A stretch of DNA of 64,000 nt from Clostridium sp. 1001271st1 H5. Lineage in GTDB: Bacteria; Bacillota; Clostridia; Lachnospirales; Lachnospiraceae. The stretch spans positions 1-64,000 of the forward strand of contig NZ_SPHO01000020.1 in NCBI RefSeq assembly GCF_005845215.1, given 5' to 3'. Below, piece after piece: positions 1 through 64,000 of the stretch. The notes below the pieces were generated by a model. The model did not search any database, was not told the origin of the DNA, and worked only from the letters and a program-made list of their open reading frames with translations. Both the position numbers and the translations under genes were made by a program. The stretch's first letter is position 1. Every line of letters starts with the position of its first letter.

Positions 1-138
1 TCGAACCGATACCAGCTAATGTTTTATAAGGAATACCCAAAGTCCAGAAAGAACCTGTACGATATACAGCGCTTCTTTTTTTCCTGTTCTTTTGCCCAGG
101 CATTGACTTTTGGACGGGAATCCATTACTCTTAAAAGA

Positions 139-154
139 GGGCCGGATCCGGCCC
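139..154. other. 16-bp perfect GC-rich palindrome upstream of ksgA
   Basis: GGGCCGGATCCGGCCC reads the same on both strands and ends 22 bases before the ksgA start. As RNA it could form a 6-bp stem with a tiny loop. No T-run follows, so it is not an obvious terminator. The 100 bases before it hold no recognisable gene; a TTGACT at 103-108 with a poor TACTCT 17 bases later is the only promoter-like pair. Confidence 0.35.
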
Positions 155-175
155 GCAGAAAGGAAATTATCATAC

Positions 176-1063
176 ATGGCAACTTTGGGTAATCCGAAAA
201 ATACCATTGAAATCATACAGAAATACCAGTTCGCATTCCAGAAGAAATTCGGTCAGAATTTTCTTATTGATACCCATGTGCTGGACAAAATTATAAGCGC
301 CGCAGGGATTACAGAGGCTGACTGTGTGCTGGAAATCGGACCAGGCATCGGTACCATGACCCAGTATCTGGCAGAACACGCAGGAAAAGTAGTGGCAGTT
401 GAGATTGACACCAATCTTCTTCCCATATTGGACGAGACCTTAAAGGGCTATTCCAATGTGACTGTCATCAACAGTGATATCCTGAAGATAGACATGAACC
501 GGCTGGTGGATGAGTATAATGATGGAAGGCCGATTAAGGTGGTGGCCAACCTGCCCTACTACATCACCACGCCCATTATCATGGGATTGTTTGAGAGCAA
601 TGTACCCATTGACAATATTACTGTCATGGTGCAGAAAGAAGTGGCGGACCGGATGCAGGTGGGGCCAGGCTCCAAGGACTATGGCGCCCTGTCCCTGGCG
701 GTGCAGTATTATGCAAAGCCTTATATCGTGGCAAATGTACCGCCTAACTGTTTTATTCCGCGTCCCAATGTAGGTTCTGCAGTTATCCGCCTGACCAGGT
801 ATCAGGAACCGCCGGTGCAGGTGGACGAGCCGGGGGTCATGTTCCGCCTTATACGGGCTTCATTTAACCAGCGCAGGAAGACACTTCAGAACGGACTGAA
901 TAATTCACCGGAGGTTCCGTATACAAAGGAGCAGATTGCTGCTGCTATTGAGAGCCTGGGAGTTCCTGCCTCTGTCAGGGGGGAAGCACTGACACTGGAG
1001 CAGTTTGCCGGCCTGTCCAATTATTTTACCCGGACAGCGGGAAACGGGGCCTGCGGTTCATAA
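176..1063 (+). CDS. ksgA: 16S rRNA adenine(1518/1519)-N6,N6-dimethyltransferase KsgA
   Basis: This enzyme dimethylates two adjacent adenosines in the 3' hairpin of 16S rRNA, using S-adenosylmethionine, late in 30S assembly. The 295-residue product has the family N-terminal FGQNFLID motif (residues 25-32), the SAM-binding VLEIGPGIGT (51-60) and the catalytic NLPYY (125-129), with the usual helical C-terminal domain. The ATG at 176 is preferred because AAAGGA lies at normal spacing and the protein then starts as in homologues; an in-frame ATG at 110 adds 22 unconserved residues. Nothing upstream was recognised as the usual rnmV neighbour, so the gene may be transcribed on its own. Loss of KsgA is known to give kasugamycin resistance in other bacteria. 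Confidence 0.97.
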   Translation: MATLGNPKNTIEIIQKYQFAFQKKFGQNFLIDTHVLDKIISAAGITEADCVLEIGPGIGTMTQYLAEHAGKVVAVEIDTNLLPILDETLKGYSNVTVINSDILKIDMNRLVDEYNDGRPIKVVANLPYYITTPIIMGLFESNVPIDNITVMVQKEVADRMQVGPGSKDYGALSLAVQYYAKPYIVANVPPNCFIPRPNVGSAVIRLTRYQEPPVQVDEPGVMFRLIRASFNQRRKTLQNGLNNSPEVPYTKEQIAAAIESLGVPASVRGEALTLEQFAGLSNYFTRTAGNGACGS

Positions 1064-1191
1064 TGTTATGCCAGGAGCACAAAAACGGGGGTCTGCTGTG
1101 TATTTCAGGCGGATAAAGGGAATAATCCTGGAAGGACAATTATCTGTATCATCAGAGAATTTATATATAAAACAGAAAGGAAGGTAAGTCG

Positions 1192-2976
1192 ATGAACAAG
1201 AAAGTGGGTAAAATCCTGACAGCTGCGGCAGCAGGAGCAGCAGTGGGTGTGGCAGTGAAAAAGCTGCAGGACAGCCGGAAGGAAAAGGAAGATGAGAGGG
1301 TTGCCGCCATTGAGGAAGCGGTGATGAATAACCGGGATTACGGCGACAGGAAGGCGTATCTGGTGGGCGGCGGCCTGGCCACCATGGCAGCGGCGGCGTA
1401 TCTGATTCGTGACTGCAAGTTTCCTGCCAACCAGATAACGGTTTACGAAGGTATGCACATACTTGGGGGAAGCAATGACGGCATTGGTACGCCGGAGCAG
1501 GGCTTTGTATGCCGCGGGGGACGTATGCTCAATGAGGAGACTTATGAGAACTTCTGGGAGCTCTTTCGTTCCATCCCATCCCTGCGCCAGCCCGGACACA
1601 GTGTGACGGAGGAGATTCTGGAGTTTGACCATGCCCATCCCACCTGCGCTAAGGCAAGACTGGTGGATAAGGACGGCAACATTTTGGATGTGAAATCCAT
1701 GGGCTTTAACCAGGCTGACCGCATGGCCCTTCTGAAGCTGCTGATGACAGACGAGAAAAAGCTGGACAACCTGACCATTCAGGACTGGTTCAAGGAGACG
1801 CCCCATATTTTCGAGACTAATTTCTGGTATATGTGGCAGACTACTTTTGCGTTCCAGAAGTACAGCAGCCTGTTTGAATTCAGACGGTATATGAACCGCA
1901 TGATTTTTGAGTTCAGCCGTATCGAGACACTGGAGGGAGTTACCAGGACGCCGTTAAACCAGTACGACAGCGTGATTCGCCCTCTGGAGACCTATCTGAG
2001 AAAGGCAGGGGTCAATTTCCGTGAGAACTGTGAAGTGACGGATATAGATTTCACGGACGGACCTGGAATTACGGTGAAAACCCTGTATCTGAAGAAGAAA
2101 GTGGAGAGTACAGAGGACTCAGGTGAGGATGCAGACGGGCCGGCTGAGGTTTCTTATGTGACCGAGGAGGTCCAGTTAAACAAGAGTGATATCTGCATTA
2201 TGACCAATGCGTGTATGACGGACAGCGCTACCCTGGGAAGCCTTTACAAACCAGCACCTGCTCCTGAGAAGAAGCCAATCAGCGGAGAACTCTGGACCAA
2301 GGTGGCCGGGAAGAAGCCGGGGCTGGGGAATCCGGAGCCATTCTTTACCAAGCCTGAGGAGACTAACTGGCTCAGCTTTACCGTTACCTGCCGGGGCGAT
2401 GATATCTTAAAGACCATTGAGAACTTTACCGGCAATGTGCCCGGCAGCGGCGCCCTTATGACCTTTAAGGATTCCAGCTGGCTTATGAGCAGCGTGGTTG
2501 CGGCACAGCCTCATTTTGTGAACCAGCCGGCAGACCAGACTATATTCTGGGGATATGGACTGCACACAGAAGCCATTGGCGATTATGTAAAGAAGCCAAT
2601 GAAGGATTGTACGGGACAGGAGCTGTTAAATGAATATCTCCATCATCTGCATATTCCGGAGGACAGGATTGCAGAGCTGATGAAGACGGTTATCAATGTA
2701 ATTCCATGCTATATGCCTTATGTGGATGCACAGTTTGAACCGCGCAAGATGAGCGACAGGCCGCCGGTGATTCCGGCAGGCTCCACCAACTTCGCAATGG
2801 TGAGCCAGTTTGTGGAGATACCGGAGGACATGGTATTTACCGAGGAATACTCAGTACGCGCGGCACGCATTGCGGTGTACGGCCTTATGGATGTGAAGAA
2901 GAAGATTTGTCCGGTGACGCCTTACAACAGGCAGCCTAAGATACTTCTGAAGGCACTTAAGAAATCTTATCTGTAG
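1192..2976 (+). CDS. ohyA: Oleate hydratase (MCRA family, FAD-dependent)
   Basis: The 594-residue protein matches oleate hydratases, formerly myosin-cross-reactive antigens, which add water to the cis-9 double bond of oleic and related acids to make 10-hydroxy fatty acids. The dinucleotide-binding glycine motif GGGLA is at residues 59-63, and the conserved RGGRMLNEETYENFWELF stretch lies near residue 105. The N-terminal 25 residues are alanine-rich and hydrophobic and precede a charged segment (about 26-45). This may be a membrane-association element, because typical hydratases begin closer to the FAD motif. AAAGGAAGGT gives a strong ribosome-binding site before the ATG. In gut bacteria the enzyme is associated with detoxifying unsaturated fatty acids. 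Length and motifs are intact. Confidence 0.93.
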   Translation: MNKKVGKILTAAAAGAAVGVAVKKLQDSRKEKEDERVAAIEEAVMNNRDYGDRKAYLVGGGLATMAAAAYLIRDCKFPANQITVYEGMHILGGSNDGIGTPEQGFVCRGGRMLNEETYENFWELFRSIPSLRQPGHSVTEEILEFDHAHPTCAKARLVDKDGNILDVKSMGFNQADRMALLKLLMTDEKKLDNLTIQDWFKETPHIFETNFWYMWQTTFAFQKYSSLFEFRRYMNRMIFEFSRIETLEGVTRTPLNQYDSVIRPLETYLRKAGVNFRENCEVTDIDFTDGPGITVKTLYLKKKVESTEDSGEDADGPAEVSYVTEEVQLNKSDICIMTNACMTDSATLGSLYKPAPAPEKKPISGELWTKVAGKKPGLGNPEPFFTKPEETNWLSFTVTCRGDDILKTIENFTGNVPGSGALMTFKDSSWLMSSVVAAQPHFVNQPADQTIFWGYGLHTEAIGDYVKKPMKDCTGQELLNEYLHHLHIPEDRIAELMKTVINVIPCYMPYVDAQFEPRKMSDRPPVIPAGSTNFAMVSQFVEIPEDMVFTEEYSVRAARIAVYGLMDVKKKICPVTPYNRQPKILLKALKKSYL

Positions 2977-3011
2977 CAGGGGATATACTCTGCCGTATGG
3001 TTTTTAATATT

Positions 3012-3040
3012 GGGCCGGCTTTTGCCGGCCCGGACTTTTG
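3012..3040 (+). terminator. Possible terminator after oleate hydratase
   Basis: GGGCCGGC and GCCGGCCC (3012-3019 and 3024-3031) form a perfect 8-bp stem with a TTTT loop. Only a short T-tract (CTTTT) follows four bases later, so termination is plausible but not certain. Confidence 0.5.
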
Positions 3041-3084
3041 GAATACATACAAGCGCAATATAGGCAGGATAGGAGATAAATTTA

Positions 3085-3483
3085 ATGATATTCATAGGAG
3101 GAATCAGCCAGGGCCAGAAAATACTGGATTATGTGAAGACTGTCATATGTGACCGGTGCGGCGGATACGGGCGTTACCAGGTATTTATGACCTATATGTA
3201 TTTCAGCTTTTTCTTTATTCCCCTGTTTAAATGGAATAAAAAGTTCTATGTTAAAATGTCCTGCTGCGATGCTGTTTACGAGCTGGACCCGGAGGTGGGA
3301 AAAGCGCTGCTTCACGGGCAGCAGGTGGACATAAGAAGTTCCGACCTGACCCTGGTACAGGAGGGGAACCGCCGGGGCTATTATGACAGCGGGGCTTATA
3401 AGACCTGGAGAAAATGCAGCAATTGCGGATATGAGACGGAAGAAGAGTTTGAATACTGTCCTAAATGCGGCAGGAAACTGTGA
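3085..3483 (+). CDS. Zinc-ribbon protein of unknown function
   Basis: The 132-residue protein begins MIFIGGISQG and carries an N-terminal CDRCG pair, a hydrophobic aromatic stretch (about residues 40-55), and a C-terminal zinc ribbon of CSNCG and CPKCG pairs close to the end. Small proteins with this arrangement occur in many Firmicutes and are usually annotated only as zinc-ribbon domain proteins. The hydrophobic part is short and may be a buried strand rather than a membrane anchor. The gene stands alone between oleate hydratase and a 370-base spacer. No function can be assigned from sequence. Confidence 0.8.
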   Translation: MIFIGGISQGQKILDYVKTVICDRCGGYGRYQVFMTYMYFSFFFIPLFKWNKKFYVKMSCCDAVYELDPEVGKALLHGQQVDIRSSDLTLVQEGNRRGYYDSGAYKTWRKCSNCGYETEEEFEYCPKCGRKL

Positions 3484-3736
3484 TGGAGTGGGATGTGCAG
3501 CCGGAGGCAAGGTGCATATCCCATTCACGGTTTCCTGCCGTCTGCATTAGAGCGTGTTGGAAAATTGCGTTCCGTCAGATGGGCGTTGCGGTTGGAGGGG
3601 CATATGGCTGGCCGTTTAAACCATTTAGGTCCTTTGGCAGATTTCTGATGGTATCCGCATGTCCGCAAATGAAATATGCGGTTTTGTATATCACGGGATA
3701 ATGAACCAGGAATAATATAATTTTTGAAATTCAATC

Positions 3737-3765
3737 TGGAAATAGACCCTCCGGGATAGTATAAT
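3737..3765 (+). promoter_or_regulatory. Sigma-A-type promoter for the coiled-coil gene
   Basis: TGGAAA (3737-3742) and a perfect TATAAT (3760-3765) are separated by 17 bases. The -35 matches consensus at four of six positions. Apart from this promoter nothing recognisable was seen in the spacer 3484-3854. Confidence 0.6.
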
Positions 3766-3854
3766 AGAGTTAGCCTTTACGGTGCATCTGATATTTGGAG
3801 AGGTGTTGGATGCTGCAATGGATATCGTCATTGCATAAGAGAAAGGATGAGGAA

Positions 3855-4361
3855 ATGACAGAAAATCAGAAAATGGATTTGATTCTTCAGAAGTTAGGGG
3901 GAATCGAGGGCGGTCTTGTCTCGGTAGGTGAGGATGTGCAGTCGCTGCAGGGGGATATGCAGGTGCTGAAAGGAGACGTGCAGGTACTCAAAGGAGATGT
4001 GCAGGAACTGAAAGGTGACGTGCAGGTACTCAAAGAAGATGTGCAGGTGCTGAAAGGTGACGTGCAGGTACTCAAAGGAGACGTGCAGGAACTGAAAGAG
4101 GACGTGCAGGAACTGAAAGAGGACGTGCAGGAACTGAAAGAAGACGTGCAGGTACTGAAAGAAAGGGTTACAAACATAGAGATTACATTAGAAAATGAGA
4201 CGAACAGGAACATCCAGCTGATTGCAGAGGGACATTTGAACCTGGACCGAAAGCTGGATGAGGCTTTAAAGGAATTGCATCCTAATATGATGTACCATTT
4301 AAAGGTAAACCACCTTGATGGAGAAGTCACGAAGATGAAGCGCATTCTGAATATGGCATAA
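3855..4361 (+). CDS. Coiled-coil protein with tandem heptad repeats
   Basis: The 168-residue protein starts MTENQKMDLI and contains ten consecutive seven-residue units of the form (V/E)LK(G/E)DVQ between residues 30 and 99. Each unit keeps Leu and Val at fixed heptad positions and charged residues elsewhere, which predicts a long parallel coiled coil. The C-terminal 60 residues continue as a helical segment without the exact repeat. It has no signal peptide or membrane segment. The ATG at 3855 is preferred; an in-frame TTG at 3795 would add 20 unconserved residues. Repeats of this kind occur in several unrelated coiled-coil proteins, including phage tail and chromosome-associated proteins, so the family does not tell the role. 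Confidence 0.75.
   Translation: MTENQKMDLILQKLGGIEGGLVSVGEDVQSLQGDMQVLKGDVQVLKGDVQELKGDVQVLKEDVQVLKGDVQVLKGDVQELKEDVQELKEDVQELKEDVQVLKERVTNIEITLENETNRNIQLIAEGHLNLDRKLDEALKELHPNMMYHLKVNHLDGEVTKMKRILNMA
3942..4151 (+). repeat. Ten tandem 21-bp coding repeats
   Basis: Ten in-frame copies of a 21-bp unit resembling GTACTCAAAGGAGACGTGCAG encode the heptads of the coiled-coil protein. Copies differ mainly at the first codon (GTA/GTG/GAA) and the GGA/GAA codon. Neighbouring copies are nearly identical, as expected if unit number changes by slippage or unequal recombination. Confidence 0.9.
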
Positions 4362-4404
4362 AACTATTTTCCGGATTTTAATTCAATAATCCAAAGTAAT
4401 CAAG

Positions 4405-4449
4405 AGGATTTTGCAAGGCAGACAACAGCTGCGTTGCAGAATCCTTTTT
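4405..4449 (+). terminator. Rho-independent terminator of the coiled-coil gene
   Basis: AGGATT (4405-4410) pairs with AATCCT (4440-4445), extended by TGCAA/TTGCA, and TTTTT follows directly. It sits 43 bases after the stop codon. Confidence 0.7.
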
Positions 4450-4640
4450 GTATTTTCAGCATTCAATATAAGCCGAATCCATTATTCCATATATGAACAA
4501 CCAGTAAGATTTATTGGTTTTACCTCCATTTTACGCGAACCTGCTTTTGGATTTTACCTGGATAATTTAGAATCTATAGGTAGATTTGCAGGAGAGAAAG
4601 GGACGGACGAGGGAGGCAGCCCGAATCCTGGAAATAGGAC

Positions 4641-4951
4641 TTAATTGATGCGGACGGATGGGATAAAACACAGATTGAACCTAACATTGCTGCGTATTAT
4701 ACTGTAGGTGATACATTATATTCCATGCCCTTTAACTCTTCCACGCCCCTCCTTTACTACAACAAGGATATGTTTGAAAAGGCGGGCATCATGCAGGCGC
4801 CCTGCTCAGTGTATTCCCTGAGGCCAGGCAGGTGGTTGAGACGGAGATAGAGAACATGCTCAACAATGGAGTAAGCCCGGAGGAGACTGCTTCCAAGATG
4901 GCGCAGCAGATTAATAAGGCAATTGAGGAATATAACCTGCTCAATGAATGA
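4641..4951 (+). pseudogene. Remnant of a UgpB-like glycerol-3-phosphate ABC binding protein
   Basis: Two pieces of one family protein are joined out of frame. The first (4641 to about 4798) reads DADGWDKTQIEPNIAAYY, then GDTLYSMPFNSSTPLLYYNK, as in the middle of UgpB-type binding proteins. The second (about 4799-4951, shifted frame) reads SVFPEARQVVETEIENML and on to IEEYNLLNE-stop, as in the UgpB C-terminus. The N-terminal third and a long internal part are missing, so this is a decayed gene. It lies directly in front of an intact glycerophosphodiesterase. That points to a former glycerophosphodiester uptake operon of which only the phosphodiesterase survives. The 190 bases between the preceding terminator and the remnant hold nothing recognisable. 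Confidence 0.8.
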
Positions 4952-4979
4952 TAATTATGGATTGGAGGGTATACTGAGT

Positions 4980-5720
4980 ATGAAGACACAGGTTTGGGCC
5001 CACAGAGGCGCTTCGGCTTATGCGCCGGAAAATACGCTGGAGGCATTCCGGCTGGCGGCGGAAATGGGGGCTGACGGCGTGGAGCTGGATGTACAGTTAA
5101 GCAGGGATAAAGAGCTGGTAGTGGCCCATGATGAGACCATAGACAGGGTGAGCAGCGGCACGGGGTATATAAAGGATTATACCCTGGCCCAGCTTAAGGG
5201 GTTTTCTTTTAACAGACTGTTTCCGGCATTTAAAGATGCCCGGATTCCCACGCTTAAGGAAGTCTATGAACTGTTAAAGCCCACAGGGCTGACCGTGAAT
5301 GTGGAGCTTAAAACCGGCATCATACTCTACCCTGAGATAGAGAAAAAGGTACTGGCGCTCACTGCGTTCATGGGGATGGAGGACAGGGTGATTTATTCAT
5401 CCTTCTGCCATCCCAGCCTGGTAAAAATTAAGGAGTTGGACGGTAACAGCAGGACGGGCCTCCTATACTCGGACGGCTGGATTGACGCCGCGTCCTATGG
5501 ACGTCATACGGTTGGGGCGGACGCCCTGCATCCGGCCCTGTATCACCTGCAGGATTTATCACTTATACCGGATGCCAGAAGGCAGGGGCTGGCAGTGAAT
5601 GTATGGACGGTGAATGAAGAGCAGCATATGGAAATGCTGGTGCAGCAGGGAGTGGATGCCATCATTACCAACCGGCCGGACCTGTGCAGAAGTGTGGTTG
5701 ACAGGTATACGCAGCTATGA
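4980..5720 (+). CDS. ugpQ: Glycerophosphodiester phosphodiesterase
   Basis: It hydrolyses glycerophosphodiesters such as glycerophosphocholine to sn-glycerol-3-phosphate and an alcohol. The 246-residue TIM-barrel protein shows the family signature WAHRGASAYAPENTLEAF (His8, Glu17) and ELDVQLSRDKELVVAHDE (Glu35, Asp37, His50), the catalytic His pair and metal ligands. It has no signal peptide, so it is cytoplasmic, like UgpQ. GGAGGG precedes the ATG at 4980 at good spacing. The start lies just downstream of the ugpB remnant stop, consistent with an old operon. The gene name rests on length, cytoplasmic location and that neighbour. Confidence 0.92.
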   Translation: MKTQVWAHRGASAYAPENTLEAFRLAAEMGADGVELDVQLSRDKELVVAHDETIDRVSSGTGYIKDYTLAQLKGFSFNRLFPAFKDARIPTLKEVYELLKPTGLTVNVELKTGIILYPEIEKKVLALTAFMGMEDRVIYSSFCHPSLVKIKELDGNSRTGLLYSDGWIDAASYGRHTVGADALHPALYHLQDLSLIPDARRQGLAVNVWTVNEEQHMEMLVQQGVDAIITNRPDLCRSVVDRYTQL

Positions 5721-5748
5721 CAGAATATTTGACAGAAGGCAGGAATAT

Positions 5749-6600
5749 ATGATTAAACTGGTTGCACTTGATATGGATGGCACCCTTCTGCGCCCTGACG
5801 GGCATATTTCAGAGAGGAATGTGCGTGCACTGAAAGGGCTTATAAGTACGGGAGCCGAGTTTTTGATTTGTACGGGACGCAGTTATATAGATGCACTGGA
5901 ACCCCTTAAGGAGGCCGGACTCAGGGCGCCTGTGGTGTGCATGAATGGAGCTGCTGTGTATGATTGGAACGGAAGGCTTATGGATGAAATACGGCTTTCT
6001 GAGGAACAGGTCAGAGGAATTCTGGAATGCTGCCAAAAGGAGGACATCATCTTTGATTTCATGACGGACAAAGGCAGTTACACCACGGCAGATGAGGCGC
6101 AGTTCCGGGCATGCTTTGAGAGGAACGTACTGCTTCCCATGGCGGAGTTTACCTATGAGGGAGTGCGGGACCGGTTTTCTTTTGCGGAGGAAAAGCAGCT
6201 TTTTGAAATGGGACTGGCATTTTATAAAATATCGGTCATCCATGAGTCCCGGAAGGTCCTGGGCAGAATCAAGGAGAAGCTGTCAGGTATACCGGACCTG
6301 GCGGTTGCGTCCTCCTTTGCCACCAATCTGGAGCTGACCCACAGCTGTGCCCAGAAGGGCAGGGCCCTGGCATTTTATGCGTCGGCCAGGGGTGTGGGAC
6401 CGGACGAAATCATGGCCGTAGGAGACAGTGAGAATGATTATTCCATGCTGTCCATGGATATAAAATATACGGTTGCAATGGGAAATGCCATGGAGAGCAT
6501 CAAACGTATTGCCAAATGCCAGACCCGTTCCAATATTCAGGATGGGGTAGCCTATGCCATAGAGACACTGGTGCTTACCAGGGAGGCCAGGGCATACTAA
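5749..6600 (+). CDS. Cof-type HAD-superfamily sugar phosphatase
   Basis: The 283-residue protein is a class IIB haloacid-dehalogenase phosphatase. Motif I is LDMDGTLL (Asp8 nucleophile, Asp10), motif II is CTGRSY, and the metal-binding motif GDSENDYSML lies near the C-terminus, with an alpha/beta cap domain between. Relatives dephosphorylate sugar phosphates or flavin phosphates with broad specificity, so no single substrate is given. It begins 28 bases after the phosphodiesterase, so the two are probably co-transcribed. A terminator follows. Confidence 0.9.
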   Translation: MIKLVALDMDGTLLRPDGHISERNVRALKGLISTGAEFLICTGRSYIDALEPLKEAGLRAPVVCMNGAAVYDWNGRLMDEIRLSEEQVRGILECCQKEDIIFDFMTDKGSYTTADEAQFRACFERNVLLPMAEFTYEGVRDRFSFAEEKQLFEMGLAFYKISVIHESRKVLGRIKEKLSGIPDLAVASSFATNLELTHSCAQKGRALAFYASARGVGPDEIMAVGDSENDYSMLSMDIKYTVAMGNAMESIKRIAKCQTRSNIQDGVAYAIETLVLTREARAY

Positions 6601-6655
6601 GCGATTTACAGGTTCAGTAAAGAAAATAGTTCACAGGTAATAAGTATAGAGTCCG

Positions 6656-6723
6656 CAGGTTCTGCCCATAACGTCCGCAGGCGCAGAACCCGGCCGGAAA
6701 AGTCCGGCCCCAGGCTCTTTTTT
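6656..6723 (+). terminator. Terminator after the Cof-type phosphatase
   Basis: GGCCGGA (6692-6698) and TCCGGCC (6703-6709) form a perfect stem. A run of seven T (6717-6723) follows after a short spacer. A second nested pairing, GTTCTGC with GCAGAAC, lies just upstream. Confidence 0.75.
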
Positions 6724-6748
6724 AATTGCATTTGGCAGGTAATCATGA

Positions 6749-7303
6749 TATTATGGGTATACTTCAGCGGAGGTTCCTCCGCAAAAGGTCTTAGTGCTTG
6801 CCCGGCAGTTCGCCGGAATTTTCAGCGGTGTTATGGTGCAATATCTTTTTTGGGATGTGGGGACAGGGGGAATGTCTATTGTATGTGTGACAGAAGTTCA
6901 TGCTGTTGTCATTTTAGAGAGGGATGATTACAATTATTTCCTGCCCGGTCTGATAGCGGTGTGTGATGGGAACAAAATAAAAAAGAACGGATACCACGGC
7001 GCCCCGGACCTGGTGGCGGAGGTTGTGTCAATAAGCAGCAGGAGCCTGGATTATATCAGGAAACCGGTGAAATATGAGCAGGCTGGGGTCAGGGAGTACT
7101 GGATTGTGGACCCGCTGAGAAATGTGGTTATGGTTTATGATTTTGAGGCCGTTGGTGGGGGGGGGGGTAAATTCATTTGCACTGCCTCTCTCCCGCCAGT
7201 CATGTCTGTTATCATCCGGCTGATATATGCTTCGTCTATATGTTGGTTCCGGTCTGCCCAGATTCAAAACCGGTTCAATCATTCATTACCGATTGACAAA
7301 TAA
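6749..7303 (+). pseudogene. Degenerate Uma2-family (DUF820, PD-(D/E)XK-like) gene
   Basis: The translation contains the family core: RDDYNYFLPGLIAVCD, then GYHGAPDLVAEVVS and YEQAGVREYWIVDP. Uma2 proteins are predicted PD-(D/E)XK-fold proteins often present in many copies with unknown role. The usual N-terminus (about 50 residues with the start) is missing or scrambled. After VYDFEAVG the frame enters a run of eleven G (7157-7167), behind which the C-terminal sequence no longer resembles the family. A weak GTG at 6794 is the only start. A damaged gene is the simplest reading, although sequencing error in the G-run could account for part of the damage. Confidence 0.7.
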
Positions 7304-7321
7304 ATATTCCGGTGCTATGCT
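7293..7321 (+). promoter_or_regulatory. Promoter of the thiamine operon
   Basis: A perfect TTGACA (7293-7298) and TATGCT (7316-7321) are 17 bases apart, ending just before the TPP aptamer. Confidence 0.75.
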
Positions 7322-7325
7322 AGAT

Positions 7326-7416
7326 GACAACAGGGAGCTTGTGAAGCAGGCTGAGAGGAAGTAATCAAACTTCGACCTATCGCACCTGATTTGGGTAATG
7401 CCAACGTAGGGAAATA
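7326..7416 (+). promoter_or_regulatory. TPP riboswitch (THI element)
   Basis: CTGAGAGG (7351-7358) and the long conserved segment ACCTGATTTGGGTAATGCC plus AACGTAGGGAA (about 7384-7413) are the two hallmark blocks of the thiamine-pyrophosphate aptamer. It precedes a terminator hairpin and the thiW-thiM-thiE genes, all of which serve thiazole salvage. By analogy with known cases, TPP binding should favour termination and shut the operon off. Confidence 0.93.
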
Positions 7417-7452
7417 TGAGACATGTATGTGTATTGAATGCATAATTTAAGT

Positions 7453-7481
7453 CCATATCCTGCGCGGTATGGGCTTTTTTT
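7453..7481 (+). terminator. Riboswitch-controlled terminator before thiW
   Basis: CCATATC (7453-7459) pairs with GGTATGG (7466-7472) with one G-U pair, followed by a T-run (7475-7481). It lies between the TPP aptamer and thiW. The 160 bases from here to thiW hold nothing else recognisable. Confidence 0.75.
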
Positions 7482-7641
7482 GCGGCCTTTTGCGCAGCTT
7501 GGCCTTATTATGAAGATTCACTGTGCAGGTGATACGCCGCTTATACGGTCAATATGCTGCTGTGCAGGCAGAAGACCGCTGTACAGAAAATATGCCTCTT
7601 CACCAGGAAGATAGGCGGGCTCCGAGTAAAAACATGGAGGT

Positions 7642-8184
7642 ATGACTATGAAAGTAAACATTAAGAAACTGGCGGTAAGCGCCATGCTGACAGCGGTGGC
7701 CGTATCCTTATCCGGCTTTTCCATTCCAATAGGGGCATCCAAATGTTTCCCGATTCAGCATCTTGCCAATGTATTGGCCGGCGTATTCCTTGGGCCGTGG
7801 TACGGTGTGGGTATGGCGTTCTGCACATCCTTTATCAGAAATCTGCTGGGAACAGGCAGTCTGCTGGCGTTTCCGGGCAGTATGGCAGGCGCATTTTTAG
7901 GAGGATATCTGTACCAGCGTTTCGGCAGGCTCACACTGGCTTATTTTGGGGAAGTGTTTGGCACCGGCATACTGGGAGGAATCCTCTGTTATCCGGTGGC
8001 AACACTGGTCATGGGGAAGGAAGCAGCTGTTTTTGCCTATGTAATCCCATTCCTTATGAGTACCATGTGCGGTACGGTCATTGCCGCGTTTCTGATTGGG
8101 GTGCTGTATAAATCCGGGGCATTTCAGTACATGAAGCGTATGCTGAATCTGGATGTACAGCCCGGCAAAGCCGTGGGAAGATAA
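7642..8184 (+). CDS. thiW: ThiW, ECF-type thiazole precursor transporter S component
   Basis: The 180-residue integral membrane protein has about five or six hydrophobic segments and the ThiW pattern SIPIGASKCFPIQHLANVLA near residues 28-47. ThiW is the substrate-capturing subunit of an energy-coupling-factor importer, predicted from its riboswitch and thiM/thiE linkage to take up hydroxyethylthiazole. It would share the EcfA/A'/T module encoded elsewhere. TPP-riboswitch control and 17-base spacing to thiM agree with this. GGAGG precedes the start; an internal ATG at codon 3 (7648) is also possible. Confidence 0.92.
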   Translation: MTMKVNIKKLAVSAMLTAVAVSLSGFSIPIGASKCFPIQHLANVLAGVFLGPWYGVGMAFCTSFIRNLLGTGSLLAFPGSMAGAFLGGYLYQRFGRLTLAYFGEVFGTGILGGILCYPVATLVMGKEAAVFAYVIPFLMSTMCGTVIAAFLIGVLYKSGAFQYMKRMLNLDVQPGKAVGR

Positions 8185-8201
8185 CATAAAAGGATAAAGT
8201 G

Positions 8202-9044
8202 ATGATGCAGAGACAATGGATGAAGGACTTGAGGGAACGCTCTCCCAGGGTCCACTGTATAACAAATTACGTTACAGCGGGAGATGTGGCAAACCTGGTC
8301 CTGGCAGCAGGCGGCTCCCCTATTATGGCTCAGGGGCTCCATGAGGTGGAGGATGTTACCGCCATCTGCAGCAGCCTTGTCCTGAACCTGGGAACTCTGG
8401 ATGAGAAGACCATACCAGCCATGGCGGCGGCGGGAAGGAAGGCTGCTGCCATGGGACACCCCATTATTCTGGACCCGGTAGGCGTCACTGCGTCGCGGTT
8501 CCGCAGACAGGCTGCCATTGATATCATCCGCCAGGCCCCGCCATCTGTCATCCGGGGAAATGAGGCGGAAATACGGGCCCTGAACCTGGAGCTGAGCGGT
8601 CATGAGGCGGGCAATACCTGCGGCGTGGATTCAGAGAACCAAGGCACGGTCCGGAGCCGTATGGAAATTGCCTGTTCCCTGAGGGACCTTACCGGAGCAA
8701 TTGTGGTGATGACCGGAAAAGAGGATGTGGCTGCAGGAACAGAAAAAGAGTACATTGTCAGAAACGGTCATCCCTGGATGACCAGGATTACAGGCAGCGG
8801 CTGTATGCTGGACGGGCTTGTGGGGGCATTCTGCGGGCTGCATGGAGAACAGGGACAGGCAGGCTTGTTGGAGGAATCTGTGGTCATGGCACTCTGCGCT
8901 CACGGACTCTGCGGTGAACTGGCGGCCGGGGAGACCATGGAGCAGGGAGGCGGGACTGGTATGTTCCGCATGCACCTGATGGATAAAATGAGCCTTCTGG
9001 ATGACGAGACATTGGAAAGAGGTAAAAAAATTGAAATTCGATAG
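8202..9044 (+). CDS. thiM: Hydroxyethylthiazole kinase ThiM
   Basis: It phosphorylates 4-methyl-5-(2-hydroxyethyl)thiazole with ATP, feeding salvaged thiazole into thiamine phosphate synthesis. The protein (about 280 residues) shows the family elements HCITNYVTAGDVANLVLAAG near the N-terminus, HPIILDPVGVTASRFR, VIRGNEAEI, VVMTGKEDV and the catalytic RITGSGCMLD with its Cys. Three possible start codons (GTG 8199, ATG 8202, ATG 8205) follow AAAAGGA; 8202 gives the best spacing. The gene overlaps the start of thiE. It is the second gene of the TPP-controlled operon. Confidence 0.95.
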   Translation: MMQRQWMKDLRERSPRVHCITNYVTAGDVANLVLAAGGSPIMAQGLHEVEDVTAICSSLVLNLGTLDEKTIPAMAAAGRKAAAMGHPIILDPVGVTASRFRRQAAIDIIRQAPPSVIRGNEAEIRALNLELSGHEAGNTCGVDSENQGTVRSRMEIACSLRDLTGAIVVMTGKEDVAAGTEKEYIVRNGHPWMTRITGSGCMLDGLVGAFCGLHGEQGQAGLLEESVVMALCAHGLCGELAAGETMEQGGGTGMFRMHLMDKMSLLDDETLERGKKIEIR

Positions 9045-9717
9045 GAAACATCTTTTAATTTATGCAGTAACCGATAAATCCTGGACCGGAAAATACTCCC
9101 TGGCGGAACAGGTGAGGGAGGCATTAGAGGGCGGTGCAACCATGGTCCAGTTCAGGGAAAAGGAACTGGACAAAGGCAATTTTGAGGAAGTGCTGGAAAC
9201 TGCCTGCGCCATCCGCAAAATTACCGCAGAATATAACGTGCCTCTTATGATTGATGACAATCTGGAGCTGGCACTGGCCTGTCATGCAGACGGACTCCAT
9301 GTGGGACAGGAAGATATGGAGGCATCTGAGGCCAGAAGGCTTCTGGGACCTGACCGTATACTGGGTGTTACGGCAAAGACAGTGGAACAGGCCAGAAAAG
9401 CACAGGCAGCAGGCGCGGATTATCTGGGAAGCGGGGCCATATTCGGAACCAATACAAAAGCAGATGCCCGCCCCATGACTATGGAGACCTTAAATGCAAT
9501 CTGCGACAGTGTGGATATTCCTGTGGTGGCTATCGGGGGAATCTGCCTGGATAACATAGGCCGGCTGGCCGGCAGCCATGCCGCAGGAGCAGCCATTGTG
9601 TCAGGTATATTTGGGTCGCCCCATATACGGGAAACCACGGAAAAGCTGGTTAAGGCAATGGGGGAAATAGTCGGATTGTCCTCACCGGACAAGAGTAAGA
9701 AAATGGAAAATATTTAA
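9031..9717 (+). CDS. thiE: Thiamine-phosphate synthase ThiE
   Basis: It joins thiazole phosphate and hydroxymethylpyrimidine diphosphate to thiamine phosphate. The 228-residue TIM-barrel protein has YAVTDKSW at the N-terminus, MVQFREKEL (substrate Arg), LMIDDNLELALACHADGLHVGQED, LGVTAKT, DYLGSGAIFGTNTKAD and VVAIGGI, all typical of ThiE. No ATG fits: a TTG at 9031, 9 bases after an AGAGGT site, is the likely start. It overlaps the end of thiM by 14 bases, which implies translational coupling. An in-frame ATG at 9001 would lie deep inside thiM. Confidence 0.94.
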   Translation: MKFDRKHLLIYAVTDKSWTGKYSLAEQVREALEGGATMVQFREKELDKGNFEEVLETACAIRKITAEYNVPLMIDDNLELALACHADGLHVGQEDMEASEARRLLGPDRILGVTAKTVEQARKAQAAGADYLGSGAIFGTNTKADARPMTMETLNAICDSVDIPVVAIGGICLDNIGRLAGSHAAGAAIVSGIFGSPHIRETTEKLVKAMGEIVGLSSPDKSKKMENI

Positions 9718-9735
9718 AAACTTTGAAAAAAACCA

Positions 9736-9764
9736 TTGACATTTGGAAATGAGCTGATTATAAT
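9736..9764 (+). promoter_or_regulatory. Consensus promoter of the trp operon
   Basis: A perfect TTGACA (9736-9741) and a perfect TATAAT (9759-9764) lie exactly 17 bases apart, directly upstream of the T-box leader. Confidence 0.9.
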
Positions 9765-9778
9765 AAGCTCAACATTCA

Positions 9779-10192
9779 ACGAAACATATAAAACCGTTGA
9801 GTAGGAGTAAGTAAGATTGTAATTCCAGGCGCAGAGAGCTTCCGGCCGGTGTAAGGGAGCATTGGATTAGAGTCTGAATGGACCTGCGAGGGCAGCTGGA
9901 AACCAGAGGCATAGAGATAGGGCTGATGGGAGTATGGGCTGACGGGTATCCCACCGTTACCAGGGAGAACGCATGATGGTGCGTTGCAGAGCGGGCGTAT
10001 TTTATTTCTTTGTTCGATGACACAGCATCAGGTTAAATTTAACTTGATGCTTTTTAATTTCCCATACCACAGGATGGCAGGGAATGCAGGTCACGGATAA
10101 GCGCCAACCAGGGTGGTACCGCAGAAGCCGGAAGAAGCTTTTGTCCCTGCTGATTACAGATGTAGTCGGCAGGGATAAGGGCTTCTTTTTTT
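9779..10192 (+). promoter_or_regulatory. Tryptophan T-box leader with terminator
   Basis: The T-box sequence AGGGTGGTACCGC is at 10110-10122. It is followed by a terminator stem formed by GAAGC...GTCCCTGC and GCAGGGA...GCTTC, ending in a T-run (10184-10192). Upstream is a stem I with the AGAGAGC loop motif (about 9830). The specifier region reads GAA-TGG-ACC, so the specifier codon TGG is at 9879-9881 and the tRNA read is tRNA-Trp. Uncharged tRNA-Trp should stabilise the antiterminator and turn on trpEGDCFBA. An additional strong hairpin lies between stem III and the T-box (see findings). Confidence 0.93.
10025..10060 (+). terminator. Extra terminator-like hairpin inside the T-box leader
   Basis: GCATCAGGTTA (10025-10035) pairs with TAACTTGATGC (10040-10050) with one G-U pair, followed by TTTTTAATTT. 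It has the form of an intrinsic terminator and sits 60 bases before the T-box motif, where most leaders have only a linker. Confidence 0.55.
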
Positions 10193-10271
10193 ATTGAATG
10201 TGATGCCCGGACCCGGAACTATTGAGAGGTTGAAAATAAACAGCCAGCATGAAGGAAAGGAGTTAACGTAA

Positions 10272-11858
10272 ATGATAATCCCAGCTTGTGATGAAATCTT
10301 AAGCCTGTCAGGAGAATATGATATCATCCCCATATGCCGTGAGGTTTACGCGGATGTGGTGACGCCCATAACCCTGCTCAGACGTATAGCAGAACGGAGC
10401 AGCCGCTTTTATCTTCTGGAAAGCATAGAGGGCGGCGAAAAGTGGGGACGCTACTCCTTTCTTGGATATAATCCGGTGATGCGTGTTACCTGCCGCTGCG
10501 GTAAGGTGAAGATTGAGAGCAGTATCAGCCGGTTCCCGTCAGGGGAAATACAGACCGCCCGTCCCATGGATGTGCTTCGCGGGATATTGGCGCAGTACAG
10601 GGCGCCCAGGCTGAAAGGACAGCCGCCCTTTACCGGCGGATTTGTAGGGTATTTTGCATATGCCATGATTGAGTATGCAGAGCCAACCCTCCATATCAGC
10701 AGAGGCCAGGCCAATGATTTTGACCTGATGCTCTTTGACAAGGTTATTGCCTATGACCACCTGAAACAGAAGATACAGATTGTGGTTAACATGAAGACCG
10801 GCAGGACAGAAAACGCGGGAATAAAGGACCGGGAACACGGTGAGGGCCGGCAGCACTGTGAAGGACAGAACTACGGTGGAGGCCGGGGAAATGGGAACAA
10901 ATCCGGCAGCCTGGAGTATCTGATGAAGGAATACGGAAGAGCCTGTGAGGAAATACAGGAAATGGCCTCTCTTATCAATGACACGGCGCCTCTTAAACGG
11001 CTGTCCTCACCGGAAAAACCATCCTTTTCCTGCAGCGTTTCCAAAGAAGCGTTCTGCAGCACGGTGGAAAAGACAAAGGAGTTTATTTTGGACGGGGATA
11101 TCTTTCAGGCAGTTATATCCAGACAGTTTACCAGCTCCTATGAGGGCAGCCTGCTGAATGCCTACCGGGTTCTCAGAACCACGAACCCATCCCCTTACAT
11201 GGTTTACATGAACATAGACCAGGATGAAATCATCAGTACCTCCCCGGAGACCCTGGTACGCCTTGAAAACGGGCGTCTCACCACGTTCCCGGTAGCTGGT
11301 TCCAGGCCCAGGGGTGCAACGGATGAGGAGGACAAAAGGCTGGAGGAAGAGCTTCTGGCAGATGAAAAGGAGCTTTCCGAGCACAATATGCTGGTGGATT
11401 TGGGACGGAATGATATTGGACGCATTGCAGAGTTCGGGTCCGTGGAGGTGACGGAGTACAAGATGATACACAGGTATTCCAAAATCATGCATATCTGTTC
11501 CCAGGTGGAAGGAAATATAAAACCCGGACTGGACGGCTGTTCGGCGGTGGAGGCCCTGCTTCCGGCAGGCACACTTTCGGGTGCTCCCAAGATACGGGCA
11601 TGTGAGATTATAGAAAAATTGGAGTCTGTTCCCCGGGGGATATACGGCGGGGCTCTGGGATACCTGGATTTTACAGGAAACCTGGATACATGCATCGCCA
11701 TACGGATGGCAGTAAAACAGGCAGGAAAGGTCACGGTTCAGGCAGGAGGCGGAATTGTGGCGGACAGTGTGCCGGAGCTGGAATATGAGGAATCGGAAAA
11801 CAAAGCAAAGGCCGTCATTCAGGCCATCCTTCGGGCAGGGGAGGTGGATGACAGATGA
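10272..11858 (+). CDS. trpE: Anthranilate synthase component I
   Basis: It catalyses chorismate to anthranilate with ammonia supplied by TrpG, the first step of tryptophan synthesis. The 528-residue protein has the N-terminal PICREVYADVVTPITLLRRI segment, part of the tryptophan-binding allosteric site (the LLES element follows near residue 45). The chorismate-binding core contains GDIFQAVISR, PVAGSRPRG, DLGRNDIGR, LPAGTLSGAPK and GGGIVADS. A low-complexity Gly/Glu/His-rich linker (about residues 177-215) separates the two domains and is longer than usual. AAGGAG precedes the ATG at good spacing. It overlaps trpG by four bases (ATGA). Confidence 0.97.
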   Translation: MIIPACDEILSLSGEYDIIPICREVYADVVTPITLLRRIAERSSRFYLLESIEGGEKWGRYSFLGYNPVMRVTCRCGKVKIESSISRFPSGEIQTARPMDVLRGILAQYRAPRLKGQPPFTGGFVGYFAYAMIEYAEPTLHISRGQANDFDLMLFDKVIAYDHLKQKIQIVVNMKTGRTENAGIKDREHGEGRQHCEGQNYGGGRGNGNKSGSLEYLMKEYGRACEEIQEMASLINDTAPLKRLSSPEKPSFSCSVSKEAFCSTVEKTKEFILDGDIFQAVISRQFTSSYEGSLLNAYRVLRTTNPSPYMVYMNIDQDEIISTSPETLVRLENGRLTTFPVAGSRPRGATDEEDKRLEEELLADEKELSEHNMLVDLGRNDIGRIAEFGSVEVTEYKMIHRYSKIMHICSQVEGNIKPGLDGCSAVEALLPAGTLSGAPKIRACEIIEKLESVPRGIYGGALGYLDFTGNLDTCIAIRMAVKQAGKVTVQAGGGIVADSVPELEYEESENKAKAVIQAILRAGEVDDR

Positions 11859-12490
11859 TTGTATTGATTGATAATTATGACAGCTTTTCCTATAACCTGG
11901 TACAGATGATTGGAAGCATTGAGCCGGATATACAGGTGGTCCGCAATGACCAGGTTACGGTGAAAGATATAGAGAACATGAAACCAAGCCACCTGATTCT
12001 GTCGCCCGGACCAGGATATCCGCGGGATGCAGGCATTCTGGAGGAGGCAGTCATAAAGCTGAAGGGAAAAATGCCGATTCTGGGCGTGTGCCTGGGACAT
12101 CAGGGAATATGCGAGGCATTCGGCGGAACCATTGCCCATGCAAAGAAGCTGATGCACGGCAAACAGAGCAATATCCGGCTGGACTGTCATATAAAGGAAG
12201 ATAACACTCCGGGCAAGGCAGATGCATCCGGAAGGACAGGATACGGATGCCGGCTGTTTGAGGGACTGCCGTCCGTTATACCGGCAGCCAGGTACCATTC
12301 CCTGTCCGCGGTTTTGGATAGCCTGCCGGAGGAGCTGGAAGTGGTGGCCAGGGATTGCATGGAGGGGGAGGTCATGGCGGTGCAGCACAGGGATTATCCT
12401 GTATATGGGCTGCAGTTCCACCCCGAATCCATATTGACGCCGGATGGAAGGAAGATACTGGAGAATTTTTTGAATATCAGAGCAATGTAA
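11855..12490 (+). CDS. trpG: Anthranilate synthase component II (glutamine amidotransferase)
   Basis: It hydrolyses glutamine and passes ammonia to TrpE. The 211-residue class I amidotransferase has LIDNYDSFSYNL at the N-terminus, the oxyanion-loop LSPGPG, the nucleophile Cys79 in GVCLGHQ, and the catalytic His-Glu pair in LQFHPES. It is a separate protein rather than fused to trpD. A stretch near residues 112-130 (KEDNTPGKADASGRTGYG) is slightly longer than in most homologues. The same product may serve para-aminobenzoate synthesis if no pabA exists elsewhere. Translation is probably coupled to trpE through the ATGA overlap. Confidence 0.96.
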   Translation: MIVLIDNYDSFSYNLVQMIGSIEPDIQVVRNDQVTVKDIENMKPSHLILSPGPGYPRDAGILEEAVIKLKGKMPILGVCLGHQGICEAFGGTIAHAKKLMHGKQSNIRLDCHIKEDNTPGKADASGRTGYGCRLFEGLPSVIPAARYHSLSAVLDSLPEELEVVARDCMEGEVMAVQHRDYPVYGLQFHPESILTPDGRKILENFLNIRAM

Positions 12491-12563
12491 CGGAATGTGG
12501 CCTGTGAAAACCAGAACAGAGCAGGAATATAATATCAGGGTTTAAGTAAAAAGGAGAATGACT

Positions 12564-13598
12564 ATGATACAAAAAGCAATTCACCAATTGGTAGAAAATA
12601 AAAATCTGGATTTTGATACAACAAAGGAAGTCATGGACGAAATCATGAGCGGAAACGCCACCCAGGCACAGATATCCTCGTTCCTCACAGCACTGAGGAT
12701 GAAGGGTGAAACCATTGATGAGATTACGGCCTGCGCAACTGTTATGCGGGATAAGGCGGTAAAGCTGTCGCCTCCCTTTGCGGTCATGGACATAGTGGGA
12801 ACAGGCGGGGACGAGGTGGGAACCTTTAATATTTCCACCACCAGCGCATTTGTGGCGGCGGCCGGAGGCATACGGGTGGCAAAGCACGGCAACCGCAGCG
12901 TATCCAGCAAGAGCGGGGCTGCAGACGTACTGGAGCGGCTGGGAGCAGAGCTGTCGCTGACGGCGGAACAGGCAGAGACTGTCCTGGAGGACACCGGTAT
13001 GTGCTTCCTGTTTGCGCCGGCGTACCATTCTTCCATGAAATATGCGGCCCCTGTGAGGAAGGAAATCGGAATCAGAAGCATTTTTAACATCCTGGGCCCC
13101 CTGTCCAATCCGGCAGGAGCATCCATGCAGCTCTTAGGCGTGTACAGCCGTGATTTGGTGGAACCGCTGGCGCAGGTGCTGGCCAACCTGGGAGTTACCA
13201 GGGGAATGGTGGTATGCGGGGGAGACGGACTGGATGAGGCAACGCTGACCGGTCCCACCCACGTATGTGAAATCCGTTACGGAAAACTTACGGCCTATGA
13301 TATGACACCTGAGGAACTGGGCTTAACCGTATGCAGCCTGGATGAACTTATAGGAGGCACGCCTGAGGAAAATGCGGAGATAACAAAGAACATTTTATCC
13401 GGCAGCCTGAAAGGACCAAAGAGAGACGTGGTGGTTCTGAATGCGGCCATCAGCTTATATCTGGGAATTGATGACTGCACAGTGAAGGACTGTGTGAAAA
13501 AGGCCCGGGACATCATTGATTCCGGAGCAGCCATGGCCAAGATGGAGGAGTTCATCCGGGCCACAAAGAAAGCAGCGGGAGAGGTAAAAGCATCATGA
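12564..13598 (+). CDS. trpD: Anthranilate phosphoribosyltransferase
   Basis: It transfers the phosphoribosyl group of PRPP to anthranilate. The 344-residue protein shows the PRPP-binding DIVGTGGDEVGTFNIST, the KHGNRSVSSKSGAADVLE segment, and FAPAYHSSMKYAAPVRKEIG, all diagnostic. Two in-frame ATGs (12558, 12564) follow AAGGAG; the second has proper spacing. It overlaps trpC by four bases. Confidence 0.96.
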   Translation: MIQKAIHQLVENKNLDFDTTKEVMDEIMSGNATQAQISSFLTALRMKGETIDEITACATVMRDKAVKLSPPFAVMDIVGTGGDEVGTFNISTTSAFVAAAGGIRVAKHGNRSVSSKSGAADVLERLGAELSLTAEQAETVLEDTGMCFLFAPAYHSSMKYAAPVRKEIGIRSIFNILGPLSNPAGASMQLLGVYSRDLVEPLAQVLANLGVTRGMVVCGGDGLDEATLTGPTHVCEIRYGKLTAYDMTPEELGLTVCSLDELIGGTPEENAEITKNILSGSLKGPKRDVVVLNAAISLYLGIDDCTVKDCVKKARDIIDSGAAMAKMEEFIRATKKAAGEVKAS

Positions 13599-14410
13599 TA
13601 CTGGATACGATAGCCCTGTCCGCCAGGAAACGGGTGGAGCAGAAAAAACAGGTAAAACCACTGGAAGAAATGATGAAGGCAGCCTATGAGTGCAGGGAGA
13701 GGGAGGGCATTAACCGGGAGGATGGAGGGAATGAACCCCTTGCTTTTAAAGCAGCCCTGTCAAAACCAGGCATTTCCTTCATTTGCGAGGTCAAGAGGGC
13801 GTCGCCTTCAAAGGGACTGATTGCTCCGGATTTCCCTTATGTGGAAATAGCCAGGCAGTACCAGGAGGCTGGTGCGGATGCGGTATCCGTGTTGACGGAG
13901 CCGGAGTTCTTTTTAGGGGCTGACCGTTATCTGGAAGAAATCCGCAGGGAGACAGACCTGCCGCTGCTGCGGAAAGATTTTACTGTGGATGAGTACCAGA
14001 TTTATGAGGCAAAGGTGCTGGGCGCATCCGCTGTTCTGCTGATTTGCTCCCTTTTGGACATGAAGCGGCTGAAACGGTATATGGGCATTTGCGGCAGTCT
14101 GGGGCTAAGTTCACTGGTGGAAGCCCATACCGACGGGGAGGTGGCCATGGCGGCGGAGGCAGGGGCCGGTATGATTGGAATCAATAACCGAAACCTGGGG
14201 ACCTTTGAGGTGGATTTCACAAACGCACTCAGGCTCAGGAGACTGGTGGACCGCGGCACCATATTTGTGGCGGAGAGCGGAATCAGAACGCCTGAGGATA
14301 TAGAGCTTCTGGCAGAGAACCAGGTGGATGCGGTTCTTGTGGGAGAAACCCTGATGCGGGCAGCAGACAAAAAGAGTGCCCTGCGGGAACTTAAGTCACG
14401 GATTGGGTAG
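13595..14410 (+). CDS. trpC: Indole-3-glycerol phosphate synthase
   Basis: It closes the pyrrole ring of carboxyphenylaminodeoxyribulose phosphate with decarboxylation. The 271-residue TIM barrel contains FICEVKRASPSKG, DAVSVLTEPEFF, LLRKDFTVDEYQ, IGINNRNLGTFEVD and VAESGI, which carry the catalytic Lys/Glu and phosphate-binding residues. It is separate from trpF, as is common in Firmicutes. The start codon overlaps the trpD stop. Confidence 0.96.
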   Translation: MILDTIALSARKRVEQKKQVKPLEEMMKAAYECREREGINREDGGNEPLAFKAALSKPGISFICEVKRASPSKGLIAPDFPYVEIARQYQEAGADAVSVLTEPEFFLGADRYLEEIRRETDLPLLRKDFTVDEYQIYEAKVLGASAVLLICSLLDMKRLKRYMGICGSLGLSSLVEAHTDGEVAMAAEAGAGMIGINNRNLGTFEVDFTNALRLRRLVDRGTIFVAESGIRTPEDIELLAENQVDAVLVGETLMRAADKKSALRELKSRIG

Positions 14411-14416
14411 AGACAT

Positions 14417-14458
14417 ACATGTGCAGGGACCGACATGTGCAGGTACAAAGATGTGCGG
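14417..14458 (+). repeat. Short direct repeats in the trpC-trpF spacer
   Basis: ACATGTGCAGG occurs at 14417-14427 and 14433-14443, with a partial third copy ATGTGCGG at 14451-14458. The 82-base trpC-trpF gap is the only long gap inside an otherwise tightly packed operon. Confidence 0.5.
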
Positions 14459-14492
14459 CACAGATATAGGAAATAATGCAGGGGGATGGATT

Positions 14493-15155
14493 ATGAAAAC
14501 ATGCAGGCTTAAGATTTGCGGTCTCAGCCGGTTTGGAGATATCCTGGCGGCCAATGAGATTCAGCCGGATTATATCGGCTTTGTATTTGCCGAGAGCAGC
14601 CGCAGGGTTACGCCTGATAAGGCAGCCCAGTTAAGACAGGTTCTGGATAAGAGAATCCGGGCCGTGGGCGTATTTGTCAATGCATCCATGGAGGAAATAC
14701 TGGAGCTCGCCGGGAACCAGGGGACCGGCAGGGTGATTGATTTGATACAGCTCCATGGAGACGAGGATGAGGCTTACATCAGACAGCTGAAGCAGCACAC
14801 CGTACTGCCGGTTATCAAGGCAATACGGGTCAGGAACAGGGAACAGATTTTAAAAGCCCAGGAGCTGCCCTGTGATTACCTTCTTCTGGACACGTATGCA
14901 AAGGGTAAGTACGGGGGCAGCGGCACCCAGTTTGACTGGGATATGATTCCCGGGCTTACAAAGCCTTATTTCCTGGCAGGAGGCATACATCTGGGCAATA
15001 TAAGGCAGGCAGCGGCCCACGGACCCTACTGCATTGATGTCAGCAGCGCGGTGGAAACAGGGGGCAGGAAGGACCGGAGAAAGATGGAGGAGCTGGCCCA
15101 GGTCCTGCGGGGGCAGACGCAGAGCCCGGACTGTCCGCTTAATAGCTGCATTTAA
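14493..15155 (+). CDS. trpF: Phosphoribosylanthranilate isomerase
   Basis: It performs the Amadori rearrangement before the TrpC step. The 220-residue TIM barrel starts MKTCRLKICGLS, with the catalytic Cys in KICGL. It then shows DYIGFVFAESSRRV, LIQLHGDED, LLLDTYAKGKYGGSGTQFDW with the catalytic Asp, FLAGGI and IDVSSAVETGGRKD. AGGGGG before the ATG at 14493 is the ribosome-binding site; earlier in-frame starts fall in the repeat-containing spacer. The C-terminal tail past KD is slightly extended. Confidence 0.96.
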   Translation: MKTCRLKICGLSRFGDILAANEIQPDYIGFVFAESSRRVTPDKAAQLRQVLDKRIRAVGVFVNASMEEILELAGNQGTGRVIDLIQLHGDEDEAYIRQLKQHTVLPVIKAIRVRNREQILKAQELPCDYLLLDTYAKGKYGGSGTQFDWDMIPGLTKPYFLAGGIHLGNIRQAAAHGPYCIDVSSAVETGGRKDRRKMEELAQVLRGQTQSPDCPLNSCI

Positions 15156-15198
15156 CATGACTGTATAAAGAAATTGTATCAGAAAAGGAGACACAGCA

Positions 15199-16383
15199 AT
15201 GTCAAGAGGAAGATTTGGAATCCATGGCGGCCAGTTTATACCGGAAACACTGATGAGCGCTGTCGCGGAACTGGAAGAGGCATATGAGTACTATAAAAAG
15301 GAGCCGCAGTTCATGGCCGAGTTAAAGTATCTGCTGGAGGAATACACCGGCCGTCCTTCGCGCCTCTATTATGCGGAGAAGATGACAAAGGACCTGGGCG
15401 GAGCAAGGATTTATCTCAAAAGGGAGGACTTAAACCACACAGGTTCCCACAAAATCAACAATGCGCTGGGGCAGGTTCTTCTGGCAAAGAAAATGGGAAA
15501 GACCAGGGTCATTGCAGAGACAGGGGCCGGACAGCACGGCGTGGCAACAGCCACGGCAGCAGCCCTTTTGGGACTGGAATGCGAGGTCTATATGGGAAAG
15601 GAGGATACGGACCGCCAGGCGCTCAATGTATACCGCATGGAGCTGTTGGGGGCAAAGGTACACCCGGTGACCAGCGGGACGCAGACATTAAAGGATGCTG
15701 TCAATGAGACACTCAGGGAGTGGACCAACCGCATTGCGGATACACATTATGTTATTGGCTCTGTCATGGGCCCCCACCCATTTCCCATGATGGTAAGGGA
15801 TTTCCAGAGCGTAATCAGCAGGGAAATCAAGGAACAGCTTATGGAAAAGGAGGGAAAGCTTCCGGATATGGTTATTGCCTGTGTGGGAGGCGGAAGCAAT
15901 GCAATGGGAGCTTTCTATGAATTCATCCATGAAAAGGACGTGAAGCTGGTAGGATGTGAGGCGGCAGGACTGGGCGTGGAGACTGAGCAGACTGCAGCCA
16001 CCATAGCCACGGGCAGGGTCGGCATTTTTCATGGCATGAAATCTTATTTCTGTCAGGACGAATACGGACAGATTGCACCGGTGTACTCCATATCCGCCGG
16101 GCTGGATTATCCGGGCATTGGACCGGAGCACGCGCAGCTCCATGACAGCGGCAGGGCCCAGTATGTGCCTGTGACGGATGATGAGGCAGTGGACTCATTT
16201 GAATATCTGTCGCGTATGGAAGGAATCATCCCGGCAGTGGAGAGCGCTCATGCAGTGGCCTATGCCAGGAAGGTGGCAGGCTCAATGGATAAGGACCAGA
16301 TTATTGTTATCAATCTTTCCGGCAGGGGAGATAAGGACGTGGCTGCAATTGCCAGATATAAGGGGGTAGAGCTCTATGAATAG
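15199..16383 (+). CDS. trpB: Tryptophan synthase beta chain
   Basis: A PLP enzyme that joins indole, delivered by TrpA, with serine. The 394-residue protein carries the PLP lysine (Lys85) in [32 protein letters not shown], the glycine-rich phosphate loop VGGGSNAMG, and [14 protein letters not shown]. These features place it in the TrpB1 class that works in the alpha2-beta2 complex. Its stop overlaps the trpA start by eight bases. Confidence 0.97.
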
Positions 16384-17149
16384 GATACAGCAGGTTTTTG
16401 AGAATAAAAAGGCATTCATACCTTTCATAACAGCAGGCGACCCGGACCTGTCAGTGACAGAGGCGCTTGTGCCTGCCATGGCAGAGGCCGGGGCGGATTT
16501 GATTGAGCTGGGAATACCCTTTTCCGACCCGGTGGCAGAGGGAATCGTCATTCAGGAGGCAGACCTTCGGGCACTGGCTTCAGGAACCACCACGGACAAG
16601 ATATTTGATACAGTGCGCCGGATTCGCCAAAAGACAGATGTGCCGCTGGCGTTCATGACCTATATCAACCCGGTGTTTGCATATGGCGTGGATAAGTTTA
16701 TGAAAAATGCCTCTGATTGTGGAATAGACGCCCTGATTGTGCCGGATATGCCCTTTGAAGAACGGGAGGAACTGCTGCCGGCTTGTAAAAAGTATGATAT
16801 GACCCTGATTTATCTGGTGGCGCCCACCTCCAGGGAGCGGGCCCAGGCCATTGCCAGGGAATCCCATGGGTTTGTATACTGCGTGTCATCCCTTGGAGTT
16901 ACCGGTGTCCGAAGCGAGATTACCACCAACATTAAGGAAATGGTGGACACTGTAAAGCAGGGAAAAAATGTACCCTGTGCCATTGGATTCGGCATCTCTA
17001 CCCCGGAGCAGGCCGGCAAAATGGCTTCCCAGGCAGACGGAGTCATTGTCGGAAGCGCCATTGTTAAGCTGGTGGCCAGGTACGGTGTAAACTGTGTGGA
17101 ACCTGTCTGCAATTATGTGAAGCAGATGAAGGCCGCAGTGGGGGTATAG
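16376..17149 (+). CDS. trpA: Tryptophan synthase alpha chain
   Basis: It cleaves indole-3-glycerol phosphate and channels indole to TrpB. The 257-residue TIM barrel has [12 protein letters not shown], the catalytic Glu in [15 protein letters not shown] with the following Asp, [31 protein letters not shown] and VGSAIVK. It is the last gene of trpEGDCFBA, and the terminator lies 170 bases downstream. Confidence 0.97.
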
Positions 17150-17320
17150 ATGGGCAGGAGATGAAAGGGGGAGGAAAGGGGCTGGGCGGAAGATTCTGAA
17201 GAGCGGATATACTGCAAGGCGGATATACCTAAGACTCCCTTTCCTTCGGGCCTTATAACAGCCGGCATTTACCACCTGTGTACAGATTTAAATGAAGTTC
17301 AGCCTTCTGGCTTCCGTATG

Positions 17321-17348
17321 AACAGCCTTTCTGATTAGGCTGTTTTTT
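17321..17348 (+). terminator. Terminator of the trp operon
   Basis: AACAGCC (17321-17327) pairs with GGCTGTT (17338-17344), and the T-run continues to 17348. Confidence 0.85.
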
Positions 17349-17438
17349 CCATGAAATGAAGGGATGCTTAAATTCAGGGGGAATTTTGTGCTATAATCGG
17401 ATAAAGCACACAACTGCCGGAAGGGAGTTCGTATTATT

Positions 17439-17606
17439 GCAACTTTCGGCGTAAGCCATCATATTGAAGATGACAGGATTGAGGCAGCGGCAGAGCCCTG
17501 TCCCAACCGCTGGACCCACCATGTAATTGCCAGGAGTGTGGCCGAGATAGATGACAAGCTGATGGGGCGGATTAGGAAGGCTTATGAGTTTGCGTTGGTT
17601 AAATAG
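17439..17606 (+). pseudogene. C-terminal remnant of a DUF5655-type protein
   Basis: The frame reads HHIEDDRIEAAAEPCPNRWT, then HHVIARSVAEIDDKLMGRI and a short tail. This resembles, from memory, the C-terminus of small proteins with a DUF5655 domain. No start codon, ribosome-binding site or N-terminal half is present, so it is a fragment. It sits between two terminators. Confidence 0.55.
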
Positions 17607-17643
17607 GATACAGTGTAATTATGGAAAATTAAAGTATGGAAGT

Positions 17644-17688
17644 GATATGCGGTTTGTCCGGCAAGGACAGCCGCATATCTGCGTTTTT
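17644..17688 (+). terminator. Strong hairpin terminator after the DUF5655 remnant
   Basis: GATATGCGG (17644-17652) pairs with CCGCATATC (17671-17679), with an inner GTCC/GGAC pairing, and TTTTT follows at 17684-17688. It insulates the following sugar operon. Confidence 0.75.
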
Positions 17689-17746
17689 GCCGAAAGTGAG
17701 GGGGTGTATGTCCCAAAGAAAACAAAAGTTTTCAAAAGATAATTAA

Positions 17747-17775
17747 TTTAACTGTAAATAATAAAAATCTATAAT
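17747..17775 (+). promoter_or_regulatory. Promoter of the ribose-type ABC operon
   Basis: TATAAT (17770-17775) is perfect. TTAACT (17748-17753) lies 16 bases upstream and matches the -35 consensus at four of six positions. Confidence 0.5.
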
Positions 17776-17818
17776 GAATATACCAGAAAACAGTCAGAAA
17801 CATAGAAGGAGGAAAGAT

Positions 17819-18901
17819 ATGAGAAGAAAAGGCCTATGTATGGCAGCGTTATTATTGGCAGCAGCAATGTTATGCTCAGGGTGTTCAACAGATGCGTCTC
17901 CATCCGGCAATACGACGGCAGGGCAGCAGTCCAGCTCATCCCAGACTGAAGCGCCTGTAAAGGAGGAAACGGTTGCCGGCAGCGAAAAAGAAACGTCTTC
18001 CCAGGACGGCGGAGGAAAAGCAGTGAATGCGTCTGATTATCTGATTGGATATTCACAGCTGGCAAATACAGGCACATACCGGATTGCCGAGACTAACAGC
18101 ATGAAGGATGAGGCGGAGAAGCGGGGGTTTAAGCTGATTGTCACGGATGCCCAGGATAATACGGCTAAACAGGTATCTGATGTGGAAGACCTGATTGCCC
18201 AGAACATTGACTTGCTCATACTGTCTCCCAGGGAGTTTGAGGGATTAGAGACAGCATTGCAGACAGCCAAAGAGAATTCTGTCCCGGTAATACTGGTAGA
18301 CAGGCTTGCCAAGGGCGAGCCAGGAGTGGATTATGTAACCTATATTGCCACGGATTTTGTATGGGAAGGACAGGCAGCAGGCGAATGGCTTAAGGAAAAG
18401 ACCGGGGGAACCTGCAATATCATTGAGCTTACAGGAACAGTGGGGTCTTCTTCTGCCCAGGACAGGGCTACAGGGTTCGCAGGTGTGGTGAATCAGAATG
18501 AGGGAATGAAGATTATCGCATCACAGACAGGAAATTTTGAACGGTCTGAAGGACAGAAGGTTATGGAGAATCTGCTGCAGGCCCATGGCGGTGAGGTGGA
18601 TGCAGTATTCTGCCACAATGACCAGATGGCTCTGGGGGCTGTGCAGGCCATTAAGGCAGCGGGCTATAAGCCAAATGAGGATATTCTGGTAATAGGAATA
18701 GACGGGGAAATGGATTCATTTAAATCTGTCATAGCCGGTGAGATGTCGGCAACTGTTGTCAGCAGTCCCATGTATGGGCCTATTACCTTTGACACGGTAG
18801 AAAAAATCCTGGCAGGTCAGGAGGTTCCGGAGCAGACCATCATGGAAGGCGTGGTGGTGGATGCGGGAAATGCACAGGAAAATATGGACCTGGCATATTA
18901 A
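17819..18901 (+). CDS. Ribose-type sugar ABC transporter substrate-binding lipoprotein
   Basis: The 360-residue protein begins with a lipoprotein signal, MRRKGLCMAALLLAAAMLCSGC, whose lipobox Cys would be lipidated, so it is anchored to the outer face of the membrane. A Ser/Thr/Glu-rich linker (about 25-65) leads into a periplasmic-binding domain of the RbsB/ALS type: LIGYSQLANTGTYRIAETNS, LILSPREFEGLETAL, CHNDQMALGAVQAI, VIGIDGEM. GGAGGAAAG precedes the ATG at 17819; an upstream in-frame ATG (17774) is less likely. It delivers its sugar to the two permeases and the ATPase that follow. The substrate is unknown but is probably a monosaccharide or small glycoside, given the glycosidase-like gene in the same operon. 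Confidence 0.92.
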   Translation: MRRKGLCMAALLLAAAMLCSGCSTDASPSGNTTAGQQSSSSQTEAPVKEETVAGSEKETSSQDGGGKAVNASDYLIGYSQLANTGTYRIAETNSMKDEAEKRGFKLIVTDAQDNTAKQVSDVEDLIAQNIDLLILSPREFEGLETALQTAKENSVPVILVDRLAKGEPGVDYVTYIATDFVWEGQAAGEWLKEKTGGTCNIIELTGTVGSSSAQDRATGFAGVVNQNEGMKIIASQTGNFERSEGQKVMENLLQAHGGEVDAVFCHNDQMALGAVQAIKAAGYKPNEDILVIGIDGEMDSFKSVIAGEMSATVVSSPMYGPITFDTVEKILAGQEVPEQTIMEGVVVDAGNAQENMDLAY

Positions 18902-18929
18902 GCAGAGAGGTATGGGTGAAGGAACGGCC

Positions 18930-20441
18930 ATGGAGAATCGGTATTTATTAGAGATGCAGAACATATCCAAAGGCTTCCCGGGTGTACAGGCAATCAAACA
19001 GGTGGATTTTAAGGTCGGATATGGAGAAGTACATGGACTGATGGGGGAAAATGGAGCAGGAAAATCCACCTTGATGAAGATTCTGAATGGTCTCTACAGC
19101 AGTGACAGCGGAAGGGTCCTGTTTGATGGGAAGACGGTTCATCCCCAGTCTTCCCTGGAGGCCCAGAAACTAGGTATCAGTACTATCTATCAGGAGTTGA
19201 ATCTTATACCGGAACTGAGTATATGTGAAAATATATATATTGGCAGAGAGCCTATGGGAAAGTGGGGAATAGACTGGAAGGCGATGGAAAGAAATGCCAG
19301 GGAACTTCTGACAGGTATCGGCCTGGATTATGATGTAAAGCAGCCCCTCAGCATACAGGGAGCTGCTGTGGCACAGATGGTGGCAATTGCCAGGGCATTG
19401 GCCATTCAGTCTAAGCTGGTAGTGATGGATGAACCTACATCCTCCCTGGATAACCAGGAGGTTAAGATTCTGTTTCAGGTAATCCGGAGACTTAAGAGCC
19501 AGGGAGTATCCATTATTTTCATATCACATCGTTTAAATGAGGTCTATGAAATATGCGACAGGGTTACGATTTTGAAGGACGGTGTATGTGAAGGTGAGTA
19601 TGGTATCAATGAGCTGGATGAGATATCCCTTGTCTCTAAAATGATTGGACAGAAGGTGGAAAACAGTGAATCGCGTTTACAGGATAATAATTATCACTGC
19701 GACAGCCAGCCAATCTGCGAGATGGAAAATATTACCAATAGCAAGCTGAAAGGGATATCGTTTAAAATGAACCCGGGAGAAGTATTGGGATTTGCCGGAT
19801 TGCTTGGTTCCGGAAGGACAGAACTCATTAAGGTACTGTTCGGGGAGGATACGGATTATAGGGGAACCATTGTGATAGACAAAAGAAAAATCAGATTTAA
19901 AATGCCATCAGATGCCATCCGGCAGGGAATGGCGCTCTGCCCGGAGGACCGCAGAACCGAGGGAATCATACCAAACCTGTCGGTACGCGAGAATATATCC
20001 ATTGTCCTTCTCCCGAAGCTGACCAGGATGGGAATTATATCAAGAAAAGCCCAAGAGAAAGTGGCAGCAGAGTTCATAAACAGGCTGGGCATCAAGACAC
20101 CTGACATGGAACAGAAAGTCAGGAACTTAAGCGGCGGAAACCAGCAGAAGGTATTGCTGGCCAGATGGCTGTGTACCTCTCCCAGGCTGGTTATCATGGA
20201 TGAGCCCACCAGAGGAATTGATGTGGGCGCAAAGGCGGAAATAGAAAAAATTGTGCGTGACCTGGCAAAGCAGGGAATGAGCGTTGTCATGATTTCATCG
20301 GAAATCAGCGAGGTGGTAAGGAACAGCAACCGGGTGATGGTGTTGAGGGATGGGCGTAAATTAGGTGAACTTACTGGCGGGGAAATCAGCCAGGAAGAAA
20401 TCATGAAGAGGATAGCTGACAACAAAGTATTCAGTATGTGA
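18930..20441 (+). CDS. Ribose/galactose-type sugar ABC transporter ATPase (double NBD)
   Basis: The 503-residue RbsA/MglA-type protein contains two fused nucleotide-binding domains. The first has Walker A GENGAGKST, Walker B LVVMDEPTSSLD and a divergent signature (SIQGAAVAQM in place of the usual LSVAQQQ). The second has the degenerate P-loop GLLGSGRTE typical of this class, the signature LSGGNQQKV and Walker B LVIMDEPTRGIDVG. It energises the importer from the cytoplasmic side. ATG 18930 is chosen for its AAGGA spacing; ATG 18912 is also possible. Confidence 0.94.
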   Translation: MENRYLLEMQNISKGFPGVQAIKQVDFKVGYGEVHGLMGENGAGKSTLMKILNGLYSSDSGRVLFDGKTVHPQSSLEAQKLGISTIYQELNLIPELSICENIYIGREPMGKWGIDWKAMERNARELLTGIGLDYDVKQPLSIQGAAVAQMVAIARALAIQSKLVVMDEPTSSLDNQEVKILFQVIRRLKSQGVSIIFISHRLNEVYEICDRVTILKDGVCEGEYGINELDEISLVSKMIGQKVENSESRLQDNNYHCDSQPICEMENITNSKLKGISFKMNPGEVLGFAGLLGSGRTELIKVLFGEDTDYRGTIVIDKRKIRFKMPSDAIRQGMALCPEDRRTEGIIPNLSVRENISIVLLPKLTRMGIISRKAQEKVAAEFINRLGIKTPDMEQKVRNLSGGNQQKVLLARWLCTSPRLVIMDEPTRGIDVGAKAEIEKIVRDLAKQGMSVVMISSEISEVVRNSNRVMVLRDGRKLGELTGGEISQEEIMKRIADNKVFSM

Positions 20442-20457
20442 GGATAAGAGGCGTGAT

Positions 20458-21438
20458 ATGAGTAAATTATTGAAAAAATACGGAGTATACCTGGCCCTCT
20501 TTGCAATGGTAGTGTTTAATAGTCTGGTTACCAGGAATTTCTTCAGCCTGAATACCTGCTGGAACATCATGATTCAGAGCACGACCGTAATGTTTGTCTC
20601 CCTTGGAATGACAGCGGCCATTGCTTCAGGCGGAATTGACATTTCCATTGGGCCCGTTATGGCCTTAAGCGCCATTGTGTTTGCCAGACTTTTAGACGTT
20701 TCGGTAATCGGTGCGTTTATAAGCGCGTTGGCGCTGGCTATTTTCTGCGGAGCAGTAAACGGGTTCATCATTGCCAGATTTTCCATACAGCCAATGATTG
20801 TTACCCTGGGAATGATGAACATGGTCCGGGGGTTTGCGGAACTGGTTAATGATGGAAGGACATATTCCTTTTCCCATCCAGTTATATCAAATCTTGGATT
20901 TTATAAGGTTTTTGGCTTAGTGCCAATCCAGGCCCTGTTTATAATAATGGCAGTTGGCGCCATGTACATATTGATGAAGCGGATGCGCTTCGGCGTTTAT
21001 GTCGAAACCATAGGAGACAACCCGAAGGCAGCCAGGCTCTCGGGAATCAGGATTTCAGGCATGATGGTCCTTATTTATATGCTCAGTGGTTTTCTTGCCG
21101 GTGCAGCCGGATTGGTAGAGGCCCTGCGTATGTCCGCGGCAGACCCCATTAATTTTGGACTTCAGATTGAAGTGGATGCCATTGCCTCTACTGCAATCGG
21201 TGGTACCAATATGGCAGGGGGGAAAGCAAACCTGGCAGGAACCGTGGCCGGTGTGTTCATTATGCAGATAATAACAGTAATGGTGAATATGAACAATGTG
21301 CCGTATTCCTATTCTCTGGTCATCAAGACGCTGGTTGTCATCATTGCGGTCTGTGCCCAGAACGGAAAATTTACAAGATTGGCAGGATTTAGGAAGAGGA
21401 CGGAGGTAAATACATGGGCGGTTCAAAAAAATATATAG
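20458..21438 (+). CDS. Ribose-type sugar ABC transporter permease
   Basis: The 326-residue polytopic membrane protein has about eight to ten hydrophobic segments and the RbsC-family hallmarks GMTAAIASGGIDISIGPVMA near residue 45 and GGTNMAGGKANLAGT in the C-terminal half, the region contacting the ATPase. It pairs with the next permease to form the pore. Its 3' end overlaps that gene by 25 bases. Confidence 0.93.
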   Translation: MSKLLKKYGVYLALFAMVVFNSLVTRNFFSLNTCWNIMIQSTTVMFVSLGMTAAIASGGIDISIGPVMALSAIVFARLLDVSVIGAFISALALAIFCGAVNGFIIARFSIQPMIVTLGMMNMVRGFAELVNDGRTYSFSHPVISNLGFYKVFGLVPIQALFIIMAVGAMYILMKRMRFGVYVETIGDNPKAARLSGIRISGMMVLIYMLSGFLAGAAGLVEALRMSAADPINFGLQIEVDAIASTAIGGTNMAGGKANLAGTVAGVFIMQIITVMVNMNNVPYSYSLVIKTLVVIIAVCAQNGKFTRLAGFRKRTEVNTWAVQKNI

Positions 21439-22391
21439 TCTGGATACAGGAAAAGAGCGCGGTGGTTGTATTCCTGATGCTTTTCCTCATATCAGCCCTG
21501 CGGTATAAACAGTTCTTTACCCCCATCAATCTGGTAAATCTATTCAGGCAGTCCAGCATAATAGGAGTCATAGCTGTGGGGATGACATTTGTTATCATAA
21601 CAGGGTGCATCGATTTGTCGGTAGGTTCCACTGTAGCTGTGTGCGGTATTCTGGCAGCACGGATGTGCTCGGTGAATATTGGGGCTGCCATTCTGGTTCC
21701 TCTGTGTGCGGGAGCACTGATTGGAATTATAAACGGGACCTTTGTAACCAAACTGGAAGTACCGCCCTGGATTACATCCCTGTCCATGATGATGTGCCTC
21801 AGAGGGATAGCCTACATCATGACCAATGAAAGCTCGGTGGATGTGGAAAAGGTTTCTCCGGCCTTTCAGATGATTGGAAGGGGAAAGATACTGGGGCTGC
21901 CGGTTCCCGGAATCCTGTTCCTTCTCTTTGTGCTGATTGGGGCCTACAGCCTTAAGTATACCAGATTTGGACGGAGCGTATATGCCACAGGAGGAAACAG
22001 GGAAGGAGCCAGGATGATGGGAATCCGGATTGACAGGACTATCATCCTATCATATATGCTGTGCGGCATCGGCGCTGCCATGTCAGGTCTGATTCTCGCC
22101 TCCAGGCTGGGGGCTGCCCAGTCTACGGCGGGAGAACTTTATGAGATGCAGGTTATTGCAGCAGTGGTCCTTGGCGGAACGCTTCTGACCGGAGGCATAG
22201 GCCATATGGCAGGCACGTTGTTTGGTGTGTTTACCATGAGCATGATAGCAAATATTTTTAATATGCAGGGAAATATCAGTACATGGTGGCAGAATGTAAT
22301 CATGGGATTTCTTATTCTGGTGATTGTTATTATGCAGTCCGGACTGGAACAGATAAAAACGAAAAAGAGTGAGGAGGAAGCTATATGTTGA
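21414..22391 (+). CDS. Ribose-type sugar ABC transporter permease (second)
   Basis: The 325-residue RbsC-family membrane protein shows GMTFVIITGCIDLSVGSTVA and the C-terminal VVLGGTLLTGGIGHMAGTL. It is homologous to the permease before it, so the importer probably uses a heterodimeric pore. GGAGG inside the upstream gene positions the start at 21414, and translation is likely coupled. The stop overlaps the next gene by seven bases, tying the glycosidase-like gene to transport. Confidence 0.93.
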   Translation: MGGSKKYIVWIQEKSAVVVFLMLFLISALRYKQFFTPINLVNLFRQSSIIGVIAVGMTFVIITGCIDLSVGSTVAVCGILAARMCSVNIGAAILVPLCAGALIGIINGTFVTKLEVPPWITSLSMMMCLRGIAYIMTNESSVDVEKVSPAFQMIGRGKILGLPVPGILFLLFVLIGAYSLKYTRFGRSVYATGGNREGARMMGIRIDRTIILSYMLCGIGAAMSGLILASRLGAAQSTAGELYEMQVIAAVVLGGTLLTGGIGHMAGTLFGVFTMSMIANIFNMQGNISTWWQNVIMGFLILVIVIMQSGLEQIKTKKSEEEAIC

Positions 22392-23362
22392 ATTACAATC
22401 CATATACCGTTGGATGTCAGGCCGGGTGGAGGAAGTATGAGCACAACCCTGTTATTGGGGAAGACGGGGATTTTTGTTTCGACAATCATGTATTAAAAGC
22501 AGGAGACAAGCTGAGAATGTACTTTTCCTGGAGGACACATTACAGTATAGCATACACAGAAAGTGAGGATGGCCTTCATTGGGGGGAACGCCATGTGGTG
22601 TTAAGTCCCAGACCGGAGATTCCATGGGAGGAAGATTTAAACAGACCAGCCATTGATTACAGGGATGGAATGTTTCGTATGTGGTATTCCAGCCAGACAA
22701 CCGGAGGATTTAATCAGAAAAAATGGGTGGACTCATATATGGAGGCATCTAAGGAGGATAAAGGCGGGTCTGTCATAGGGTATGCCTGGAGCAGGGATGG
22801 AATCAGTTGGGAAAGACTGGAAGAGCCGGTACTGGTACCAAATCAGACCTGGGAAAAGCGTTCCTTAATGTGCCCCACTGTTCTGTGGGACCAGGAGCGG
22901 AAAATATATAAGCTGTGGTATTGCGGAGGAGGGTGGTTTGAGCCGGATGCCATTGGCTATGCCGAGAGCCAGGATGGAATTGTGTGGGAAAAATGCGGAG
23001 GGAATCCGGTCTTTACGCCTGATAAAAAGAATCTTTGGGAACGGGCCCATGTGGCCGGCTGTCAGGTGATAGAAATGGATGGCTGGTATTATATGTTCTA
23101 TATTGGTTATGAGGACTTGTTTAAAGCCAGAATCTGTCTGGCCAGGTCAAAGGACGGTGTAAGCGGATGGGAACGCCATCCCATGAACCCCATTATTTCG
23201 GCCGGACTGCCGGGGGCATGGGATTGTGAATCCATTTATAAGCCATTCCTGTATTATGATAAGGATTATGACAGGTGGCTGATGTACTTCAATGCCAGAA
23301 CAGGAACCACAGAGCGCATAGGAATCGCAATACATGATGGACGGGACTTCTGGAATTGCTGA
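22385..23362 (+). CDS. Five-bladed beta-propeller glycosidase-like protein
   Basis: The 325-residue protein repeats the motif (S/I)xYxxSxDGxxW several times: SIAYTESEDGLHW, IGYAWSRDGISW, IGYAESQDGIVW, ICLARSKDGVSGW. This is the pattern of the arabinanase/levansucrase/invertase-like beta-propeller superfamily (GH32, GH43, GH68, GH130 and relatives). Acidic residues that could be catalytic are present (for example NRPAIDYRDG), but which family it belongs to cannot be decided here. There is no signal peptide, so it would act in the cytoplasm on the sugar imported by the adjacent ABC system, either as hydrolase or phosphorylase. It overlaps the upstream permease by seven bases. Confidence 0.75.
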   Translation: MLNYNPYTVGCQAGWRKYEHNPVIGEDGDFCFDNHVLKAGDKLRMYFSWRTHYSIAYTESEDGLHWGERHVVLSPRPEIPWEEDLNRPAIDYRDGMFRMWYSSQTTGGFNQKKWVDSYMEASKEDKGGSVIGYAWSRDGISWERLEEPVLVPNQTWEKRSLMCPTVLWDQERKIYKLWYCGGGWFEPDAIGYAESQDGIVWEKCGGNPVFTPDKKNLWERAHVAGCQVIEMDGWYYMFYIGYEDLFKARICLARSKDGVSGWERHPMNPIISAGLPGAWDCESIYKPFLYYDKDYDRWLMYFNARTGTTERIGIAIHDGRDFWNC

Positions 23363-23400
23363 TGGTTATATGGTGAACTGCATAAATTTTATGAAAGGCA

Positions 23401-23452
23401 GCAGGTTTAAGAGAACACTCCAGGCTAAGTTTGGAGCGTTCTCTATACCTGC
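23401..23452 (+). promoter_or_regulatory. Large hairpin in front of the sensor kinase gene
   Basis: GCAGGT (23401-23406) pairs with ACCTGC (23447-23452). Inside it AGAGAAC pairs with GTTCTCT and CTCCA with TGGAG. Together they form a long interrupted stem that ends four bases before the first possible start codon. No T-run follows, so an RNA control element or processing site is more likely than a plain terminator. Confidence 0.6.
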
Positions 23453-23455
23453 TTT

Positions 23456-25219
23456 ATGGGATTCATGAAAAAAATATACGCTCATATGATGAATTATAAA
23501 CTTCACACCAGGCTGATGATATACTTTTCAACTATGGTAATTGTGGCCATGCTTTTGGTGGCGGGTATATCCTACATTGCATCTTACCGGATTGTGGAGG
23601 AACTGGCCTATTCCTTCAGCAATCAGTCGGCGCAGTCTGTGGCGGATAATCTGAATGACATCTTCAATGAAGCGGAAAACCTGTCAGGTCTTGTGGAGAA
23701 CAATTCGATTTTCCAGAGCATCCTGAACGCAGAGATGCCGGAGGATATCAGAGATAGATATGCAACAGAGCTGAAATATGATTTTGAGTTGTACCAGCTG
23801 GCAGGATATACAATTAATGAGTTCGGAGGCTTATATGTGCTGGGGGATAATGGTTTTAACTTTAAGTCCCATAATGTGGCATTTCAGGAAACAGATTTTA
23901 GGAAGGAAGAATGGTACCGGCGCATCCATGAAGCGGATGGGGTCGTGTGGTTTGGGCCTAAGGTTTATTCCAGGACAGTTAAATCCATTGACCGGTCCTA
24001 TGCTGCCATGGGATGCCCGGTGATAAATAAGGCCAATGGAAACAGAATCGGCGTGGTATTGGTGGAAATAGAGGCTGATTCTATTGAATATATCATCCGG
24101 GAATTCGGCAATATAGAAAACGGGGTCATTCAGGTACTTGATGGGGAAAATACTATTCTGTTTCAAAAAAATGGTACTGGTAATGATTCCGGTGAAGCAA
24201 AAAGCCATAAGGACAGGAACAGGAACCATTCCGTATTTTATTATACAGAGACAATGGATAATGGATGGACTGTGGAATCCTATATCCCCAAGGCCATTCT
24301 GCTGGGAAGGATTATTAACCTGGGAATCTGGCTCGGGCTGGTGATATTTTTGATGATACTGCTGGCGGTTAAGGTCACCAGCGTCATTTCCGGTACAGTG
24401 ACCAATCCTATCAATAAATTAATTGACCTTATGGAACAGGCGGAACAAAAGGAATTTGCTGTTCAGATGCATGTGAAATATAAGGACGAGCTGGCGGTTC
24501 TGGGCAATAAGTTTAACAATATGATGGATTTTACAAGGCATCTGATTGCGGTCAATAATAAGGAACAGGAAAATCTGAGGGAAGCAGAATTAAAGACACT
24601 TCAAATGCAGATTAATCCGCATTTCCTGTATAATACCCTTGAAACCGTAATATGGCTGATACGGTCCAAAGAAAATGAAAAGGCAATCAGCGTGATTACA
24701 TCACTCTCCAAATTTTTCCGTATTGGGTTAAGCAGGGGACGGAATATCATAATGCTAAGGGAGGAACTGGAACACGTCAGGGAATACGTTAAGATTCAAA
24801 ATACCAGATACAGGGATAAAATCAATTTTTCCATCCATTTAACAGAGAATACCATGCTGGACTGTCCCATACCTAAGCTGACCCTGCAGCCATTGGTGGA
24901 GAACGCTATTTATCACGGCATCCAGGAAAAACCGGAAGGCGGGCATGTTTTGATTGAGATTGCCCGTGAAGCACAAGACAGAATCAGGATAACAGTCGCT
25001 GATGATGGCATTGGAATGACACCGGCTCAGTTGGAACGGCTTCAGACCGGGTTAAAGGAAATGGGGGAAGTGGGTTTCGGTATGTATAATACGAATCAAA
25101 GGTTATGTAATTATTTTGGGGAAGAGTCTGCTTTGAAGATTGAGAGCCGGTTTGGGGAAGGCACCAGGGTGTCATTTAGCATCAACGACAGCAGGAGGGA
25201 GGGAAAAGTGTATGATTAA
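23456..25219 (+). CDS. YesM-type membrane sensor histidine kinase
   Basis: The 587-residue protein has an N-terminal transmembrane helix (about residues 18-40), a long extracellular sensing region, a second transmembrane helix (about 285-305), a HAMP linker, the His_kinase block MQINPHFLYNTLETV with the phospho-acceptor His near residue 389, and a C-terminal ATPase domain (PLVENAIYHGI, ADDGIGM, GFGMYNTNQRL). Kinases of this type sense extracellular carbohydrates and act with AraC-type response regulators to control ABC sugar operons. ATG 23465, three codons in, is an alternative start; neither has a strong ribosome-binding site. It overlaps the regulator gene by eight bases. Confidence 0.93.
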   Translation: MGFMKKIYAHMMNYKLHTRLMIYFSTMVIVAMLLVAGISYIASYRIVEELAYSFSNQSAQSVADNLNDIFNEAENLSGLVENNSIFQSILNAEMPEDIRDRYATELKYDFELYQLAGYTINEFGGLYVLGDNGFNFKSHNVAFQETDFRKEEWYRRIHEADGVVWFGPKVYSRTVKSIDRSYAAMGCPVINKANGNRIGVVLVEIEADSIEYIIREFGNIENGVIQVLDGENTILFQKNGTGNDSGEAKSHKDRNRNHSVFYYTETMDNGWTVESYIPKAILLGRIINLGIWLGLVIFLMILLAVKVTSVISGTVTNPINKLIDLMEQAEQKEFAVQMHVKYKDELAVLGNKFNNMMDFTRHLIAVNNKEQENLREAELKTLQMQINPHFLYNTLETVIWLIRSKENEKAISVITSLSKFFRIGLSRGRNIIMLREELEHVREYVKIQNTRYRDKINFSIHLTENTMLDCPIPKLTLQPLVENAIYHGIQEKPEGGHVLIEIAREAQDRIRITVADDGIGMTPAQLERLQTGLKEMGEVGFGMYNTNQRLCNYFGEESALKIESRFGEGTRVSFSINDSRREGKVYD

Positions 25220-26765
25220 GGCCATTCTTGTGGATGATGAAGATATCATCAGGGAGGGACTGTCAAACTTTATAGACTGGACTGCTTTGGGTCTGGAACT
25301 GGTGGGACAGGCATCCAATGGGAGGGAGGCTGTGGAGCTGGTAAGAATGATGGCTCCGGAAGTGATTATAACAGATGTGAAAATGCCTATGATGAATGGA
25401 ATTGAACTTCTGGCCCTGGCAAAGGAACAAAGGCCGGACTGCGTGGTTATCATGATTAGCAGCTATGACCAGTTTGAATATGCCCAGCAGTCCCTTAATC
25501 TGGGCGCCTTTGCGTATCTGCTGAAACCCATTGATACGGATAAGCTGATTCATCTGTTAAAGGAAGCTGTTTTAAAAATACAGAAGGTCAGGTCAGGAGA
25601 GAAGATATTAAATACATACAGGAATGTGCTGGAACAGACCCAGAAAAATATATTAGATAATAAAATTAAGCTGATGGCACTTGGAGGAAGGGTGAATGCC
25701 CTGAATGAGACTGAGGCAAAGTATCTGGAACAGTTTACAAAATTCTGTGTGGCTTCGGTAAATGCAGAGAGACCTGAATACCAAGAAGAGTCCTTTATGG
25801 AGGAACTGGAACGTCACCTGGAAGAATGGAGGACCGGACACGCAGATGCAGCAGACATAAAACAATTCCAGAACCAGAACCGGATGACCGTGTTCTGTGT
25901 CATGATGAGAGGGGATAAAGAGATAAGCTTTCGTAAACTGCTGGCTATCTATTCCCGGTATTATACGGAAACCGTACTGGGGATAAGCGATACCGTTGAT
26001 TCTGTCAGGGAACTATCGGCTGCTTACCGCCAAAGCCTGGAAGCTGTGGAATACCGTTTTTTTACAGACAGAAGTCTGATTCGCTACCGCACTGTCCGGG
26101 AGGAAATACAGCCATCCTTTAAGGATATGCCTGACTGGAACCGGAACCTGGAAATGTGTCTGAAGGATGGGAGAGAAAGTGAGGTTAATACATTTACAGA
26201 TGAATTTCTGTCATATGTTTACCGGACGAAACCATCCCCGGTAATTATACGTACCATGGTTTCAGCTATTCTGCTGGAGACAATCCGTACGTTGAGAACA
26301 GCGGGAGGTAAACCAGAGGATTTGTTTTTGTCAGTATCAGACACCATTGCCGCTGTTTTGAATGAAAGCAATCCTGAATTCATGTCCAGAAAACTCAGGG
26401 AGCTGTTATGGAGCGTGTCTGATTATATTGCCAGGCTGGAAAAGCTAAGACCTAACTCAGTGGCGCAGAAGGCCAGGAAATATATAGAAGAGAATTATCA
26501 GAACCCTGATTTGAGGCTGGATGATGTGGCTGGATATGTCTATATAAATGCCAGCTATTTCAGCTCTGTTTTCAGTAAGGAAATGGGAATATCCTTTGGG
26601 GATTACCTGACCAAGGTGCGTATTGAAAAAGCAATGGATTTATTGAAAAATACGCATATGAAGGTATATGAGATTGCTGAATGGGTGGGATACCAGAATC
26701 CCTCCTGGTTCAATGTGGCATTTAAACGGTATACGGGACAGAAGCCAGGGGATTTTAGAAAATAA
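25212..26765 (+). CDS. YesN-type response regulator with AraC DNA-binding domain
   Basis: The 517-residue protein starts with a receiver domain: acidic pocket DDED (8-11), phospho-acceptor Asp55 in ITDVKMPMMNG, and Lys in AYLLKPID. A middle region of about 260 residues follows, then two AraC helix-turn-helix motifs at the C-terminus (LRLDDVAGYVYINASYFSSV and VYEIAEWVGYQNPSWFN). GGAGGG lies upstream of ATG 25212, inside the kinase gene. It probably activates the neighbouring ABC/glycosidase operon when phosphorylated by the adjacent kinase. Confidence 0.94.
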   Translation: MIKAILVDDEDIIREGLSNFIDWTALGLELVGQASNGREAVELVRMMAPEVIITDVKMPMMNGIELLALAKEQRPDCVVIMISSYDQFEYAQQSLNLGAFAYLLKPIDTDKLIHLLKEAVLKIQKVRSGEKILNTYRNVLEQTQKNILDNKIKLMALGGRVNALNETEAKYLEQFTKFCVASVNAERPEYQEESFMEELERHLEEWRTGHADAADIKQFQNQNRMTVFCVMMRGDKEISFRKLLAIYSRYYTETVLGISDTVDSVRELSAAYRQSLEAVEYRFFTDRSLIRYRTVREEIQPSFKDMPDWNRNLEMCLKDGRESEVNTFTDEFLSYVYRTKPSPVIIRTMVSAILLETIRTLRTAGGKPEDLFLSVSDTIAAVLNESNPEFMSRKLRELLWSVSDYIARLEKLRPNSVAQKARKYIEENYQNPDLRLDDVAGYVYINASYFSSVFSKEMGISFGDYLTKVRIEKAMDLLKNTHMKVYEIAEWVGYQNPSWFNVAFKRYTGQKPGDFRK

Positions 26766-26799
26766 ATACCACACGCTGCATAATAATAATTCTGATGGG

Positions 26800-26828
26800 A
26801 AAAGCCGGCCCGGGTGAGCCGGCTTTTT
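26800..26828 (+). terminator. Terminator after the two-component system
   Basis: AAAGCCGGC (26801-26809) pairs with GCCGGCTTT (26818-26826), followed by T to 26828. The 340 bases downstream to the next gene are A-rich on this strand. No clear -35/-10 pair, operator or gene was recognised there. Confidence 0.85.
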
Positions 26829-27166
26829 AGGTTGGCAGTTTTAATTGCTGGTTTTGCGGCAGCGGCATAAAAACTTGCAAATGTTGTAAAAAAACCACAG
26901 CCACACAGGGAGGGGGAATAAAACCAGCAGTAATATGGATGTAAATAACAAAACAAGATAAAAATTATCGCGTAGTAAAAGAAATATATTCAATTATATC
27001 AGAAAATTCAAACCAAAATAAAAAAATCACAGTTAAAAACATATCAAGAAACGCAAAAAAATCAGGACAAAACAGAAAAAAAGGTACGATAGAATATGAT
27101 ATTATTTCTAATAGACAGAGACAGGAACACAAAAAAATATACAAATTACATAAAAATGGGGGATAT

Positions 27167-28258
27167 ATGGAGAGTAAGAAGGTATTAGTGGCAGGTTCCA
27201 TTGTATTGGATATTATTCCTGAAGTATATATTCCGAAAGGGCAGCCCGTACCGGAAATATTCCTGAGCGAGGGCAAAACCACGGAATGTTCTTATACCCA
27301 TATATATTTGGGCGGGGAAGTAGGGAATACAGGTCTGGGGTTAAAGAAGCTTGGATGTGATGTAAGGCTGGTCAGTAAAATCGGAGACGATTCCGTAGGG
27401 GAAATCGTCAGGGAAATTTTAAACCGCTATGACGCGGATTATACGCTGATTGAGATGATGGGGGAACAGTCCTCGGCCAGCGTTGCCATTGCCCTTCCGG
27501 GTAAGGATAAAATGACGCTTCACAGCAGGGGGGCTTCCCAGCTTTTCAAGGCAGCGGATATTACGGACGAAATGCTGGAAGGGGTAAAGCTGTTCCACTT
27601 TGGCTATCCTCCCAGTATGAAGTACCTGGTGGAACATGAGGGCGAGGAACTGGAGGATTTGTTAAAGAATGTAAAGTCCAAGGGAATCACTATTTCTCTG
27701 GATATGAGCCTTCCGGATTTAAAGACATTTCTGGGACATGTGGACTGGAGACCAATTCTGCAGCGGATACTGCCCTATGTTGACTTATTTTTACCAAGCC
27801 TGGAGGAAAGTATATTTTTCCTGCACAGGGAGGATTACGTTGAAATGGTGCGTAAAGCAGGGGCAAACGACCTTCTGGATTATATTGATATAAGAGGAAT
27901 GGCTGAGAAACTGGCGGATGAGCTTCTGGAAATGGGCGGCACCGTGGTTATGCTGAAATGCGGGCATGAGGGGATGTATCTGAGAACAGCAGGGAAAGAG
28001 AGGTGGGGAAATATGGGAAAGGCTGCTCCGGCCAGCCTGACTGGGTGGTATGACAGGAAAATCTGGCAGAAGCCCGTAAAGGTCAAACGGATTTTGTCCA
28101 GGACCGGAGCAGGGGATATTGCAATTGCAGGATTTTTATCCTCGTTCCTGCATGAGGATAATGCAAAGACAGCTTTGGGGATAGCTGCATGGGCCGCGTC
28201 CATCTGTATTCAGTCATATGATACCATAAGCGGTCTGTGCCCGTTAAACGAGTTGTAA
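27167..28258 (+). CDS. PfkB-family carbohydrate kinase
   Basis: The 363-residue ribokinase-fold protein has the N-terminal VLVAGSIVLDI, the substrate-binding GGEVGNTGLGLKKLG with VSKIGDD, and the C-terminal RTGAGDIAIAGFLSS motif containing the anion hole and the catalytic Asp. Members phosphorylate sugars, sugar alcohols or nucleosides. It is the first gene of an operon with an ABC sugar importer, a zinc polyol-type dehydrogenase and a class II aldolase. A role in phosphorylating an imported sugar or its oxidised form before aldol cleavage fits. The exact substrate is not readable from the sequence. The insertion around residues 220-280 is longer than in ribokinase. Confidence 0.88.
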   Translation: MESKKVLVAGSIVLDIIPEVYIPKGQPVPEIFLSEGKTTECSYTHIYLGGEVGNTGLGLKKLGCDVRLVSKIGDDSVGEIVREILNRYDADYTLIEMMGEQSSASVAIALPGKDKMTLHSRGASQLFKAADITDEMLEGVKLFHFGYPPSMKYLVEHEGEELEDLLKNVKSKGITISLDMSLPDLKTFLGHVDWRPILQRILPYVDLFLPSLEESIFFLHREDYVEMVRKAGANDLLDYIDIRGMAEKLADELLEMGGTVVMLKCGHEGMYLRTAGKERWGNMGKAAPASLTGWYDRKIWQKPVKVKRILSRTGAGDIAIAGFLSSFLHEDNAKTALGIAAWAASICIQSYDTISGLCPLNEL

Positions 28259-28289
28259 ACAAAAGAGAAGGAGTAGGAGGTATTTCATA

Positions 28290-29639
28290 ATGAAAAAAGG
28301 TTTGGCAAAAATGACAGCATTGGGATTATGCGCATCAATGGTCCTTTCCATGGCAGGGTGTTCCGGCGGGGGAGGTTCCGCTTCCACGGAAAAGGCGGCT
28401 GAGAAGACAGCCGGGGCAGCGACGGAGAAGGCGGTGCAGGACGGAACGGAGGGAAGCCAGGAACCCATTGAACTGACATACTGGTACTGGGAGGACGAAC
28501 AGGGTACCATTGAGAACATGCTTAAGGACAAGTGGGAGGCCTATGCAGGGGACCGCATTAAGGTTAACTTTGAATCCGTACCCTCTTCCAGCTTCCATGA
28601 TAAACTTATAACTGCCATCAGTACCGGTACAGGGCCGGATGTGTTTATCTGTAAGCCCATGTGGGCCCCGGAGCTGTACGGAATGGGCGGCCTGATGAAT
28701 ATGGAAGATGTGTTTGAGGGCTGGGAGTACGCAGATGAGGTGGACGATTTCATGCTGGAACAGATGAGGGCGGGGCTGGATAAGCTGTATCTGTATCCGC
28801 GTACCACCATTGTGATGTATCTGTATTGCCGTAAGTCCATGTTTGAGAAGGCGGGAATCGATTATCCGAAGACCGTGGATGAGTTCTTTGATGCCTGTGA
28901 AAAGCTGACCGTGGATACGGACGGGGACGGCAAGACAGACCAGTACGGATTTGGTATGCGCGGCGGCAACGGCGGCCATTACATGTGGTCATCCTTTGTA
29001 TTCAGCGCATTGAAGGATAAGGATTACTATGATGGGGAGGGGAAGGCGTCCCTGGCAGACGAGAAGCTGGCTGAGATGAACCAGAAGTACATTGACCTGT
29101 ATCAGAACGGTTATGTGCCGCCCTCAGCCATTACGGACGGATTCAGTGAGGTCCTTACTAATTTTAAGTCAGGCGTCACAGCCATGCTGTATCATCACAT
29201 AGCTTCCATAACAACCATTAAAGAAACCTTTGGCGATGATTTTGAGGTGATACCTGTCCCCACAGGAGAGAGCGGGCAGGCATTCGGCTGTCAGGAAATG
29301 ACGGGATGGGCCATCAATCCTAATTCCAAGAACCTGGAGGCAGCGGAGGAGTTTGTGAAATGGGCGTCTTCACCTGAGATTCATGATGTGCGGTGTGAGA
29401 AGCTGCAGCAGGTGCCGTTCATGTCTTCCGTACAGGCATTGGACAAGTACAAAAATGACCAGGCATATAAGGTATCCATGGACAACATGCTTTCCGCCCA
29501 TACATTGCCGGTAGGACCTGAAATCACAACTTATACAGAGGAAATATGGGCACAGACATTCCAGAGAGCCCTGATGGGAGAACTGAGCAGCATGGAGATG
29601 CTGGAACAGCTGGACAAGTGCCTGAACGGGGAAATGTAG
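28290..29639 (+). CDS. Sugar ABC transporter substrate-binding lipoprotein (family 1)
   Basis: The 449-residue protein has a lipoprotein signal with lipobox SMAGC near residue 24 and a Gly/Ala/Thr-rich linker. The mature domain is of the MalE/UgpB type: ELTYWYWEDEQGTIENML, GTGPDVFICKPMWAPEL, and GWAINPNSKNLEAAEEFVKWASS near the C-terminus. It would bind an oligosaccharide, sugar alcohol or similar solute outside the cell. GGAGGT precedes the ATG. Two permeases follow, but no ATPase gene. Confidence 0.92.
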   Translation: MKKGLAKMTALGLCASMVLSMAGCSGGGGSASTEKAAEKTAGAATEKAVQDGTEGSQEPIELTYWYWEDEQGTIENMLKDKWEAYAGDRIKVNFESVPSSSFHDKLITAISTGTGPDVFICKPMWAPELYGMGGLMNMEDVFEGWEYADEVDDFMLEQMRAGLDKLYLYPRTTIVMYLYCRKSMFEKAGIDYPKTVDEFFDACEKLTVDTDGDGKTDQYGFGMRGGNGGHYMWSSFVFSALKDKDYYDGEGKASLADEKLAEMNQKYIDLYQNGYVPPSAITDGFSEVLTNFKSGVTAMLYHHIASITTIKETFGDDFEVIPVPTGESGQAFGCQEMTGWAINPNSKNLEAAEEFVKWASSPEIHDVRCEKLQQVPFMSSVQALDKYKNDQAYKVSMDNMLSAHTLPVGPEITTYTEEIWAQTFQRALMGELSSMEMLEQLDKCLNGEM

Positions 29640-29665
29640 GACTAAAACCATGAGAGGGTGAGCGT

Positions 29666-30583
29666 ATGAATCGGGGAAAAGCAGCCGGAAAAAGGCGCAG
29701 GAAATCAGACATATATGTTCCCATTATATTGTTAATGCCGGCATTTCTGCTGGTGGTGGGAGTCATAATTTATCCAATCTGCTATGCAGTGGGACTCAGT
29801 TTCCAGTATTATAAATTGACGGATTATGTAAACCGCCAGTTTATCGGTTTAGAAAACTACATATCTGTCTGGAGGAATGAGACATTTCTGGCTTCCCTGG
29901 GAAATACGGTAAAGTGGGTGGGAATCACTGTTGCCTGTCAGTTCCTGTTTGGACTGGTGCTGGCCATGATTCTGAACGTCCCATTCAAGGGAAGGGGCAT
30001 CATCCGTTCCATTACGCTGATGCCCTGGGTCACCCCGGGCGTTGTAATTGCGCTTATGTGGGTGTGGATTTATAACGGCAATTTTGGCGTCCTGAACAAA
30101 TGTCTGACGTCCTTGGGCATCATCAGCAAAAATGTCCCGTGGCTGGGCTCATCCCGGACAGCGCTGTACAGCCAGATTGTAACCATGATATGGCAGGGAA
30201 TTCCTTTCTTTGCCATCATGGTACTGGCAGCGCTGCAGACCATATCCGTGGACCTGTATGAGGCAGCGGATATAAGCGGGGCCAATTCCTGGCAGAAATT
30301 TGTGTATATCACGTTGCCGGAGCTGATGCCCACAATCATAACTACCTGCATGCTGAGAATCATATGGGTCTTTAATAATGTGGAGGTGCTCTATCTGATG
30401 ACCGGAGGAGGACCGGGCCACAGCTCCATGACTGTATCCCTTGTAGCCTATATCAAGGCGCAGAAATCCCTGGATTTCGGACAGGGGTCAACCATAGCAA
30501 TCTACGGCACCCTGTTTATGATTCTCTTTATGACCATATATTTAAAGCTGACAAGGCGGGGGGATGAAGATGAAAAGGACTAA
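29666..30583 (+). CDS. Sugar ABC transporter permease (MalF/UgpA type)
   Basis: The 305-residue membrane protein has about six transmembrane segments and the cytoplasmic EAA loop YEAADISGANSWQKFVYITL, which contacts the ATPase. The start has GAGGGTGAG upstream. It overlaps the following permease gene and forms the pore with it. Confidence 0.93.
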   Translation: MNRGKAAGKRRRKSDIYVPIILLMPAFLLVVGVIIYPICYAVGLSFQYYKLTDYVNRQFIGLENYISVWRNETFLASLGNTVKWVGITVACQFLFGLVLAMILNVPFKGRGIIRSITLMPWVTPGVVIALMWVWIYNGNFGVLNKCLTSLGIISKNVPWLGSSRTALYSQIVTMIWQGIPFFAIMVLAALQTISVDLYEAADISGANSWQKFVYITLPELMPTIITTCMLRIIWVFNNVEVLYLMTGGGPGHSSMTVSLVAYIKAQKSLDFGQGSTIAIYGTLFMILFMTIYLKLTRRGDEDEKD

Positions 30584-31400
30584 ACGAATTCAGAAGCTTG
30601 TAATGCTTATTCCGCTTATTCTGATAGTGTGTTTTGTGATATTTCCTTACATATGGACATTCCTGACCTCCATAAAGCCTACAGATGAACTGTATACCAC
30701 CAACATAAAAATACTGCCCAGGGCAACGACCTTCCAGAATTACGTGACACTTTTTACGGGTACGGATTTCCTGGCCAGTATGTTCCACAGCATTGTGATT
30801 GCAGTCATTACAAGCTGCATCTCCATGCTGGTGTCATCCATGGCATCCTATGCCTTTGCCAGGTACAGGTTCAGGGGGAAGAACCTGGCGCTCAGCGGTA
30901 TCCTGCTGTTATATATGTTTCCGTCGGTCCTTTACCTGACTCCGCTGTTTGTGGTGTTTAATAAGATGAAGCTCATAGGCTCTCCTGTTGCATTGGTGGT
31001 TTCATACTGTACGTTTACCATACCCTTCAGCATATGGCTTCTCACCTCATATATGAAGAGCATTCCTCTGGAGTTAGAGGAGGCGGGCAAGATAGACGGG
31101 GCCAATGTCCCACAGCTATTATATTATGTGGTAATGCCGCTGCTGAAGCCAGGGCTTATTGCTACCGGCACCTATGTGTTCATCAATTCCTGGAATGAGT
31201 ATTTGTTTGCAGTCATGTTCACGACTTCCAATAACAGGACGCTTCCTGTCTCATTGGCATCCCTGGTAGGAGAGTATGACCTGAGATGGGACATCATATC
31301 AGCAGGAGCAGTGGCAGCCATGATACCGGTGGTTATCCTGTTCATGTTTATACAGAAGAACCTGGTGGCAGGTCTGACTGCCGGTTCGGTAAAGGGGTAA
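30570..31400 (+). CDS. Sugar ABC transporter permease (MalG/UgpE type)
   Basis: The 276-residue membrane protein has six predicted transmembrane segments and the EAA loop ELEEAGKIDGANVPQLLYYVVMP split around the conserved Gly. ATG 30570 follows the G-rich ribosome-binding site at 30556-30563 at proper spacing; ATG 30564 is an alternative. No ATP-binding gene accompanies the set, so it probably shares an MsmX-like ATPase encoded elsewhere, as is usual for this class in Firmicutes. Confidence 0.92.
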   Translation: MKRTKRIQKLVMLIPLILIVCFVIFPYIWTFLTSIKPTDELYTTNIKILPRATTFQNYVTLFTGTDFLASMFHSIVIAVITSCISMLVSSMASYAFARYRFRGKNLALSGILLLYMFPSVLYLTPLFVVFNKMKLIGSPVALVVSYCTFTIPFSIWLLTSYMKSIPLELEEAGKIDGANVPQLLYYVVMPLLKPGLIATGTYVFINSWNEYLFAVMFTTSNNRTLPVSLASLVGEYDLRWDIISAGAVAAMIPVVILFMFIQKNLVAGLTAGSVKG

Positions 31401-31402
31401 AA

Positions 31403-32440
31403 ATGAAGAATCAAGCAGCATTTTTGATAGATAAACAGAGATTAGAGATTATGGATTGTGAAATGCCGTCCGTTTCCGATACGGATGTGTTGGTTGAAGT
31501 GGCCCATGTGGGAATCTGCGGAAGCGATATGCACATATTTGAGGACCCGTATTATGCGGTAAAAGATATAAAGCTTCCGGTAGTGCTTGGCCATGAATGC
31601 GCCGGACGCGTAGTGGAGGTGGGAAAGAAGGTAGAAGGAATCGTACCAGGCGACCGTGTTGCGCTGGAGCCAGGCGTACCCTGTCAGACCTGTGAGTTTT
31701 GTATGAGCGGACGGTATAACCTGTGTCCGGACGTACGGTTTCTGGGGGCCAGACCATGGCTGAACGGCGCATTCAGCCGTTACGTCAGTCATCCCGCCAG
31801 ATGGACATTCAAACTGCCCGATGCAATGGACACAGTGGAAGGAGCTTTGCTGGAGCCGCTTGTGGTGGGAATGCATTCAGTAAACCGGGCCAATCCCGGG
31901 ACCGGACAGGCCGTGCTGATACTGGGAGCAGGGTGCATCGGGCTTATGACCCTGGAGGCATGTCTGGCCAGGGGAATCACAAATGTGACCATATCGGATT
32001 TATATGAAAACCGGCTGAATATGGCCGGCACCATAGGCGCCAGACATACGGTCAATTCATCAAAAGAGGATATTGTGACAAGGACCGCGCAGATAACCGG
32101 CAATAAAGGATATGACGTGGTATTTGAGACTGCGGGAAGCCAGAGAACAGCCGCATTGACAGCGGACCTGGTGAAACGAGGGGGAAAAATTGTAATGGTC
32201 GGGAATGTGTTCGGGGAAACTCCATTCAATTTTTTCAAAACAAATTCAAAGGAGGCGGACATACTGGGAGTATTCCGTTACCGGAACCTGTATCCGGCAG
32301 CCATAGAGCTTTGCGGCGAGGGGCAGGCGGAACCAAAGAAGATAGTGACCAATTATTTTGAATTTGAAACCATGCAGGCAGCCATGGAGTATGCCATTAC
32401 AAAAAAACAGGAAGCTGTCAAAACAGTGATTCGGATGTAG
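31403..32440 (+). CDS. Zinc-dependent polyol/threonine-type alcohol dehydrogenase
   Basis: The 345-residue medium-chain dehydrogenase shows the catalytic zinc ligands GICGSDMH (Cys) and GHECAG (His-Glu), the structural zinc cluster with CQTCEFCMSGRYNLC, and the Rossmann motif LILGAGCIGLMTLEA. This set is typical of sorbitol, xylitol and L-threonine dehydrogenases. In this operon oxidation of a sugar alcohol to a ketose is the likely step before phosphorylation by the PfkB kinase and cleavage by the aldolase. The start is two bases after the permease stop, with AAAGGGG upstream. Confidence 0.9.
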   Translation: MKNQAAFLIDKQRLEIMDCEMPSVSDTDVLVEVAHVGICGSDMHIFEDPYYAVKDIKLPVVLGHECAGRVVEVGKKVEGIVPGDRVALEPGVPCQTCEFCMSGRYNLCPDVRFLGARPWLNGAFSRYVSHPARWTFKLPDAMDTVEGALLEPLVVGMHSVNRANPGTGQAVLILGAGCIGLMTLEACLARGITNVTISDLYENRLNMAGTIGARHTVNSSKEDIVTRTAQITGNKGYDVVFETAGSQRTAALTADLVKRGGKIVMVGNVFGETPFNFFKTNSKEADILGVFRYRNLYPAAIELCGEGQAEPKKIVTNYFEFETMQAAMEYAITKKQEAVKTVIRM

Positions 32441-32460
32441 AAAGACGGGGACAGGAACAT

Positions 32461-33378
32461 ATGTATACAGATGTGAAGACAATACTGGATGACGCATCCA
32501 GAAATCATTACGGCGTATTGGCTGCATCCGCCATCAACCTGGAATTGGCAAGGGGGCTGATAGCGGCTGCTGATGAACTCCAGGCGCCGTTAATCATTCT
32601 TATGGGTCAGATGCAGATGACCAGACATGCCAGGGCGGATGTGATGGTGCCTCTGATAAAGACGCTGGCAGAGGAGACCAATGTCCCGGTGGCCCTGATT
32701 CTGGACCACGGAAGGGACTGGGATGTGATTACACATGCATATAGGAACGGTTTCTCCTCTATCATGATTGACGCTTCTGCTTATGAGATGGAGGAGAATG
32801 TAAAAAGAACGAAAAGGGTCATAGAGCTGTGTCATCCCCAGGGAGTGGCGGTGGAAGCAGAACTGGGCCATGTGGGACAGGCTGCCCTGGGAGACCAGAC
32901 AGATGATTCCTGCTATACGCGGCCTGAGGATGTAACGGAGTTTCTGAGCCGGACCCATGCAGACTGCCTGGCCATTGCCTGTGGTACGGCCCATGGACAG
33001 TACCCAAAGGGCGTTACCCCTGAAATACGTTTTGATATCATACGGGCTGTCAAGGAAGTGACGGATGTGCCCATTGCTCTTCACGGAGGTTCCGGTTCAG
33101 GGGATGAAAATATAAAAAAGGCAGTGGAGGCAGGTATAAACAAGGTGAATGTCTGCACGGAAATATTTAATTATGTCCGCGATGAAATCAGGAAGACACT
33201 GGAGGAGACGCCGGAAATTGACCTGTTAAGCCTGATGTCCCTGACCGAGCAGGCGGCCAGAAAAATTGGAAAGCATTTCATTGGCCTGACCGGCTCCCAG
33301 GGAAGGGCAGCTAATTTCCGGAGAAGGTCAACCTTTCAGTATGGCTTTGCGCAGACAGAGACGGATGGGGGAGAATAA
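32461..33378 (+). CDS. Class II ketose-bisphosphate aldolase family protein (copy 1)
   Basis: The 305-residue TIM-barrel protein has the class II aldolase pattern: ALILDHGRDW with the catalytic Asp and zinc His, EAELGHVGQ, IACGTAHGQYPKG and LHGGSGSGDENIKKAVEAGI with the zinc His and phosphate loop. Relatives cleave fructose-, tagatose- or other ketose-bisphosphates. It closely resembles the protein encoded at 39582-40499: both start MYTD(V/I)KTILDDA and share ARGLIAAADE, QAPLIILMGQ and many later blocks. It is the last gene of the kinase/ABC/dehydrogenase operon and converges on an AraC regulator. Confidence 0.9.
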   Translation: MYTDVKTILDDASRNHYGVLAASAINLELARGLIAAADELQAPLIILMGQMQMTRHARADVMVPLIKTLAEETNVPVALILDHGRDWDVITHAYRNGFSSIMIDASAYEMEENVKRTKRVIELCHPQGVAVEAELGHVGQAALGDQTDDSCYTRPEDVTEFLSRTHADCLAIACGTAHGQYPKGVTPEIRFDIIRAVKEVTDVPIALHGGSGSGDENIKKAVEAGINKVNVCTEIFNYVRDEIRKTLEETPEIDLLSLMSLTEQAARKIGKHFIGLTGSQGRAANFRRRSTFQYGFAQTETDGGE

Positions 33379-33431
33379 GAGGAAAAGGCCGGAAAGAAAA
33401 TATACAGGTATAACGATGAAGGAAAATGAAC

Positions 33432-33465
33432 AAGGGTGGAACCGATACCAGAGGTTTCCACCCTT
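33432..33465. terminator. Bidirectional terminator between aldolase and AraC gene
   Basis: AAGGGTGGAA (33432-33441) pairs with TTCCACCCTT (33456-33465). The stem lies between two convergent genes and overlaps the stop codon of the AraC gene. Confidence 0.7.
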
Positions 33466-34345
33466 ATTTCCGTTTAAAATCCTCCGCCTGTTTGAACTTA
33501 GAATATTGTTTTGGACTGAGACCGGTGTGCTGTTTGAAGATACGGCTGAAATGGGACAGGTTTTTATAACCGACAAGACCGCATACAGAATCTACGGGAA
33601 GATTTTGTGATAGAAGTTCCTTTGCCCTCATGATACGGCAGCTGATGATATACTGGTTTGGTGAAGTACCTGTCACATTCTTAAAAAGATTGCACAGATA
33701 AAATTTGTTAATATAAAAAGTGGAGGACAGCAGCTCCAGGGAAAGCTCGTCGCTCAGGTGCGTATGGATATGGTTGATGACGGAGTAAATCAGGCTGTAG
33801 GACGAGGTTATGGTATCGGATGATATATTATGGTACTTCCGGTACAGGTTATTTATAAAAATCAAAAATTCTCCCAGAAGGAATTTGACTTTCAGGTCGT
33901 AGCCGTAATCCTGTTTGGTGGTATCATCATTGCATGCAACCAGCCGTTTTAGCTGGGCCAGACATTCCTCTGCCTGGGAAATGGTCAGCGGCAGGATATA
34001 TGGATTTGAGAACGGCCTTAAGAAAAAACATTCCAGCAAATCCGTTTCCTTGGAGGACAGGGATTCAATGTATTCGGGTTTAAAGGAAAGCGTATACCGT
34101 TCAAAACGTTCGCGGGTATTCAGGGTAATCTTATGCAAATCCATATTATTGAATAAAATAATACTGTTTTTGGGAACCTTCCAGTTTTTTTCGCTTACAT
34201 GACAGACCGTATTGGGCGTGAGCATAAATATGATGTCAAACTGTTTGTGGGTATGATATTCATGCTGCTCCGGGCCGTAGGTCACTTTGTATTTGAACGA
34301 AAAATCCTCGGAAAAATGGGGGGATATGGGTGTTTTAGCGGGCAT
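33464..34345 (-). CDS. AraC-family transcriptional regulator (copy 1)
   Basis: The protein has about 293 residues, with an N-terminal cupin-like sensing domain (HEYHTHKQFDIIF; NSIILFNNMDLH) and two C-terminal helix-turn-helix motifs (LELLSSTFYINKFYLCNLF; VDSVCGLVGYKNLSHFSRIF). It is related over its whole length to the AraC protein at 40511-41398 (shared ILFN-MDLH, LLECF-LRP and KFLLGEFL blocks). It likely controls the convergent kinase/ABC/aldolase operon or the divergent BglG-PTS operon. The start is uncertain. A strong AAGGGAGGTGA lies about 16 bases before ATG 34345, and in-frame ATGs further up (34381, 34405) lie before or at that site. Confidence 0.9.
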   Translation of the reverse strand: MPAKTPISPHFSEDFSFKYKVTYGPEQHEYHTHKQFDIIFMLTPNTVCHVSEKNWKVPKNSIILFNNMDLHKITLNTRERFERYTLSFKPEYIESLSSKETDLLECFFLRPFSNPYILPLTISQAEECLAQLKRLVACNDDTTKQDYGYDLKVKFLLGEFLIFINNLYRKYHNISSDTITSSYSLIYSVINHIHTHLSDELSLELLSSTFYINKFYLCNLFKNVTGTSPNQYIISCRIMRAKELLSQNLPVDSVCGLVGYKNLSHFSRIFKQHTGLSPKQYSKFKQAEDFKRK

Positions 34346-34540
34346 AATCTTGAGCAGGTCACCTCCCTTGCAAGTTCTCATAATTCCAATTATTGTACAT
34401 AACATACCAGGATTTATGCAACTATTTAATTAAACATCAAAAGAAATGCAAAAAACACAGAAAGAATAGTAAAAATCCATTGTGAGTAACGCATAAAAGG
34501 CGCATCATGGAATTTGGAAAAACTTTTGAAGAAAACAACT

Positions 34541-34571
34541 GCTTTCTGTCAATATTATGGTAATAGAAAGC
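34541..34571. promoter_or_regulatory. Inverted repeat in the AraC-BglG divergent region
   Basis: GCTTTCT (34541-34547) and AGAAAGC (34565-34571) are inverted arms 17 bases apart, upstream of a TAATAT that could be a -10 element. This is a candidate operator for one of the adjacent regulators. No other site was recognised in the 270-base divergent spacer. Confidence 0.4.
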
Positions 34572-34640
34572 AATGGAAAACTGTTAATATAAGATTACCG
34601 AAGGGATGGCAGGGCGATGGAACAGGAAACAGGAGGGAAC

Positions 34641-36722
34641 ATGATGCAGGAACGGCAATATAAAATTCTGAAGCTGCTGTACAGGTCAGATGGATTCGTG
34701 ACTGTAGAGTATCTGGCGGCAGAGATGCAGTGTTCCCTTAAGACTATCAGGAACGATTTGAAGCAGCTGGGAAGTTTCCTGGAAGAACACGGGCTGGGAA
34801 AGGTTGTCTCTAAGAGTAACAAAGGCGTCTGTCTCATGAAAGAGAAGGACTGGGCAGCTGCAAAGCAGGCATGGAACGATGAGAACCAGATGGAGCTCTA
34901 CGGCACGGACAACCAGTTCCAGATACTGGAGCTGCTGCTGAAGCAGAGAAGCATACAGAAGATGAAGCTGGAACAGAGGCTTCTCATCAGCAGGCTGGAC
35001 GCTGAAAAGGCCACCAATCAGGCGGCCGCATGGCTGGAGGCCCATAGGATAGCCGTTACCTGTAAGAGAGGACAGGGGCTGCAGATTGAGTGCAGCGAGT
35101 ACGATTGGCGCATGGCCATATGGGTGCTTTTTGCGGATATATCCAGGAAACGCCAGGAGTTTGGGGACCAGTCGCTGAAAAACCAGACAGAGAAGTTTTT
35201 GTGGGGCTTTGATATGACCGGGGTTACAGGGGCCATCGCAGGGCTGGAACGGGAATTCGGGATACACTACAGTTTTGACGGGTACCAGCAGCTTTCCTTC
35301 CTTCTCTCATTATGCGTTATACGAATCAGGAAAAAGGAATTTGCGGAGATTCCGGCTGCGGATTTTGAGTATGGGGCTAAAGAAAGGCAGGGTTCAGAAA
35401 GTCAGGGTTCAGAAGGGCAGGGCTCAGAACATCAGCGGCATATGCGGACCTGCATGGCGTACCAGGGTGTGGAATACGACCGGAATATGGGAGAAATATG
35501 CATAGAAAGCCTTAAGAAATATTATAGCATCAGCTTTCCTGAGGGCGAGAAGCAGTTTGTGGTACTGGCTTTGGGGATTGCAGAAATACAGGAGTTTACA
35601 GGAGAGGCATCCAGGCGGACCTTTATGGAGGCAAACCAAAACATCTGCCGGGTGACGGATAAAGTGATTTCCATTACCGGCAATATCCTGGGGCAGGGTC
35701 TTGGCAGGGATGAATACCTGTTTGACAGCCTGCTGCTGTACATGAAATCCAAAATCCTGAAGCTGGGGTACAACATACCGGAGGAAAATCCCCTGAAGGA
35801 GGTTGTGAAGTCCAAGTATCCCAATATATACGCAGCCGCCTGGTCAGCCAGCCTTGTCATTGAGTCTGAGCTGGGGGTGAGAATCGGGGAGGACGAGGTG
35901 GCTTACCTGGCATTATATATAGGCGGGGCCATTGAACGCCTGAATGTGGGAGTGGAGGTGTGTATCCTGTGCAACCACGGTATCGGTATATCCAGAATCC
36001 TCAAGGAACAGATTGAGCGCTCCATACAGAACATACATGTGGTAGATGTGCTGACTACCAGGGATACACTCAAGATTCAGAAGAGCCGGTGTGATTTTCT
36101 CATATCATCTGTTCCGGTGGGAAATGTATTTGCGGGAAAGGATGCGGTACAGATTGGTAATGTGCTGCAGCCCTGGGACATACAGCAGATTCAGAATAAA
36201 ATGAAACTGGTCCGGAAAAAGAAGATGAGGCGGATTGCGGCGAAGGCGGAATACTCCGAGTATCAGCTGTTTCATTCCTCCCTGATATACCATTTTCCGG
36301 GAAAGACCCATAAAAGGGAAATCATATCCTTTCTGTGCGCCAGACTGGCGGAGGCAGGCTATGTAACGGAGGATTATGAGCAGACCGTACTGGACCGGGA
36401 GGAAACCACATCCACTGTGCTGGACCTTGGAGTTGCCATTCCCCATGGAGCTGCTTCCTGCGTCTGCCACCCGGTGATTGCAGCCGCCATATTGGAGGAG
36501 CCGGTGGATTGGGGCAGGGACAGGAGCGTGGACCGGATATTTCTTCTGGCCCTGAATCTGGATGAACGGTTTAAGGCAAAGGGACAAATCATCCGTTTTT
36601 ATTCCGCCATTGTCACATTGCTGGATGACAAGGAGGCCTATGAGGAATTCCACGGCCTCAGGGGACAGGAAGAAATTACAGATTATTTAAATTCTATGGT
36701 AAAAGGAGACAGGAGAGCATGA
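34641..36722 (+). CDS. BglG/MtlR-type PTS-regulated transcriptional activator
   Basis: The protein (about 693 residues) has an N-terminal DeoR/HTH_11-type helix-turn-helix (residues 8-60, SLKTIRNDLKQL), two PTS-regulation domains in the middle, an EIIB-like domain with the Cys motif VCILCNHGIGIS (about residue 440), and a C-terminal EIIA-type domain with the phospho-His in VAIPHG. Regulators of this design (LicR, MtlR, ManR) activate PTS operons and are controlled by phosphorylation through HPr and the cognate EII. A short repeat SEGQGSE/SESQGSE lies near residue 255. AGGAGGG precedes ATG 34641; ATG 34617 is also possible. It overlaps the next gene by four bases. Confidence 0.93.
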   Translation: MMQERQYKILKLLYRSDGFVTVEYLAAEMQCSLKTIRNDLKQLGSFLEEHGLGKVVSKSNKGVCLMKEKDWAAAKQAWNDENQMELYGTDNQFQILELLLKQRSIQKMKLEQRLLISRLDAEKATNQAAAWLEAHRIAVTCKRGQGLQIECSEYDWRMAIWVLFADISRKRQEFGDQSLKNQTEKFLWGFDMTGVTGAIAGLEREFGIHYSFDGYQQLSFLLSLCVIRIRKKEFAEIPAADFEYGAKERQGSESQGSEGQGSEHQRHMRTCMAYQGVEYDRNMGEICIESLKKYYSISFPEGEKQFVVLALGIAEIQEFTGEASRRTFMEANQNICRVTDKVISITGNILGQGLGRDEYLFDSLLLYMKSKILKLGYNIPEENPLKEVVKSKYPNIYAAAWSASLVIESELGVRIGEDEVAYLALYIGGAIERLNVGVEVCILCNHGIGISRILKEQIERSIQNIHVVDVLTTRDTLKIQKSRCDFLISSVPVGNVFAGKDAVQIGNVLQPWDIQQIQNKMKLVRKKKMRRIAAKAEYSEYQLFHSSLIYHFPGKTHKREIISFLCARLAEAGYVTEDYEQTVLDREETTSTVLDLGVAIPHGAASCVCHPVIAAAILEEPVDWGRDRSVDRIFLLALNLDERFKAKGQIIRFYSAIVTLLDDKEAYEEFHGLRGQEEITDYLNSMVKGDRRA

Positions 36723-37165
36723 ATCTGCTGGAAGTAATCAATGAAAATGCAGTGGCCGTCAATGTAAGGGCGCAGAATAAGGAGGAGGTGTTTGAATATG
36801 TGTGCGACCTTCTTTTAAAGGACGGCAGCATTACATCCAAGGAAGCGTTCAAGCAGGATTTATATATAAGGGAGTCACAGGGAAAGACAGGCATTGGGGA
36901 CGGAATCGCCATTCCCCATGGAAAGTCGGCGGCTGTGAAACGCAACTGTATATCGGTCCTTAAGCTGGAACGACCCATACAATGGGAGACTCTGGATGGC
37001 CTGCCTGTGCAGGTGTTTATCGTATTTGCCATCAATCAAAGGGATAAGGATGACTACTTCCTGCGCCTCATGGCCAGCGTTGCCAAGAAGCTGGCACAGG
37101 AAGGGACATGCAAAAAACTGATGGGAAGCAGCACAAAGGAAGACATTCTGGAAGCATTTTGTTAG
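36719..37165 (+). CDS. PTS fructose-type EIIA component
   Basis: The 148-residue protein matches the mannitol/fructose EIIA family with the phosphorylated His67 in GIGDGIAIPHGKS. It accepts phosphate from HPr and passes it to EIIB encoded next. The start codon overlaps the stop of the BglG-type regulator (ATGA). Its fold is the same as the C-terminal domain of that regulator. Confidence 0.93.
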   Translation: MNLLEVINENAVAVNVRAQNKEEVFEYVCDLLLKDGSITSKEAFKQDLYIRESQGKTGIGDGIAIPHGKSAAVKRNCISVLKLERPIQWETLDGLPVQVFIVFAINQRDKDDYFLRLMASVAKKLAQEGTCKKLMGSSTKEDILEAFC

Positions 37166-37230
37166 GCTGCTTCACTGGATTCGCGGAATACAGGAGCAGC
37201 GTGTTTATGACGAACAGGAGGAAATAAAGG

Positions 37231-37560
37231 ATGAATATAGTAGGGGTTACGGCATGTACGGCGGGCATTGCCCATACATACATTGTCAAGGAAAAGCTGG
37301 AGCAGGCAGCCAGGAAGCTGGGATACACATGCAGAATCGAGACACAGGGAAGCATTGGAATCGAGGAACAGCTGACACCGGAGGAAATCCAAGCTGCCGA
37401 TGTGGTCATTTTGGCCATTGACGTGAAGATTTCAGGGGAAAACCGGTTTAAGGGAAAACCAGTGGTGCGCATGAGCACGGAGAAGGCTATGAAAAATACC
37501 GGAGCGCTGCTTCAGAGCATTGAGGAAGCGCTGGCAAAAAAGAAAAACGGAGGGGATTAA
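37231..37560 (+). CDS. PTS fructose-type EIIB component
   Basis: The 109-residue protein carries the active-site Cys9 in VTACTAGIAHT, the signature of fructose-specific EIIB, and the later IETQGSIGIEEQLT block. It transfers phosphate from EIIA to the sugar carried by EIIC. GGAGG precedes the ATG; the EIIC gene begins four bases after its stop. Confidence 0.94.
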   Translation: MNIVGVTACTAGIAHTYIVKEKLEQAARKLGYTCRIETQGSIGIEEQLTPEEIQAADVVILAIDVKISGENRFKGKPVVRMSTEKAMKNTGALLQSIEEALAKKKNGGD

Positions 37561-37564
37561 GATT

Positions 37565-38653
37565 ATGGGTGGGTTTAAATTATCAGAGATTAAGAAGCAT
37601 GTGATGACAGGAATATCATTCATGATTCCCATTGTTGTGGGCGCAGGCTTATGTATGGCACTGGGAACCGCCATTGGAGGGACCAAGGTATCCGAGGCAG
37701 AGGGAACACTGATATGGTATATCTGGAGGACCGGTAAGGTTGGTATGGGCTTTGTGGTGCCTGTGATTACGGCTGCCATTGCGTATTCCATTGCGGACAG
37801 GCCGGCTATTGCACCTGGATTGATTCTGGGGTCCATTGCTTCGGAGATTTATACCGGATTCATCGGAGGCATTATAGCAGCCTTCCTTGTGGGCTATACA
37901 GTGCTGTTTCTGAAGAAATATCTGAAGGTGCCCAAGACCATGCAGGGTCTGGTTCCTGTACTTATTCTTCCGTTCCTGACCACATTGATTTGCGGTGCCC
38001 TTATGTTTGCTGTTATAGGAAAGCCGGTTGCTTTTGTCATCAATGCATTGCAGAATTGGCTGATAGGACTTCAGGGCGGTTCCAAATTCATTCTGGGAGC
38101 CATTGTGGGAGGCATGTGCGGCGTTGACTTTGGCGGTCCCATCGGCAAGACAGCTTCTCTGTTTGCAAACGGCCTGCTGGTGGACGGCATATACGGTCCG
38201 GAGGCAGTGAAGCTGGTTACATGTATGATTCCTCCTATGGGCGTAACCCTTTCCTACATTCTCACCAGGAACAAGTACACAAAGGCTGAGAAGGAAGCTG
38301 TAAAGGCTGCGTTCCCAATGGGTATATGCATGATTACAGAAGGCGTGATTCCGTTGGCCATGAACGACCCGTTGCGTGTAATCGGATCTTCCGTGATTGC
38401 CACATCCATAGCAGGAGGACTCACCATGGTGCTGGGAATTGAGAATTATGTAACGGCAGGCGGATGGTTCATTATCCCGCTGTCCAATAAACCTTTGATG
38501 ATGGCTGCCATGGTAGCCATGGGAGGCGTTATCATGGGAGTTATACTTTCCCTGTGGAAGAAGGTGGTCACGGAAGACGATTCCATGGATTTTGGCATGG
38601 AGCAGGAAAACGGGGAAACCACCACCGATGGAATGACATTTGAGAACTTTTAG
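37565..38653 (+). CDS. PTS fructose-type EIIC permease
   Basis: The 362-residue membrane protein has about eight to ten hydrophobic segments. It begins KLSEIKKHVMTGISFMIPIVVGAG, as fructose EIIC proteins do, and contains GFIGGIIAAFLVGY and AFPMGICMITEGVIPLAMNDP, the substrate-binding GITEGAIPF-like motif. Separate A, B and C polypeptides are present rather than one fusion. The sugar is a ketose-type substrate by family, but fructose itself is not proven, because two aldolases rather than a 1-phosphofructokinase follow. Confidence 0.93.
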   Translation: MGGFKLSEIKKHVMTGISFMIPIVVGAGLCMALGTAIGGTKVSEAEGTLIWYIWRTGKVGMGFVVPVITAAIAYSIADRPAIAPGLILGSIASEIYTGFIGGIIAAFLVGYTVLFLKKYLKVPKTMQGLVPVLILPFLTTLICGALMFAVIGKPVAFVINALQNWLIGLQGGSKFILGAIVGGMCGVDFGGPIGKTASLFANGLLVDGIYGPEAVKLVTCMIPPMGVTLSYILTRNKYTKAEKEAVKAAFPMGICMITEGVIPLAMNDPLRVIGSSVIATSIAGGLTMVLGIENYVTAGGWFIIPLSNKPLMMAAMVAMGGVIMGVILSLWKKVVTEDDSMDFGMEQENGETTTDGMTFENF

Positions 38654-38689
38654 CGACATCACAGATATTGTCTGATAGGAGGATAAAAA

Positions 38690-39559
38690 ATGCTGCTGAA
38701 TCTGCAGAAAATACTGGAGCCTGCTGTAAAGGGGAATTTTGCAGTGGGAGGGTTCAATGTAACAGAAAGCACTATGTTCAAAGCTATTGTGGAGGAAGCG
38801 GAACACTTGGAATCTCCGGCTATCATCCAGGTTTCCCCCAATGAATTTCAGTTTTCGGAGCGGGAACTGTACCTGTACTTTTCGGTCCGCCTGCAGGGCA
38901 GCAGGAATCCATTTGTGCTTCACTACGACCACAGCAAGTCCTATGATGGGTGCATCCGCGCCATTCAGGCAGGCTTTACCTCTGTCATGTTTGACGGCTC
39001 GCAGATGGAGTATAACCAGAACGTGGAATGCACCCGCCGGGTGGTGGAGGCAGCCCATGGGGCCGGCGTGTCGGTGGAAGGGGAAATTGGGACCATAGGG
39101 GAGACAGCGGACTATGCCGGCGGCACGGTCCGGGATATGGTATACACATCACCGGAGCTGGCCAGACGGTTTGTGGAGGACACCGGAGTGGATGCCCTGG
39201 CGGTTTCCATCGGCACGGTGCACGGCATTCTTCCAAAGGGATATGTGCCCAGACTGCAGCTGGAGCTTCTGAAAGAACTGGCTGCCGCGGTGCCGGTGCC
39301 TCTGGTGCTTCACGGTGGTTCCGGCACGCCCCATGAGGAGGTTGCCGCTGCCTGCAGGACAGGGATTCACAAGGTAAATATATCCAGTGAGTTCAAACAT
39401 GCCTATTACCAGAGCGTAAGGGAGTTTGTGACAAATCATCCCACCCAGGTCAGTCCCACCCTGGTTCTTAAGGATGCAGTGCAGGAGGTAAGGAAGGTGG
39501 CAGGGACAAAGATGCAGGTACTGGGCTGCGCCGGGAAGGCATATTGCTACATAAAATAA
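38690..39559 (+). CDS. Class II ketose-bisphosphate aldolase family protein (copy 2)
   Basis: The 289-residue class II aldolase has FVLHYDHSKS with catalytic Asp and zinc His, VEGEIGTIGE, SIGTVHGILPKGYVP and LHGGSGTPHEEV. It is more divergent than copies 1 and 3 and resembles tagatose-bisphosphate or fructose-bisphosphate aldolases of the GatY/KbaY/FbaA type. It follows the PTS EIIC gene by 36 bases with AGGAGG upstream, so it probably cleaves the phosphorylated product of PTS transport. Confidence 0.9.
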   Translation: MLLNLQKILEPAVKGNFAVGGFNVTESTMFKAIVEEAEHLESPAIIQVSPNEFQFSERELYLYFSVRLQGSRNPFVLHYDHSKSYDGCIRAIQAGFTSVMFDGSQMEYNQNVECTRRVVEAAHGAGVSVEGEIGTIGETADYAGGTVRDMVYTSPELARRFVEDTGVDALAVSIGTVHGILPKGYVPRLQLELLKELAAAVPVPLVLHGGSGTPHEEVAAACRTGIHKVNISSEFKHAYYQSVREFVTNHPTQVSPTLVLKDAVQEVRKVAGTKMQVLGCAGKAYCYIK

Positions 39560-39581
39560 TATCAATTAAGGGGAGTACATA

Positions 39582-40499
39582 ATGTATACAGACATCAAAA
39601 CAATTCTTGACGATGCAAATAAAAACAACTATGCCGTTCTGGCTGCATCCGCATTTAACATGGAGCTGGCCAGGGGACTGATAGCAGCCGCGGATGAAAT
39701 GCAGGCGCCCTTAATTATCCTGATGGGCCAGGCCCAGATGACGAAACACGCCAGGCCGGAGCTGATGGTACCCATGATACGGACGCTTGCAGAGCAGACC
39801 AATGTGCCGGTGGCCCTGATTTTGGACCACGGCAGGGACTGGGAGAAAATCACCTGGGCTTACAGACAGGGATTTTCCTCCGTTATGGTGGATGCTTCGG
39901 CCTATGAGATAGAGGAGAACATTGCCAGGACGAAGAAGGTAGTGGACCTGTGCCATGTACAAGGGCTGGCAGTGGAGGGCGAGCTGGGCCATGTAGGGCA
40001 GGCCGCCACCCTGGACGGATGCGACGAGGCGCTGTATACAAAGCCGGAGGAAGCAGTGCGCTTTGTGCAGGAGACAGGGGTGGACAGTCTGGCCATTGCC
40101 TGCGGCACTGCCCATGGAAATTACCCCAAGGGCTTTGTGCCAACCATTAACTTTGATGTCATAAGAAGGGTGAAACAGGCGGTAAACATGCCCCTGGCAC
40201 TACACGGCGGCTCCGGTTCAGGGGACGAGAACATCCGAAGGGCAGTGGAAGCAGGAATCAACAAGGTGAACATTGCCACTGAGATATTCAATGCGTGCAG
40301 GGATTACGTAAAGACCCGTCTGGACCAAAAGCCGGACCTGGATTATATGTCCCTTATGATGGAAACGGAGCAGGAGTGTAAGAAAACAGTAAAGCATTTT
40401 ATCGGCCTCACAGCATCTGAGGGAAAGGCAGCCGGTTTCCGGAAGAAGTATGCATTCTGCCACGGAATCAGCCAGATTGATACAGGGATTGGCGAATAA
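39582..40499 (+). CDS. Class II ketose-bisphosphate aldolase family protein (copy 3)
   Basis: The 305-residue protein has the same length as copy 1 at 32461-33378 and is very similar to it: ALILDHGRDW, VEGELGHVGQ, IACGTAHGNYPKG and LHGGSGSGDENIRRAVEAGINKVN. It follows copy 2 by 22 bases in the PTS operon. Having two aldolases in tandem suggests different substrates or a two-subunit enzyme. It converges on the second AraC gene, 11 bases away. Confidence 0.9.
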   Translation: MYTDIKTILDDANKNNYAVLAASAFNMELARGLIAAADEMQAPLIILMGQAQMTKHARPELMVPMIRTLAEQTNVPVALILDHGRDWEKITWAYRQGFSSVMVDASAYEIEENIARTKKVVDLCHVQGLAVEGELGHVGQAATLDGCDEALYTKPEEAVRFVQETGVDSLAIACGTAHGNYPKGFVPTINFDVIRRVKQAVNMPLALHGGSGSGDENIRRAVEAGINKVNIATEIFNACRDYVKTRLDQKPDLDYMSLMMETEQECKKTVKHFIGLTASEGKAAGFRKKYAFCHGISQIDTGIGE

Positions 40500-40510
40500 G
40501 GGGACACGCC

Positions 40511-41398
40511 CTAATCCGTATGCCTGCGTCTGTACTGGATGGGGCTGCAGCCGGCCTGCTCCTTAAAGACACGGGAAAAGGAGCTGAGGTTGGTGTATCC
40601 CACGGCCTGTCCAATCATTTCCACGGAATAATCCGTGTTGATGAGAAAATCTTTTGCCCGGGTGATGCGGTATTCTGTAATATAGTCGCTGACTGTCATG
40701 CCGGAGATTTCCTTAAAAACATTATAAAGCTGGGTCTTGCTGACTAAAAACAGACGGGACAGGCTGTCCGTGGTCAGATTTTCACTGTAATGGCCTCCGA
40801 TGTATTCATAAATATCATATACCAACCGGGCGTGCTCCCGGTAGGCAGATGTGCTGAGGGGGCCAAACCGCTCTGTGTAGAGCTGGTTGGCCAGCAGAAG
40901 AAATTCGCCCAGCAGGAATTTAAGGTGCAGGTCCCTTCCATAAGCAGGCGCAGGGTCCCTGCCTCCATCCGGCCTGTTATAATACTCCATCCTGGAAAGG
41001 ACGGAAAGAAAGGCTCCCATCTGCCGGTCCGGCACCGTGAGGACCACGGGCTGGTTGCCGGGGCGAAGCAGGAAGCACTCCAGCAGATTAACTTCCGGTG
41101 TGGAGAACTGGGATATGTAACCGGAGGAAAAATACAGCACATAGCGGTCGCAGATTCCGGACCCGTTCTCTGAATAGATATAATGCAGGTCCATCTGGTT
41201 AAACAGAATCAGCCCATTTCTGGGAATATCAATCACCCCTGTTTCAAACTTACATTTTAAATTGCCGGACAGGGCAAACACAATTTCCATCTGTCTGTGC
41301 AGGTGGAAATTTCGCTTTTCTGTTGTCCCGGTTATCTTGTGCCGAACTGAGAATTCTTCCGGCAGCTTTTCCGTATAGCGTGAAAATGGAATGTCCAT
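40511..41398 (-). CDS. AraC-family transcriptional regulator (copy 2)
   Basis: The 295-residue protein has an N-terminal cupin-type domain (NFHLHRQMEIVFAL; NGLILFNQMDLHYI) and two C-terminal helix-turn-helix motifs (LTTDSLSRLFLVSKTQLYNVF; VEMIGQAVGYTNLSSFSRVF). GGGAGG lies upstream of ATG 41398. A much longer in-frame extension (to 41980) is rejected because it overlaps the gene encoded on the other strand. It is paralogous to the AraC protein at 33464-34345 and occupies the same convergent position behind a copy of the same aldolase. Confidence 0.92.
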   Translation of the reverse strand: MDIPFSRYTEKLPEEFSVRHKITGTTEKRNFHLHRQMEIVFALSGNLKCKFETGVIDIPRNGLILFNQMDLHYIYSENGSGICDRYVLYFSSGYISQFSTPEVNLLECFLLRPGNQPVVLTVPDRQMGAFLSVLSRMEYYNRPDGGRDPAPAYGRDLHLKFLLGEFLLLANQLYTERFGPLSTSAYREHARLVYDIYEYIGGHYSENLTTDSLSRLFLVSKTQLYNVFKEISGMTVSDYITEYRITRAKDFLINTDYSVEMIGQAVGYTNLSSFSRVFKEQAGCSPIQYRRRHTD

Positions 41399-41584
41399 GG
41401 CGCCTCCCAGGGTATCTATGCAATCATATGAAGCACTTCTTAGTATAGCATGGTTTGAAGAAAATGCAAAGTATATGGACAATCTGCAAAAAAATGTAGA
41501 AACACATGGTATATAATACAAAATGTAAGGAAAACAAGGAAAAGTTAAGCCGGTATTCATGGAAAATATAAGGAAAAAGTCAAA

Positions 41585-41998
41585 ATGATTGATGAAATTG
41601 TAAAGAGCACAAGGGAAGCCTGCGCCGTGCTGGAACGTATAAAATCCATGCCGCGTGAGGAATTGGAAAAGGCAGAAATTCTGCCGCTGCTGAGAAATGC
41701 CGTGAACCTGAAGCTTATGATTCAGGAGGATACCCAGACAGATATCAGAAAGCTTGTCATCATGAGCATCAAGCGCCAGGATTTGCAAAAGGGAAACCTG
41801 CCGGATGATGTGATTCAGAGGGAGATAAAGAAATACGACTGTCATCAGACCAGCCTGGCGGCACAGAAAAAGGTATTGCTGCTTATGTTTATTGAGAAGG
41901 AGCTGGGGATTGTAATGGGGGATGATGAGGCCACGGATATAGAGAGTCTGGATGAATTGGCTGAAGCTGTTATAAGGCACCTGAAAGGGGGAGGATGA
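41585..41998 (+). CDS. Hypothetical protein upstream of sufS
   Basis: The 137-residue soluble protein (start MIDEIVKSTREACAVLERIK) is mostly helical and charged, with a Cys-containing segment (KKYDCHQTS) and a C-terminal IEKELGIVMGDDEATDIESL that looks faintly like the helix II region of an acyl carrier protein, but without the phosphopantetheine DSL motif. Its stop is one base before the sufS start, so a role linked to cysteine desulfuration is possible. No family was recognised. AAGGAAAAAG gives the ribosome-binding site, and a TATAAT at 41512 may be the promoter -10. Confidence 0.7.
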   Translation: MIDEIVKSTREACAVLERIKSMPREELEKAEILPLLRNAVNLKLMIQEDTQTDIRKLVIMSIKRQDLQKGNLPDDVIQREIKKYDCHQTSLAAQKKVLLLMFIEKELGIVMGDDEATDIESLDELAEAVIRHLKGGG

Positions 41999-41999
41999 T

Positions 42000-43217
42000 A
42001 TGGATGCAGATAAAATCCGCAGGGATTTTCCGATTCTGGACCAGGAGGGTGGGCCCTTTGTCTATCTGGACAACGGGGCAACCACCCAGAAGCCCCAGGC
42101 TGTCATTGACCGTCTGTGCAGGTATTATTCCCAGGAGAATTCCAATATCCACAGGGGAAGTTATCCCCTGAGCAGCCAGGCGTCCCGCATGTATGAAAGG
42201 GCCAGGGAGACGGTCCGGACATGGGTGGATGCAGAGTATGCGGAGGAAATCGTCTTTACCAAGGGGTGTACGGAGTCAGTCAATCTGGCTGCCGCGGCTG
42301 TATTTGAGACATATGTCCGGACGGGGGACAATGTGATTGTCACTGAGCTGGAGCATTCCTCCAACTATTTCCCATGGAAAAGCCAATGTGAGAAAAAGGG
42401 CGCAGAGCTTCGGGCAGCCTTGGCAGAGAGCGATGGAAGCCTGAGGGCGGACGATGTGCTGGAGCTGGTGGACAGCCGTACCAGACTGATAGCCGTCACA
42501 GCCATGTCCAATGTGACGGGATTTTGTCCGGATGTGAACCGGATTATAAAGGAAGCCCACAGAAGAGGCGTACTGGTTCTGGTAGATGCTGCCCAGGCCA
42601 TTGTGCACCAGGTCATATCCGTAAGGCGTATGGACTGTGATTTTCTGTGCTTTTCCGGTCACAAGCTATACGGGCCCATGGGAATCGGGGTACTGTATGG
42701 AAGGAAGGTATATCTGGAGGAAATGGCCCCGTATCTGTACGGCGGGGACATGGTGGTAAAAGGCGACAGGGGAGAGATTTCATATAAAAGGTCCTCCGGA
42801 AAATACGAGGCCGGCACCCAGAACATTGCAGGGGCACTTGGATTGGAGGCAGCCCTTGTGTATCTCCAAAGTCTGGGCATGGAGGAGATTCTTCGGTATG
42901 AGGCGGAACTGGGCGCATATCTGAGAGAGTGTCTGGAGGCGGTTAAGGGGGTACACATAATCGGGGAGTATGAAGGGGCGCTGCAGGTTCCGCCCATGGC
43001 AGTGTTTGAGGCTGATAACCTGGGAGCCTATGACATAGGCGTTCTGCTGGCCAATTACGGAATAGCGGTCCGCTGTGGTTCCCACTGCGCCTACCCACTT
43101 ATGAAGCGCATGGGAAAGGAAAGCCTCTGCCGCGTATCCCTGGCTTTTTACAATACAAAGCAGGAGATTGCATATATGGCTGAACGGCTGGAACGTATCT
43201 GCGGGAGGGGAAGTTAA
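42000..43217 (+). CDS. sufS: SufS-type cysteine desulfurase
   Basis: A PLP enzyme that takes sulfur from cysteine to form an enzyme persulfide plus alanine. The 405-residue class II (SufS/CsdA) protein has VYLDNGATTQKPQAV, NIHRGSYPLS, TKGCTESVN, ELEHSSNYFPW with the PLP-stacking His, VDAAQA, SGHKLYGPMGIGVLYG with the PLP lysine, and the sulfur-carrying Cys in VRCGSHCAYPLM. It overlaps the sufE gene by one base. The SufS name rests on class and on the SufE-like neighbour; a CsdA-type role is an alternative. Confidence 0.92.
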   Translation: MDADKIRRDFPILDQEGGPFVYLDNGATTQKPQAVIDRLCRYYSQENSNIHRGSYPLSSQASRMYERARETVRTWVDAEYAEEIVFTKGCTESVNLAAAAVFETYVRTGDNVIVTELEHSSNYFPWKSQCEKKGAELRAALAESDGSLRADDVLELVDSRTRLIAVTAMSNVTGFCPDVNRIIKEAHRRGVLVLVDAAQAIVHQVISVRRMDCDFLCFSGHKLYGPMGIGVLYGRKVYLEEMAPYLYGGDMVVKGDRGEISYKRSSGKYEAGTQNIAGALGLEAALVYLQSLGMEEILRYEAELGAYLRECLEAVKGVHIIGEYEGALQVPPMAVFEADNLGAYDIGVLLANYGIAVRCGSHCAYPLMKRMGKESLCRVSLAFYNTKQEIAYMAERLERICGRGS

Positions 43218-43657
43218 TGGATGGGAGATACCAGAAGGATATGCATCAGATAGATATGCATGAAATGGACATGTTCCAGGCTGAGGCAAAACATATTGAC
43301 AACCTTATCCAATTACAGGACCCAGGCTCCCAGTGCGAGTATCTTCTTATGCTTGGGATGGAAAAGCTTCCTTTGGACTCCCTGCGCGGGGACCGGTACA
43401 GGATTGGAGGATGCAGGACCGCAATCTGGGTCCGGGCAGAGAAACAGGACGGGAGGGTGCATTTTTCCAGTGACAGTGATTCCCTGCTGGTGCGGGGCGT
43501 GCTTTCCATTTTAGAAGAGCTGTACCAGGGAAGAACGCCGGAAGCCATAAAATCCCATCCCATGAAATTCCTGGATTATATATCCGACGATGTGATTTAT
43601 CCTGAAATAAAGGAAAATGGATTATCAAAATGTTATGGGATATTAGCACATATGTAA
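43217..43657 (+). CDS. sufE: SufE-like sulfur acceptor protein
   Basis: The 146-residue protein has the SufE/YgdK fold markers: LIQLQDPGSQCEYLLMLG, and the sulfur-accepting Cys66 in YRIGGCRTAIWV, followed by the HFSSDSDSLLVRGVLSIL segment. It accepts sulfur from SufS and stimulates its turnover. The first 24 residues are Met/Asp/His-rich and unlike typical SufE. This is notable because most Firmicutes use SufU instead, while SufE is more common elsewhere. Confidence 0.9.
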   Translation: MDGRYQKDMHQIDMHEMDMFQAEAKHIDNLIQLQDPGSQCEYLLMLGMEKLPLDSLRGDRYRIGGCRTAIWVRAEKQDGRVHFSSDSDSLLVRGVLSILEELYQGRTPEAIKSHPMKFLDYISDDVIYPEIKENGLSKCYGILAHM

Positions 43658-43708
43658 AATAAAAAAACAATAGAAGCAATGAAAAAGGTATAAAAGGAGA
43701 AAACAATC

Positions 43709-45160
43709 ATGAAGTATGCAATGGACGTTAAAGTTAACTTAAAACCGATTTTCAGCAATCTGGTACACACTGACTGGTGGGAAGGCCCTTGCCGGGTAGG
43801 TCCCATGGAAGAGGGGACGCCGGAGTTTGAACGCAGGGTAGGAAAGGAACAGTTTAAAATCTGGTACGAGGAATTACAGAACAACCTGGATTTGACCCGC
43901 TGCCATCTGATGGAGCCGGCCTACCTGGAATTTGACGAGAGCTTTGTGATGCGGGATTCTGAGTTTGACAAGCTGATGCCTGAAAACCATCAGGTGGATT
44001 TGTATCTGATTACATACCGCGTACCCGGAATTGAGCGTTTGAACAAGCCCATTTCCATGATTAATCTGGGGCCTACCCCCATCGACCTTGTGGGTTATTA
44101 CAGGGATATCGGACTTGAGGCATATATGGCCCATGACTACGAGGAGTACAACCGCCTTCTGACCTGCCTCCAGGTGCGTAAGGCGGTTGCCAGCACAAAA
44201 ATACTGATTCTGTCCAATTCCGAGCAGACGCCGGCGTCGGTTAATACCAGCTGCTGCGACCTGGTAAGCCTGTTTACACGGTACGGCATCCGCCATAACC
44301 GCATTGACTTCAGGCAGGTGTTTAACTATTTTGATGAGATACCGGCTGACGAGGGAATCCATCAGGAGGCCAGGGCTCTGATGGAAGGGGCGGATAAAGT
44401 GGATATCACAGAGGAATACCTGTGCAACGACCTGAGGTATTTCCATGCGGTGCGCAGCATGATGGAGCGCTATGACTGCAATGCATTCACCACCCCGTGC
44501 AAGGAGCTGTGTGCAAGCCGGCTGCCCCAGAAGAATAAATGTGTTCCCTGTATTACCCATTCCCTGAATAAGGATGACAGGATTCCGTCTGCATGTGAGG
44601 AGGACCTGGCTGTATGGATGGCCATGATGATGATGATGTACCTGACACGCCAGAGCGTGTTCATGGGGAATCCGGTGCTGGTGCTGGCAGGGAGCAAGAC
44701 CCTGGAACAGCTGGGAATGCCTAAGCTTCTGACACAGCCCGGCCAGGTATTTGACCACGATGTGCTGGAAATCCACCACGCTGTGCCGGTGCGCAGGATG
44801 CGGGGTTTTGACCAGCCGGAGCAGAGCTATGAGCTGGCGCATTTTACCACCCAGGGCTGGGGCGCCCATTACCATGTGGATATGGCAGAGGAGGACGGAC
44901 AGGTGGTTACATTTGGCCGGTTTAACCGTCAGGGAACCAAGATGATGGTGACTGTCGGCCATACACTGGGATGCGAGTTCCGCCCCGTATACTGCAGTCC
45001 TGCTGTGTATTACGAGGTAGAGGGCGGAGCCAGGGAGTTCCGCCAGGCATTGGCAAAGGGCGGTTACGGACATCACCAGGCCATTATTTACGGCAATCAT
45101 GTAAAGGAATTACAGGAGCTGGGCGAAATCGTTGGTTTTGAGGTGGAAGTATTCCACTAA
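43709..45160 (+). CDS. L-fucose/L-arabinose isomerase-like protein
   Basis: The 483-residue protein has the layout of the FucI/AraA superfamily: an N-terminal Rossmann-like part (QVDLYLITYRVPGIERL; KILILSNSEQ), a middle domain with conserved Cys and acidic residues (CNAFTTPCKEL, CVPCITHSLNKDDRIPSACEED), and a C-terminal beta domain with metal-ligand-like His residues (LEIHHAVPVRRM, GWGAHYHVDM). These enzymes interconvert aldoses and ketoses with Mn2+. The substrate is unknown. A cupin gene follows by 14 bases, and a Mn2+-type riboswitch lies further downstream. Confidence 0.65.
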   Translation: MKYAMDVKVNLKPIFSNLVHTDWWEGPCRVGPMEEGTPEFERRVGKEQFKIWYEELQNNLDLTRCHLMEPAYLEFDESFVMRDSEFDKLMPENHQVDLYLITYRVPGIERLNKPISMINLGPTPIDLVGYYRDIGLEAYMAHDYEEYNRLLTCLQVRKAVASTKILILSNSEQTPASVNTSCCDLVSLFTRYGIRHNRIDFRQVFNYFDEIPADEGIHQEARALMEGADKVDITEEYLCNDLRYFHAVRSMMERYDCNAFTTPCKELCASRLPQKNKCVPCITHSLNKDDRIPSACEEDLAVWMAMMMMMYLTRQSVFMGNPVLVLAGSKTLEQLGMPKLLTQPGQVFDHDVLEIHHAVPVRRMRGFDQPEQSYELAHFTTQGWGAHYHVDMAEEDGQVVTFGRFNRQGTKMMVTVGHTLGCEFRPVYCSPAVYYEVEGGAREFRQALAKGGYGHHQAIIYGNHVKELQELGEIVGFEVEVFH

Positions 45161-45174
45161 TCAGGGAGAGGAAC

Positions 45175-45510
45175 ATGGCTTATTATCAGAGAAAGCAGGA
45201 TGTAAACGAAATTGCGGCAGGAAATGGCCACGGTTCCTTTCCCCTTTTGGGAGAGAAACAGGGCTGTACCAACGGCTGCTGCGCCGGAATCAGCTATTAT
45301 TCCCGCACAGAGTATACGCCGCCAGCAGTCCATGAGGACCAGGAGGGCTTCATGGTCCTGTCAGGACAGGGATGGGCCAAAATCGGGGAAGAGGAATTTT
45401 TCGTGGAACAAGGAACTGCATTTATAGCGCCTGAAGGTATGCCTCACCAGATGAAGAGCGCGGACAGCGGGGAACCCCTCACCCTGTTCTGGTTCCATGC
45501 CCAGCCTTAA
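45175..45510 (+). CDS. Small cupin-domain protein
   Basis: The 111-residue protein is a single conserved beta-barrel cupin with PPAVHEDQEGFMVLSGQG (motif 1, with His and Glu) and FIAPEGMPHQMKS (motif 2, with His), enough to bind one metal ion. Proteins like this act as sugar epimerases/mutarotases or as sensing domains. Close coupling to the isomerase-like gene suggests the two act on the same sugar. The start follows GGGAGAGG. Confidence 0.85.
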   Translation: MAYYQRKQDVNEIAAGNGHGSFPLLGEKQGCTNGCCAGISYYSRTEYTPPAVHEDQEGFMVLSGQGWAKIGEEEFFVEQGTAFIAPEGMPHQMKSADSGEPLTLFWFHAQP

Positions 45511-45542
45511 GCGGATACATTCATTAAATTTTTAAAACCCCC

Positions 45543-45571
45543 TTGACATTTCCGAAAAAAAAGGATAAACT
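45543..45571 (+). promoter_or_regulatory. Promoter of the riboswitch-ATPase unit
   Basis: TTGACA (45543-45548) is perfect and TAAACT (45566-45571) lies 17 bases downstream. Confidence 0.7.
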
Positions 45572-45602
45572 CAATGAAAATTCATAATGAATGCGGAACA
45601 GC

Positions 45603-45692
45603 TCGAAAGGGAGTAGTTTAGATATATTGTCAACAACCTCGGTTCCACCGGAACCTGGCAATATATGCCTTTACGGTTACAAGACTTTTATG
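45603..45692 (+). promoter_or_regulatory. yybP-ykoY (Mn2+) riboswitch
   Basis: The leader contains the conserved blocks of this class in order: GAAAGGGAGTAG (45605-45616), TGTCAACAACCTCGGTTCC, CCGGAACCTGGCA (45648-45660) and the closing CAAGACTTTT (45680-45689). Known members bind Mn2+ and turn on exporters, mainly MntP and P-type ATPases. A P-type cation ATPase begins 170 bases downstream. Confidence 0.85.
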
Positions 45693-45747
45693 CGTGGTTT
45701 GCAGATATGTTACATATCCTGGCAGCCATCCATAGAAGTCTTTTTTT
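45681..45747 (+). terminator. Riboswitch expression platform terminator
   Basis: AAGACTT (45681-45687) pairs with AAGTCTT (45736-45742), with several nested pairings (TATG/CATA, TGG/CCA, TGC/GCA, GATATG/CATATC) and a T-run to 45747. The 5' arm is the last segment of the aptamer, so ligand-stabilised P1 and the terminator cannot both form. This predicts that metal binding turns the gene on. Confidence 0.8.
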
Positions 45748-45865
45748 GTGGGTTTCCTGGCAAAGGAACAGAGCAGATAATTGTTTTCTGCTGTGCTCCG
45801 GGCATTTTGGCGCAGGGATACGCGCATAATAGAGACTAAGTACTCAATAATGAGGAGGAAAGTAC

Positions 45866-48475
45866 ATGAAAGAATGGTATCAACAGACAAAAGAGGAAAT
45901 ACTCAGCCAGTTTCAGGTAACGGAACAGGGGCTGACCTCTTCGCGGGCAGAGGAAATCCTGGCTGAAAAGGGAGAAAATGTCCTGGAAGAGGGAAAGCGC
46001 AAAAGCACCCTGCAGGTATTTTTAGAGCAGTTCTGCGACCTGCTGGTGGTAATCCTGGTGATTGCAGCCCTTATTTCCATGGTGTCGGGCAATGCGGAGA
46101 GTACGGTGGTCATTCTGGCCGTCATCATCCTTAACGCCATCCTGGGAACAGTACAGCATGCAAAGGCAGAGAAATCCCTGGACAGCCTGAAATCCCTGTC
46201 ATCTCCCAATGCCAAGGTGCTGAGGGACGGACAGAAGGTGGAAATCCCGTCTGCCAAGGTGGTTCCGGGCGATATCCTGTATCTGGAAGCAGGCGACCTG
46301 GTGGTGGCCGACGGAAGGATTTTGGAAAATTATTCCCTCCAGGTCAACGAAAGCTCCCTGACCGGAGAGTCCACCAATGTGGATAAGAGCGACGGTACCC
46401 TTCACACCGACTGCGCCCTGGCTGACCGGGCCAACATGGTATATTCCAGCGGCCTGGTGACCTACGGACGGGCGGTGGTGCTGGTAACCTCCACGGGCAT
46501 GGATACGGAAATCGGCAAAATAGCTGCTCTTATGAATGCCACCAAGGAAAAAAAGACTCCGCTGCAGGTCAGCCTGGACCAGTTCGGCAGCCGTCTTGCT
46601 ATGGCCATCATGGTCATATGCGCCCTCGTGTTCCTGCTGAGCCTGTACCGCAAGATGCCTGTGCTGGATTCCCTGATGTTTGCGGTGGCCCTGGCAGTGG
46701 CAGCCATACCTGAGGCGCTCAGCTCCATTGTGACCATAGTACAGGCCATGGGTACCCAGAAAATGGCCAAGGAACATGCCATCATCAAGGAACTGAAGGC
46801 TGTGGAGAGCCTGGGCTGCGTCTCTGTTATCTGTTCAGACAAGACCGGTACCCTGACCCAGAATAAAATGACGGTACAGAATATCTACACCAATGGACAG
46901 ACCATTACCATAGACCAGCTGAACCTGAAGAACCAGCTTCACCGTTATCTTCTCTACGATGCCATACTTACCAACGATTCCTCCATTGTGGACGGAAAAG
47001 GTATAGGGGACCCCACTGAGTTTGCCCTGGTGGAAATGGGAAGAAAGGCAACTGTGGACGAAAACCTGCTCAGGGAGCTGATGCCCCGTCTGGAGGAGAT
47101 ACCCTTTGACTCAGACCGGAAGCTCATGAGCACCAAGTATGAGCTTCACGATGTGCCCACCGTACTTACCAAGGGCGCCCTGGATGTGCTTCTGGACCGC
47201 ACCGTGAAAATCCGCATGGAGGAGGGAATCCGCGACATCACCCAGGAGGACAGGGACGCCATCCTTCAGAAGAATCTGGAGTTCTCCCAGGAGGGCTTAA
47301 GGGTACTGGCCTTTGGTTATAAGGAAGTTCCCGAAGATTACACCCTGTCCCTGGACAATGAAAATGACTTTATTTTCCTGGGCCTGATTTCCATGATGGA
47401 CCCCCCGAGGGAGGAGTCTAAGGCAGCGGTTGCAGACGCCAAGCGGGCCGGAATCAAGCCGGTCATGATAACCGGCGACCATAAGATAACCGCCACAGCC
47501 ATTGCAAAGCAGATTGGCATTTTTGAGGATGGGGATATTGCCATGACGGGCCGTGAACTGGACGCCATGCCGGAGGAAGAGCTGGACCGCAGGATTACGG
47601 ATATATCCGTCTATGCCAGGGTCTCGCCTGAGAATAAAATCCGTATTGTGGATGCATGGCAGAGACGCGGCTCCATCACGGCCATGACCGGCGACGGGGT
47701 CAATGATGCGCCTGCCCTTAAAAAGGCGGACATCGGAGTGGCCATGGGCATCACCGGCACCGAGGTCTCCAAGGACGCGGCGGCCATGATACTGACAGAT
47801 GACAATTTTGCAACCATTATCAAGGCTGTGGCCAATGGGCGCAACGTATACCGTAACATAAAGAACGCCATCAAGTTCCTGCTGTCAGGCAACATGGCCG
47901 GTATCCTTTCGGTATTGTACACATCCCTGGCAGCCCTGCCTGTACCCTTTGCGCCGGTGCACCTGCTGTTTATCAACCTGCTGACGGATTCTCTTCCGGC
48001 CATAGCAATCGGTATGGAGCCGGCTGAGAAGGATTTATTGTCAGAGGCGCCCAGAAACCCGAAAACAGGCATTCTGACAAAGGATTTCATGACTACCATC
48101 CTGACACAGGGCGGAATCATAGCTGTCTGTACCATGATTGCCTTCCACACAGGCCTTAGAAGCGGCAGCGCAGCCACAGCCAGCACCATGGCCTTTGCAA
48201 CCCTGACCCTGGCCCGTCTGTTCCATGGATTTAACTGCCGCAGCAAGCACAATATATTCAAGCTGGGCTTTTCTTCTAATTGGTACAGCCTGGGAGCGTT
48301 TGCAGCCGGCGTAGTCCTGCTGGGCATTGTCATGTTCGTTCCGTTTATGCAGAACCTGTTTTCCGTAACACCGCTGACCCAAAGCCAGATAATAGATGTC
48401 TGTCTCCTGGCCGCAGTACCTACGGTGCTGATACAGATATTTAAGGTCATGAGAGATATTAAGCATAGGAAATAA
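45866..48475 (+). CDS. P-type cation-transporting ATPase (P2A-like, Ca2+/Mn2+ export)
   Basis: The 869-residue protein has the full P-type architecture: an N-terminal cation-ATPase domain, actuator motif SLTGES (about residue 166), transmembrane motif IPEAL (SERCA-type pumps have PEGL), the phosphorylated Asp in DKTGTLT (about residue 325), the nucleotide-binding KGALDVLLDR, hinge TGDGVND (about 608), and a C-terminal block of transmembrane helices. It belongs to the SERCA/PMR1-like class that pumps Ca2+ and/or Mn2+ out of the cytoplasm. The Mn2+-type riboswitch in front makes manganese export the favoured role. GGAGGAAAG precedes the ATG. Confidence 0.92.
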   Translation: MKEWYQQTKEEILSQFQVTEQGLTSSRAEEILAEKGENVLEEGKRKSTLQVFLEQFCDLLVVILVIAALISMVSGNAESTVVILAVIILNAILGTVQHAKAEKSLDSLKSLSSPNAKVLRDGQKVEIPSAKVVPGDILYLEAGDLVVADGRILENYSLQVNESSLTGESTNVDKSDGTLHTDCALADRANMVYSSGLVTYGRAVVLVTSTGMDTEIGKIAALMNATKEKKTPLQVSLDQFGSRLAMAIMVICALVFLLSLYRKMPVLDSLMFAVALAVAAIPEALSSIVTIVQAMGTQKMAKEHAIIKELKAVESLGCVSVICSDKTGTLTQNKMTVQNIYTNGQTITIDQLNLKNQLHRYLLYDAILTNDSSIVDGKGIGDPTEFALVEMGRKATVDENLLRELMPRLEEIPFDSDRKLMSTKYELHDVPTVLTKGALDVLLDRTVKIRMEEGIRDITQEDRDAILQKNLEFSQEGLRVLAFGYKEVPEDYTLSLDNENDFIFLGLISMMDPPREESKAAVADAKRAGIKPVMITGDHKITATAIAKQIGIFEDGDIAMTGRELDAMPEEELDRRITDISVYARVSPENKIRIVDAWQRRGSITAMTGDGVNDAPALKKADIGVAMGITGTEVSKDAAAMILTDDNFATIIKAVANGRNVYRNIKNAIKFLLSGNMAGILSVLYTSLAALPVPFAPVHLLFINLLTDSLPAIAIGMEPAEKDLLSEAPRNPKTGILTKDFMTTILTQGGIIAVCTMIAFHTGLRSGSAATASTMAFATLTLARLFHGFNCRSKHNIFKLGFSSNWYSLGAFAAGVVLLGIVMFVPFMQNLFSVTPLTQSQIIDVCLLAAVPTVLIQIFKVMRDIKHRK

Positions 48476-48588
48476 TGGGTAATTGTGGTATAATGTCCAA
48501 GTAGGCAATGAGCGGTGTACAGCGGCCCGGACCGGCCGGAACTCATCCTACCCAAAACAAACCAACCAAAGGAAAGGGGCGGTGCTTA

Positions 48589-49185
48589 ATGGATAAGGTC
48601 ATAACAGTAAGCCGCGAATTCGGAAGCGGAGGCCGTGAACTGGGGGTAAAGCTGGCTGAAAAGCTGGACATCCCGTTTTACGACAAGGAGTTAATCTCCA
48701 TGGCTGCGGACGATATCAATATTGCAGAAGAGGCATTCCAGAATTACGATGAGCATATTGTGATTCACGACCCGTTAGACAGGCAGTATTACCATGCTTT
48801 TTCTGACATCTACAAGGTTCCCATGTCGGACCAGATTTTTGTGGCCCAGTCCAATGTCATCCGCAGGCTGGCTGCCCACGGTCCATGTGTTATTGTGGGA
48901 CGGTGTGCAGACATGATTCTGGATGACAGCATTAACCTGTTTATCTACTCTAAGATGAGGGAACGGATAAAGCGTATGCTTGTCCTGGAACCAGGGTCTG
49001 ATGAGAAGGAGATGGAGCGCCGTATCCGGGAGGTGGACCGGAAACGCAAGGAGTATTACCAGTATTACACCGGCAACACATGGGGCCGGGCCCAGAACTA
49101 CCACTTATGTCTGGACAGCGGACTGACAGGGGTGGACGGCTGTCTGAGGGCGGTGCTGGCATATCTGGGAGAGCTGCCCGGGTAA
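48589..49185 (+). CDS. Cytidylate kinase-like family protein
   Basis: The 198-residue protein starts VITVSREFGSGGRELGVKLAEKL, a variant P-loop of the AAA_26/cytidylate-kinase-like family, and contains PFYDKELI, CVIVGRCADMIL, an Arg/Lys-rich lid segment (MRERIKRMLVLE; RIREVDRKRKEYY) and YHLCLDSGLTGVD. The family is common in Clostridia; its substrate has not been settled, to my knowledge. An extended -10 (TGGTATAAT, 48486-48494) lies 95 bases upstream of the ATG. Confidence 0.88.
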   Translation: MDKVITVSREFGSGGRELGVKLAEKLDIPFYDKELISMAADDINIAEEAFQNYDEHIVIHDPLDRQYYHAFSDIYKVPMSDQIFVAQSNVIRRLAAHGPCVIVGRCADMILDDSINLFIYSKMRERIKRMLVLEPGSDEKEMERRIREVDRKRKEYYQYYTGNTWGRAQNYHLCLDSGLTGVDGCLRAVLAYLGELPG

Positions 49186-49287
49186 ACCCGCAGGGCAGGG
49201 TACGGTATGGATAAAAGTACCGGCGTTTCGGCTAAAACGAGAATTAAGCAGGACATTTTAAATTTCTAATAATTTAGGAGGCAGAAG

Positions 49288-50589
49288 ATGAAACAGGATA
49301 TGATTGTAATTCTTGACCTGGGAAGCACAGAAAACACAAAACTGGCCAGGGACATCAGGGAGATGGGGGTGTACAGTGAGATTTATCCCCACGACATCAC
49401 AGCCAGCGAACTGAAGGAACTTCCCAATGTTAAGGGAATCATCATCAACGGCGGCCCTAACAATGTTGTGGACAAAATCCCCATAGATGTGCGCCCGGAG
49501 CTGTATGAGGCAGGATATCCGGTAATGGCGGCAGGCCATGCCGCAGCAGCCTGTGAGCGTTCCATACAGAGCTGGGATGAGGCTGACAGCGCTCAGGTTC
49601 TCCGTTCCTTTGTGTTCGATACATGTAAGGCCCAGGCTAACTGGAATATGAAGAACTTCATTTCCGACCAGGTGGAGTTAATCCGCCAGCAGGTAGGGGA
49701 TAAGAAGGTGTTACTGGCTCTCTCCGGAGGCGTGGACAGTTCTGTGGTAGCTGCCCTGCTTATCAAGGCCATCGGAAAACAGCTGACCTGCGTCCATGTA
49801 AATCATGGTCTTATGAGAAAAGGAGAGTCTGAGAGCGTTATCGATGTATTTAAGAACCAGATGGATGCAAATCTGGTGTATGTGGATGCCGTGGACCGTT
49901 TCCTTGGCAAGCTGGCCGGAGTGGCTGACCCGGAGCAAAAGCGCAAAATCATCGGCGCTGAATTTATCCGCGTGTTTGAGGAAGAGGCCAGAAAGCTGGA
50001 GGGAATTGAATTCCTGGCTCAGGGAACCATATACCCGGACATCGTTGAGAGCGGCACCAAGACAGCCAAGGTGGTGAAATCCCATCACAATGTGGGCGGA
50101 CTTCCTGAGGATTTGGACTTTACCCTGGTGGAGCCCCTGCGTCAGCTGTTTAAGGACGAGGTACGCGCCTGCGGACTGGAGCTGGGACTGCCTCACGCTA
50201 TGGTATACCGCCAGCCCTTCCCTGGTCCCGGATTAGGCGTGCGCTGTCTGGGAGCCATAACCAGAGAGCGTCTGGAAGCTGTAAGGGAATCAGATGCCAT
50301 TCTCCGTGAAGAATTTGCAAACGCCGGCCTGGACAAGACTGTATGGCAGTATTTCACCATTGTGCCGGACTTTAAATCAGTTGGAGTCAGGGACAATGCA
50401 CGCTGCTTTGATTACCCTGTTATCATTCGAGCAGTCAATACAGTGGATGCCATGACTGCCTCCATTGAGCGCATAGATTACGATGTGCTGCAAAAGATTA
50501 CAGACCGTATATTGAAGGAAGTCAAGAATGTAAACAGGGTGTGCTATGACCTGAGCCCGAAGCCTACGGCTACGATTGAGTGGGAATAA
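49288..50589 (+). CDS. guaA: GMP synthase with truncated, active-site-less glutaminase domain
   Basis: The 433-residue protein has a complete GMP-synthase ATP pyrophosphatase and dimerisation region: P-loop LALSGGVDSS (143-152), CVHVNHGLMRKGE, LAQGTIYPDIVES, SHHNVGGLPEDL, QPFPGPGLGVRCLG, RDNARCFDYPVIIRAV and the C-terminal KPTATIEWE. Normal GuaA proteins have about 510-525 residues. Here the N-terminal amidotransferase domain is only about 125 residues. The nucleophile motif (usually GICYGMQ) reads AAGHAAAAC, with Gly83 where the Cys should be, and the segment with the catalytic His and Glu (GVQFHPE) is absent. It should therefore amidate XMP with free ammonia or with a partner glutaminase. 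The protein begins with a proper start and GGAGG, so this is not a simple 5' truncation. Confidence 0.9.
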   Translation: MKQDMIVILDLGSTENTKLARDIREMGVYSEIYPHDITASELKELPNVKGIIINGGPNNVVDKIPIDVRPELYEAGYPVMAAGHAAAACERSIQSWDEADSAQVLRSFVFDTCKAQANWNMKNFISDQVELIRQQVGDKKVLLALSGGVDSSVVAALLIKAIGKQLTCVHVNHGLMRKGESESVIDVFKNQMDANLVYVDAVDRFLGKLAGVADPEQKRKIIGAEFIRVFEEEARKLEGIEFLAQGTIYPDIVESGTKTAKVVKSHHNVGGLPEDLDFTLVEPLRQLFKDEVRACGLELGLPHAMVYRQPFPGPGLGVRCLGAITRERLEAVRESDAILREEFANAGLDKTVWQYFTIVPDFKSVGVRDNARCFDYPVIIRAVNTVDAMTASIERIDYDVLQKITDRILKEVKNVNRVCYDLSPKPTATIEWE

Positions 50590-50604
50590 CCGTTGAAACG
50601 GCGC

Positions 50605-50646
50605 AAACCCGCCCTGCTGAACGACAAATTCAGCAGGGCGGGTTTT
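50605..50646 (+). terminator. Terminator of guaA
   Basis: AAACCCGCCCTGCTGAA (50605-50621) pairs perfectly with TTCAGCAGGGCGGGTTT (50629-50645), followed by TTTT overlap. It is a 17-bp stem. Confidence 0.93.
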
Positions 50647-50827
50647 ACATACCCCCGGAGCCACAAGCGATTTATTGAAGATGGGGCTGATTAGAAGCGG
50701 CTATACTGACCTAACCCCAGAAGATGAAGTGGAAATGGCCAGCTTTATCTGGCCGATTGTCAGAGGAATCATCAGGACTGCGATTGAAAATCACCAAAAA
50801 GACCCCGGCTTGAAAAGGAGAAATACT

Positions 50828-51415
50828 GTGAATACGCCCAAAATAGAAACAGAACGTTTAATTTTAAGGAAATTTACAGGAGAAGATATTGAAGCACTGT
50901 TCCTTATCCTTAAAGATGAAGAAGTCAACAAATTTTTGCCTTGGTATCCCATGAAGGACATTGAGGAAACAAAGAAATTTTATATGGAACGATATGCTGC
51001 AAAGTATGCCCAGCCGCAGGCTTATGCGTATGCAATCTGCCTTAAAAGCGATAATTTTCCCATTGGCTATATTAATGTTGATATGGAGGAACATCACGAT
51101 TTCGGTTACGGACTCCGAAAAGAATTTTGGCATCGGGGTATTGTTTCCGAAGCGGGCAAAGCTGTTGTGGAGCAGGTGAAAAAGGATGGCCTGCCGTATA
51201 TTACCGCAACCCATGACAGAAATAATCCGAGAAGCGCAAATGTGATGAAAGCTTGCGGTATGAAGTATTGCTATACATACGAAGAACAGTGGCAGCCGAA
51301 GGACTTCCCCGTGCTTTTCAGGATGTACCAGCTCAATTTTGACGGCAATGAAGATTTCGTATATAAGAAATACTGGAATATGTACGAAAAGCATTTTGTT
51401 GAAGAAATATTTTAA
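50828..51415 (+). CDS. GNAT family N-acetyltransferase (RimJ/RimL-like)
   Basis: The 195-residue protein starts with a GTG after AAAAGGAG and reads TPKIETERLILRKFTGEDIEAL, the RimJ/RimL-like opening. It continues with IGYINVDM, FGYGLRKEFWHRGIVSEAGKAV as the acetyl-CoA pyrophosphate loop, and ATHDRNNPRSANVMKACGMK. It probably acetylates a ribosomal protein N-terminus or a small amine. The frame stays open upstream to 50675 with sequence (SGYTDLTPEDEVEMASFIWP) that is not part of the acetyltransferase family. The gene is more AT-rich than its neighbours, suggesting transfer. Confidence 0.88.
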   Translation: MNTPKIETERLILRKFTGEDIEALFLILKDEEVNKFLPWYPMKDIEETKKFYMERYAAKYAQPQAYAYAICLKSDNFPIGYINVDMEEHHDFGYGLRKEFWHRGIVSEAGKAVVEQVKKDGLPYITATHDRNNPRSANVMKACGMKYCYTYEEQWQPKDFPVLFRMYQLNFDGNEDFVYKKYWNMYEKHFVEEIF

Positions 51416-51518
51416 AACCAATCCTACGTACAAAAATATCTTGTCAAGCAGAAAATTAGATAAGTTTAAAAAAAATATAAAATTAACTAAAATTCTATAA
51501 AAATTAAATAAATAATTA

Positions 51519-51547
51519 TTGAATTTAAGGGTCGAATATGATAAAAT
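51519..51547 (+). promoter_or_regulatory. Promoter of the symporter leader
   Basis: TTGAAT (51519-51524) and TAAAAT (51542-51547) are 17 bases apart in a very AT-rich stretch, about 60 bases before a structured leader. Confidence 0.55.
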
Positions 51548-51612
51548 AAAAACAATCTATAAAAATTCCTTTTTCTAACAGCGCTGGTATAGTTTTTTTC
51601 TTTATGAATAAT

Positions 51613-51736
51613 CTAGTACCATGCTGGAGGATTCAGGGAAACTCCGGGGAGTTTCTGTGAGAGCGCGAAAGCGCAGGACAGATATAAGCGTCCATAAAAT
51701 CTTCCATGCTCACAGGCAAAAGGGAGGCATACTTTC
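51613..51736 (+). promoter_or_regulatory. Structured leader RNA, possibly a glycine-type riboswitch
   Basis: GTA-CC-ATGC (about 51616-51624) can pair with GCATAC (about 51727-51732), closing a domain that contains GGAGGATT/AATCTTCC, AAACTCC/GGAGTTT, a GCGC-GAAA-GCGC tetraloop hairpin, and GGAC/GTCC. Its 3' side reads CTCACAGGCAAAAGGGAGGC, and CAGGCAAAAGG is a characteristic block of glycine aptamers. The downstream gene is an alanine/glycine:cation symporter, a common glycine-riboswitch target. The other conserved glycine block (CCGAAGG) was not found, so either it is divergent or it is a different class. Confidence 0.45.
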
Positions 51737-51856
51737 CCATCTATGGTGGGTGTCCCTATTGTATGTTTACATCCCGCTCCTTGGAGCGCTGATTATATCA
51801 GCACAAATAAAAATGCCGCGGTATGCGGCCAATTAAACGTATAGGGGGAATTAGGA

Positions 51857-53218
51857 ATGGACGTTATTACAAATCTCGTAGCAAAAGGTAACAGTTTTCT
51901 CTGGAGTTTTCTGTTGATTGTTCTTCTGTGCGGCACTGGTATCTACTACACAATCCGCCTGAGATTCATCCAGGTGAGAAAGTTTACTGAAGGCTGGAAA
52001 CTGGTATTCGGGCACCTCAGCCTTAATGGTGAGAAGCACGAAAAGGGTGAGATGACACCGTTCCAGTCAATCGCAACTGCAATTGCAGCCCAGGTTGGTA
52101 CCGGTAACCTGGCAGGCGCTGCCACGGCTCTTTTAGGAGGCGGACCTGGCGCTATTTTCTGGATGTGGGTAAGTGCGTTCTTTGGTATGTCAACCATTTA
52201 CGCAGAGGCAACTCTGGCTCAGAACTTTAAGACTGAGGTAAACGGTGAGGTAACCGGCGGTCCTGTTTATTACATAAAGGCGGCCTTTAAGGGCACCTTC
52301 GGCAAGGTCCTGGCGGGCTTATTTGCAATCTTTATTGTGCTTGCCCTGGGATTCATGGGCAACATGGTTCAGGCCAACTCCATCGGAGCTGCATTTACAG
52401 AAGCATTTGGAGCATTTAACATAACAATCTCACCAGTCATCATAGGCGTTATCGTGGCAGCTATTGCAGCATTTGTTTTCCTGGGCGGGACACAGAGGCT
52501 TGCATCCGTTGTTGAGAAGGTAGTTCCCATCATGGCAGGCGTGTACATTGTGGGAAGCCTGATTCTTATTATCATGAATATTGCCAACGTTCCTGCAGCC
52601 ATTAAGATGATTTTTGTAGGAGCATTTGACCCGCAGGCTGTATTAGGCGCAGGCGCAGGTATTGCAGTAAAAGAAGCCATCCGTTTCGGCGTTGCCAGAG
52701 GTCTTTTCTCTAACGAGGCTGGTATGGGTTCCACACCTCATGCACATGCAAGGGCTACTGCGGAGAATCCTCATAAGCAGGGACTTTGCGCTATGATTAG
52801 CGTATTCATCGACACGTTTGTAATCCTTAACCTGACTGTATTTTCCGTACTGACCACGGGCGCTCTTGAGTCCGGAAAGAACGGTACTGCTCTTACACAG
52901 GCAGCTTTCATGAGAGGATTCGGCTCCTTTGGTATTGTATTCGTTGCAGTCTGCCTTTTCTTCTTCGCATTTTCTACGATTCTGGGCTGGCATTTCTTTG
53001 GCCTTATCAATGCGAAGTATCTATTTGGCGATAGTGCAGCAAAGATTTATTCCTTATTGGTAGTGGCTTGTATCATAATCGGTTCCGCTCTGAAACTGGA
53101 GCTGGTGTGGGATTTGGCAGACTTCTTTAATGGTCTGATGGTTATACCCAATGCCATGGCCTTGCTTGCCTTAAGCGGTCTGGTGGTACAGATATGTAAT
53201 AAGTACAGTAGTAAATAA
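51857..53218 (+). CDS. Alanine/glycine:cation symporter (AGCS family)
   Basis: The 453-residue integral membrane protein has about ten to eleven hydrophobic segments and the AGCS signatures FQSIATAIAAQVGTGNLAGA and ARGLFSNEAGMGSTPHAHA. These transporters use Na+ or H+ to import alanine or glycine. GGGGGAATTAGGA precedes the ATG. The structured leader upstream suggests control by an amino acid ligand. A terminator follows, so it is a single-gene unit. Confidence 0.94.
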   Translation: MDVITNLVAKGNSFLWSFLLIVLLCGTGIYYTIRLRFIQVRKFTEGWKLVFGHLSLNGEKHEKGEMTPFQSIATAIAAQVGTGNLAGAATALLGGGPGAIFWMWVSAFFGMSTIYAEATLAQNFKTEVNGEVTGGPVYYIKAAFKGTFGKVLAGLFAIFIVLALGFMGNMVQANSIGAAFTEAFGAFNITISPVIIGVIVAAIAAFVFLGGTQRLASVVEKVVPIMAGVYIVGSLILIIMNIANVPAAIKMIFVGAFDPQAVLGAGAGIAVKEAIRFGVARGLFSNEAGMGSTPHAHARATAENPHKQGLCAMISVFIDTFVILNLTVFSVLTTGALESGKNGTALTQAAFMRGFGSFGIVFVAVCLFFFAFSTILGWHFFGLINAKYLFGDSAAKIYSLLVVACIIIGSALKLELVWDLADFFNGLMVIPNAMALLALSGLVVQICNKYSSK

Positions 53219-53249
53219 CACCTGATACAGTAAAATAAATGGTATTTTT

Positions 53250-53295
53250 GCGGCAGCTTTTCCGGAATATCCGGGGGAGCTGCTGCTTTTTCTTT
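53250..53295 (+). terminator. Terminator of the AGCS symporter gene
   Basis: GCGGCAGCTTTTCCGG (53250-53265) pairs with CCGGGGGAGCTGCTGC (53271-53286) with few mismatches, followed by a T-rich tract. Confidence 0.85.
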
Positions 53296-53375
53296 TCCTT
53301 TTTGCAGCGAATGAAAAATTTAGTTATTGGGAAGTATTTATGGTAAAAGAGAAAGCAGAAATGAGGAATTAAATC

Positions 53376-53765
53376 ATGATTGACTCCATTGCAAAGATAA
53401 CGCTGTATGTGAAAAATCAGAATGAAGCCAGGGATTTCTGGACAGAAAAAATGGGATTCATCGTGCGTCTGGAACAGCAGATGGGAGCTGGACAGAAATG
53501 GCTGGAGGTAGGGCCGGAATACGGAGGCGGGACATCCTTTGTCCTGTATGACAAAGAAATGATGAAGGCCCAGAATCCTGAAGTAAATGTGGGCCACCCT
53601 TCTGTCATCTTATGCACCGGGGACCTTGAAAGCGCCCATAGGGAAATGAAGGAGAGGGGGGTCCTGGCCGGGGATATCATGAGGATGCCTTACGGCAGCA
53701 TGTTCCAGTTTTATGATATGGACGGGAATGTGTTTTTGCTGAGGGAGGAAGTCGGTACACATTAA
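53376..53765 (+). CDS. VOC superfamily (glyoxalase/dioxygenase-like) protein
   Basis: The 129-residue protein has the vicinal-oxygen-chelate fold pattern of two beta-alpha-beta-beta-beta modules: ITLYVKNQNEARDFWTEKMGF in the first and GDLESAHREMKERGV with MFQFYDMDGNVFLL in the second. A Glu in the last strand region and His/Glu residues could bind a metal. The family includes glyoxalases, bleomycin-type resistance proteins and others, so the function is open. GAGGA precedes the ATG. Confidence 0.85.
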   Translation: MIDSIAKITLYVKNQNEARDFWTEKMGFIVRLEQQMGAGQKWLEVGPEYGGGTSFVLYDKEMMKAQNPEVNVGHPSVILCTGDLESAHREMKERGVLAGDIMRMPYGSMFQFYDMDGNVFLLREEVGTH

Positions 53766-53816
53766 GTTTCCGTGTAATTTCCAGGCCTGTTTTTCTGCGA
53801 AACGCCGTGCATGTAT

Positions 53817-53845
53817 TTGTAAACCGGTATAAAATATGTTAGAAT
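53817..53845 (+). promoter_or_regulatory. Promoter of the FadR-type regulator gene
   Basis: TTGTAA (53817-53822) and TAGAAT (53840-53845) are 17 bases apart, 50 bases before the start codon. Confidence 0.6.
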
Positions 53846-53896
53846 AAGTAGCATTAGAGCATACGGCGATAACCGGGAAAGGATGTAGTCAGGAGA

Positions 53897-54619
53897 ATGC
53901 AGAAGTCCAACAAAGGAGAACTGTCCAACCTGAAAAGCAAACTGCTGGCAGAACAGGTTCAGGAGCAGATATATCAGTATATATTGGATACACCTATAGC
54001 AGTAGGCGCTAAACTTCCCAATGAATTTGAATTGGGAGACAGGTTCAGCGTGGGAAGGAGTACTATCCGGGAGGCGGTAAAGCTTTTGATTTCCAGAGGA
54101 ATTCTGGAAGTCAGAAGAGGCTCCGGCACGTATGTGGTCAGCACCACGCCCATGGATATGGACCCCCTGGGCCTGGGCGCAGTGGAGGACAAGATGGCCC
54201 TGGCCCTGGATTTGGTAAATGTCCGTATCATCCTGGAGCCGGGAATCGCTGAGATGGCAGCGCTCAATGCAACAGAGGAGGACGTGGAGAAGCTGCGGAA
54301 TCTGTGTGACAGCGTGGAGCGGAAGATAAAGATTGGGGACAGCTACATAGAGGACGATATTGCCTTCCATACCTGCGTGGCCGAATGCTCCAAGAATAAG
54401 GTGGTGGAGCAGCTGATTCCCATTATTGACACAGCCGTCCTTATGTTTGTCAATGTGACCCACAAAAAGCTGACGGACGAAACCATCATGACCCACAGGG
54501 CAGTGACAGATGCCATTGCAGAGCATGACCCCATTGGCGCAAAGACAGCCATGATGATGCATATGACCTTTAACAGGAATATGATTCGGCAGCTGATGAA
54601 GGATGGGCGTGAGGCATAG
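53897..54619 (+). CDS. FadR-subfamily GntR transcriptional regulator
   Basis: The 240-residue protein has an N-terminal winged helix (KLPNEFELGDRFSVGRSTIREAVKLLISRGILEVRRGSGTYV, split over residues 36-80) and a C-terminal FCD all-helical ligand-binding domain with metal-binding His residues (IAFHTCVAECS; MMMHMTFNRN). Members control sugar-acid, lactate or fatty-acid genes. It lies directly upstream of an IlvD/Edd dehydratase and a GntP permease, the likely targets. A terminator separates it from them. Confidence 0.92.
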   Translation: MQKSNKGELSNLKSKLLAEQVQEQIYQYILDTPIAVGAKLPNEFELGDRFSVGRSTIREAVKLLISRGILEVRRGSGTYVVSTTPMDMDPLGLGAVEDKMALALDLVNVRIILEPGIAEMAALNATEEDVEKLRNLCDSVERKIKIGDSYIEDDIAFHTCVAECSKNKVVEQLIPIIDTAVLMFVNVTHKKLTDETIMTHRAVTDAIAEHDPIGAKTAMMMHMTFNRNMIRQLMKDGREA

Positions 54620-54690
54620 GGGTGGGTATATTGGAAATCGGCGATATGAAATATGAGTGACATTAAAAATCAGAAATATCAATAAGCAGT

Positions 54691-54760
54691 AATACCTATA
54701 AGATAAAGTATCTCCCGGAAACAGATAAAAGGGAATACTTATACTTATAGGTATTTTTTT
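54691..54760 (+). terminator. Terminator of the FadR-type regulator gene
   Basis: AATACCTATAAG (54691-54702) pairs with CTTATAGGTATT (54744-54755), with inner AAGTAT/ATACTT pairing and a T-run of seven. Confidence 0.8.
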
Positions 54761-54871
54761 GGTTAATTGAAAGAGGAAAATAAATACATCTGACGACTTT
54801 TTACGCTGACGTAAGACGCACAAGGCAAAAAAATAAGAAAAATGGGATATACTGGAAATTCAGCAGCGCGA

Positions 54872-54892
54872 AATTGTGTATAGTGCACAATT
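54872..54892. promoter_or_regulatory. Inverted repeat upstream of the dehydratase promoter
   Basis: AATTGTG and CACAATT are perfect inverted arms separated by seven bases, ending 13 bases upstream of the -35. It looks like an operator or activator site. Confidence 0.5.
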
Positions 54893-54905
54893 TTGCTAAA
54901 TTCTT

Positions 54906-54934
54906 TTGACAATTAAGTAGAAAACAGGTCTGAT
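54906..54934 (+). promoter_or_regulatory. Promoter of the dehydratase-permease operon
   Basis: TTGACA (54906-54911) is perfect; TCTGAT (54929-54934) is 17 bases downstream and matches the -10 at four of six positions. TCTGAYGACTT boxes lie at 54789-54799, at 54929-54939 (over the -10) and, on the other strand with an insertion, at 54979-54993. Confidence 0.65.
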
Positions 54935-55018
54935 GACTTGAAAGAATAATCCAGAAATGCTACTATAAAACTACAAAGAAGTCAGACGTCAGATGTGAAG
55001 AGAAAGAGGAGGCATTTT

Positions 55019-56740
55019 ATGGAACTGAACAGTCAAAGAGTAAGAGCGCTGGCACCGGAGAACGACCCGTTAAAAATCGGCATGGGGTGGAAGGTGGAAG
55101 ACCTGGACAAGCCGCAGATTATGGTTGAGAGTACATTTGGGGACAGCCATCCGGGCAGCGCCCATCTGGACCGGTTTGTAAACGAAGCCATGCGTGGAAT
55201 TACGGATGCAGGCGGAAAGGGAGCCAGATATTTTACCACCGACATATGCGACGGCATTGCCCAGGGACATGACGGCATCAACTATTCCCTTGCACACAGG
55301 GACATGATTGCCAATATGATTGAGATTCACGGCAATTCCACTGGATTTGACGGAGGTGTGTTCATTGCCAGCTGTGACAAATCCGTACCGGCTTGTCTGA
55401 TGGGACTGGCAAGACTTGATATGCCGTCCATCGTGGTAACCGGCGGCGTCATGGATGCAGGCCCTGACCTTTTGACCCTGGAGCAGATTGGCGCTTACTC
55501 TGCCATGTGCCAAAGGGGTGAGATTACAGAAGAGAAACTCACCTATTATAAGCACAACGCCTGTCCATCCTGCGGGGCCTGCTCTTTTATGGGTACTGCC
55601 TCCACCATGCAGGTCATGGCCGAATCCCTGGGTCTGATGCTCCCTGGCTCTGCGCTGATGCCTGCAACCTGTGAGGATTTGAAGGAAATGGCTTATAAGG
55701 CCGGACTTCAGGTTATGGAACTGGCCAGAAAGGGGCTTAAGGTAAGCGATATTGTTACCATGAAATCATTTGAAAATGCTATCATGGTGCATGCAGCCAT
55801 ATCCGGCTCCACCAATTCCCTGCTCCATATCCCTGCTATTGCCCATGAGCTGGGGCTGGAGATTGACGCCGACACATTTGACCGTATGCACAGAGGCGCC
55901 CACTATCTGCTGGATATCCGGCCTGCCGGGAAGTGGCCCGCACAGTTTTTCTACTATGCAGGCGGTGTTCCTGCAGTGATGGAAGAAATTAAGTCCATGC
56001 TCCATCTGGATGTGATGACAGTTACAGGAAAGACTCTGGGAGAGAATCTGGAAGAGCTTAAGGCCAATGGATTTTATGACAAATGCGACGGATACCTGAA
56101 AAAATGGGGTCTTAAGCGCACCGATGTTATCCGGACCTTTGAGGAGCCCATTGGAACAGACGGAACCGTGGCCATATTAAGAGGAAATCTGGCGCCGGAG
56201 GGTTCCGTGGTGAAACATTCAGCTGTTCCCAAGGAAATGTTTAAGGCGGTCCTGAAGGCAAAACCCTTTGACTGCGAGGAGGATGCCATTGAGGCAGTCA
56301 TCTCCAGGAAGATACAGCCGGGAGATGCTGTGTTTATCCGGTATGAAGGACCTAAGGGGTCGGGAATGCCGGAAATGTTCTATACCACAGAGGCTATTTC
56401 CTCAGACCCGGAGCTGGGCAAGACCATAGCCCTTATCACGGACGGCAGGTTCTCCGGGGCATCCAAGGGACCGGCCATCGGACATGTATCGCCTGAGGCA
56501 GCGGACGGAGGGCCCATTGCACTGGTGGAAGAGGATGACCTTATCCGGATTGATATCCCGGAACGCGTACTGGAAATCATAGGCGTAAAGGGGAAGGAGC
56601 TTCCTATGGAAGAAGTGGAGCGGATTCTTGCAGAGCGCAGGAAGGCCTGGAAACCCAGGGAGGCCAAGTATAAGAAGGGTGTTCTTAAAATCTATTCCCA
56701 ACATGCCGTATCCCCGATGAAGGGCGGATACATGGTCTGA
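55019..56740 (+). CDS. IlvD/Edd-family dehydratase (dihydroxy-acid or sugar-acid)
   Basis: The 573-residue iron-sulfur dehydratase has the family motifs TDICDGIAQGHDGINYSLAHR, FIASCDKSVPACLMG, CPSCGACSFMGTASTM with cluster cysteines, SGSTNSLLHIPAIAHELG, DGRFSGASKGPAIGHVSPEA and LRGNLAPEGSVVK. The family includes IlvD (dihydroxyacid to keto acid, branched-chain synthesis), Edd (6-phosphogluconate) and sugar-acid dehydratases. A GntR/FadR regulator upstream and a GntP-type sugar-acid permease downstream favour catabolic sugar-acid dehydration over isoleucine/valine synthesis. No ilv genes are nearby. GAGGAGG precedes ATG 55019. Confidence 0.85.
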   Translation: MELNSQRVRALAPENDPLKIGMGWKVEDLDKPQIMVESTFGDSHPGSAHLDRFVNEAMRGITDAGGKGARYFTTDICDGIAQGHDGINYSLAHRDMIANMIEIHGNSTGFDGGVFIASCDKSVPACLMGLARLDMPSIVVTGGVMDAGPDLLTLEQIGAYSAMCQRGEITEEKLTYYKHNACPSCGACSFMGTASTMQVMAESLGLMLPGSALMPATCEDLKEMAYKAGLQVMELARKGLKVSDIVTMKSFENAIMVHAAISGSTNSLLHIPAIAHELGLEIDADTFDRMHRGAHYLLDIRPAGKWPAQFFYYAGGVPAVMEEIKSMLHLDVMTVTGKTLGENLEELKANGFYDKCDGYLKKWGLKRTDVIRTFEEPIGTDGTVAILRGNLAPEGSVVKHSAVPKEMFKAVLKAKPFDCEEDAIEAVISRKIQPGDAVFIRYEGPKGSGMPEMFYTTEAISSDPELGKTIALITDGRFSGASKGPAIGHVSPEAADGGPIALVEEDDLIRIDIPERVLEIIGVKGKELPMEEVERILAERRKAWKPREAKYKKGVLKIYSQHAVSPMKGGYMV

Positions 56741-56819
56741 TTGCCGTAGCAGGAAAATATTAAGGTAAACATATAGGGAAAATAGGGATATTGTGTGAAA
56801 TTATAGGAGGGTAATAAGT

Positions 56820-58181
56820 ATGACAACAACGACTGCTGCAGCTCTGGACCCAACCAGACTGATTATCGCTGCCCTGGCAGGGCTGGTAATTCTGCTGCTT
56901 TTAATCATCAAATTCAAGGTCCAGGCAATGATTTCCATTCTGGTCGGTGCAGTGGCCATCGGCCTGATTGCAGGTATGCCGTTTGCAGATATCATCAGTT
57001 CTGTCAATGAAGGAATTGGCAGTACACTTAAGGGAATCGCCCTGCTTGTGGGCCTGGGTTCCATGTTCGGCTCCATATTGGAGATATCAGGAGGCGCCCA
57101 GACGCTGGCCGTTACCATGGTGAAGAAATTCGGCGACAGGAAGGCTGCCTGGGCCCTGGGAATCACGGGTCTTGTCATCGCCATGCCCGTATTTTTCGAC
57201 GCAGGACTCATCATCCTGATTCCTCTTGCCTTTTCTCTTGCCAAGAGAACCAAGCGCTCCTCACTGTTTTACGCCATTCCCCTGCTGGCCGGTCTGGCGG
57301 TAGGCCACGCATTTATCCCGCCCACTCCAGGTCCGGTGCTGGTGGCCACCATGCTGGGCGTGGACCTGGGATGGGTCATCATGATAGGCATTGTGTGCGG
57401 TATCTTTGCCATGATAGTGGCCGGCCCCATATGGGGAACCATCTGCGGAAATAAGTACGATGTTCCGGTTCCGGAACATATTGCAAACCAGGAGGATTTT
57501 GACGAATCCAAGCTTCCTAAATTCGGGACAATTGTGGGAATCATATTGATTCCATTGGTTCTTATCATTCTGAATTCCATTGCAAAGGTGGTTCCTGCCC
57601 TTGCCTCTGTACAGCCTGTATTGGGATTTCTGGGCGAGCCCTTTGTGGCCCTTACCATTGCAACCATTGTGGCCATGGTTCTTCTGGGGTACCGCCACGG
57701 ATACAGCAATGAGGAGCTGGAAAAGGTACTGACAAAGTCCCTGGAGCCTACCGGACTGATTCTCCTGGTAACAGCCTGCGGCGGCGTGCTCCGGTTCATG
57801 CTTCAGAACTCCGGTCTGGGTGATGTGATTGGCAATGCAGTGTCCTCAGCATCCCTTCCGATTGTGGTAGTGGCGTTTGTGGTGGCTGCCCTGGTGCGTA
57901 TCTCTGTGGGTTCTGCGACCGTAGCCATGACCATGGCTGCCGGTATCATTGCAGCCATGCCGGAGATTGCAACCCTTTCCCCTCTGTACCTGGCCTGCGT
58001 CACGGCAGCAGTAGCAGGAGGCGCAACGGTTTGCTCCCATTTTAATGACTCTGGTTTTTGGCTTGTGAAATCACTGGTAGGGCTGGATGAAAAGACCACT
58101 CTCAAGACATGGACCATCATGGAGACACTGGTGGGCGGTACCGGATTTGTGGTAGCCCTTATCATATCCTTCTTTGCATAA
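56820..58181 (+). CDS. GntP-family sugar-acid:H+ permease
   Basis: The 453-residue membrane protein has about twelve hydrophobic segments and GntP-family blocks: KFKVQAMISILVGAVAIGLI, GIGSTLKGIALLVGLGSMFG, IAMPVFFDAGLIILIPLAFS and AFIPPTPGPVLVATMLG. Homologues import gluconate, ketogluconate or related acids with protons. AGGAGGG precedes the ATG. It lies 79 bases after the dehydratase and is probably co-transcribed. Confidence 0.92.
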   Translation: MTTTTAAALDPTRLIIAALAGLVILLLLIIKFKVQAMISILVGAVAIGLIAGMPFADIISSVNEGIGSTLKGIALLVGLGSMFGSILEISGGAQTLAVTMVKKFGDRKAAWALGITGLVIAMPVFFDAGLIILIPLAFSLAKRTKRSSLFYAIPLLAGLAVGHAFIPPTPGPVLVATMLGVDLGWVIMIGIVCGIFAMIVAGPIWGTICGNKYDVPVPEHIANQEDFDESKLPKFGTIVGIILIPLVLIILNSIAKVVPALASVQPVLGFLGEPFVALTIATIVAMVLLGYRHGYSNEELEKVLTKSLEPTGLILLVTACGGVLRFMLQNSGLGDVIGNAVSSASLPIVVVAFVVAALVRISVGSATVAMTMAAGIIAAMPEIATLSPLYLACVTAAVAGGATVCSHFNDSGFWLVKSLVGLDEKTTLKTWTIMETLVGGTGFVVALIISFFA

Positions 58182-58233
58182 GGATGGATGGTGTGGTTAT
58201 ATACGGTCGTTCAGATATGAAATGAGATATTTA

Positions 58234-58266
58234 GGGGGAGGCAGTCTTCAGGCTGTCTCCCCCTTT
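58234..58266. terminator. Bidirectional terminator between the GntP and radical SAM genes
   Basis: GGGGGAGGCAG (58234-58244) pairs with CTGTCTCCCCC (58253-58263) with one G-U pair. TTT follows on the + strand; the genes on either side converge. Confidence 0.7.
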
Positions 58267-58276
58267 CAGCGCGCCG

Positions 58277-59143
58277 CTATATGCCCGGCGGGTCTTCAGG
58301 CTGGCTTAATAGTTTTTGCATCTGGGACAACAAAGAGTATTTGTTGTCAGGCAGTTGTCCTAAGAAGGTGTATTTGTCCAGGACCGTGGTATCTGCAAAG
58401 GCGCAGTGTTCCAGCTCCAGGCCACTGAGCAAATCGTGGGCTTCCTCCAGGCGTTCAAGAGGCGAGAGAGGGGTGAAAGTACCCTCCCTGCACATAGATG
58501 CCAGGCTGGTGTTAGGCCATACCCTCAAGCCTATGAACCATACCCTTGCAGGCTGTACTTTATTCAGGAAAGCAATTGTGTCATTCACATGTTGGCCGGA
58601 ACATTCTTTCCCGCCCAGTCCCGGAATGACGTTGAGGGAAAATGGGATACCGGCCTGGCGTAAGCGCAGACAGGCCTCTTCCGCCTCCTGGGCCGTGATT
58701 CCCTTATTCATGAGCCGCAGCACCTCGTTGCATCCGCTTTCCAGACCAATATACAGATGGGTCAGACCGCGGCGCATGAGGACGTTAAGCTGCTGCAGGT
58801 CCTTTCTCAATATGTCGTCAAACCTGGCATACATGCTTATGCCTTCCATCCATGGCATATGGGAATGCACGATGTCAAAGATGGACAGCAGTTTGGGAGT
58901 GTCCATCACAAAGGGATTCTCACCCAGAAGGAAGACAGAGGTTTTGCCGGTTGAATACTGCGCTAATATAGCGGCTTTTTTTTCTATGTCGCCCAGAGAA
59001 AAAACAGAAAACTTATCGTTGGAAAAGTCACAAAAGGCACACTTGTGCCAGCTGCACCCCAGGGTAGTCTCTAAGAACGCACTGTCATTTTCCCAGAAGG
59101 GGCGGTAAATTTCTTCACCAGTATACAATGATATATTGTCCAT
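58277..59143 (-). CDS. Radical SAM protein of unknown function
   Basis: The 288-residue protein has an Elp3/HemN-like radical SAM core. Its 4Fe-4S cysteines follow the Cx4Cx2C variant (Cys30, Cys35, Cys38 in GCSWHKCAFC) found in a subset of uncharacterised family members. It also has the SAM-binding segments SVFLLGENPF, LYIGLESGCNEVL and FSLNVIPGLGG. No B12 or SPASM domain is visible. AAAGGAA precedes the ATG, 10 bases after the stop of the GrdB-like gene, so the two are co-transcribed. What it modifies or reduces is unknown. Confidence 0.85.
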   Translation of the reverse strand: MDNISLYTGEEIYRPFWENDSAFLETTLGCSWHKCAFCDFSNDKFSVFSLGDIEKKAAILAQYSTGKTSVFLLGENPFVMDTPKLLSIFDIVHSHMPWMEGISMYARFDDILRKDLQQLNVLMRRGLTHLYIGLESGCNEVLRLMNKGITAQEAEEACLRLRQAGIPFSLNVIPGLGGKECSGQHVNDTIAFLNKVQPARVWFIGLRVWPNTSLASMCREGTFTPLSPLERLEEAHDLLSGLELEHCAFADTTVLDKYTFLGQLPDNKYSLLSQMQKLLSQPEDPPGI

Positions 59144-59153
59144 AATGATTCCT

Positions 59154-59969
59154 TTACTCGGATATTATGCTGTCCGTACAGTTGGGAGCTATCTCTATCT
59201 TCAGTAAATCCAGAGCTTTGCCGACCATGTGCCAGCGGTAGGTACGCTCCTCCTTCAGGCTTAGTTTGGGATCCCCGAAAACATGGCAGATATCATTACC
59301 GCGCAGGATGCGGCTCACCCCCACGCTCTCGGCAATCTTAGTCAGGTTTGTCACCTGTATTACAGGTATGCCAAGACGCTCGATTTCTTTTCCAATCAAT
59401 GCACCGCACCGGGTGCTGGTCCCGCAGGTGGAGGACAGGACAACAGCGTCCACATCGCAGTCCCTTAGTGATACGGCAATTCGTTCTCCCAGGGCAGTAC
59501 CGTTTTCAACCGATGTCATTACGCCGGCCGTGGTGTAGAAAATATCAAATAGCCGCCCTATCATACCCTCACGTTCCGCCCTTCGCAAGGCATCTATGGG
59601 TAAAAGCCGGTTGGGGTCCTGTTCTATATATTCGGTATTATAACCCTGATGACTGACCTCGTAGTCCTTGGAGAGAAGCATTTCACTGCCGCTCAGAGAA
59701 TACATGCAGAACTTCTGTGAATTTGTTGGGTTGAGATTATCCGGGTTTCCTTTGGGGACAAGCCCGCCGTCTGTAACAAGAGCAATCCTGGCTTTTGCCA
59801 GTTCCTTTTTCAAGTTAGGCATCAGTATCTCCTGAAAAGGCTTCGCGGGTACTTCTGTCTCGAAATTCTGTTTATGATATTTGGCTAGCAGCATGTCTAT
59901 GCCACGTTTGCTGGCAGGAGTTGCATAGTCAACATTTTTGATTGATGGGTTTTTGGAGTTGTTATCCAA
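59154..59969 (-). CDS. Stand-alone GrdB C-terminal homologue (glycine/sarcosine/betaine reductase type), Cys for Sec
   Basis: The 271-residue protein matches the C-terminal half of GrdB, the substrate-specific subunit of glycine/betaine/sarcosine reductases: ARIALVTDGGLVPKGNPDN, DPNRLLPIDALRRAEREGMI, IFYTTAGVMTSVENG and VLSSTCGTSTRCGALIGKEI. In GrdB the equivalent motif, as I recall, is STUGTCTRCGA with selenocysteine. Here Cys182 replaces Sec and Ser185 replaces the following Cys. The N-terminal domain, as encoded at 63605, is lacking. Start is TTG 59969 after GGTGA, with a good promoter on this strand, so it looks intact and expressed rather than broken. Function is unknown, but a reductase or thiol role is likely. 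Confidence 0.8.
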   Translation of the reverse strand: MDNNSKNPSIKNVDYATPASKRGIDMLLAKYHKQNFETEVPAKPFQEILMPNLKKELAKARIALVTDGGLVPKGNPDNLNPTNSQKFCMYSLSGSEMLLSKDYEVSHQGYNTEYIEQDPNRLLPIDALRRAEREGMIGRLFDIFYTTAGVMTSVENGTALGERIAVSLRDCDVDAVVLSSTCGTSTRCGALIGKEIERLGIPVIQVTNLTKIAESVGVSRILRGNDICHVFGDPKLSLKEERTYRWHMVGKALDLLKIEIAPNCTDSIISE

Positions 59970-60030
59970 ACATAATCACCAGCTTTCTATAACCTGTTTC
60001 TGTAGAACATGATAATACGGTCTTTCTTAC

Positions 60031-60059
60031 ATCATATAGATTTCGATAATATATGTCAA
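60031..60059 (-). promoter_or_regulatory. Promoter of the GrdB-like/radical SAM operon
   Basis: On the minus strand TTGACA (60059-60054) and TATGAT (60036-60031) are 17 bases apart. Confidence 0.8.
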
Positions 60060-60069
60060 GATGCATTTT

Positions 60070-60084
60070 GTGCACGTTGTACAC
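60070..60084. promoter_or_regulatory. Operator-like inverted repeat between divergent promoters
   Basis: GTGCAC-GTT-GTACAC is an inverted repeat (GTGYAC arms, one mismatch) lying 10 bases from the minus-strand -35 and 25 bases from the plus-strand -35. It could control both units. Confidence 0.55.
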
Positions 60085-60109
60085 GGGGGGACAGGAGGAA
60101 TATTATAAT

Positions 60110-60138
60110 TTGACAATAGCTGCTAATGGACATATAAT
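60110..60138 (+). promoter_or_regulatory. Promoter of the TetR-type regulator gene
   Basis: Perfect TTGACA (60110-60115) and perfect TATAAT (60133-60138) lie 17 bases apart. Confidence 0.9.
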
Positions 60139-60211
60139 AGATAGATATTATTGATATATTTGTAACTATTCAGTTGTTTTATCTATGTGTGTACCAAGTT
60201 GAAGTTAATGA

Positions 60212-60814
60212 ATGCAAAGGAGGAGATGTTCAACGTCCAGCAGCGATATAACTAAAAAGGCATTTGCGGATGCAATCAAACATCTGCTTAAAAAAAAGTC
60301 ATTAGCCAAGATTTCCGTAAAGGATATAGTTCAGTATTGTAATATCAGCCGAAATACTTTTTATTATCATTTTAAAGATAAATATGAATTGATAAACTGG
60401 ATTTTTTATACAGAAACATTGGCAGAAGTCAACTCCTTCAATGACCCCAGCAAGTGTCAGGACAGTTTTATAAATCTGTGCAGGTATCTGCATAAAAACC
60501 GGAGTTTTTACCTGAGCTGTTTCCAATATGTGGGCCAGAATTCCCTGAGGGATTATTTGCAGAATTTTTATTATGAGTTGATTCGCATGAACCTCAGTGT
60601 TCAATATTCAGAGGCAGGAATCAGGCTGTCAAGTGATGAACTGAACCTGATGGCGCGTATGGAGGCTTATTCATATGTAGGCATTGTTTTTGACTGGGTC
60701 AGGGATGGCATGAATAACGATTATGGGCGGTATTTCGACCATCTTGCCAGTATACGAAAGATTGAGATGTCCTATAATAAAATGACTGAGAAAAGTATGA
60801 TGCAGAATCATTGA
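60212..60814 (+). CDS. TetR-family transcriptional regulator
   Basis: The protein (about 200 residues or slightly fewer) has an N-terminal TetR helix-turn-helix (TKKAFADAIKHLLKKKSLAKISVKDI, then CNISRNTFYYHFKDKYELINW) and a helical C-terminal domain of the type seen in DhaS-like regulators. It is divergent from the GrdB-like/radical SAM operon and upstream of the MFS/GrdE/GrdB genes, so it probably governs both. The start is unclear. ATG 60212 has no good ribosome-binding site, while a strong AAAGGAGGAG (60216-60225) lies inside the frame and is followed by no in-frame ATG, GTG or TTG. Confidence 0.88.
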   Translation: MQRRRCSTSSSDITKKAFADAIKHLLKKKSLAKISVKDIVQYCNISRNTFYYHFKDKYELINWIFYTETLAEVNSFNDPSKCQDSFINLCRYLHKNRSFYLSCFQYVGQNSLRDYLQNFYYELIRMNLSVQYSEAGIRLSSDELNLMARMEAYSYVGIVFDWVRDGMNNDYGRYFDHLASIRKIEMSYNKMTEKSMMQNH

Positions 60815-60858
60815 CAAGCCAGTAAGAGGATGGCGCAGCTGTGTTATACCCGTGATAT

Positions 60859-60902
60859 TCCGGCAGAAAACCACCGTTTTGGAGGTTTTCTGCCGGATTT
60901 TT
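60859..60902 (+). terminator. Terminator of the TetR-type gene
   Basis: TCCGGCAGAAAACCACC (60859-60875) pairs with GGAGGTTTTCTGCCGGA (60881-60897) with one mismatch, followed by TTTTT. Confidence 0.92.
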
Positions 60903-60956
60903 AATGCAGTCCTACCATATGGCCTGTATGTGACTATTGTATGCCTTTGACGGAAT

Positions 60957-60971
60957 AAGTGTATTACACTT
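60957..60971. promoter_or_regulatory. 15-bp palindromic operator upstream of the MFS gene
   Basis: AAGTGTA-T-TACACTT is a perfect odd palindrome. A TTGACG (60947-60952) lies just before it, so a bound repressor would block the presumed promoter of the MFS/GrdE/GrdB operon. The TetR protein next door is the natural candidate. Confidence 0.6.
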
Positions 60972-61073
60972 TGTGAATAATGTAATATTTTTGCGCACTG
61001 TAGCAAGTCTGTAAATTGATTATGGTGGTTATCCATACTACACTGAAAGAAAAAGAAATGGGGGTACCGAGGA

Positions 61074-62270
61074 ATGAATGGTAAACAGGAAACAAACAGG
61101 TGGGCGATACTGGTGTACGGTATGATTTGCATGTTGATTATGGGCATATGTTATACATATAGCTTATTTCAGCCCTATATCATGGACCACTTTTCCGTGG
61201 CAAGTGCGAGTGCAAGCCTTCCATACACGATTTTTATTGCCGTGTTCTGTGTGGGAAACTTTTTCGGAGGCGTCATGCAGAGAAAGATGTCCTTGAAGAC
61301 AGTGCTGATTATTGGGTATGGGCTTATGTTTTTAGGGTGGTTCGCCTCAGCAGTTTTGCCGCCGGACATGTTCTGGTGCATGTTTTTGACATTTGGAGGC
61401 CTTTTTGGAATCGGAGACGGCATTGTATATAATGTTATCGTTGCACTGATGCCAAAGTGGTTTCCGGACAAAAAGGGACTGGCATCCGGGCTCACGCTTG
61501 CCACTTTGGGAATCAGTGCAACGGTATTTTCACCCATAGTAAGCTCCTGGCTTACAAATTATGGTTATATGAAATCGTTCATGATAGTCTCAGGAGTATA
61601 CATTGCAGTTGGAATATTCGGGACCATTACAATGAAGGCACCTCCGGCCGGATTTATGGAGGATTATGTATCTGCCGGAGCCAATGTCAGCTCTAAAAAG
61701 CAGTATACATTAAAAGAGGCGCTGCATGTAAAGGAATTGTATACAATAACCGGATTATATTTCTGTGCGGTACCAGCTTATCTGCTGCTTAGTGCGATTT
61801 TTGTTACATATGGAGCGGATAAGGGACTTACATCAGCCATGGCAACCCTGGGCGTCAGCATTGCCTCATTGTGCCAGGTTGGCGGACGCTTCGTCATTCC
61901 TACCTTAAGTGATAAGATAGGACGTAAGGCAGCATTTGCCATTTCCTTTTTCATTACAGCTGGAGGGGTTGCATTATTGACAGTTGCAACGGGAAATCTT
62001 TATATGTTCTGCTTCTGGCTCCTCAGCTTGTCTTATGGCGGCTGCCAGGCCTGTTTCTCACCGATTGCAGCAGACCGGTTTGGAACAAAGAATGTGGGTG
62101 TTATCCTCTCTTTCACCATGATTGGCTTTGGCGTGGGCTCCGTAGGTGCATCCCTGCTTGCAAAGGTGGTAGGTATCTCTACTGCATTCATCGGTGCCGG
62201 AGTAGTTGCGCTGCTTGGAATTGTCCTGGTATTTACGCTGCCTGGCAAGAAAAGTGCTGAGAATGCATGA
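61074..62270 (+). CDS. MFS transporter, OFA (oxalate/formate antiporter-like) family
   Basis: The 398-residue membrane protein has twelve predicted transmembrane segments and OFA-type blocks: MICMLIMGICYTYSLFQPYI in helix 1, GIGDGIVYNVIVALMPKWFPDKKGLASGL between helices 4 and 5 (split here by position), and GGRFVIPTLSDKIGRKAAF. OFA members exchange or import small carboxylates. It is the first gene of an operon with GrdE-like and GrdB-like proteins, so it probably supplies their substrate. GAGG lies before the ATG. Confidence 0.88.
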   Translation: MNGKQETNRWAILVYGMICMLIMGICYTYSLFQPYIMDHFSVASASASLPYTIFIAVFCVGNFFGGVMQRKMSLKTVLIIGYGLMFLGWFASAVLPPDMFWCMFLTFGGLFGIGDGIVYNVIVALMPKWFPDKKGLASGLTLATLGISATVFSPIVSSWLTNYGYMKSFMIVSGVYIAVGIFGTITMKAPPAGFMEDYVSAGANVSSKKQYTLKEALHVKELYTITGLYFCAVPAYLLLSAIFVTYGADKGLTSAMATLGVSIASLCQVGGRFVIPTLSDKIGRKAAFAISFFITAGGVALLTVATGNLYMFCFWLLSLSYGGCQACFSPIAADRFGTKNVGVILSFTMIGFGVGSVGASLLAKVVGISTAFIGAGVVALLGIVLVFTLPGKKSAENA

Positions 62271-62310
62271 TAATATATTACATGTTTGACATAGGAAAGG
62301 AGTGCTTAAA

Positions 62311-63588
62311 TTGAGCAAAAAATTGCAGATTGACTATGTAAGGGTAAAGAAAGTTCAGTTCGGGGACAAAACAGTTTTAGAGAATGGGATACTGACAATT
62401 AACAAAGAGGAATTGATTGACACGGTAAAGAGTGAGATGTTCGGGAACCTGGATATCAAGATAGCAGTGCCTGGGGAGAGCTGCCGCATTCTGGCCATAC
62501 ATGATATCATGCAGCCCCGCTGCAAGGCGGATGCGCCGGAGACCTCCTATCCGGGTATCTGGGGAAAGCTTGCTCCTATGGGGGAGGGACGGACGGTTGC
62601 TCTTAAGGGCGTGGTGGTATCAGACATCTACTATGCAAAGTGTAATATTAAATATTATATGGATATGGGCGGTCCATGCGCCAAATATACCCACTTTTCA
62701 AAGCATTATCATGTGATTCTGGATGCAACGCCGGCAGAGGGCGTAAGCGATGCAAGCTATGCAGAGGCATTAAAATATGCGTCCCTGACAATCAATGTAT
62801 ATCTGGCAAAGCTGGGAATCGGCCTTACACCGGATGAGACAGAAACCTTTGAATTGGGACCCGTAGGACCGGGGCCTGATGGAAAGCCTCTCCCCAAGGT
62901 GGCGTATCTTGTTACCCATATGGCTTCCCATGATACATGGAACTTCCTGGTATATGGGCAGAGCGCACTGAACTTTTTGCCAATCATTCTCCAGCCCACT
63001 GAGATACTGGACGGAGCCATGGTATGGAGATACTGGGAGCCTAATTACTATCTGCAGAATGAGACATACATCAAGGAGCTGCTGAGAAGGCATGGAAAGG
63101 ACCTGGAATTCGTAGGCCTTGTATTTGCCAATAATGTGATGAAGATTGACGGCAAGGATGCCATGGGAATGATGGCGGCCACCTTGTGCAAAGAGACATT
63201 GAAAGCAGACTGCGTTCTTGTCAATAAGTCCGGCATGGGACATTGCCAGCTGGATTCGGCCCTGGCCTTTAACTGGTGCCAGAAAATGGGGATGCCTTGC
63301 GTCATGAATCTGTCTGCTGTTTCCAATGATGTTCCCGGCGATATGCTGGTTATCTCTGACCCTAAGATTGACGCAGTTATAAACAGCGGAAGGAATTACG
63401 ACCTGCAGCATCCCAAGGTGGACCGTGTGATTGGTAAAGATGCAGGTGTTCCGAGTCTGATGGGATATAATGTTGAGGGACCATTTACACACACAACAAA
63501 CTTCGCTTATCAGGGAATCTGGTCTCAGCTGGGTGATTGTTATGTGACAACAGACAGCGATTTGCCGGATGTCCCGGACACTATGTAA
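62311..63588 (+). CDS. GrdE-like glycine/sarcosine/betaine reductase component B, alpha/beta proprotein
   Basis: The 425-residue protein has GrdE-type features: VRVKKVQFGDKTVLENGILTINKEELI at the N-terminus (two blocks), AVPGESCRILAIHDIMQPR, AKYTHFSKHYHVILDATPAEGVS, and a C-terminal half with VFANNVMKIDGKDAMGMM and MGHCQLDSALAFNWCQKMG. GrdE proteins are cut autocatalytically to give a pyruvoyl-bearing subunit that binds the amino group of the substrate; a matching internal Cys cannot be fixed with certainty here. The start is TTG 62311, eight bases after AAAGGAG. The paired GrdB-like gene follows by 16 bases. Confidence 0.82.
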   Translation: MSKKLQIDYVRVKKVQFGDKTVLENGILTINKEELIDTVKSEMFGNLDIKIAVPGESCRILAIHDIMQPRCKADAPETSYPGIWGKLAPMGEGRTVALKGVVVSDIYYAKCNIKYYMDMGGPCAKYTHFSKHYHVILDATPAEGVSDASYAEALKYASLTINVYLAKLGIGLTPDETETFELGPVGPGPDGKPLPKVAYLVTHMASHDTWNFLVYGQSALNFLPIILQPTEILDGAMVWRYWEPNYYLQNETYIKELLRRHGKDLEFVGLVFANNVMKIDGKDAMGMMAATLCKETLKADCVLVNKSGMGHCQLDSALAFNWCQKMGMPCVMNLSAVSNDVPGDMLVISDPKIDAVINSGRNYDLQHPKVDRVIGKDAGVPSLMGYNVEGPFTHTTNFAYQGIWSQLGDCYVTTDSDLPDVPDTM

Positions 63589-63604
63589 ACAGGAGGGAGA
63601 AGAA

Positions 63605-64000
63605 ATGTCTGATAAGATTCGTGTGGTTCACTATATCAACCAGTTTTATGGCGGATATGGCGGGGAAGACACCGCCAGCATGGGAATCGTGGTAAAAGAA
63701 GAACCCGTTGGCCCCGGGCTGTATCTGCAGTCAGCATTGGGAGACAGCTATAAAATAGTTGCAACTATTATTTGCGGTGACAATTTTATTGCTGAGAATA
63801 TTGAGAACGTGTCAAATGAGGTTGCTGACATTGTGGAAAAATACAATGCCCAGATGTACATAGCCGGCCCCGGATTCAACGCAGGGCGGTACGGTCTGGC
63901 CTGCGGAGCCACTACGGCAGTTGTTACTGAACGGCTTAAAATACCTGCAGTCACCGGCCTATATACGGAAAATCCGGGCACAGACCTCTACAAGGACAGG
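63605..64000 (+). CDS. GrdB-like reductase component B gamma subunit (N-terminal part, runs off the window)
   Basis: The first 132 residues match the GrdB N-terminus: VVHYINQFYGGYGGEDTASM, VGPGLYLQSALGDSY, ATIICGDNFIAENIENV, MYIAGPGFNAGRYGLACG and LKIPAVTGLYTENPGTD. In the family the Sec-containing C-terminal half follows, which would lie beyond position 64000. AGGAGGGAGAAGAA precedes the ATG. With the GrdE-like protein it would form the substrate-specific part of a reductase that hands a carboxymethyl group to GrdA, but no grdA, grdC or grdD is seen in this window. Confidence 0.82.
   Translation, partial: MSDKIRVVHYINQFYGGYGGEDTASMGIVVKEEPVGPGLYLQSALGDSYKIVATIICGDNFIAENIENVSNEVADIVEKYNAQMYIAGPGFNAGRYGLACGATTAVVTERLKIPAVTGLYTENPGTDLYKDR

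Follow-up and report, generated by a model that had tools for sequence, protein, structure and literature searches.

The window analysed here is a stretch of 64,000 nucleotides from Clostridium sp. 1001271st1 H5, whose features of interest are gathered in Table 1; GrdBc is the name used throughout for the short stand-alone GrdB C-terminal-domain protein. On sequence grounds, the operon facing GrdBc is a fluoroacetate-reductase (far) locus, because its FarE scores above the cut-off of the NF053623 model and its FarB carries a TGA-encoded Sec. In the assembly this FarB is full-length, with an in-frame TGA within the motif STUGTSSRCGA and no CxxC after the Sec. The probable start of FarE is at 62311, and the FarA-like transporter also matches NF049980 (237.8 bits) and TIGR00890 (184.2 bits), both under the cut-off. 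The genome holds two GrdA genes, each with an in-frame TGA. An earlier note made from the same DNA had described a GrdE/GrdB-like operon opposite GrdBc, and its genes proved to be of the FarE/FarB type; a generic glycine, sarcosine or betaine reductase was rejected on the FarE model score and on the tree described below.

Table 1. Features of the GrdBc region, in window coordinates
Feature	Position	Strand	Remarks
Radical SAM protein, Cx4Cx2C	58277..59143	minus	288 aa; 10 bases downstream of GrdBc
GrdBc, stand-alone FarB-type GrdB C-terminal domain	59154..59969	minus	271 aa, TTG start, Cys for Sec
Promoter-like site, GrdBc and radical SAM genes	60031..60059	minus	TTGACA-17-TATGAT, 11/12, consensus match only
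TTTGTGCA, candidate operator half-site	60067..60074		between the divergent promoter-like sites
Promoter-like site, TetR gene	60110..60138	plus	TTGACA-17-TATAAT, 12/12, consensus match only
DhaS-like TetR-family regulator (TetR_N + TetR_C_8)	60212..60814	plus	between GrdBc and the far operon
FarA-like MFS transporter, oxalate/formate-lactate type	61074..62270	plus	PF07690 133 bits
FarE, fluoroacetate reductase subunit	62302..63588	plus	NF053623 910.4 bits, cut-off 675
FarB, Sec-containing selenoprotein B, first part	63606..64000	plus	continues past the window to about C12:64927

The fluoroacetate reductase operon farACEB was described in Cloacibacillus porcorum MFA1, with the radical SAM gene farC inside the operon, a FarE devoid of the two Cys for pyruvoyl processing, and, in a figure legend, regulators of far-like clusters labelled fadR and acrR (PMC10838667). 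The window's locus shares with it a FarE over the cut-off, a Sec-containing FarB without CxxC after the Sec, an oxalate/formate MFS transporter and a radical SAM gene nearby, and its enzyme probably splits the carbon-fluorine bond of fluoroacetate. It differs in adding a stand-alone Cys-type GrdBc, which the main text of PMC10838667 does not describe, and a DhaS-like TetR. While the far operon and FarE were already known (PMC10838667), the GrdBc-TetR pair is apparently new: a literature search with most subscription papers outside its scope found nothing on GrdBc or on a far regulator beyond the fadR and acrR labels, and nothing on how anaerobes that cleave C-F bonds sense fluoroacetate.

GrdBc matches the Pfam family GRDB (PF07355) with an E-value of 4.6e-54, exclusively over profile positions 177-347 of 347, and the NCBIfam model TIGR01918 with 245.8 bits (cut-off 65.45), exclusively over positions 183-425 of 431. 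It is the C-terminal half of GrdB without the N-terminal half, and the match is far beyond chance. Both the absence of the N-terminal domain and the replacement of Sec by Cys had been read correctly in the earlier note: the active-site motif of the window's protein is STCGTSTRCGA, and the codon at the Sec position is TGC. GRDB is the only Pfam family matched, and there is no homology to DhaK or DhaQ. A PrdB identity was rejected, as GrdBc scores 77.6 bits against the PrdB model TIGR04483, whose cut-off is 300. A sequence search for solved structures related to GrdBc or FarB found none.

The distribution of GrdBc was surveyed by way of FarE. When 84,980 species genomes were scanned with exact peptide patterns drawn from aligned FarE sequences, 17 loci (L063-L079) emerged; together with the window (L009, genome G000) and a same-genus genome, G005 (L061), they make up 19 far loci, a total that does not include G418, whose locus is that of L063. 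The scan was incomplete, for it returned no Synergistota locus although far was published there. The survey extends far loci from the Synergistota of PMC10838667 to Lachnospiraceae, for example Faecalimonas umbilicata and Hespellia stercorisuis. An L-lactate permease-type transporter occurs in 11 of the 19 loci and a FarA-like one in four.

GrdBc is present in 15 of the 19 far loci, window included, but near-copies among these (G000/G005, L065-L067) make the independent cases fewer than 15. A profile search of all 19 far genomes, in which a stop-free 195 aa GrdB fragment (G496, 68 bits) was set aside, recovered a single full, stop-free GrdBc in each of those 15 and none anywhere in the genomes of L072, L075, L076 and L079. 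For L068 and L071 the best query for GrdBc was FarB, and the frames are stand-alone. A one-off truncation, which the earlier note had kept as an alternative, was therefore rejected, given a Cys version conserved as a separate protein in 15 far genomes. FarE and FarB stand alongside GrdBc in all 15 loci, as had been anticipated for GrdE and GrdB, these loci having been found via FarE. At the Sec position, Cys occurs in 15/15 GrdBc and TGA in all 18 complete FarB (that of L065 is cut by a contig end), and GrdBc has Ser and Cys at +3 and +6 of this position in 15/15. Both Cys of the resulting CX5C are hence invariant in GrdBc, whereas FarB retains the second in 14 of 18.

Stop-free GrdBc was found in far genomes only, in samples of 195, 398 and 198 genomes that may partly overlap; these independent searches added no case outside far genomes. 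Among 195 relatives it occurs in G000 and G005, both far genomes, two stop-free frames of 245-246 aa (G054, G099; 58-60 bits) having been set aside as PrdB-like. Across 398 genomes of the phylum, 110 gave GrdB-like matches, and the window's protein was the sole stop-free stand-alone one among the matches listed; at most six candidates were scored per genome, among which a true GrdBc, at more than 400 bits, would rank top. In 198 genomes of the phylum to which the L073 genome belongs, GrdBc was found in that far genome alone. FarE was searched in the 398 genomes and in another 392, rather than in every GrdBc sample, and exceeded the cut-off in the window's genome alone in the former and in two genomes (the window's and G418) in the latter. 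No relatives of GrdBc were found in viral contigs, and a search for FarE on plasmids gave six records, all below 60% identity (best 32.2%), the annotated ones being named as other GrdE types.

The TetR gene between GrdBc and the far operon is absent from the earlier note. Its product matches PF14278 with 60.6 bits and PF00440 with 35.3 bits, and reaches 121.1 bits with the DhaS model TIGR02366, just short of the cut-off of 129; it is the top match to this model in the window's genome, where the next protein scores 75. TIGR02366 was matched by all 10 far TetRs scanned, out of 18 loci with a TetR, at E-values up to 0.001, and also gives matches in 11 of 14 control genomes. The best PDB profile matches are 4mk6, a probable dihydroxyacetone kinase regulator, and 2iu5, which is DhaS. 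Among 145 relatives, the only close copy of the window's TetR is in G005 (440 bits, the next scoring 106), and 54 of the 145 have relatives of it at an E-value of 1e-15.

By similarity, a TetR gene is found in 18 of the 19 far loci, being missing in L076 and lying about 7 kb past FarB in L079, at 31% identity. It is present in all 15 loci with GrdBc, that of L064 being incomplete with the C-terminal half alone found. TetR is followed in tandem by GrdBc in 12 of these 15, and in 10 the TetR stop and the GrdBc start overlap by 4 or 7 bases, an arrangement that commonly indicates translational coupling and would suggest it here; in L071 and L078, with an apparent 67-base overlap and a 58-base gap respectively, the start of GrdBc is placed tentatively. 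The two genes are divergent neighbours in G000, hence in the window, and in G005, while L073 has GrdBc after FarB, apart from TetR, and L072 and L075 possess a TetR and no GrdBc. In 10 of the 15 loci (L063-L071, L077), all of them TetR-overlap loci or L071, GrdBc is followed by a co-directional FarE after 114-377 bases, so that it adjoins FarE as well as TetR. In the four loci with GrdBc and FarE on opposite strands (G000, G005, L074, L078), GrdBc is still beside TetR, and the regulator is a steadier partner of GrdBc than the radical SAM protein.

The same association is found in the sequence distances, compared over 11 of the 15 GrdBc loci after omission of the near-copies L061, L065 and L067 and of L064 with its incomplete TetR. 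Pairwise distances of TetR and GrdBc correlate with a raw r of 0.91, and the partial r given the FarE distance is 0.85, with 0 of 5000 permutations as high; two subsets of eight loci gave 0.84 (17/5000) and 0.81 (0/5000). The corresponding partial values are 0.13 for TetR and FarB and 0.20 for GrdBc and FarB. The divergence of GrdBc is thus tied more closely to the regulator than to the enzyme, although joint inheritance or transfer of neighbours, without any contact between the proteins, may also yield such co-divergence.

The origin of GrdBc was addressed with a tree of 65 C-domains comprising GrdBc, FarB and 32 other GrdB rows, the last including two same-gene pairs (L013/L032, L018/L044); L030, which equals L063, the window copies and GrdBs with a motif outside the pattern, such as L003 and L007, were omitted. 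GrdBc and FarB split from the 32 other rows with a support of 100/99, and FarB forms a single clade (100/99). The best tree splits GrdBc: 11 sequences group together (100/100), and the remaining four (G000, G005, L073, L078) are nearer FarB (85/85). A single GrdBc clade appears in 8% of 200 bootstrap trees and is not rejected (p-AU 0.40), so that there may have been more than one truncation event. L071, L078 and L074 sit on long branches. GrdBc belongs to the Far lineage and is a paralogue of FarB. With selenoprotein B of the GrdB, GrdF and GrdH types (TIGR01917, NF040794, NF040795) it shares the homology of the C-terminal domain, but it differs from them in having no Sec, no N-terminal domain and no CxxC, and in grouping with FarB.

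Forty of the 50 residues common to FarB and other GrdB are retained in at least 13 of the 15 GrdBc. FarB-specific residues, defined as invariant in FarB and atypical of other GrdB, are retained at 22 of 44 positions in at least 12 of the 15, including positions within TDGGLVP, HQGY, GVMT and TNL; those of the NHEEIP loop and GNSVLHV are mostly not retained. Common ancestry without a common ligand could explain the FarB-specific residues of GrdBc. Mean identity across loci is lowest for GrdBc (0.55), followed by TetR (0.60), the FarB C-domain (0.73) and FarE (0.82).

In Lactococcus, the TetR-type activator DhaS depends on DhaQ; the latter is a non-catalytic paralogue of the kinase subunit DhaK and senses the substrate by binding it. 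The far loci resemble the DhaS-DhaQ system of Lactococcus lactis in that a DhaS-like TetR is encoded beside what is probably an inactive paralogue of one of the subunits of the adjacent enzyme. They differ in that the paralogue of this putative pair derives from GrdB/FarB rather than from dihydroxyacetone kinase; gene coupling of the DhaS-DhaQ type is moreover a matter of the tandem and overlapping loci counted above, the window having divergent neighbours only. We propose, with a probability of roughly 0.52, that GrdBc is a FarB paralogue without catalytic activity which binds fluoroacetate and, jointly with the TetR protein, controls the far genes. Complex formation, the ligand, DNA binding, the loss of catalysis and the direction of control are what we infer for GrdBc, as follows. 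GrdBc would bind fluoroacetate, or a close haloacid, in a pocket inherited from FarB, and would not turn it over, since Cys replaces Sec. It would form a complex with the neighbouring DhaS-like TetR protein, and the liganded complex would alter the action of TetR on the far promoters and switch on far transcription, either by activation, as for DhaS, or by relief of repression. A specific fluoroacetate sensor is to be expected, because in C. porcorum fluoroacetate raises the expression of the far genes thousands-fold, and glycine has no strong inducing effect (PMC10838667). More tentatively, GrdBc may be a selenoenzyme subunit turned co-regulator, cut down to its active-site domain and with Cys fixed in the place of Sec, so that the first half-reaction, namely binding and perhaps S-carboxymethylation of the Cys, would be the signal passed to the DhaS-type TetR. 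The invariance of both Cys could leave room for such a covalent step, or for a redox one; the CX5C pair, invariant in GrdBc but not in FarB, could also represent retained chemistry, which would speak against a non-catalytic role.

The same Cys may be read otherwise, as the mark of a selenium-independent backup catalytic subunit that would form with FarE a Cys-type reductase, for use under selenium shortage or with a preference for another halo-acid. PrdB, a stand-alone GrdB-type C-domain that serves as catalytic subunit of D-proline reductase, is a precedent of similar size, and the weak TIGR04483 match, the two Cys invariant in 15/15, the position of FarE after GrdBc on the same strand in 10/15 loci and that of GrdBc directly after FarB in L073 all agree with such a function; PrdB nevertheless differs from GrdBc in having Sec rather than Cys, and the model score is far from the cut-off. 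We consider a backup subunit unlikely, however, as GrdBc overlaps the TetR stop in 10/15 loci while its distance to FarE is never below 114 bases, remains beside TetR in the four opposite-strand loci, tracks TetR and not FarB in its divergence, lacks the whole N-domain that FarB retains and is, by mean identity, the least conserved of the four proteins. The co-divergence of GrdBc with TetR and the gene layout thus lead us to favour a regulatory role over a selenium-independent reductase. Such a role could also be exerted on another signal, GrdBc partnering TetR and sensing through CX5C the state of the enzyme (unoccupied FarE or GrdA), redox or selenium supply. The coupling of TetR and GrdBc fits this equally, and the conservation of both Cys in every GrdBc, when four of 18 FarB lack the second, speaks in its favour, but the 22 FarB-specific residues retained out of 44 fit a ligand common to both proteins, though ancestry alone could explain them, and we regard sensing of enzyme state, redox or selenium as a lesser possibility than a response to fluoroacetate.

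The radical SAM gene downstream of GrdBc raises a further alternative, in which the two proteins would act as a pair in maturing or reactivating FarB or FarE. The gene is as the earlier note described it, within 10 bases of GrdBc and with a Cx4Cx2C cluster motif (C-SWHK-C-AF-C); its product matches Pfam Radical_SAM (PF04055) with 57 bits. This spacing, the adjacency in G005 and the role suggested for farC, either reactivating oxidised Sec or making formylglycine (PMC10838667), would suit such a pair. The functional partnership put forward in the note is nevertheless not supported by the comparison of loci, and the pair is very improbable. With the window's protein as query, and with some contigs short, a radical SAM gene was detected in 4/19 far loci and in 3/15 loci with GrdBc; it adjoins GrdBc in 2/15, the nearly identical loci of the window and G005, and L075 has it without GrdBc. 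It belongs to a broad family whose homologues are widespread, occurring in 37 further genomes among the 195 relatives, and no far genes were found within 1.5 kb flanks of the eight examined (L082-L089). The window's protein is 38% identical to that of L075 and 40% to the unlinked L082, so that it is no closer to a far-linked copy, while the copies of L078 and L075 are more alike (276 bits). A FarC lineage of radical SAM proteins may exist, the window's copy not being clearly in it; the latter is possibly the counterpart of FarC, not conserved with GrdBc, and appears to be an optional extra of GrdBc loci. Finally, the fast divergence of GrdBc might be that of a functionless FarB duplicate in decay, but the open frame, the motif and both Cys are retained in 15/15 loci, which makes decay scarcely credible.

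Few bacteria have been described that cleave the C-F bond anaerobically, and TetR-GrdBc, present in a number of gut bacteria, is a concrete and testable candidate for a sensor. If GrdBc does act as a fluoroacetate-binding co-regulator, the pair would be a variant of the enzyme-paralogue kind of co-regulator and a second case of an enzyme family whose inactive copy serves a DhaS-like regulator, with a possible use as a biosensor part. Under the more tentative half-reaction reading, GrdBc would moreover be, to our knowledge, the first organofluorine-poison sensor derived from the very enzyme that degrades the poison.

The intergenic region between GrdBc and TetR was inspected for control sites. 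A promoter and a start of its own had been attributed to GrdBc; a TTG start and a promoter-like site are indeed present, but the region contains seven such sites against 5.5 +/- 2.7 in shuffled sequences, which is no clear excess. Seven of the 13 far intergenic sets contain the octamer TTTGTGCA or its complement (0.51 expected), the largest excess of any 8-mer; in first-order shuffles, however, the best 8-mer of any kind is found in a mean of 6.2 loci, with a maximum of 10, so that the octamer is at most a hint of a far operator. In L073, the same octamer builds 16-base palindromes.

Eleven of the 19 far loci compared, which are gene clusters for fluoroacetate reductase, encode a protein of the L-lactate permease family (L063, L065-L068, L070-L072, L076, L077 and L079) and show no MFS transporter FarA. 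The PF02652 assignment was confirmed for two of these permease copies, those of L063 and L079, and in 9 of the 11 loci the permease gene is divergent from the gene encoding the TetR-family regulator. This protein may be an alternative importer of fluoroacetate. In Hespellia stercorisuis (L064:1-660), the TetR gene was detected as its C-terminal half only, upstream of an intact gene for GrdBc, the stand-alone GrdB C-terminal domain; the remainder of the gene is not encoded at the contig start.

The second Cys after Sec is absent from 4 of the 18 FarB sequences (L074, L076, L078 and L079), which carry the motif STUGTSSRGGS, whereas in L074 and L078 the accompanying GrdBc proteins retain this residue.

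The FarB-like proteins of two other loci, L139 (genome G862) and L131 (genome G530), score about 300 bits against the GrdBc profile, and the FarE-like neighbour of the G862 protein reaches 251 bits, which is under the FarE cut-off. Possibly, they form a sister family acting on another substrate. An ORF that by eye resembles a dihydropyrimidinase adjoins the FarB-like gene in G862. Genomes G054 and G099 encode proteins of 245-246 aa (58-60 bits to GrdBc) that are perhaps Cys versions of PrdB.

PrdB-sized, stop-free proteins with weak similarity to GrdBc
Genome	Contig	Positions
G054	C11	82901-83455
G099	C35	3614-4162

In four further loci (L083, L084, L085 and L087), an apparent HxlR-type regulator, judged by eye, adjoins a gene of the Cx4Cx2C radical SAM family, and in L085 and L087 the radical SAM genes beside it form a tandem pair.
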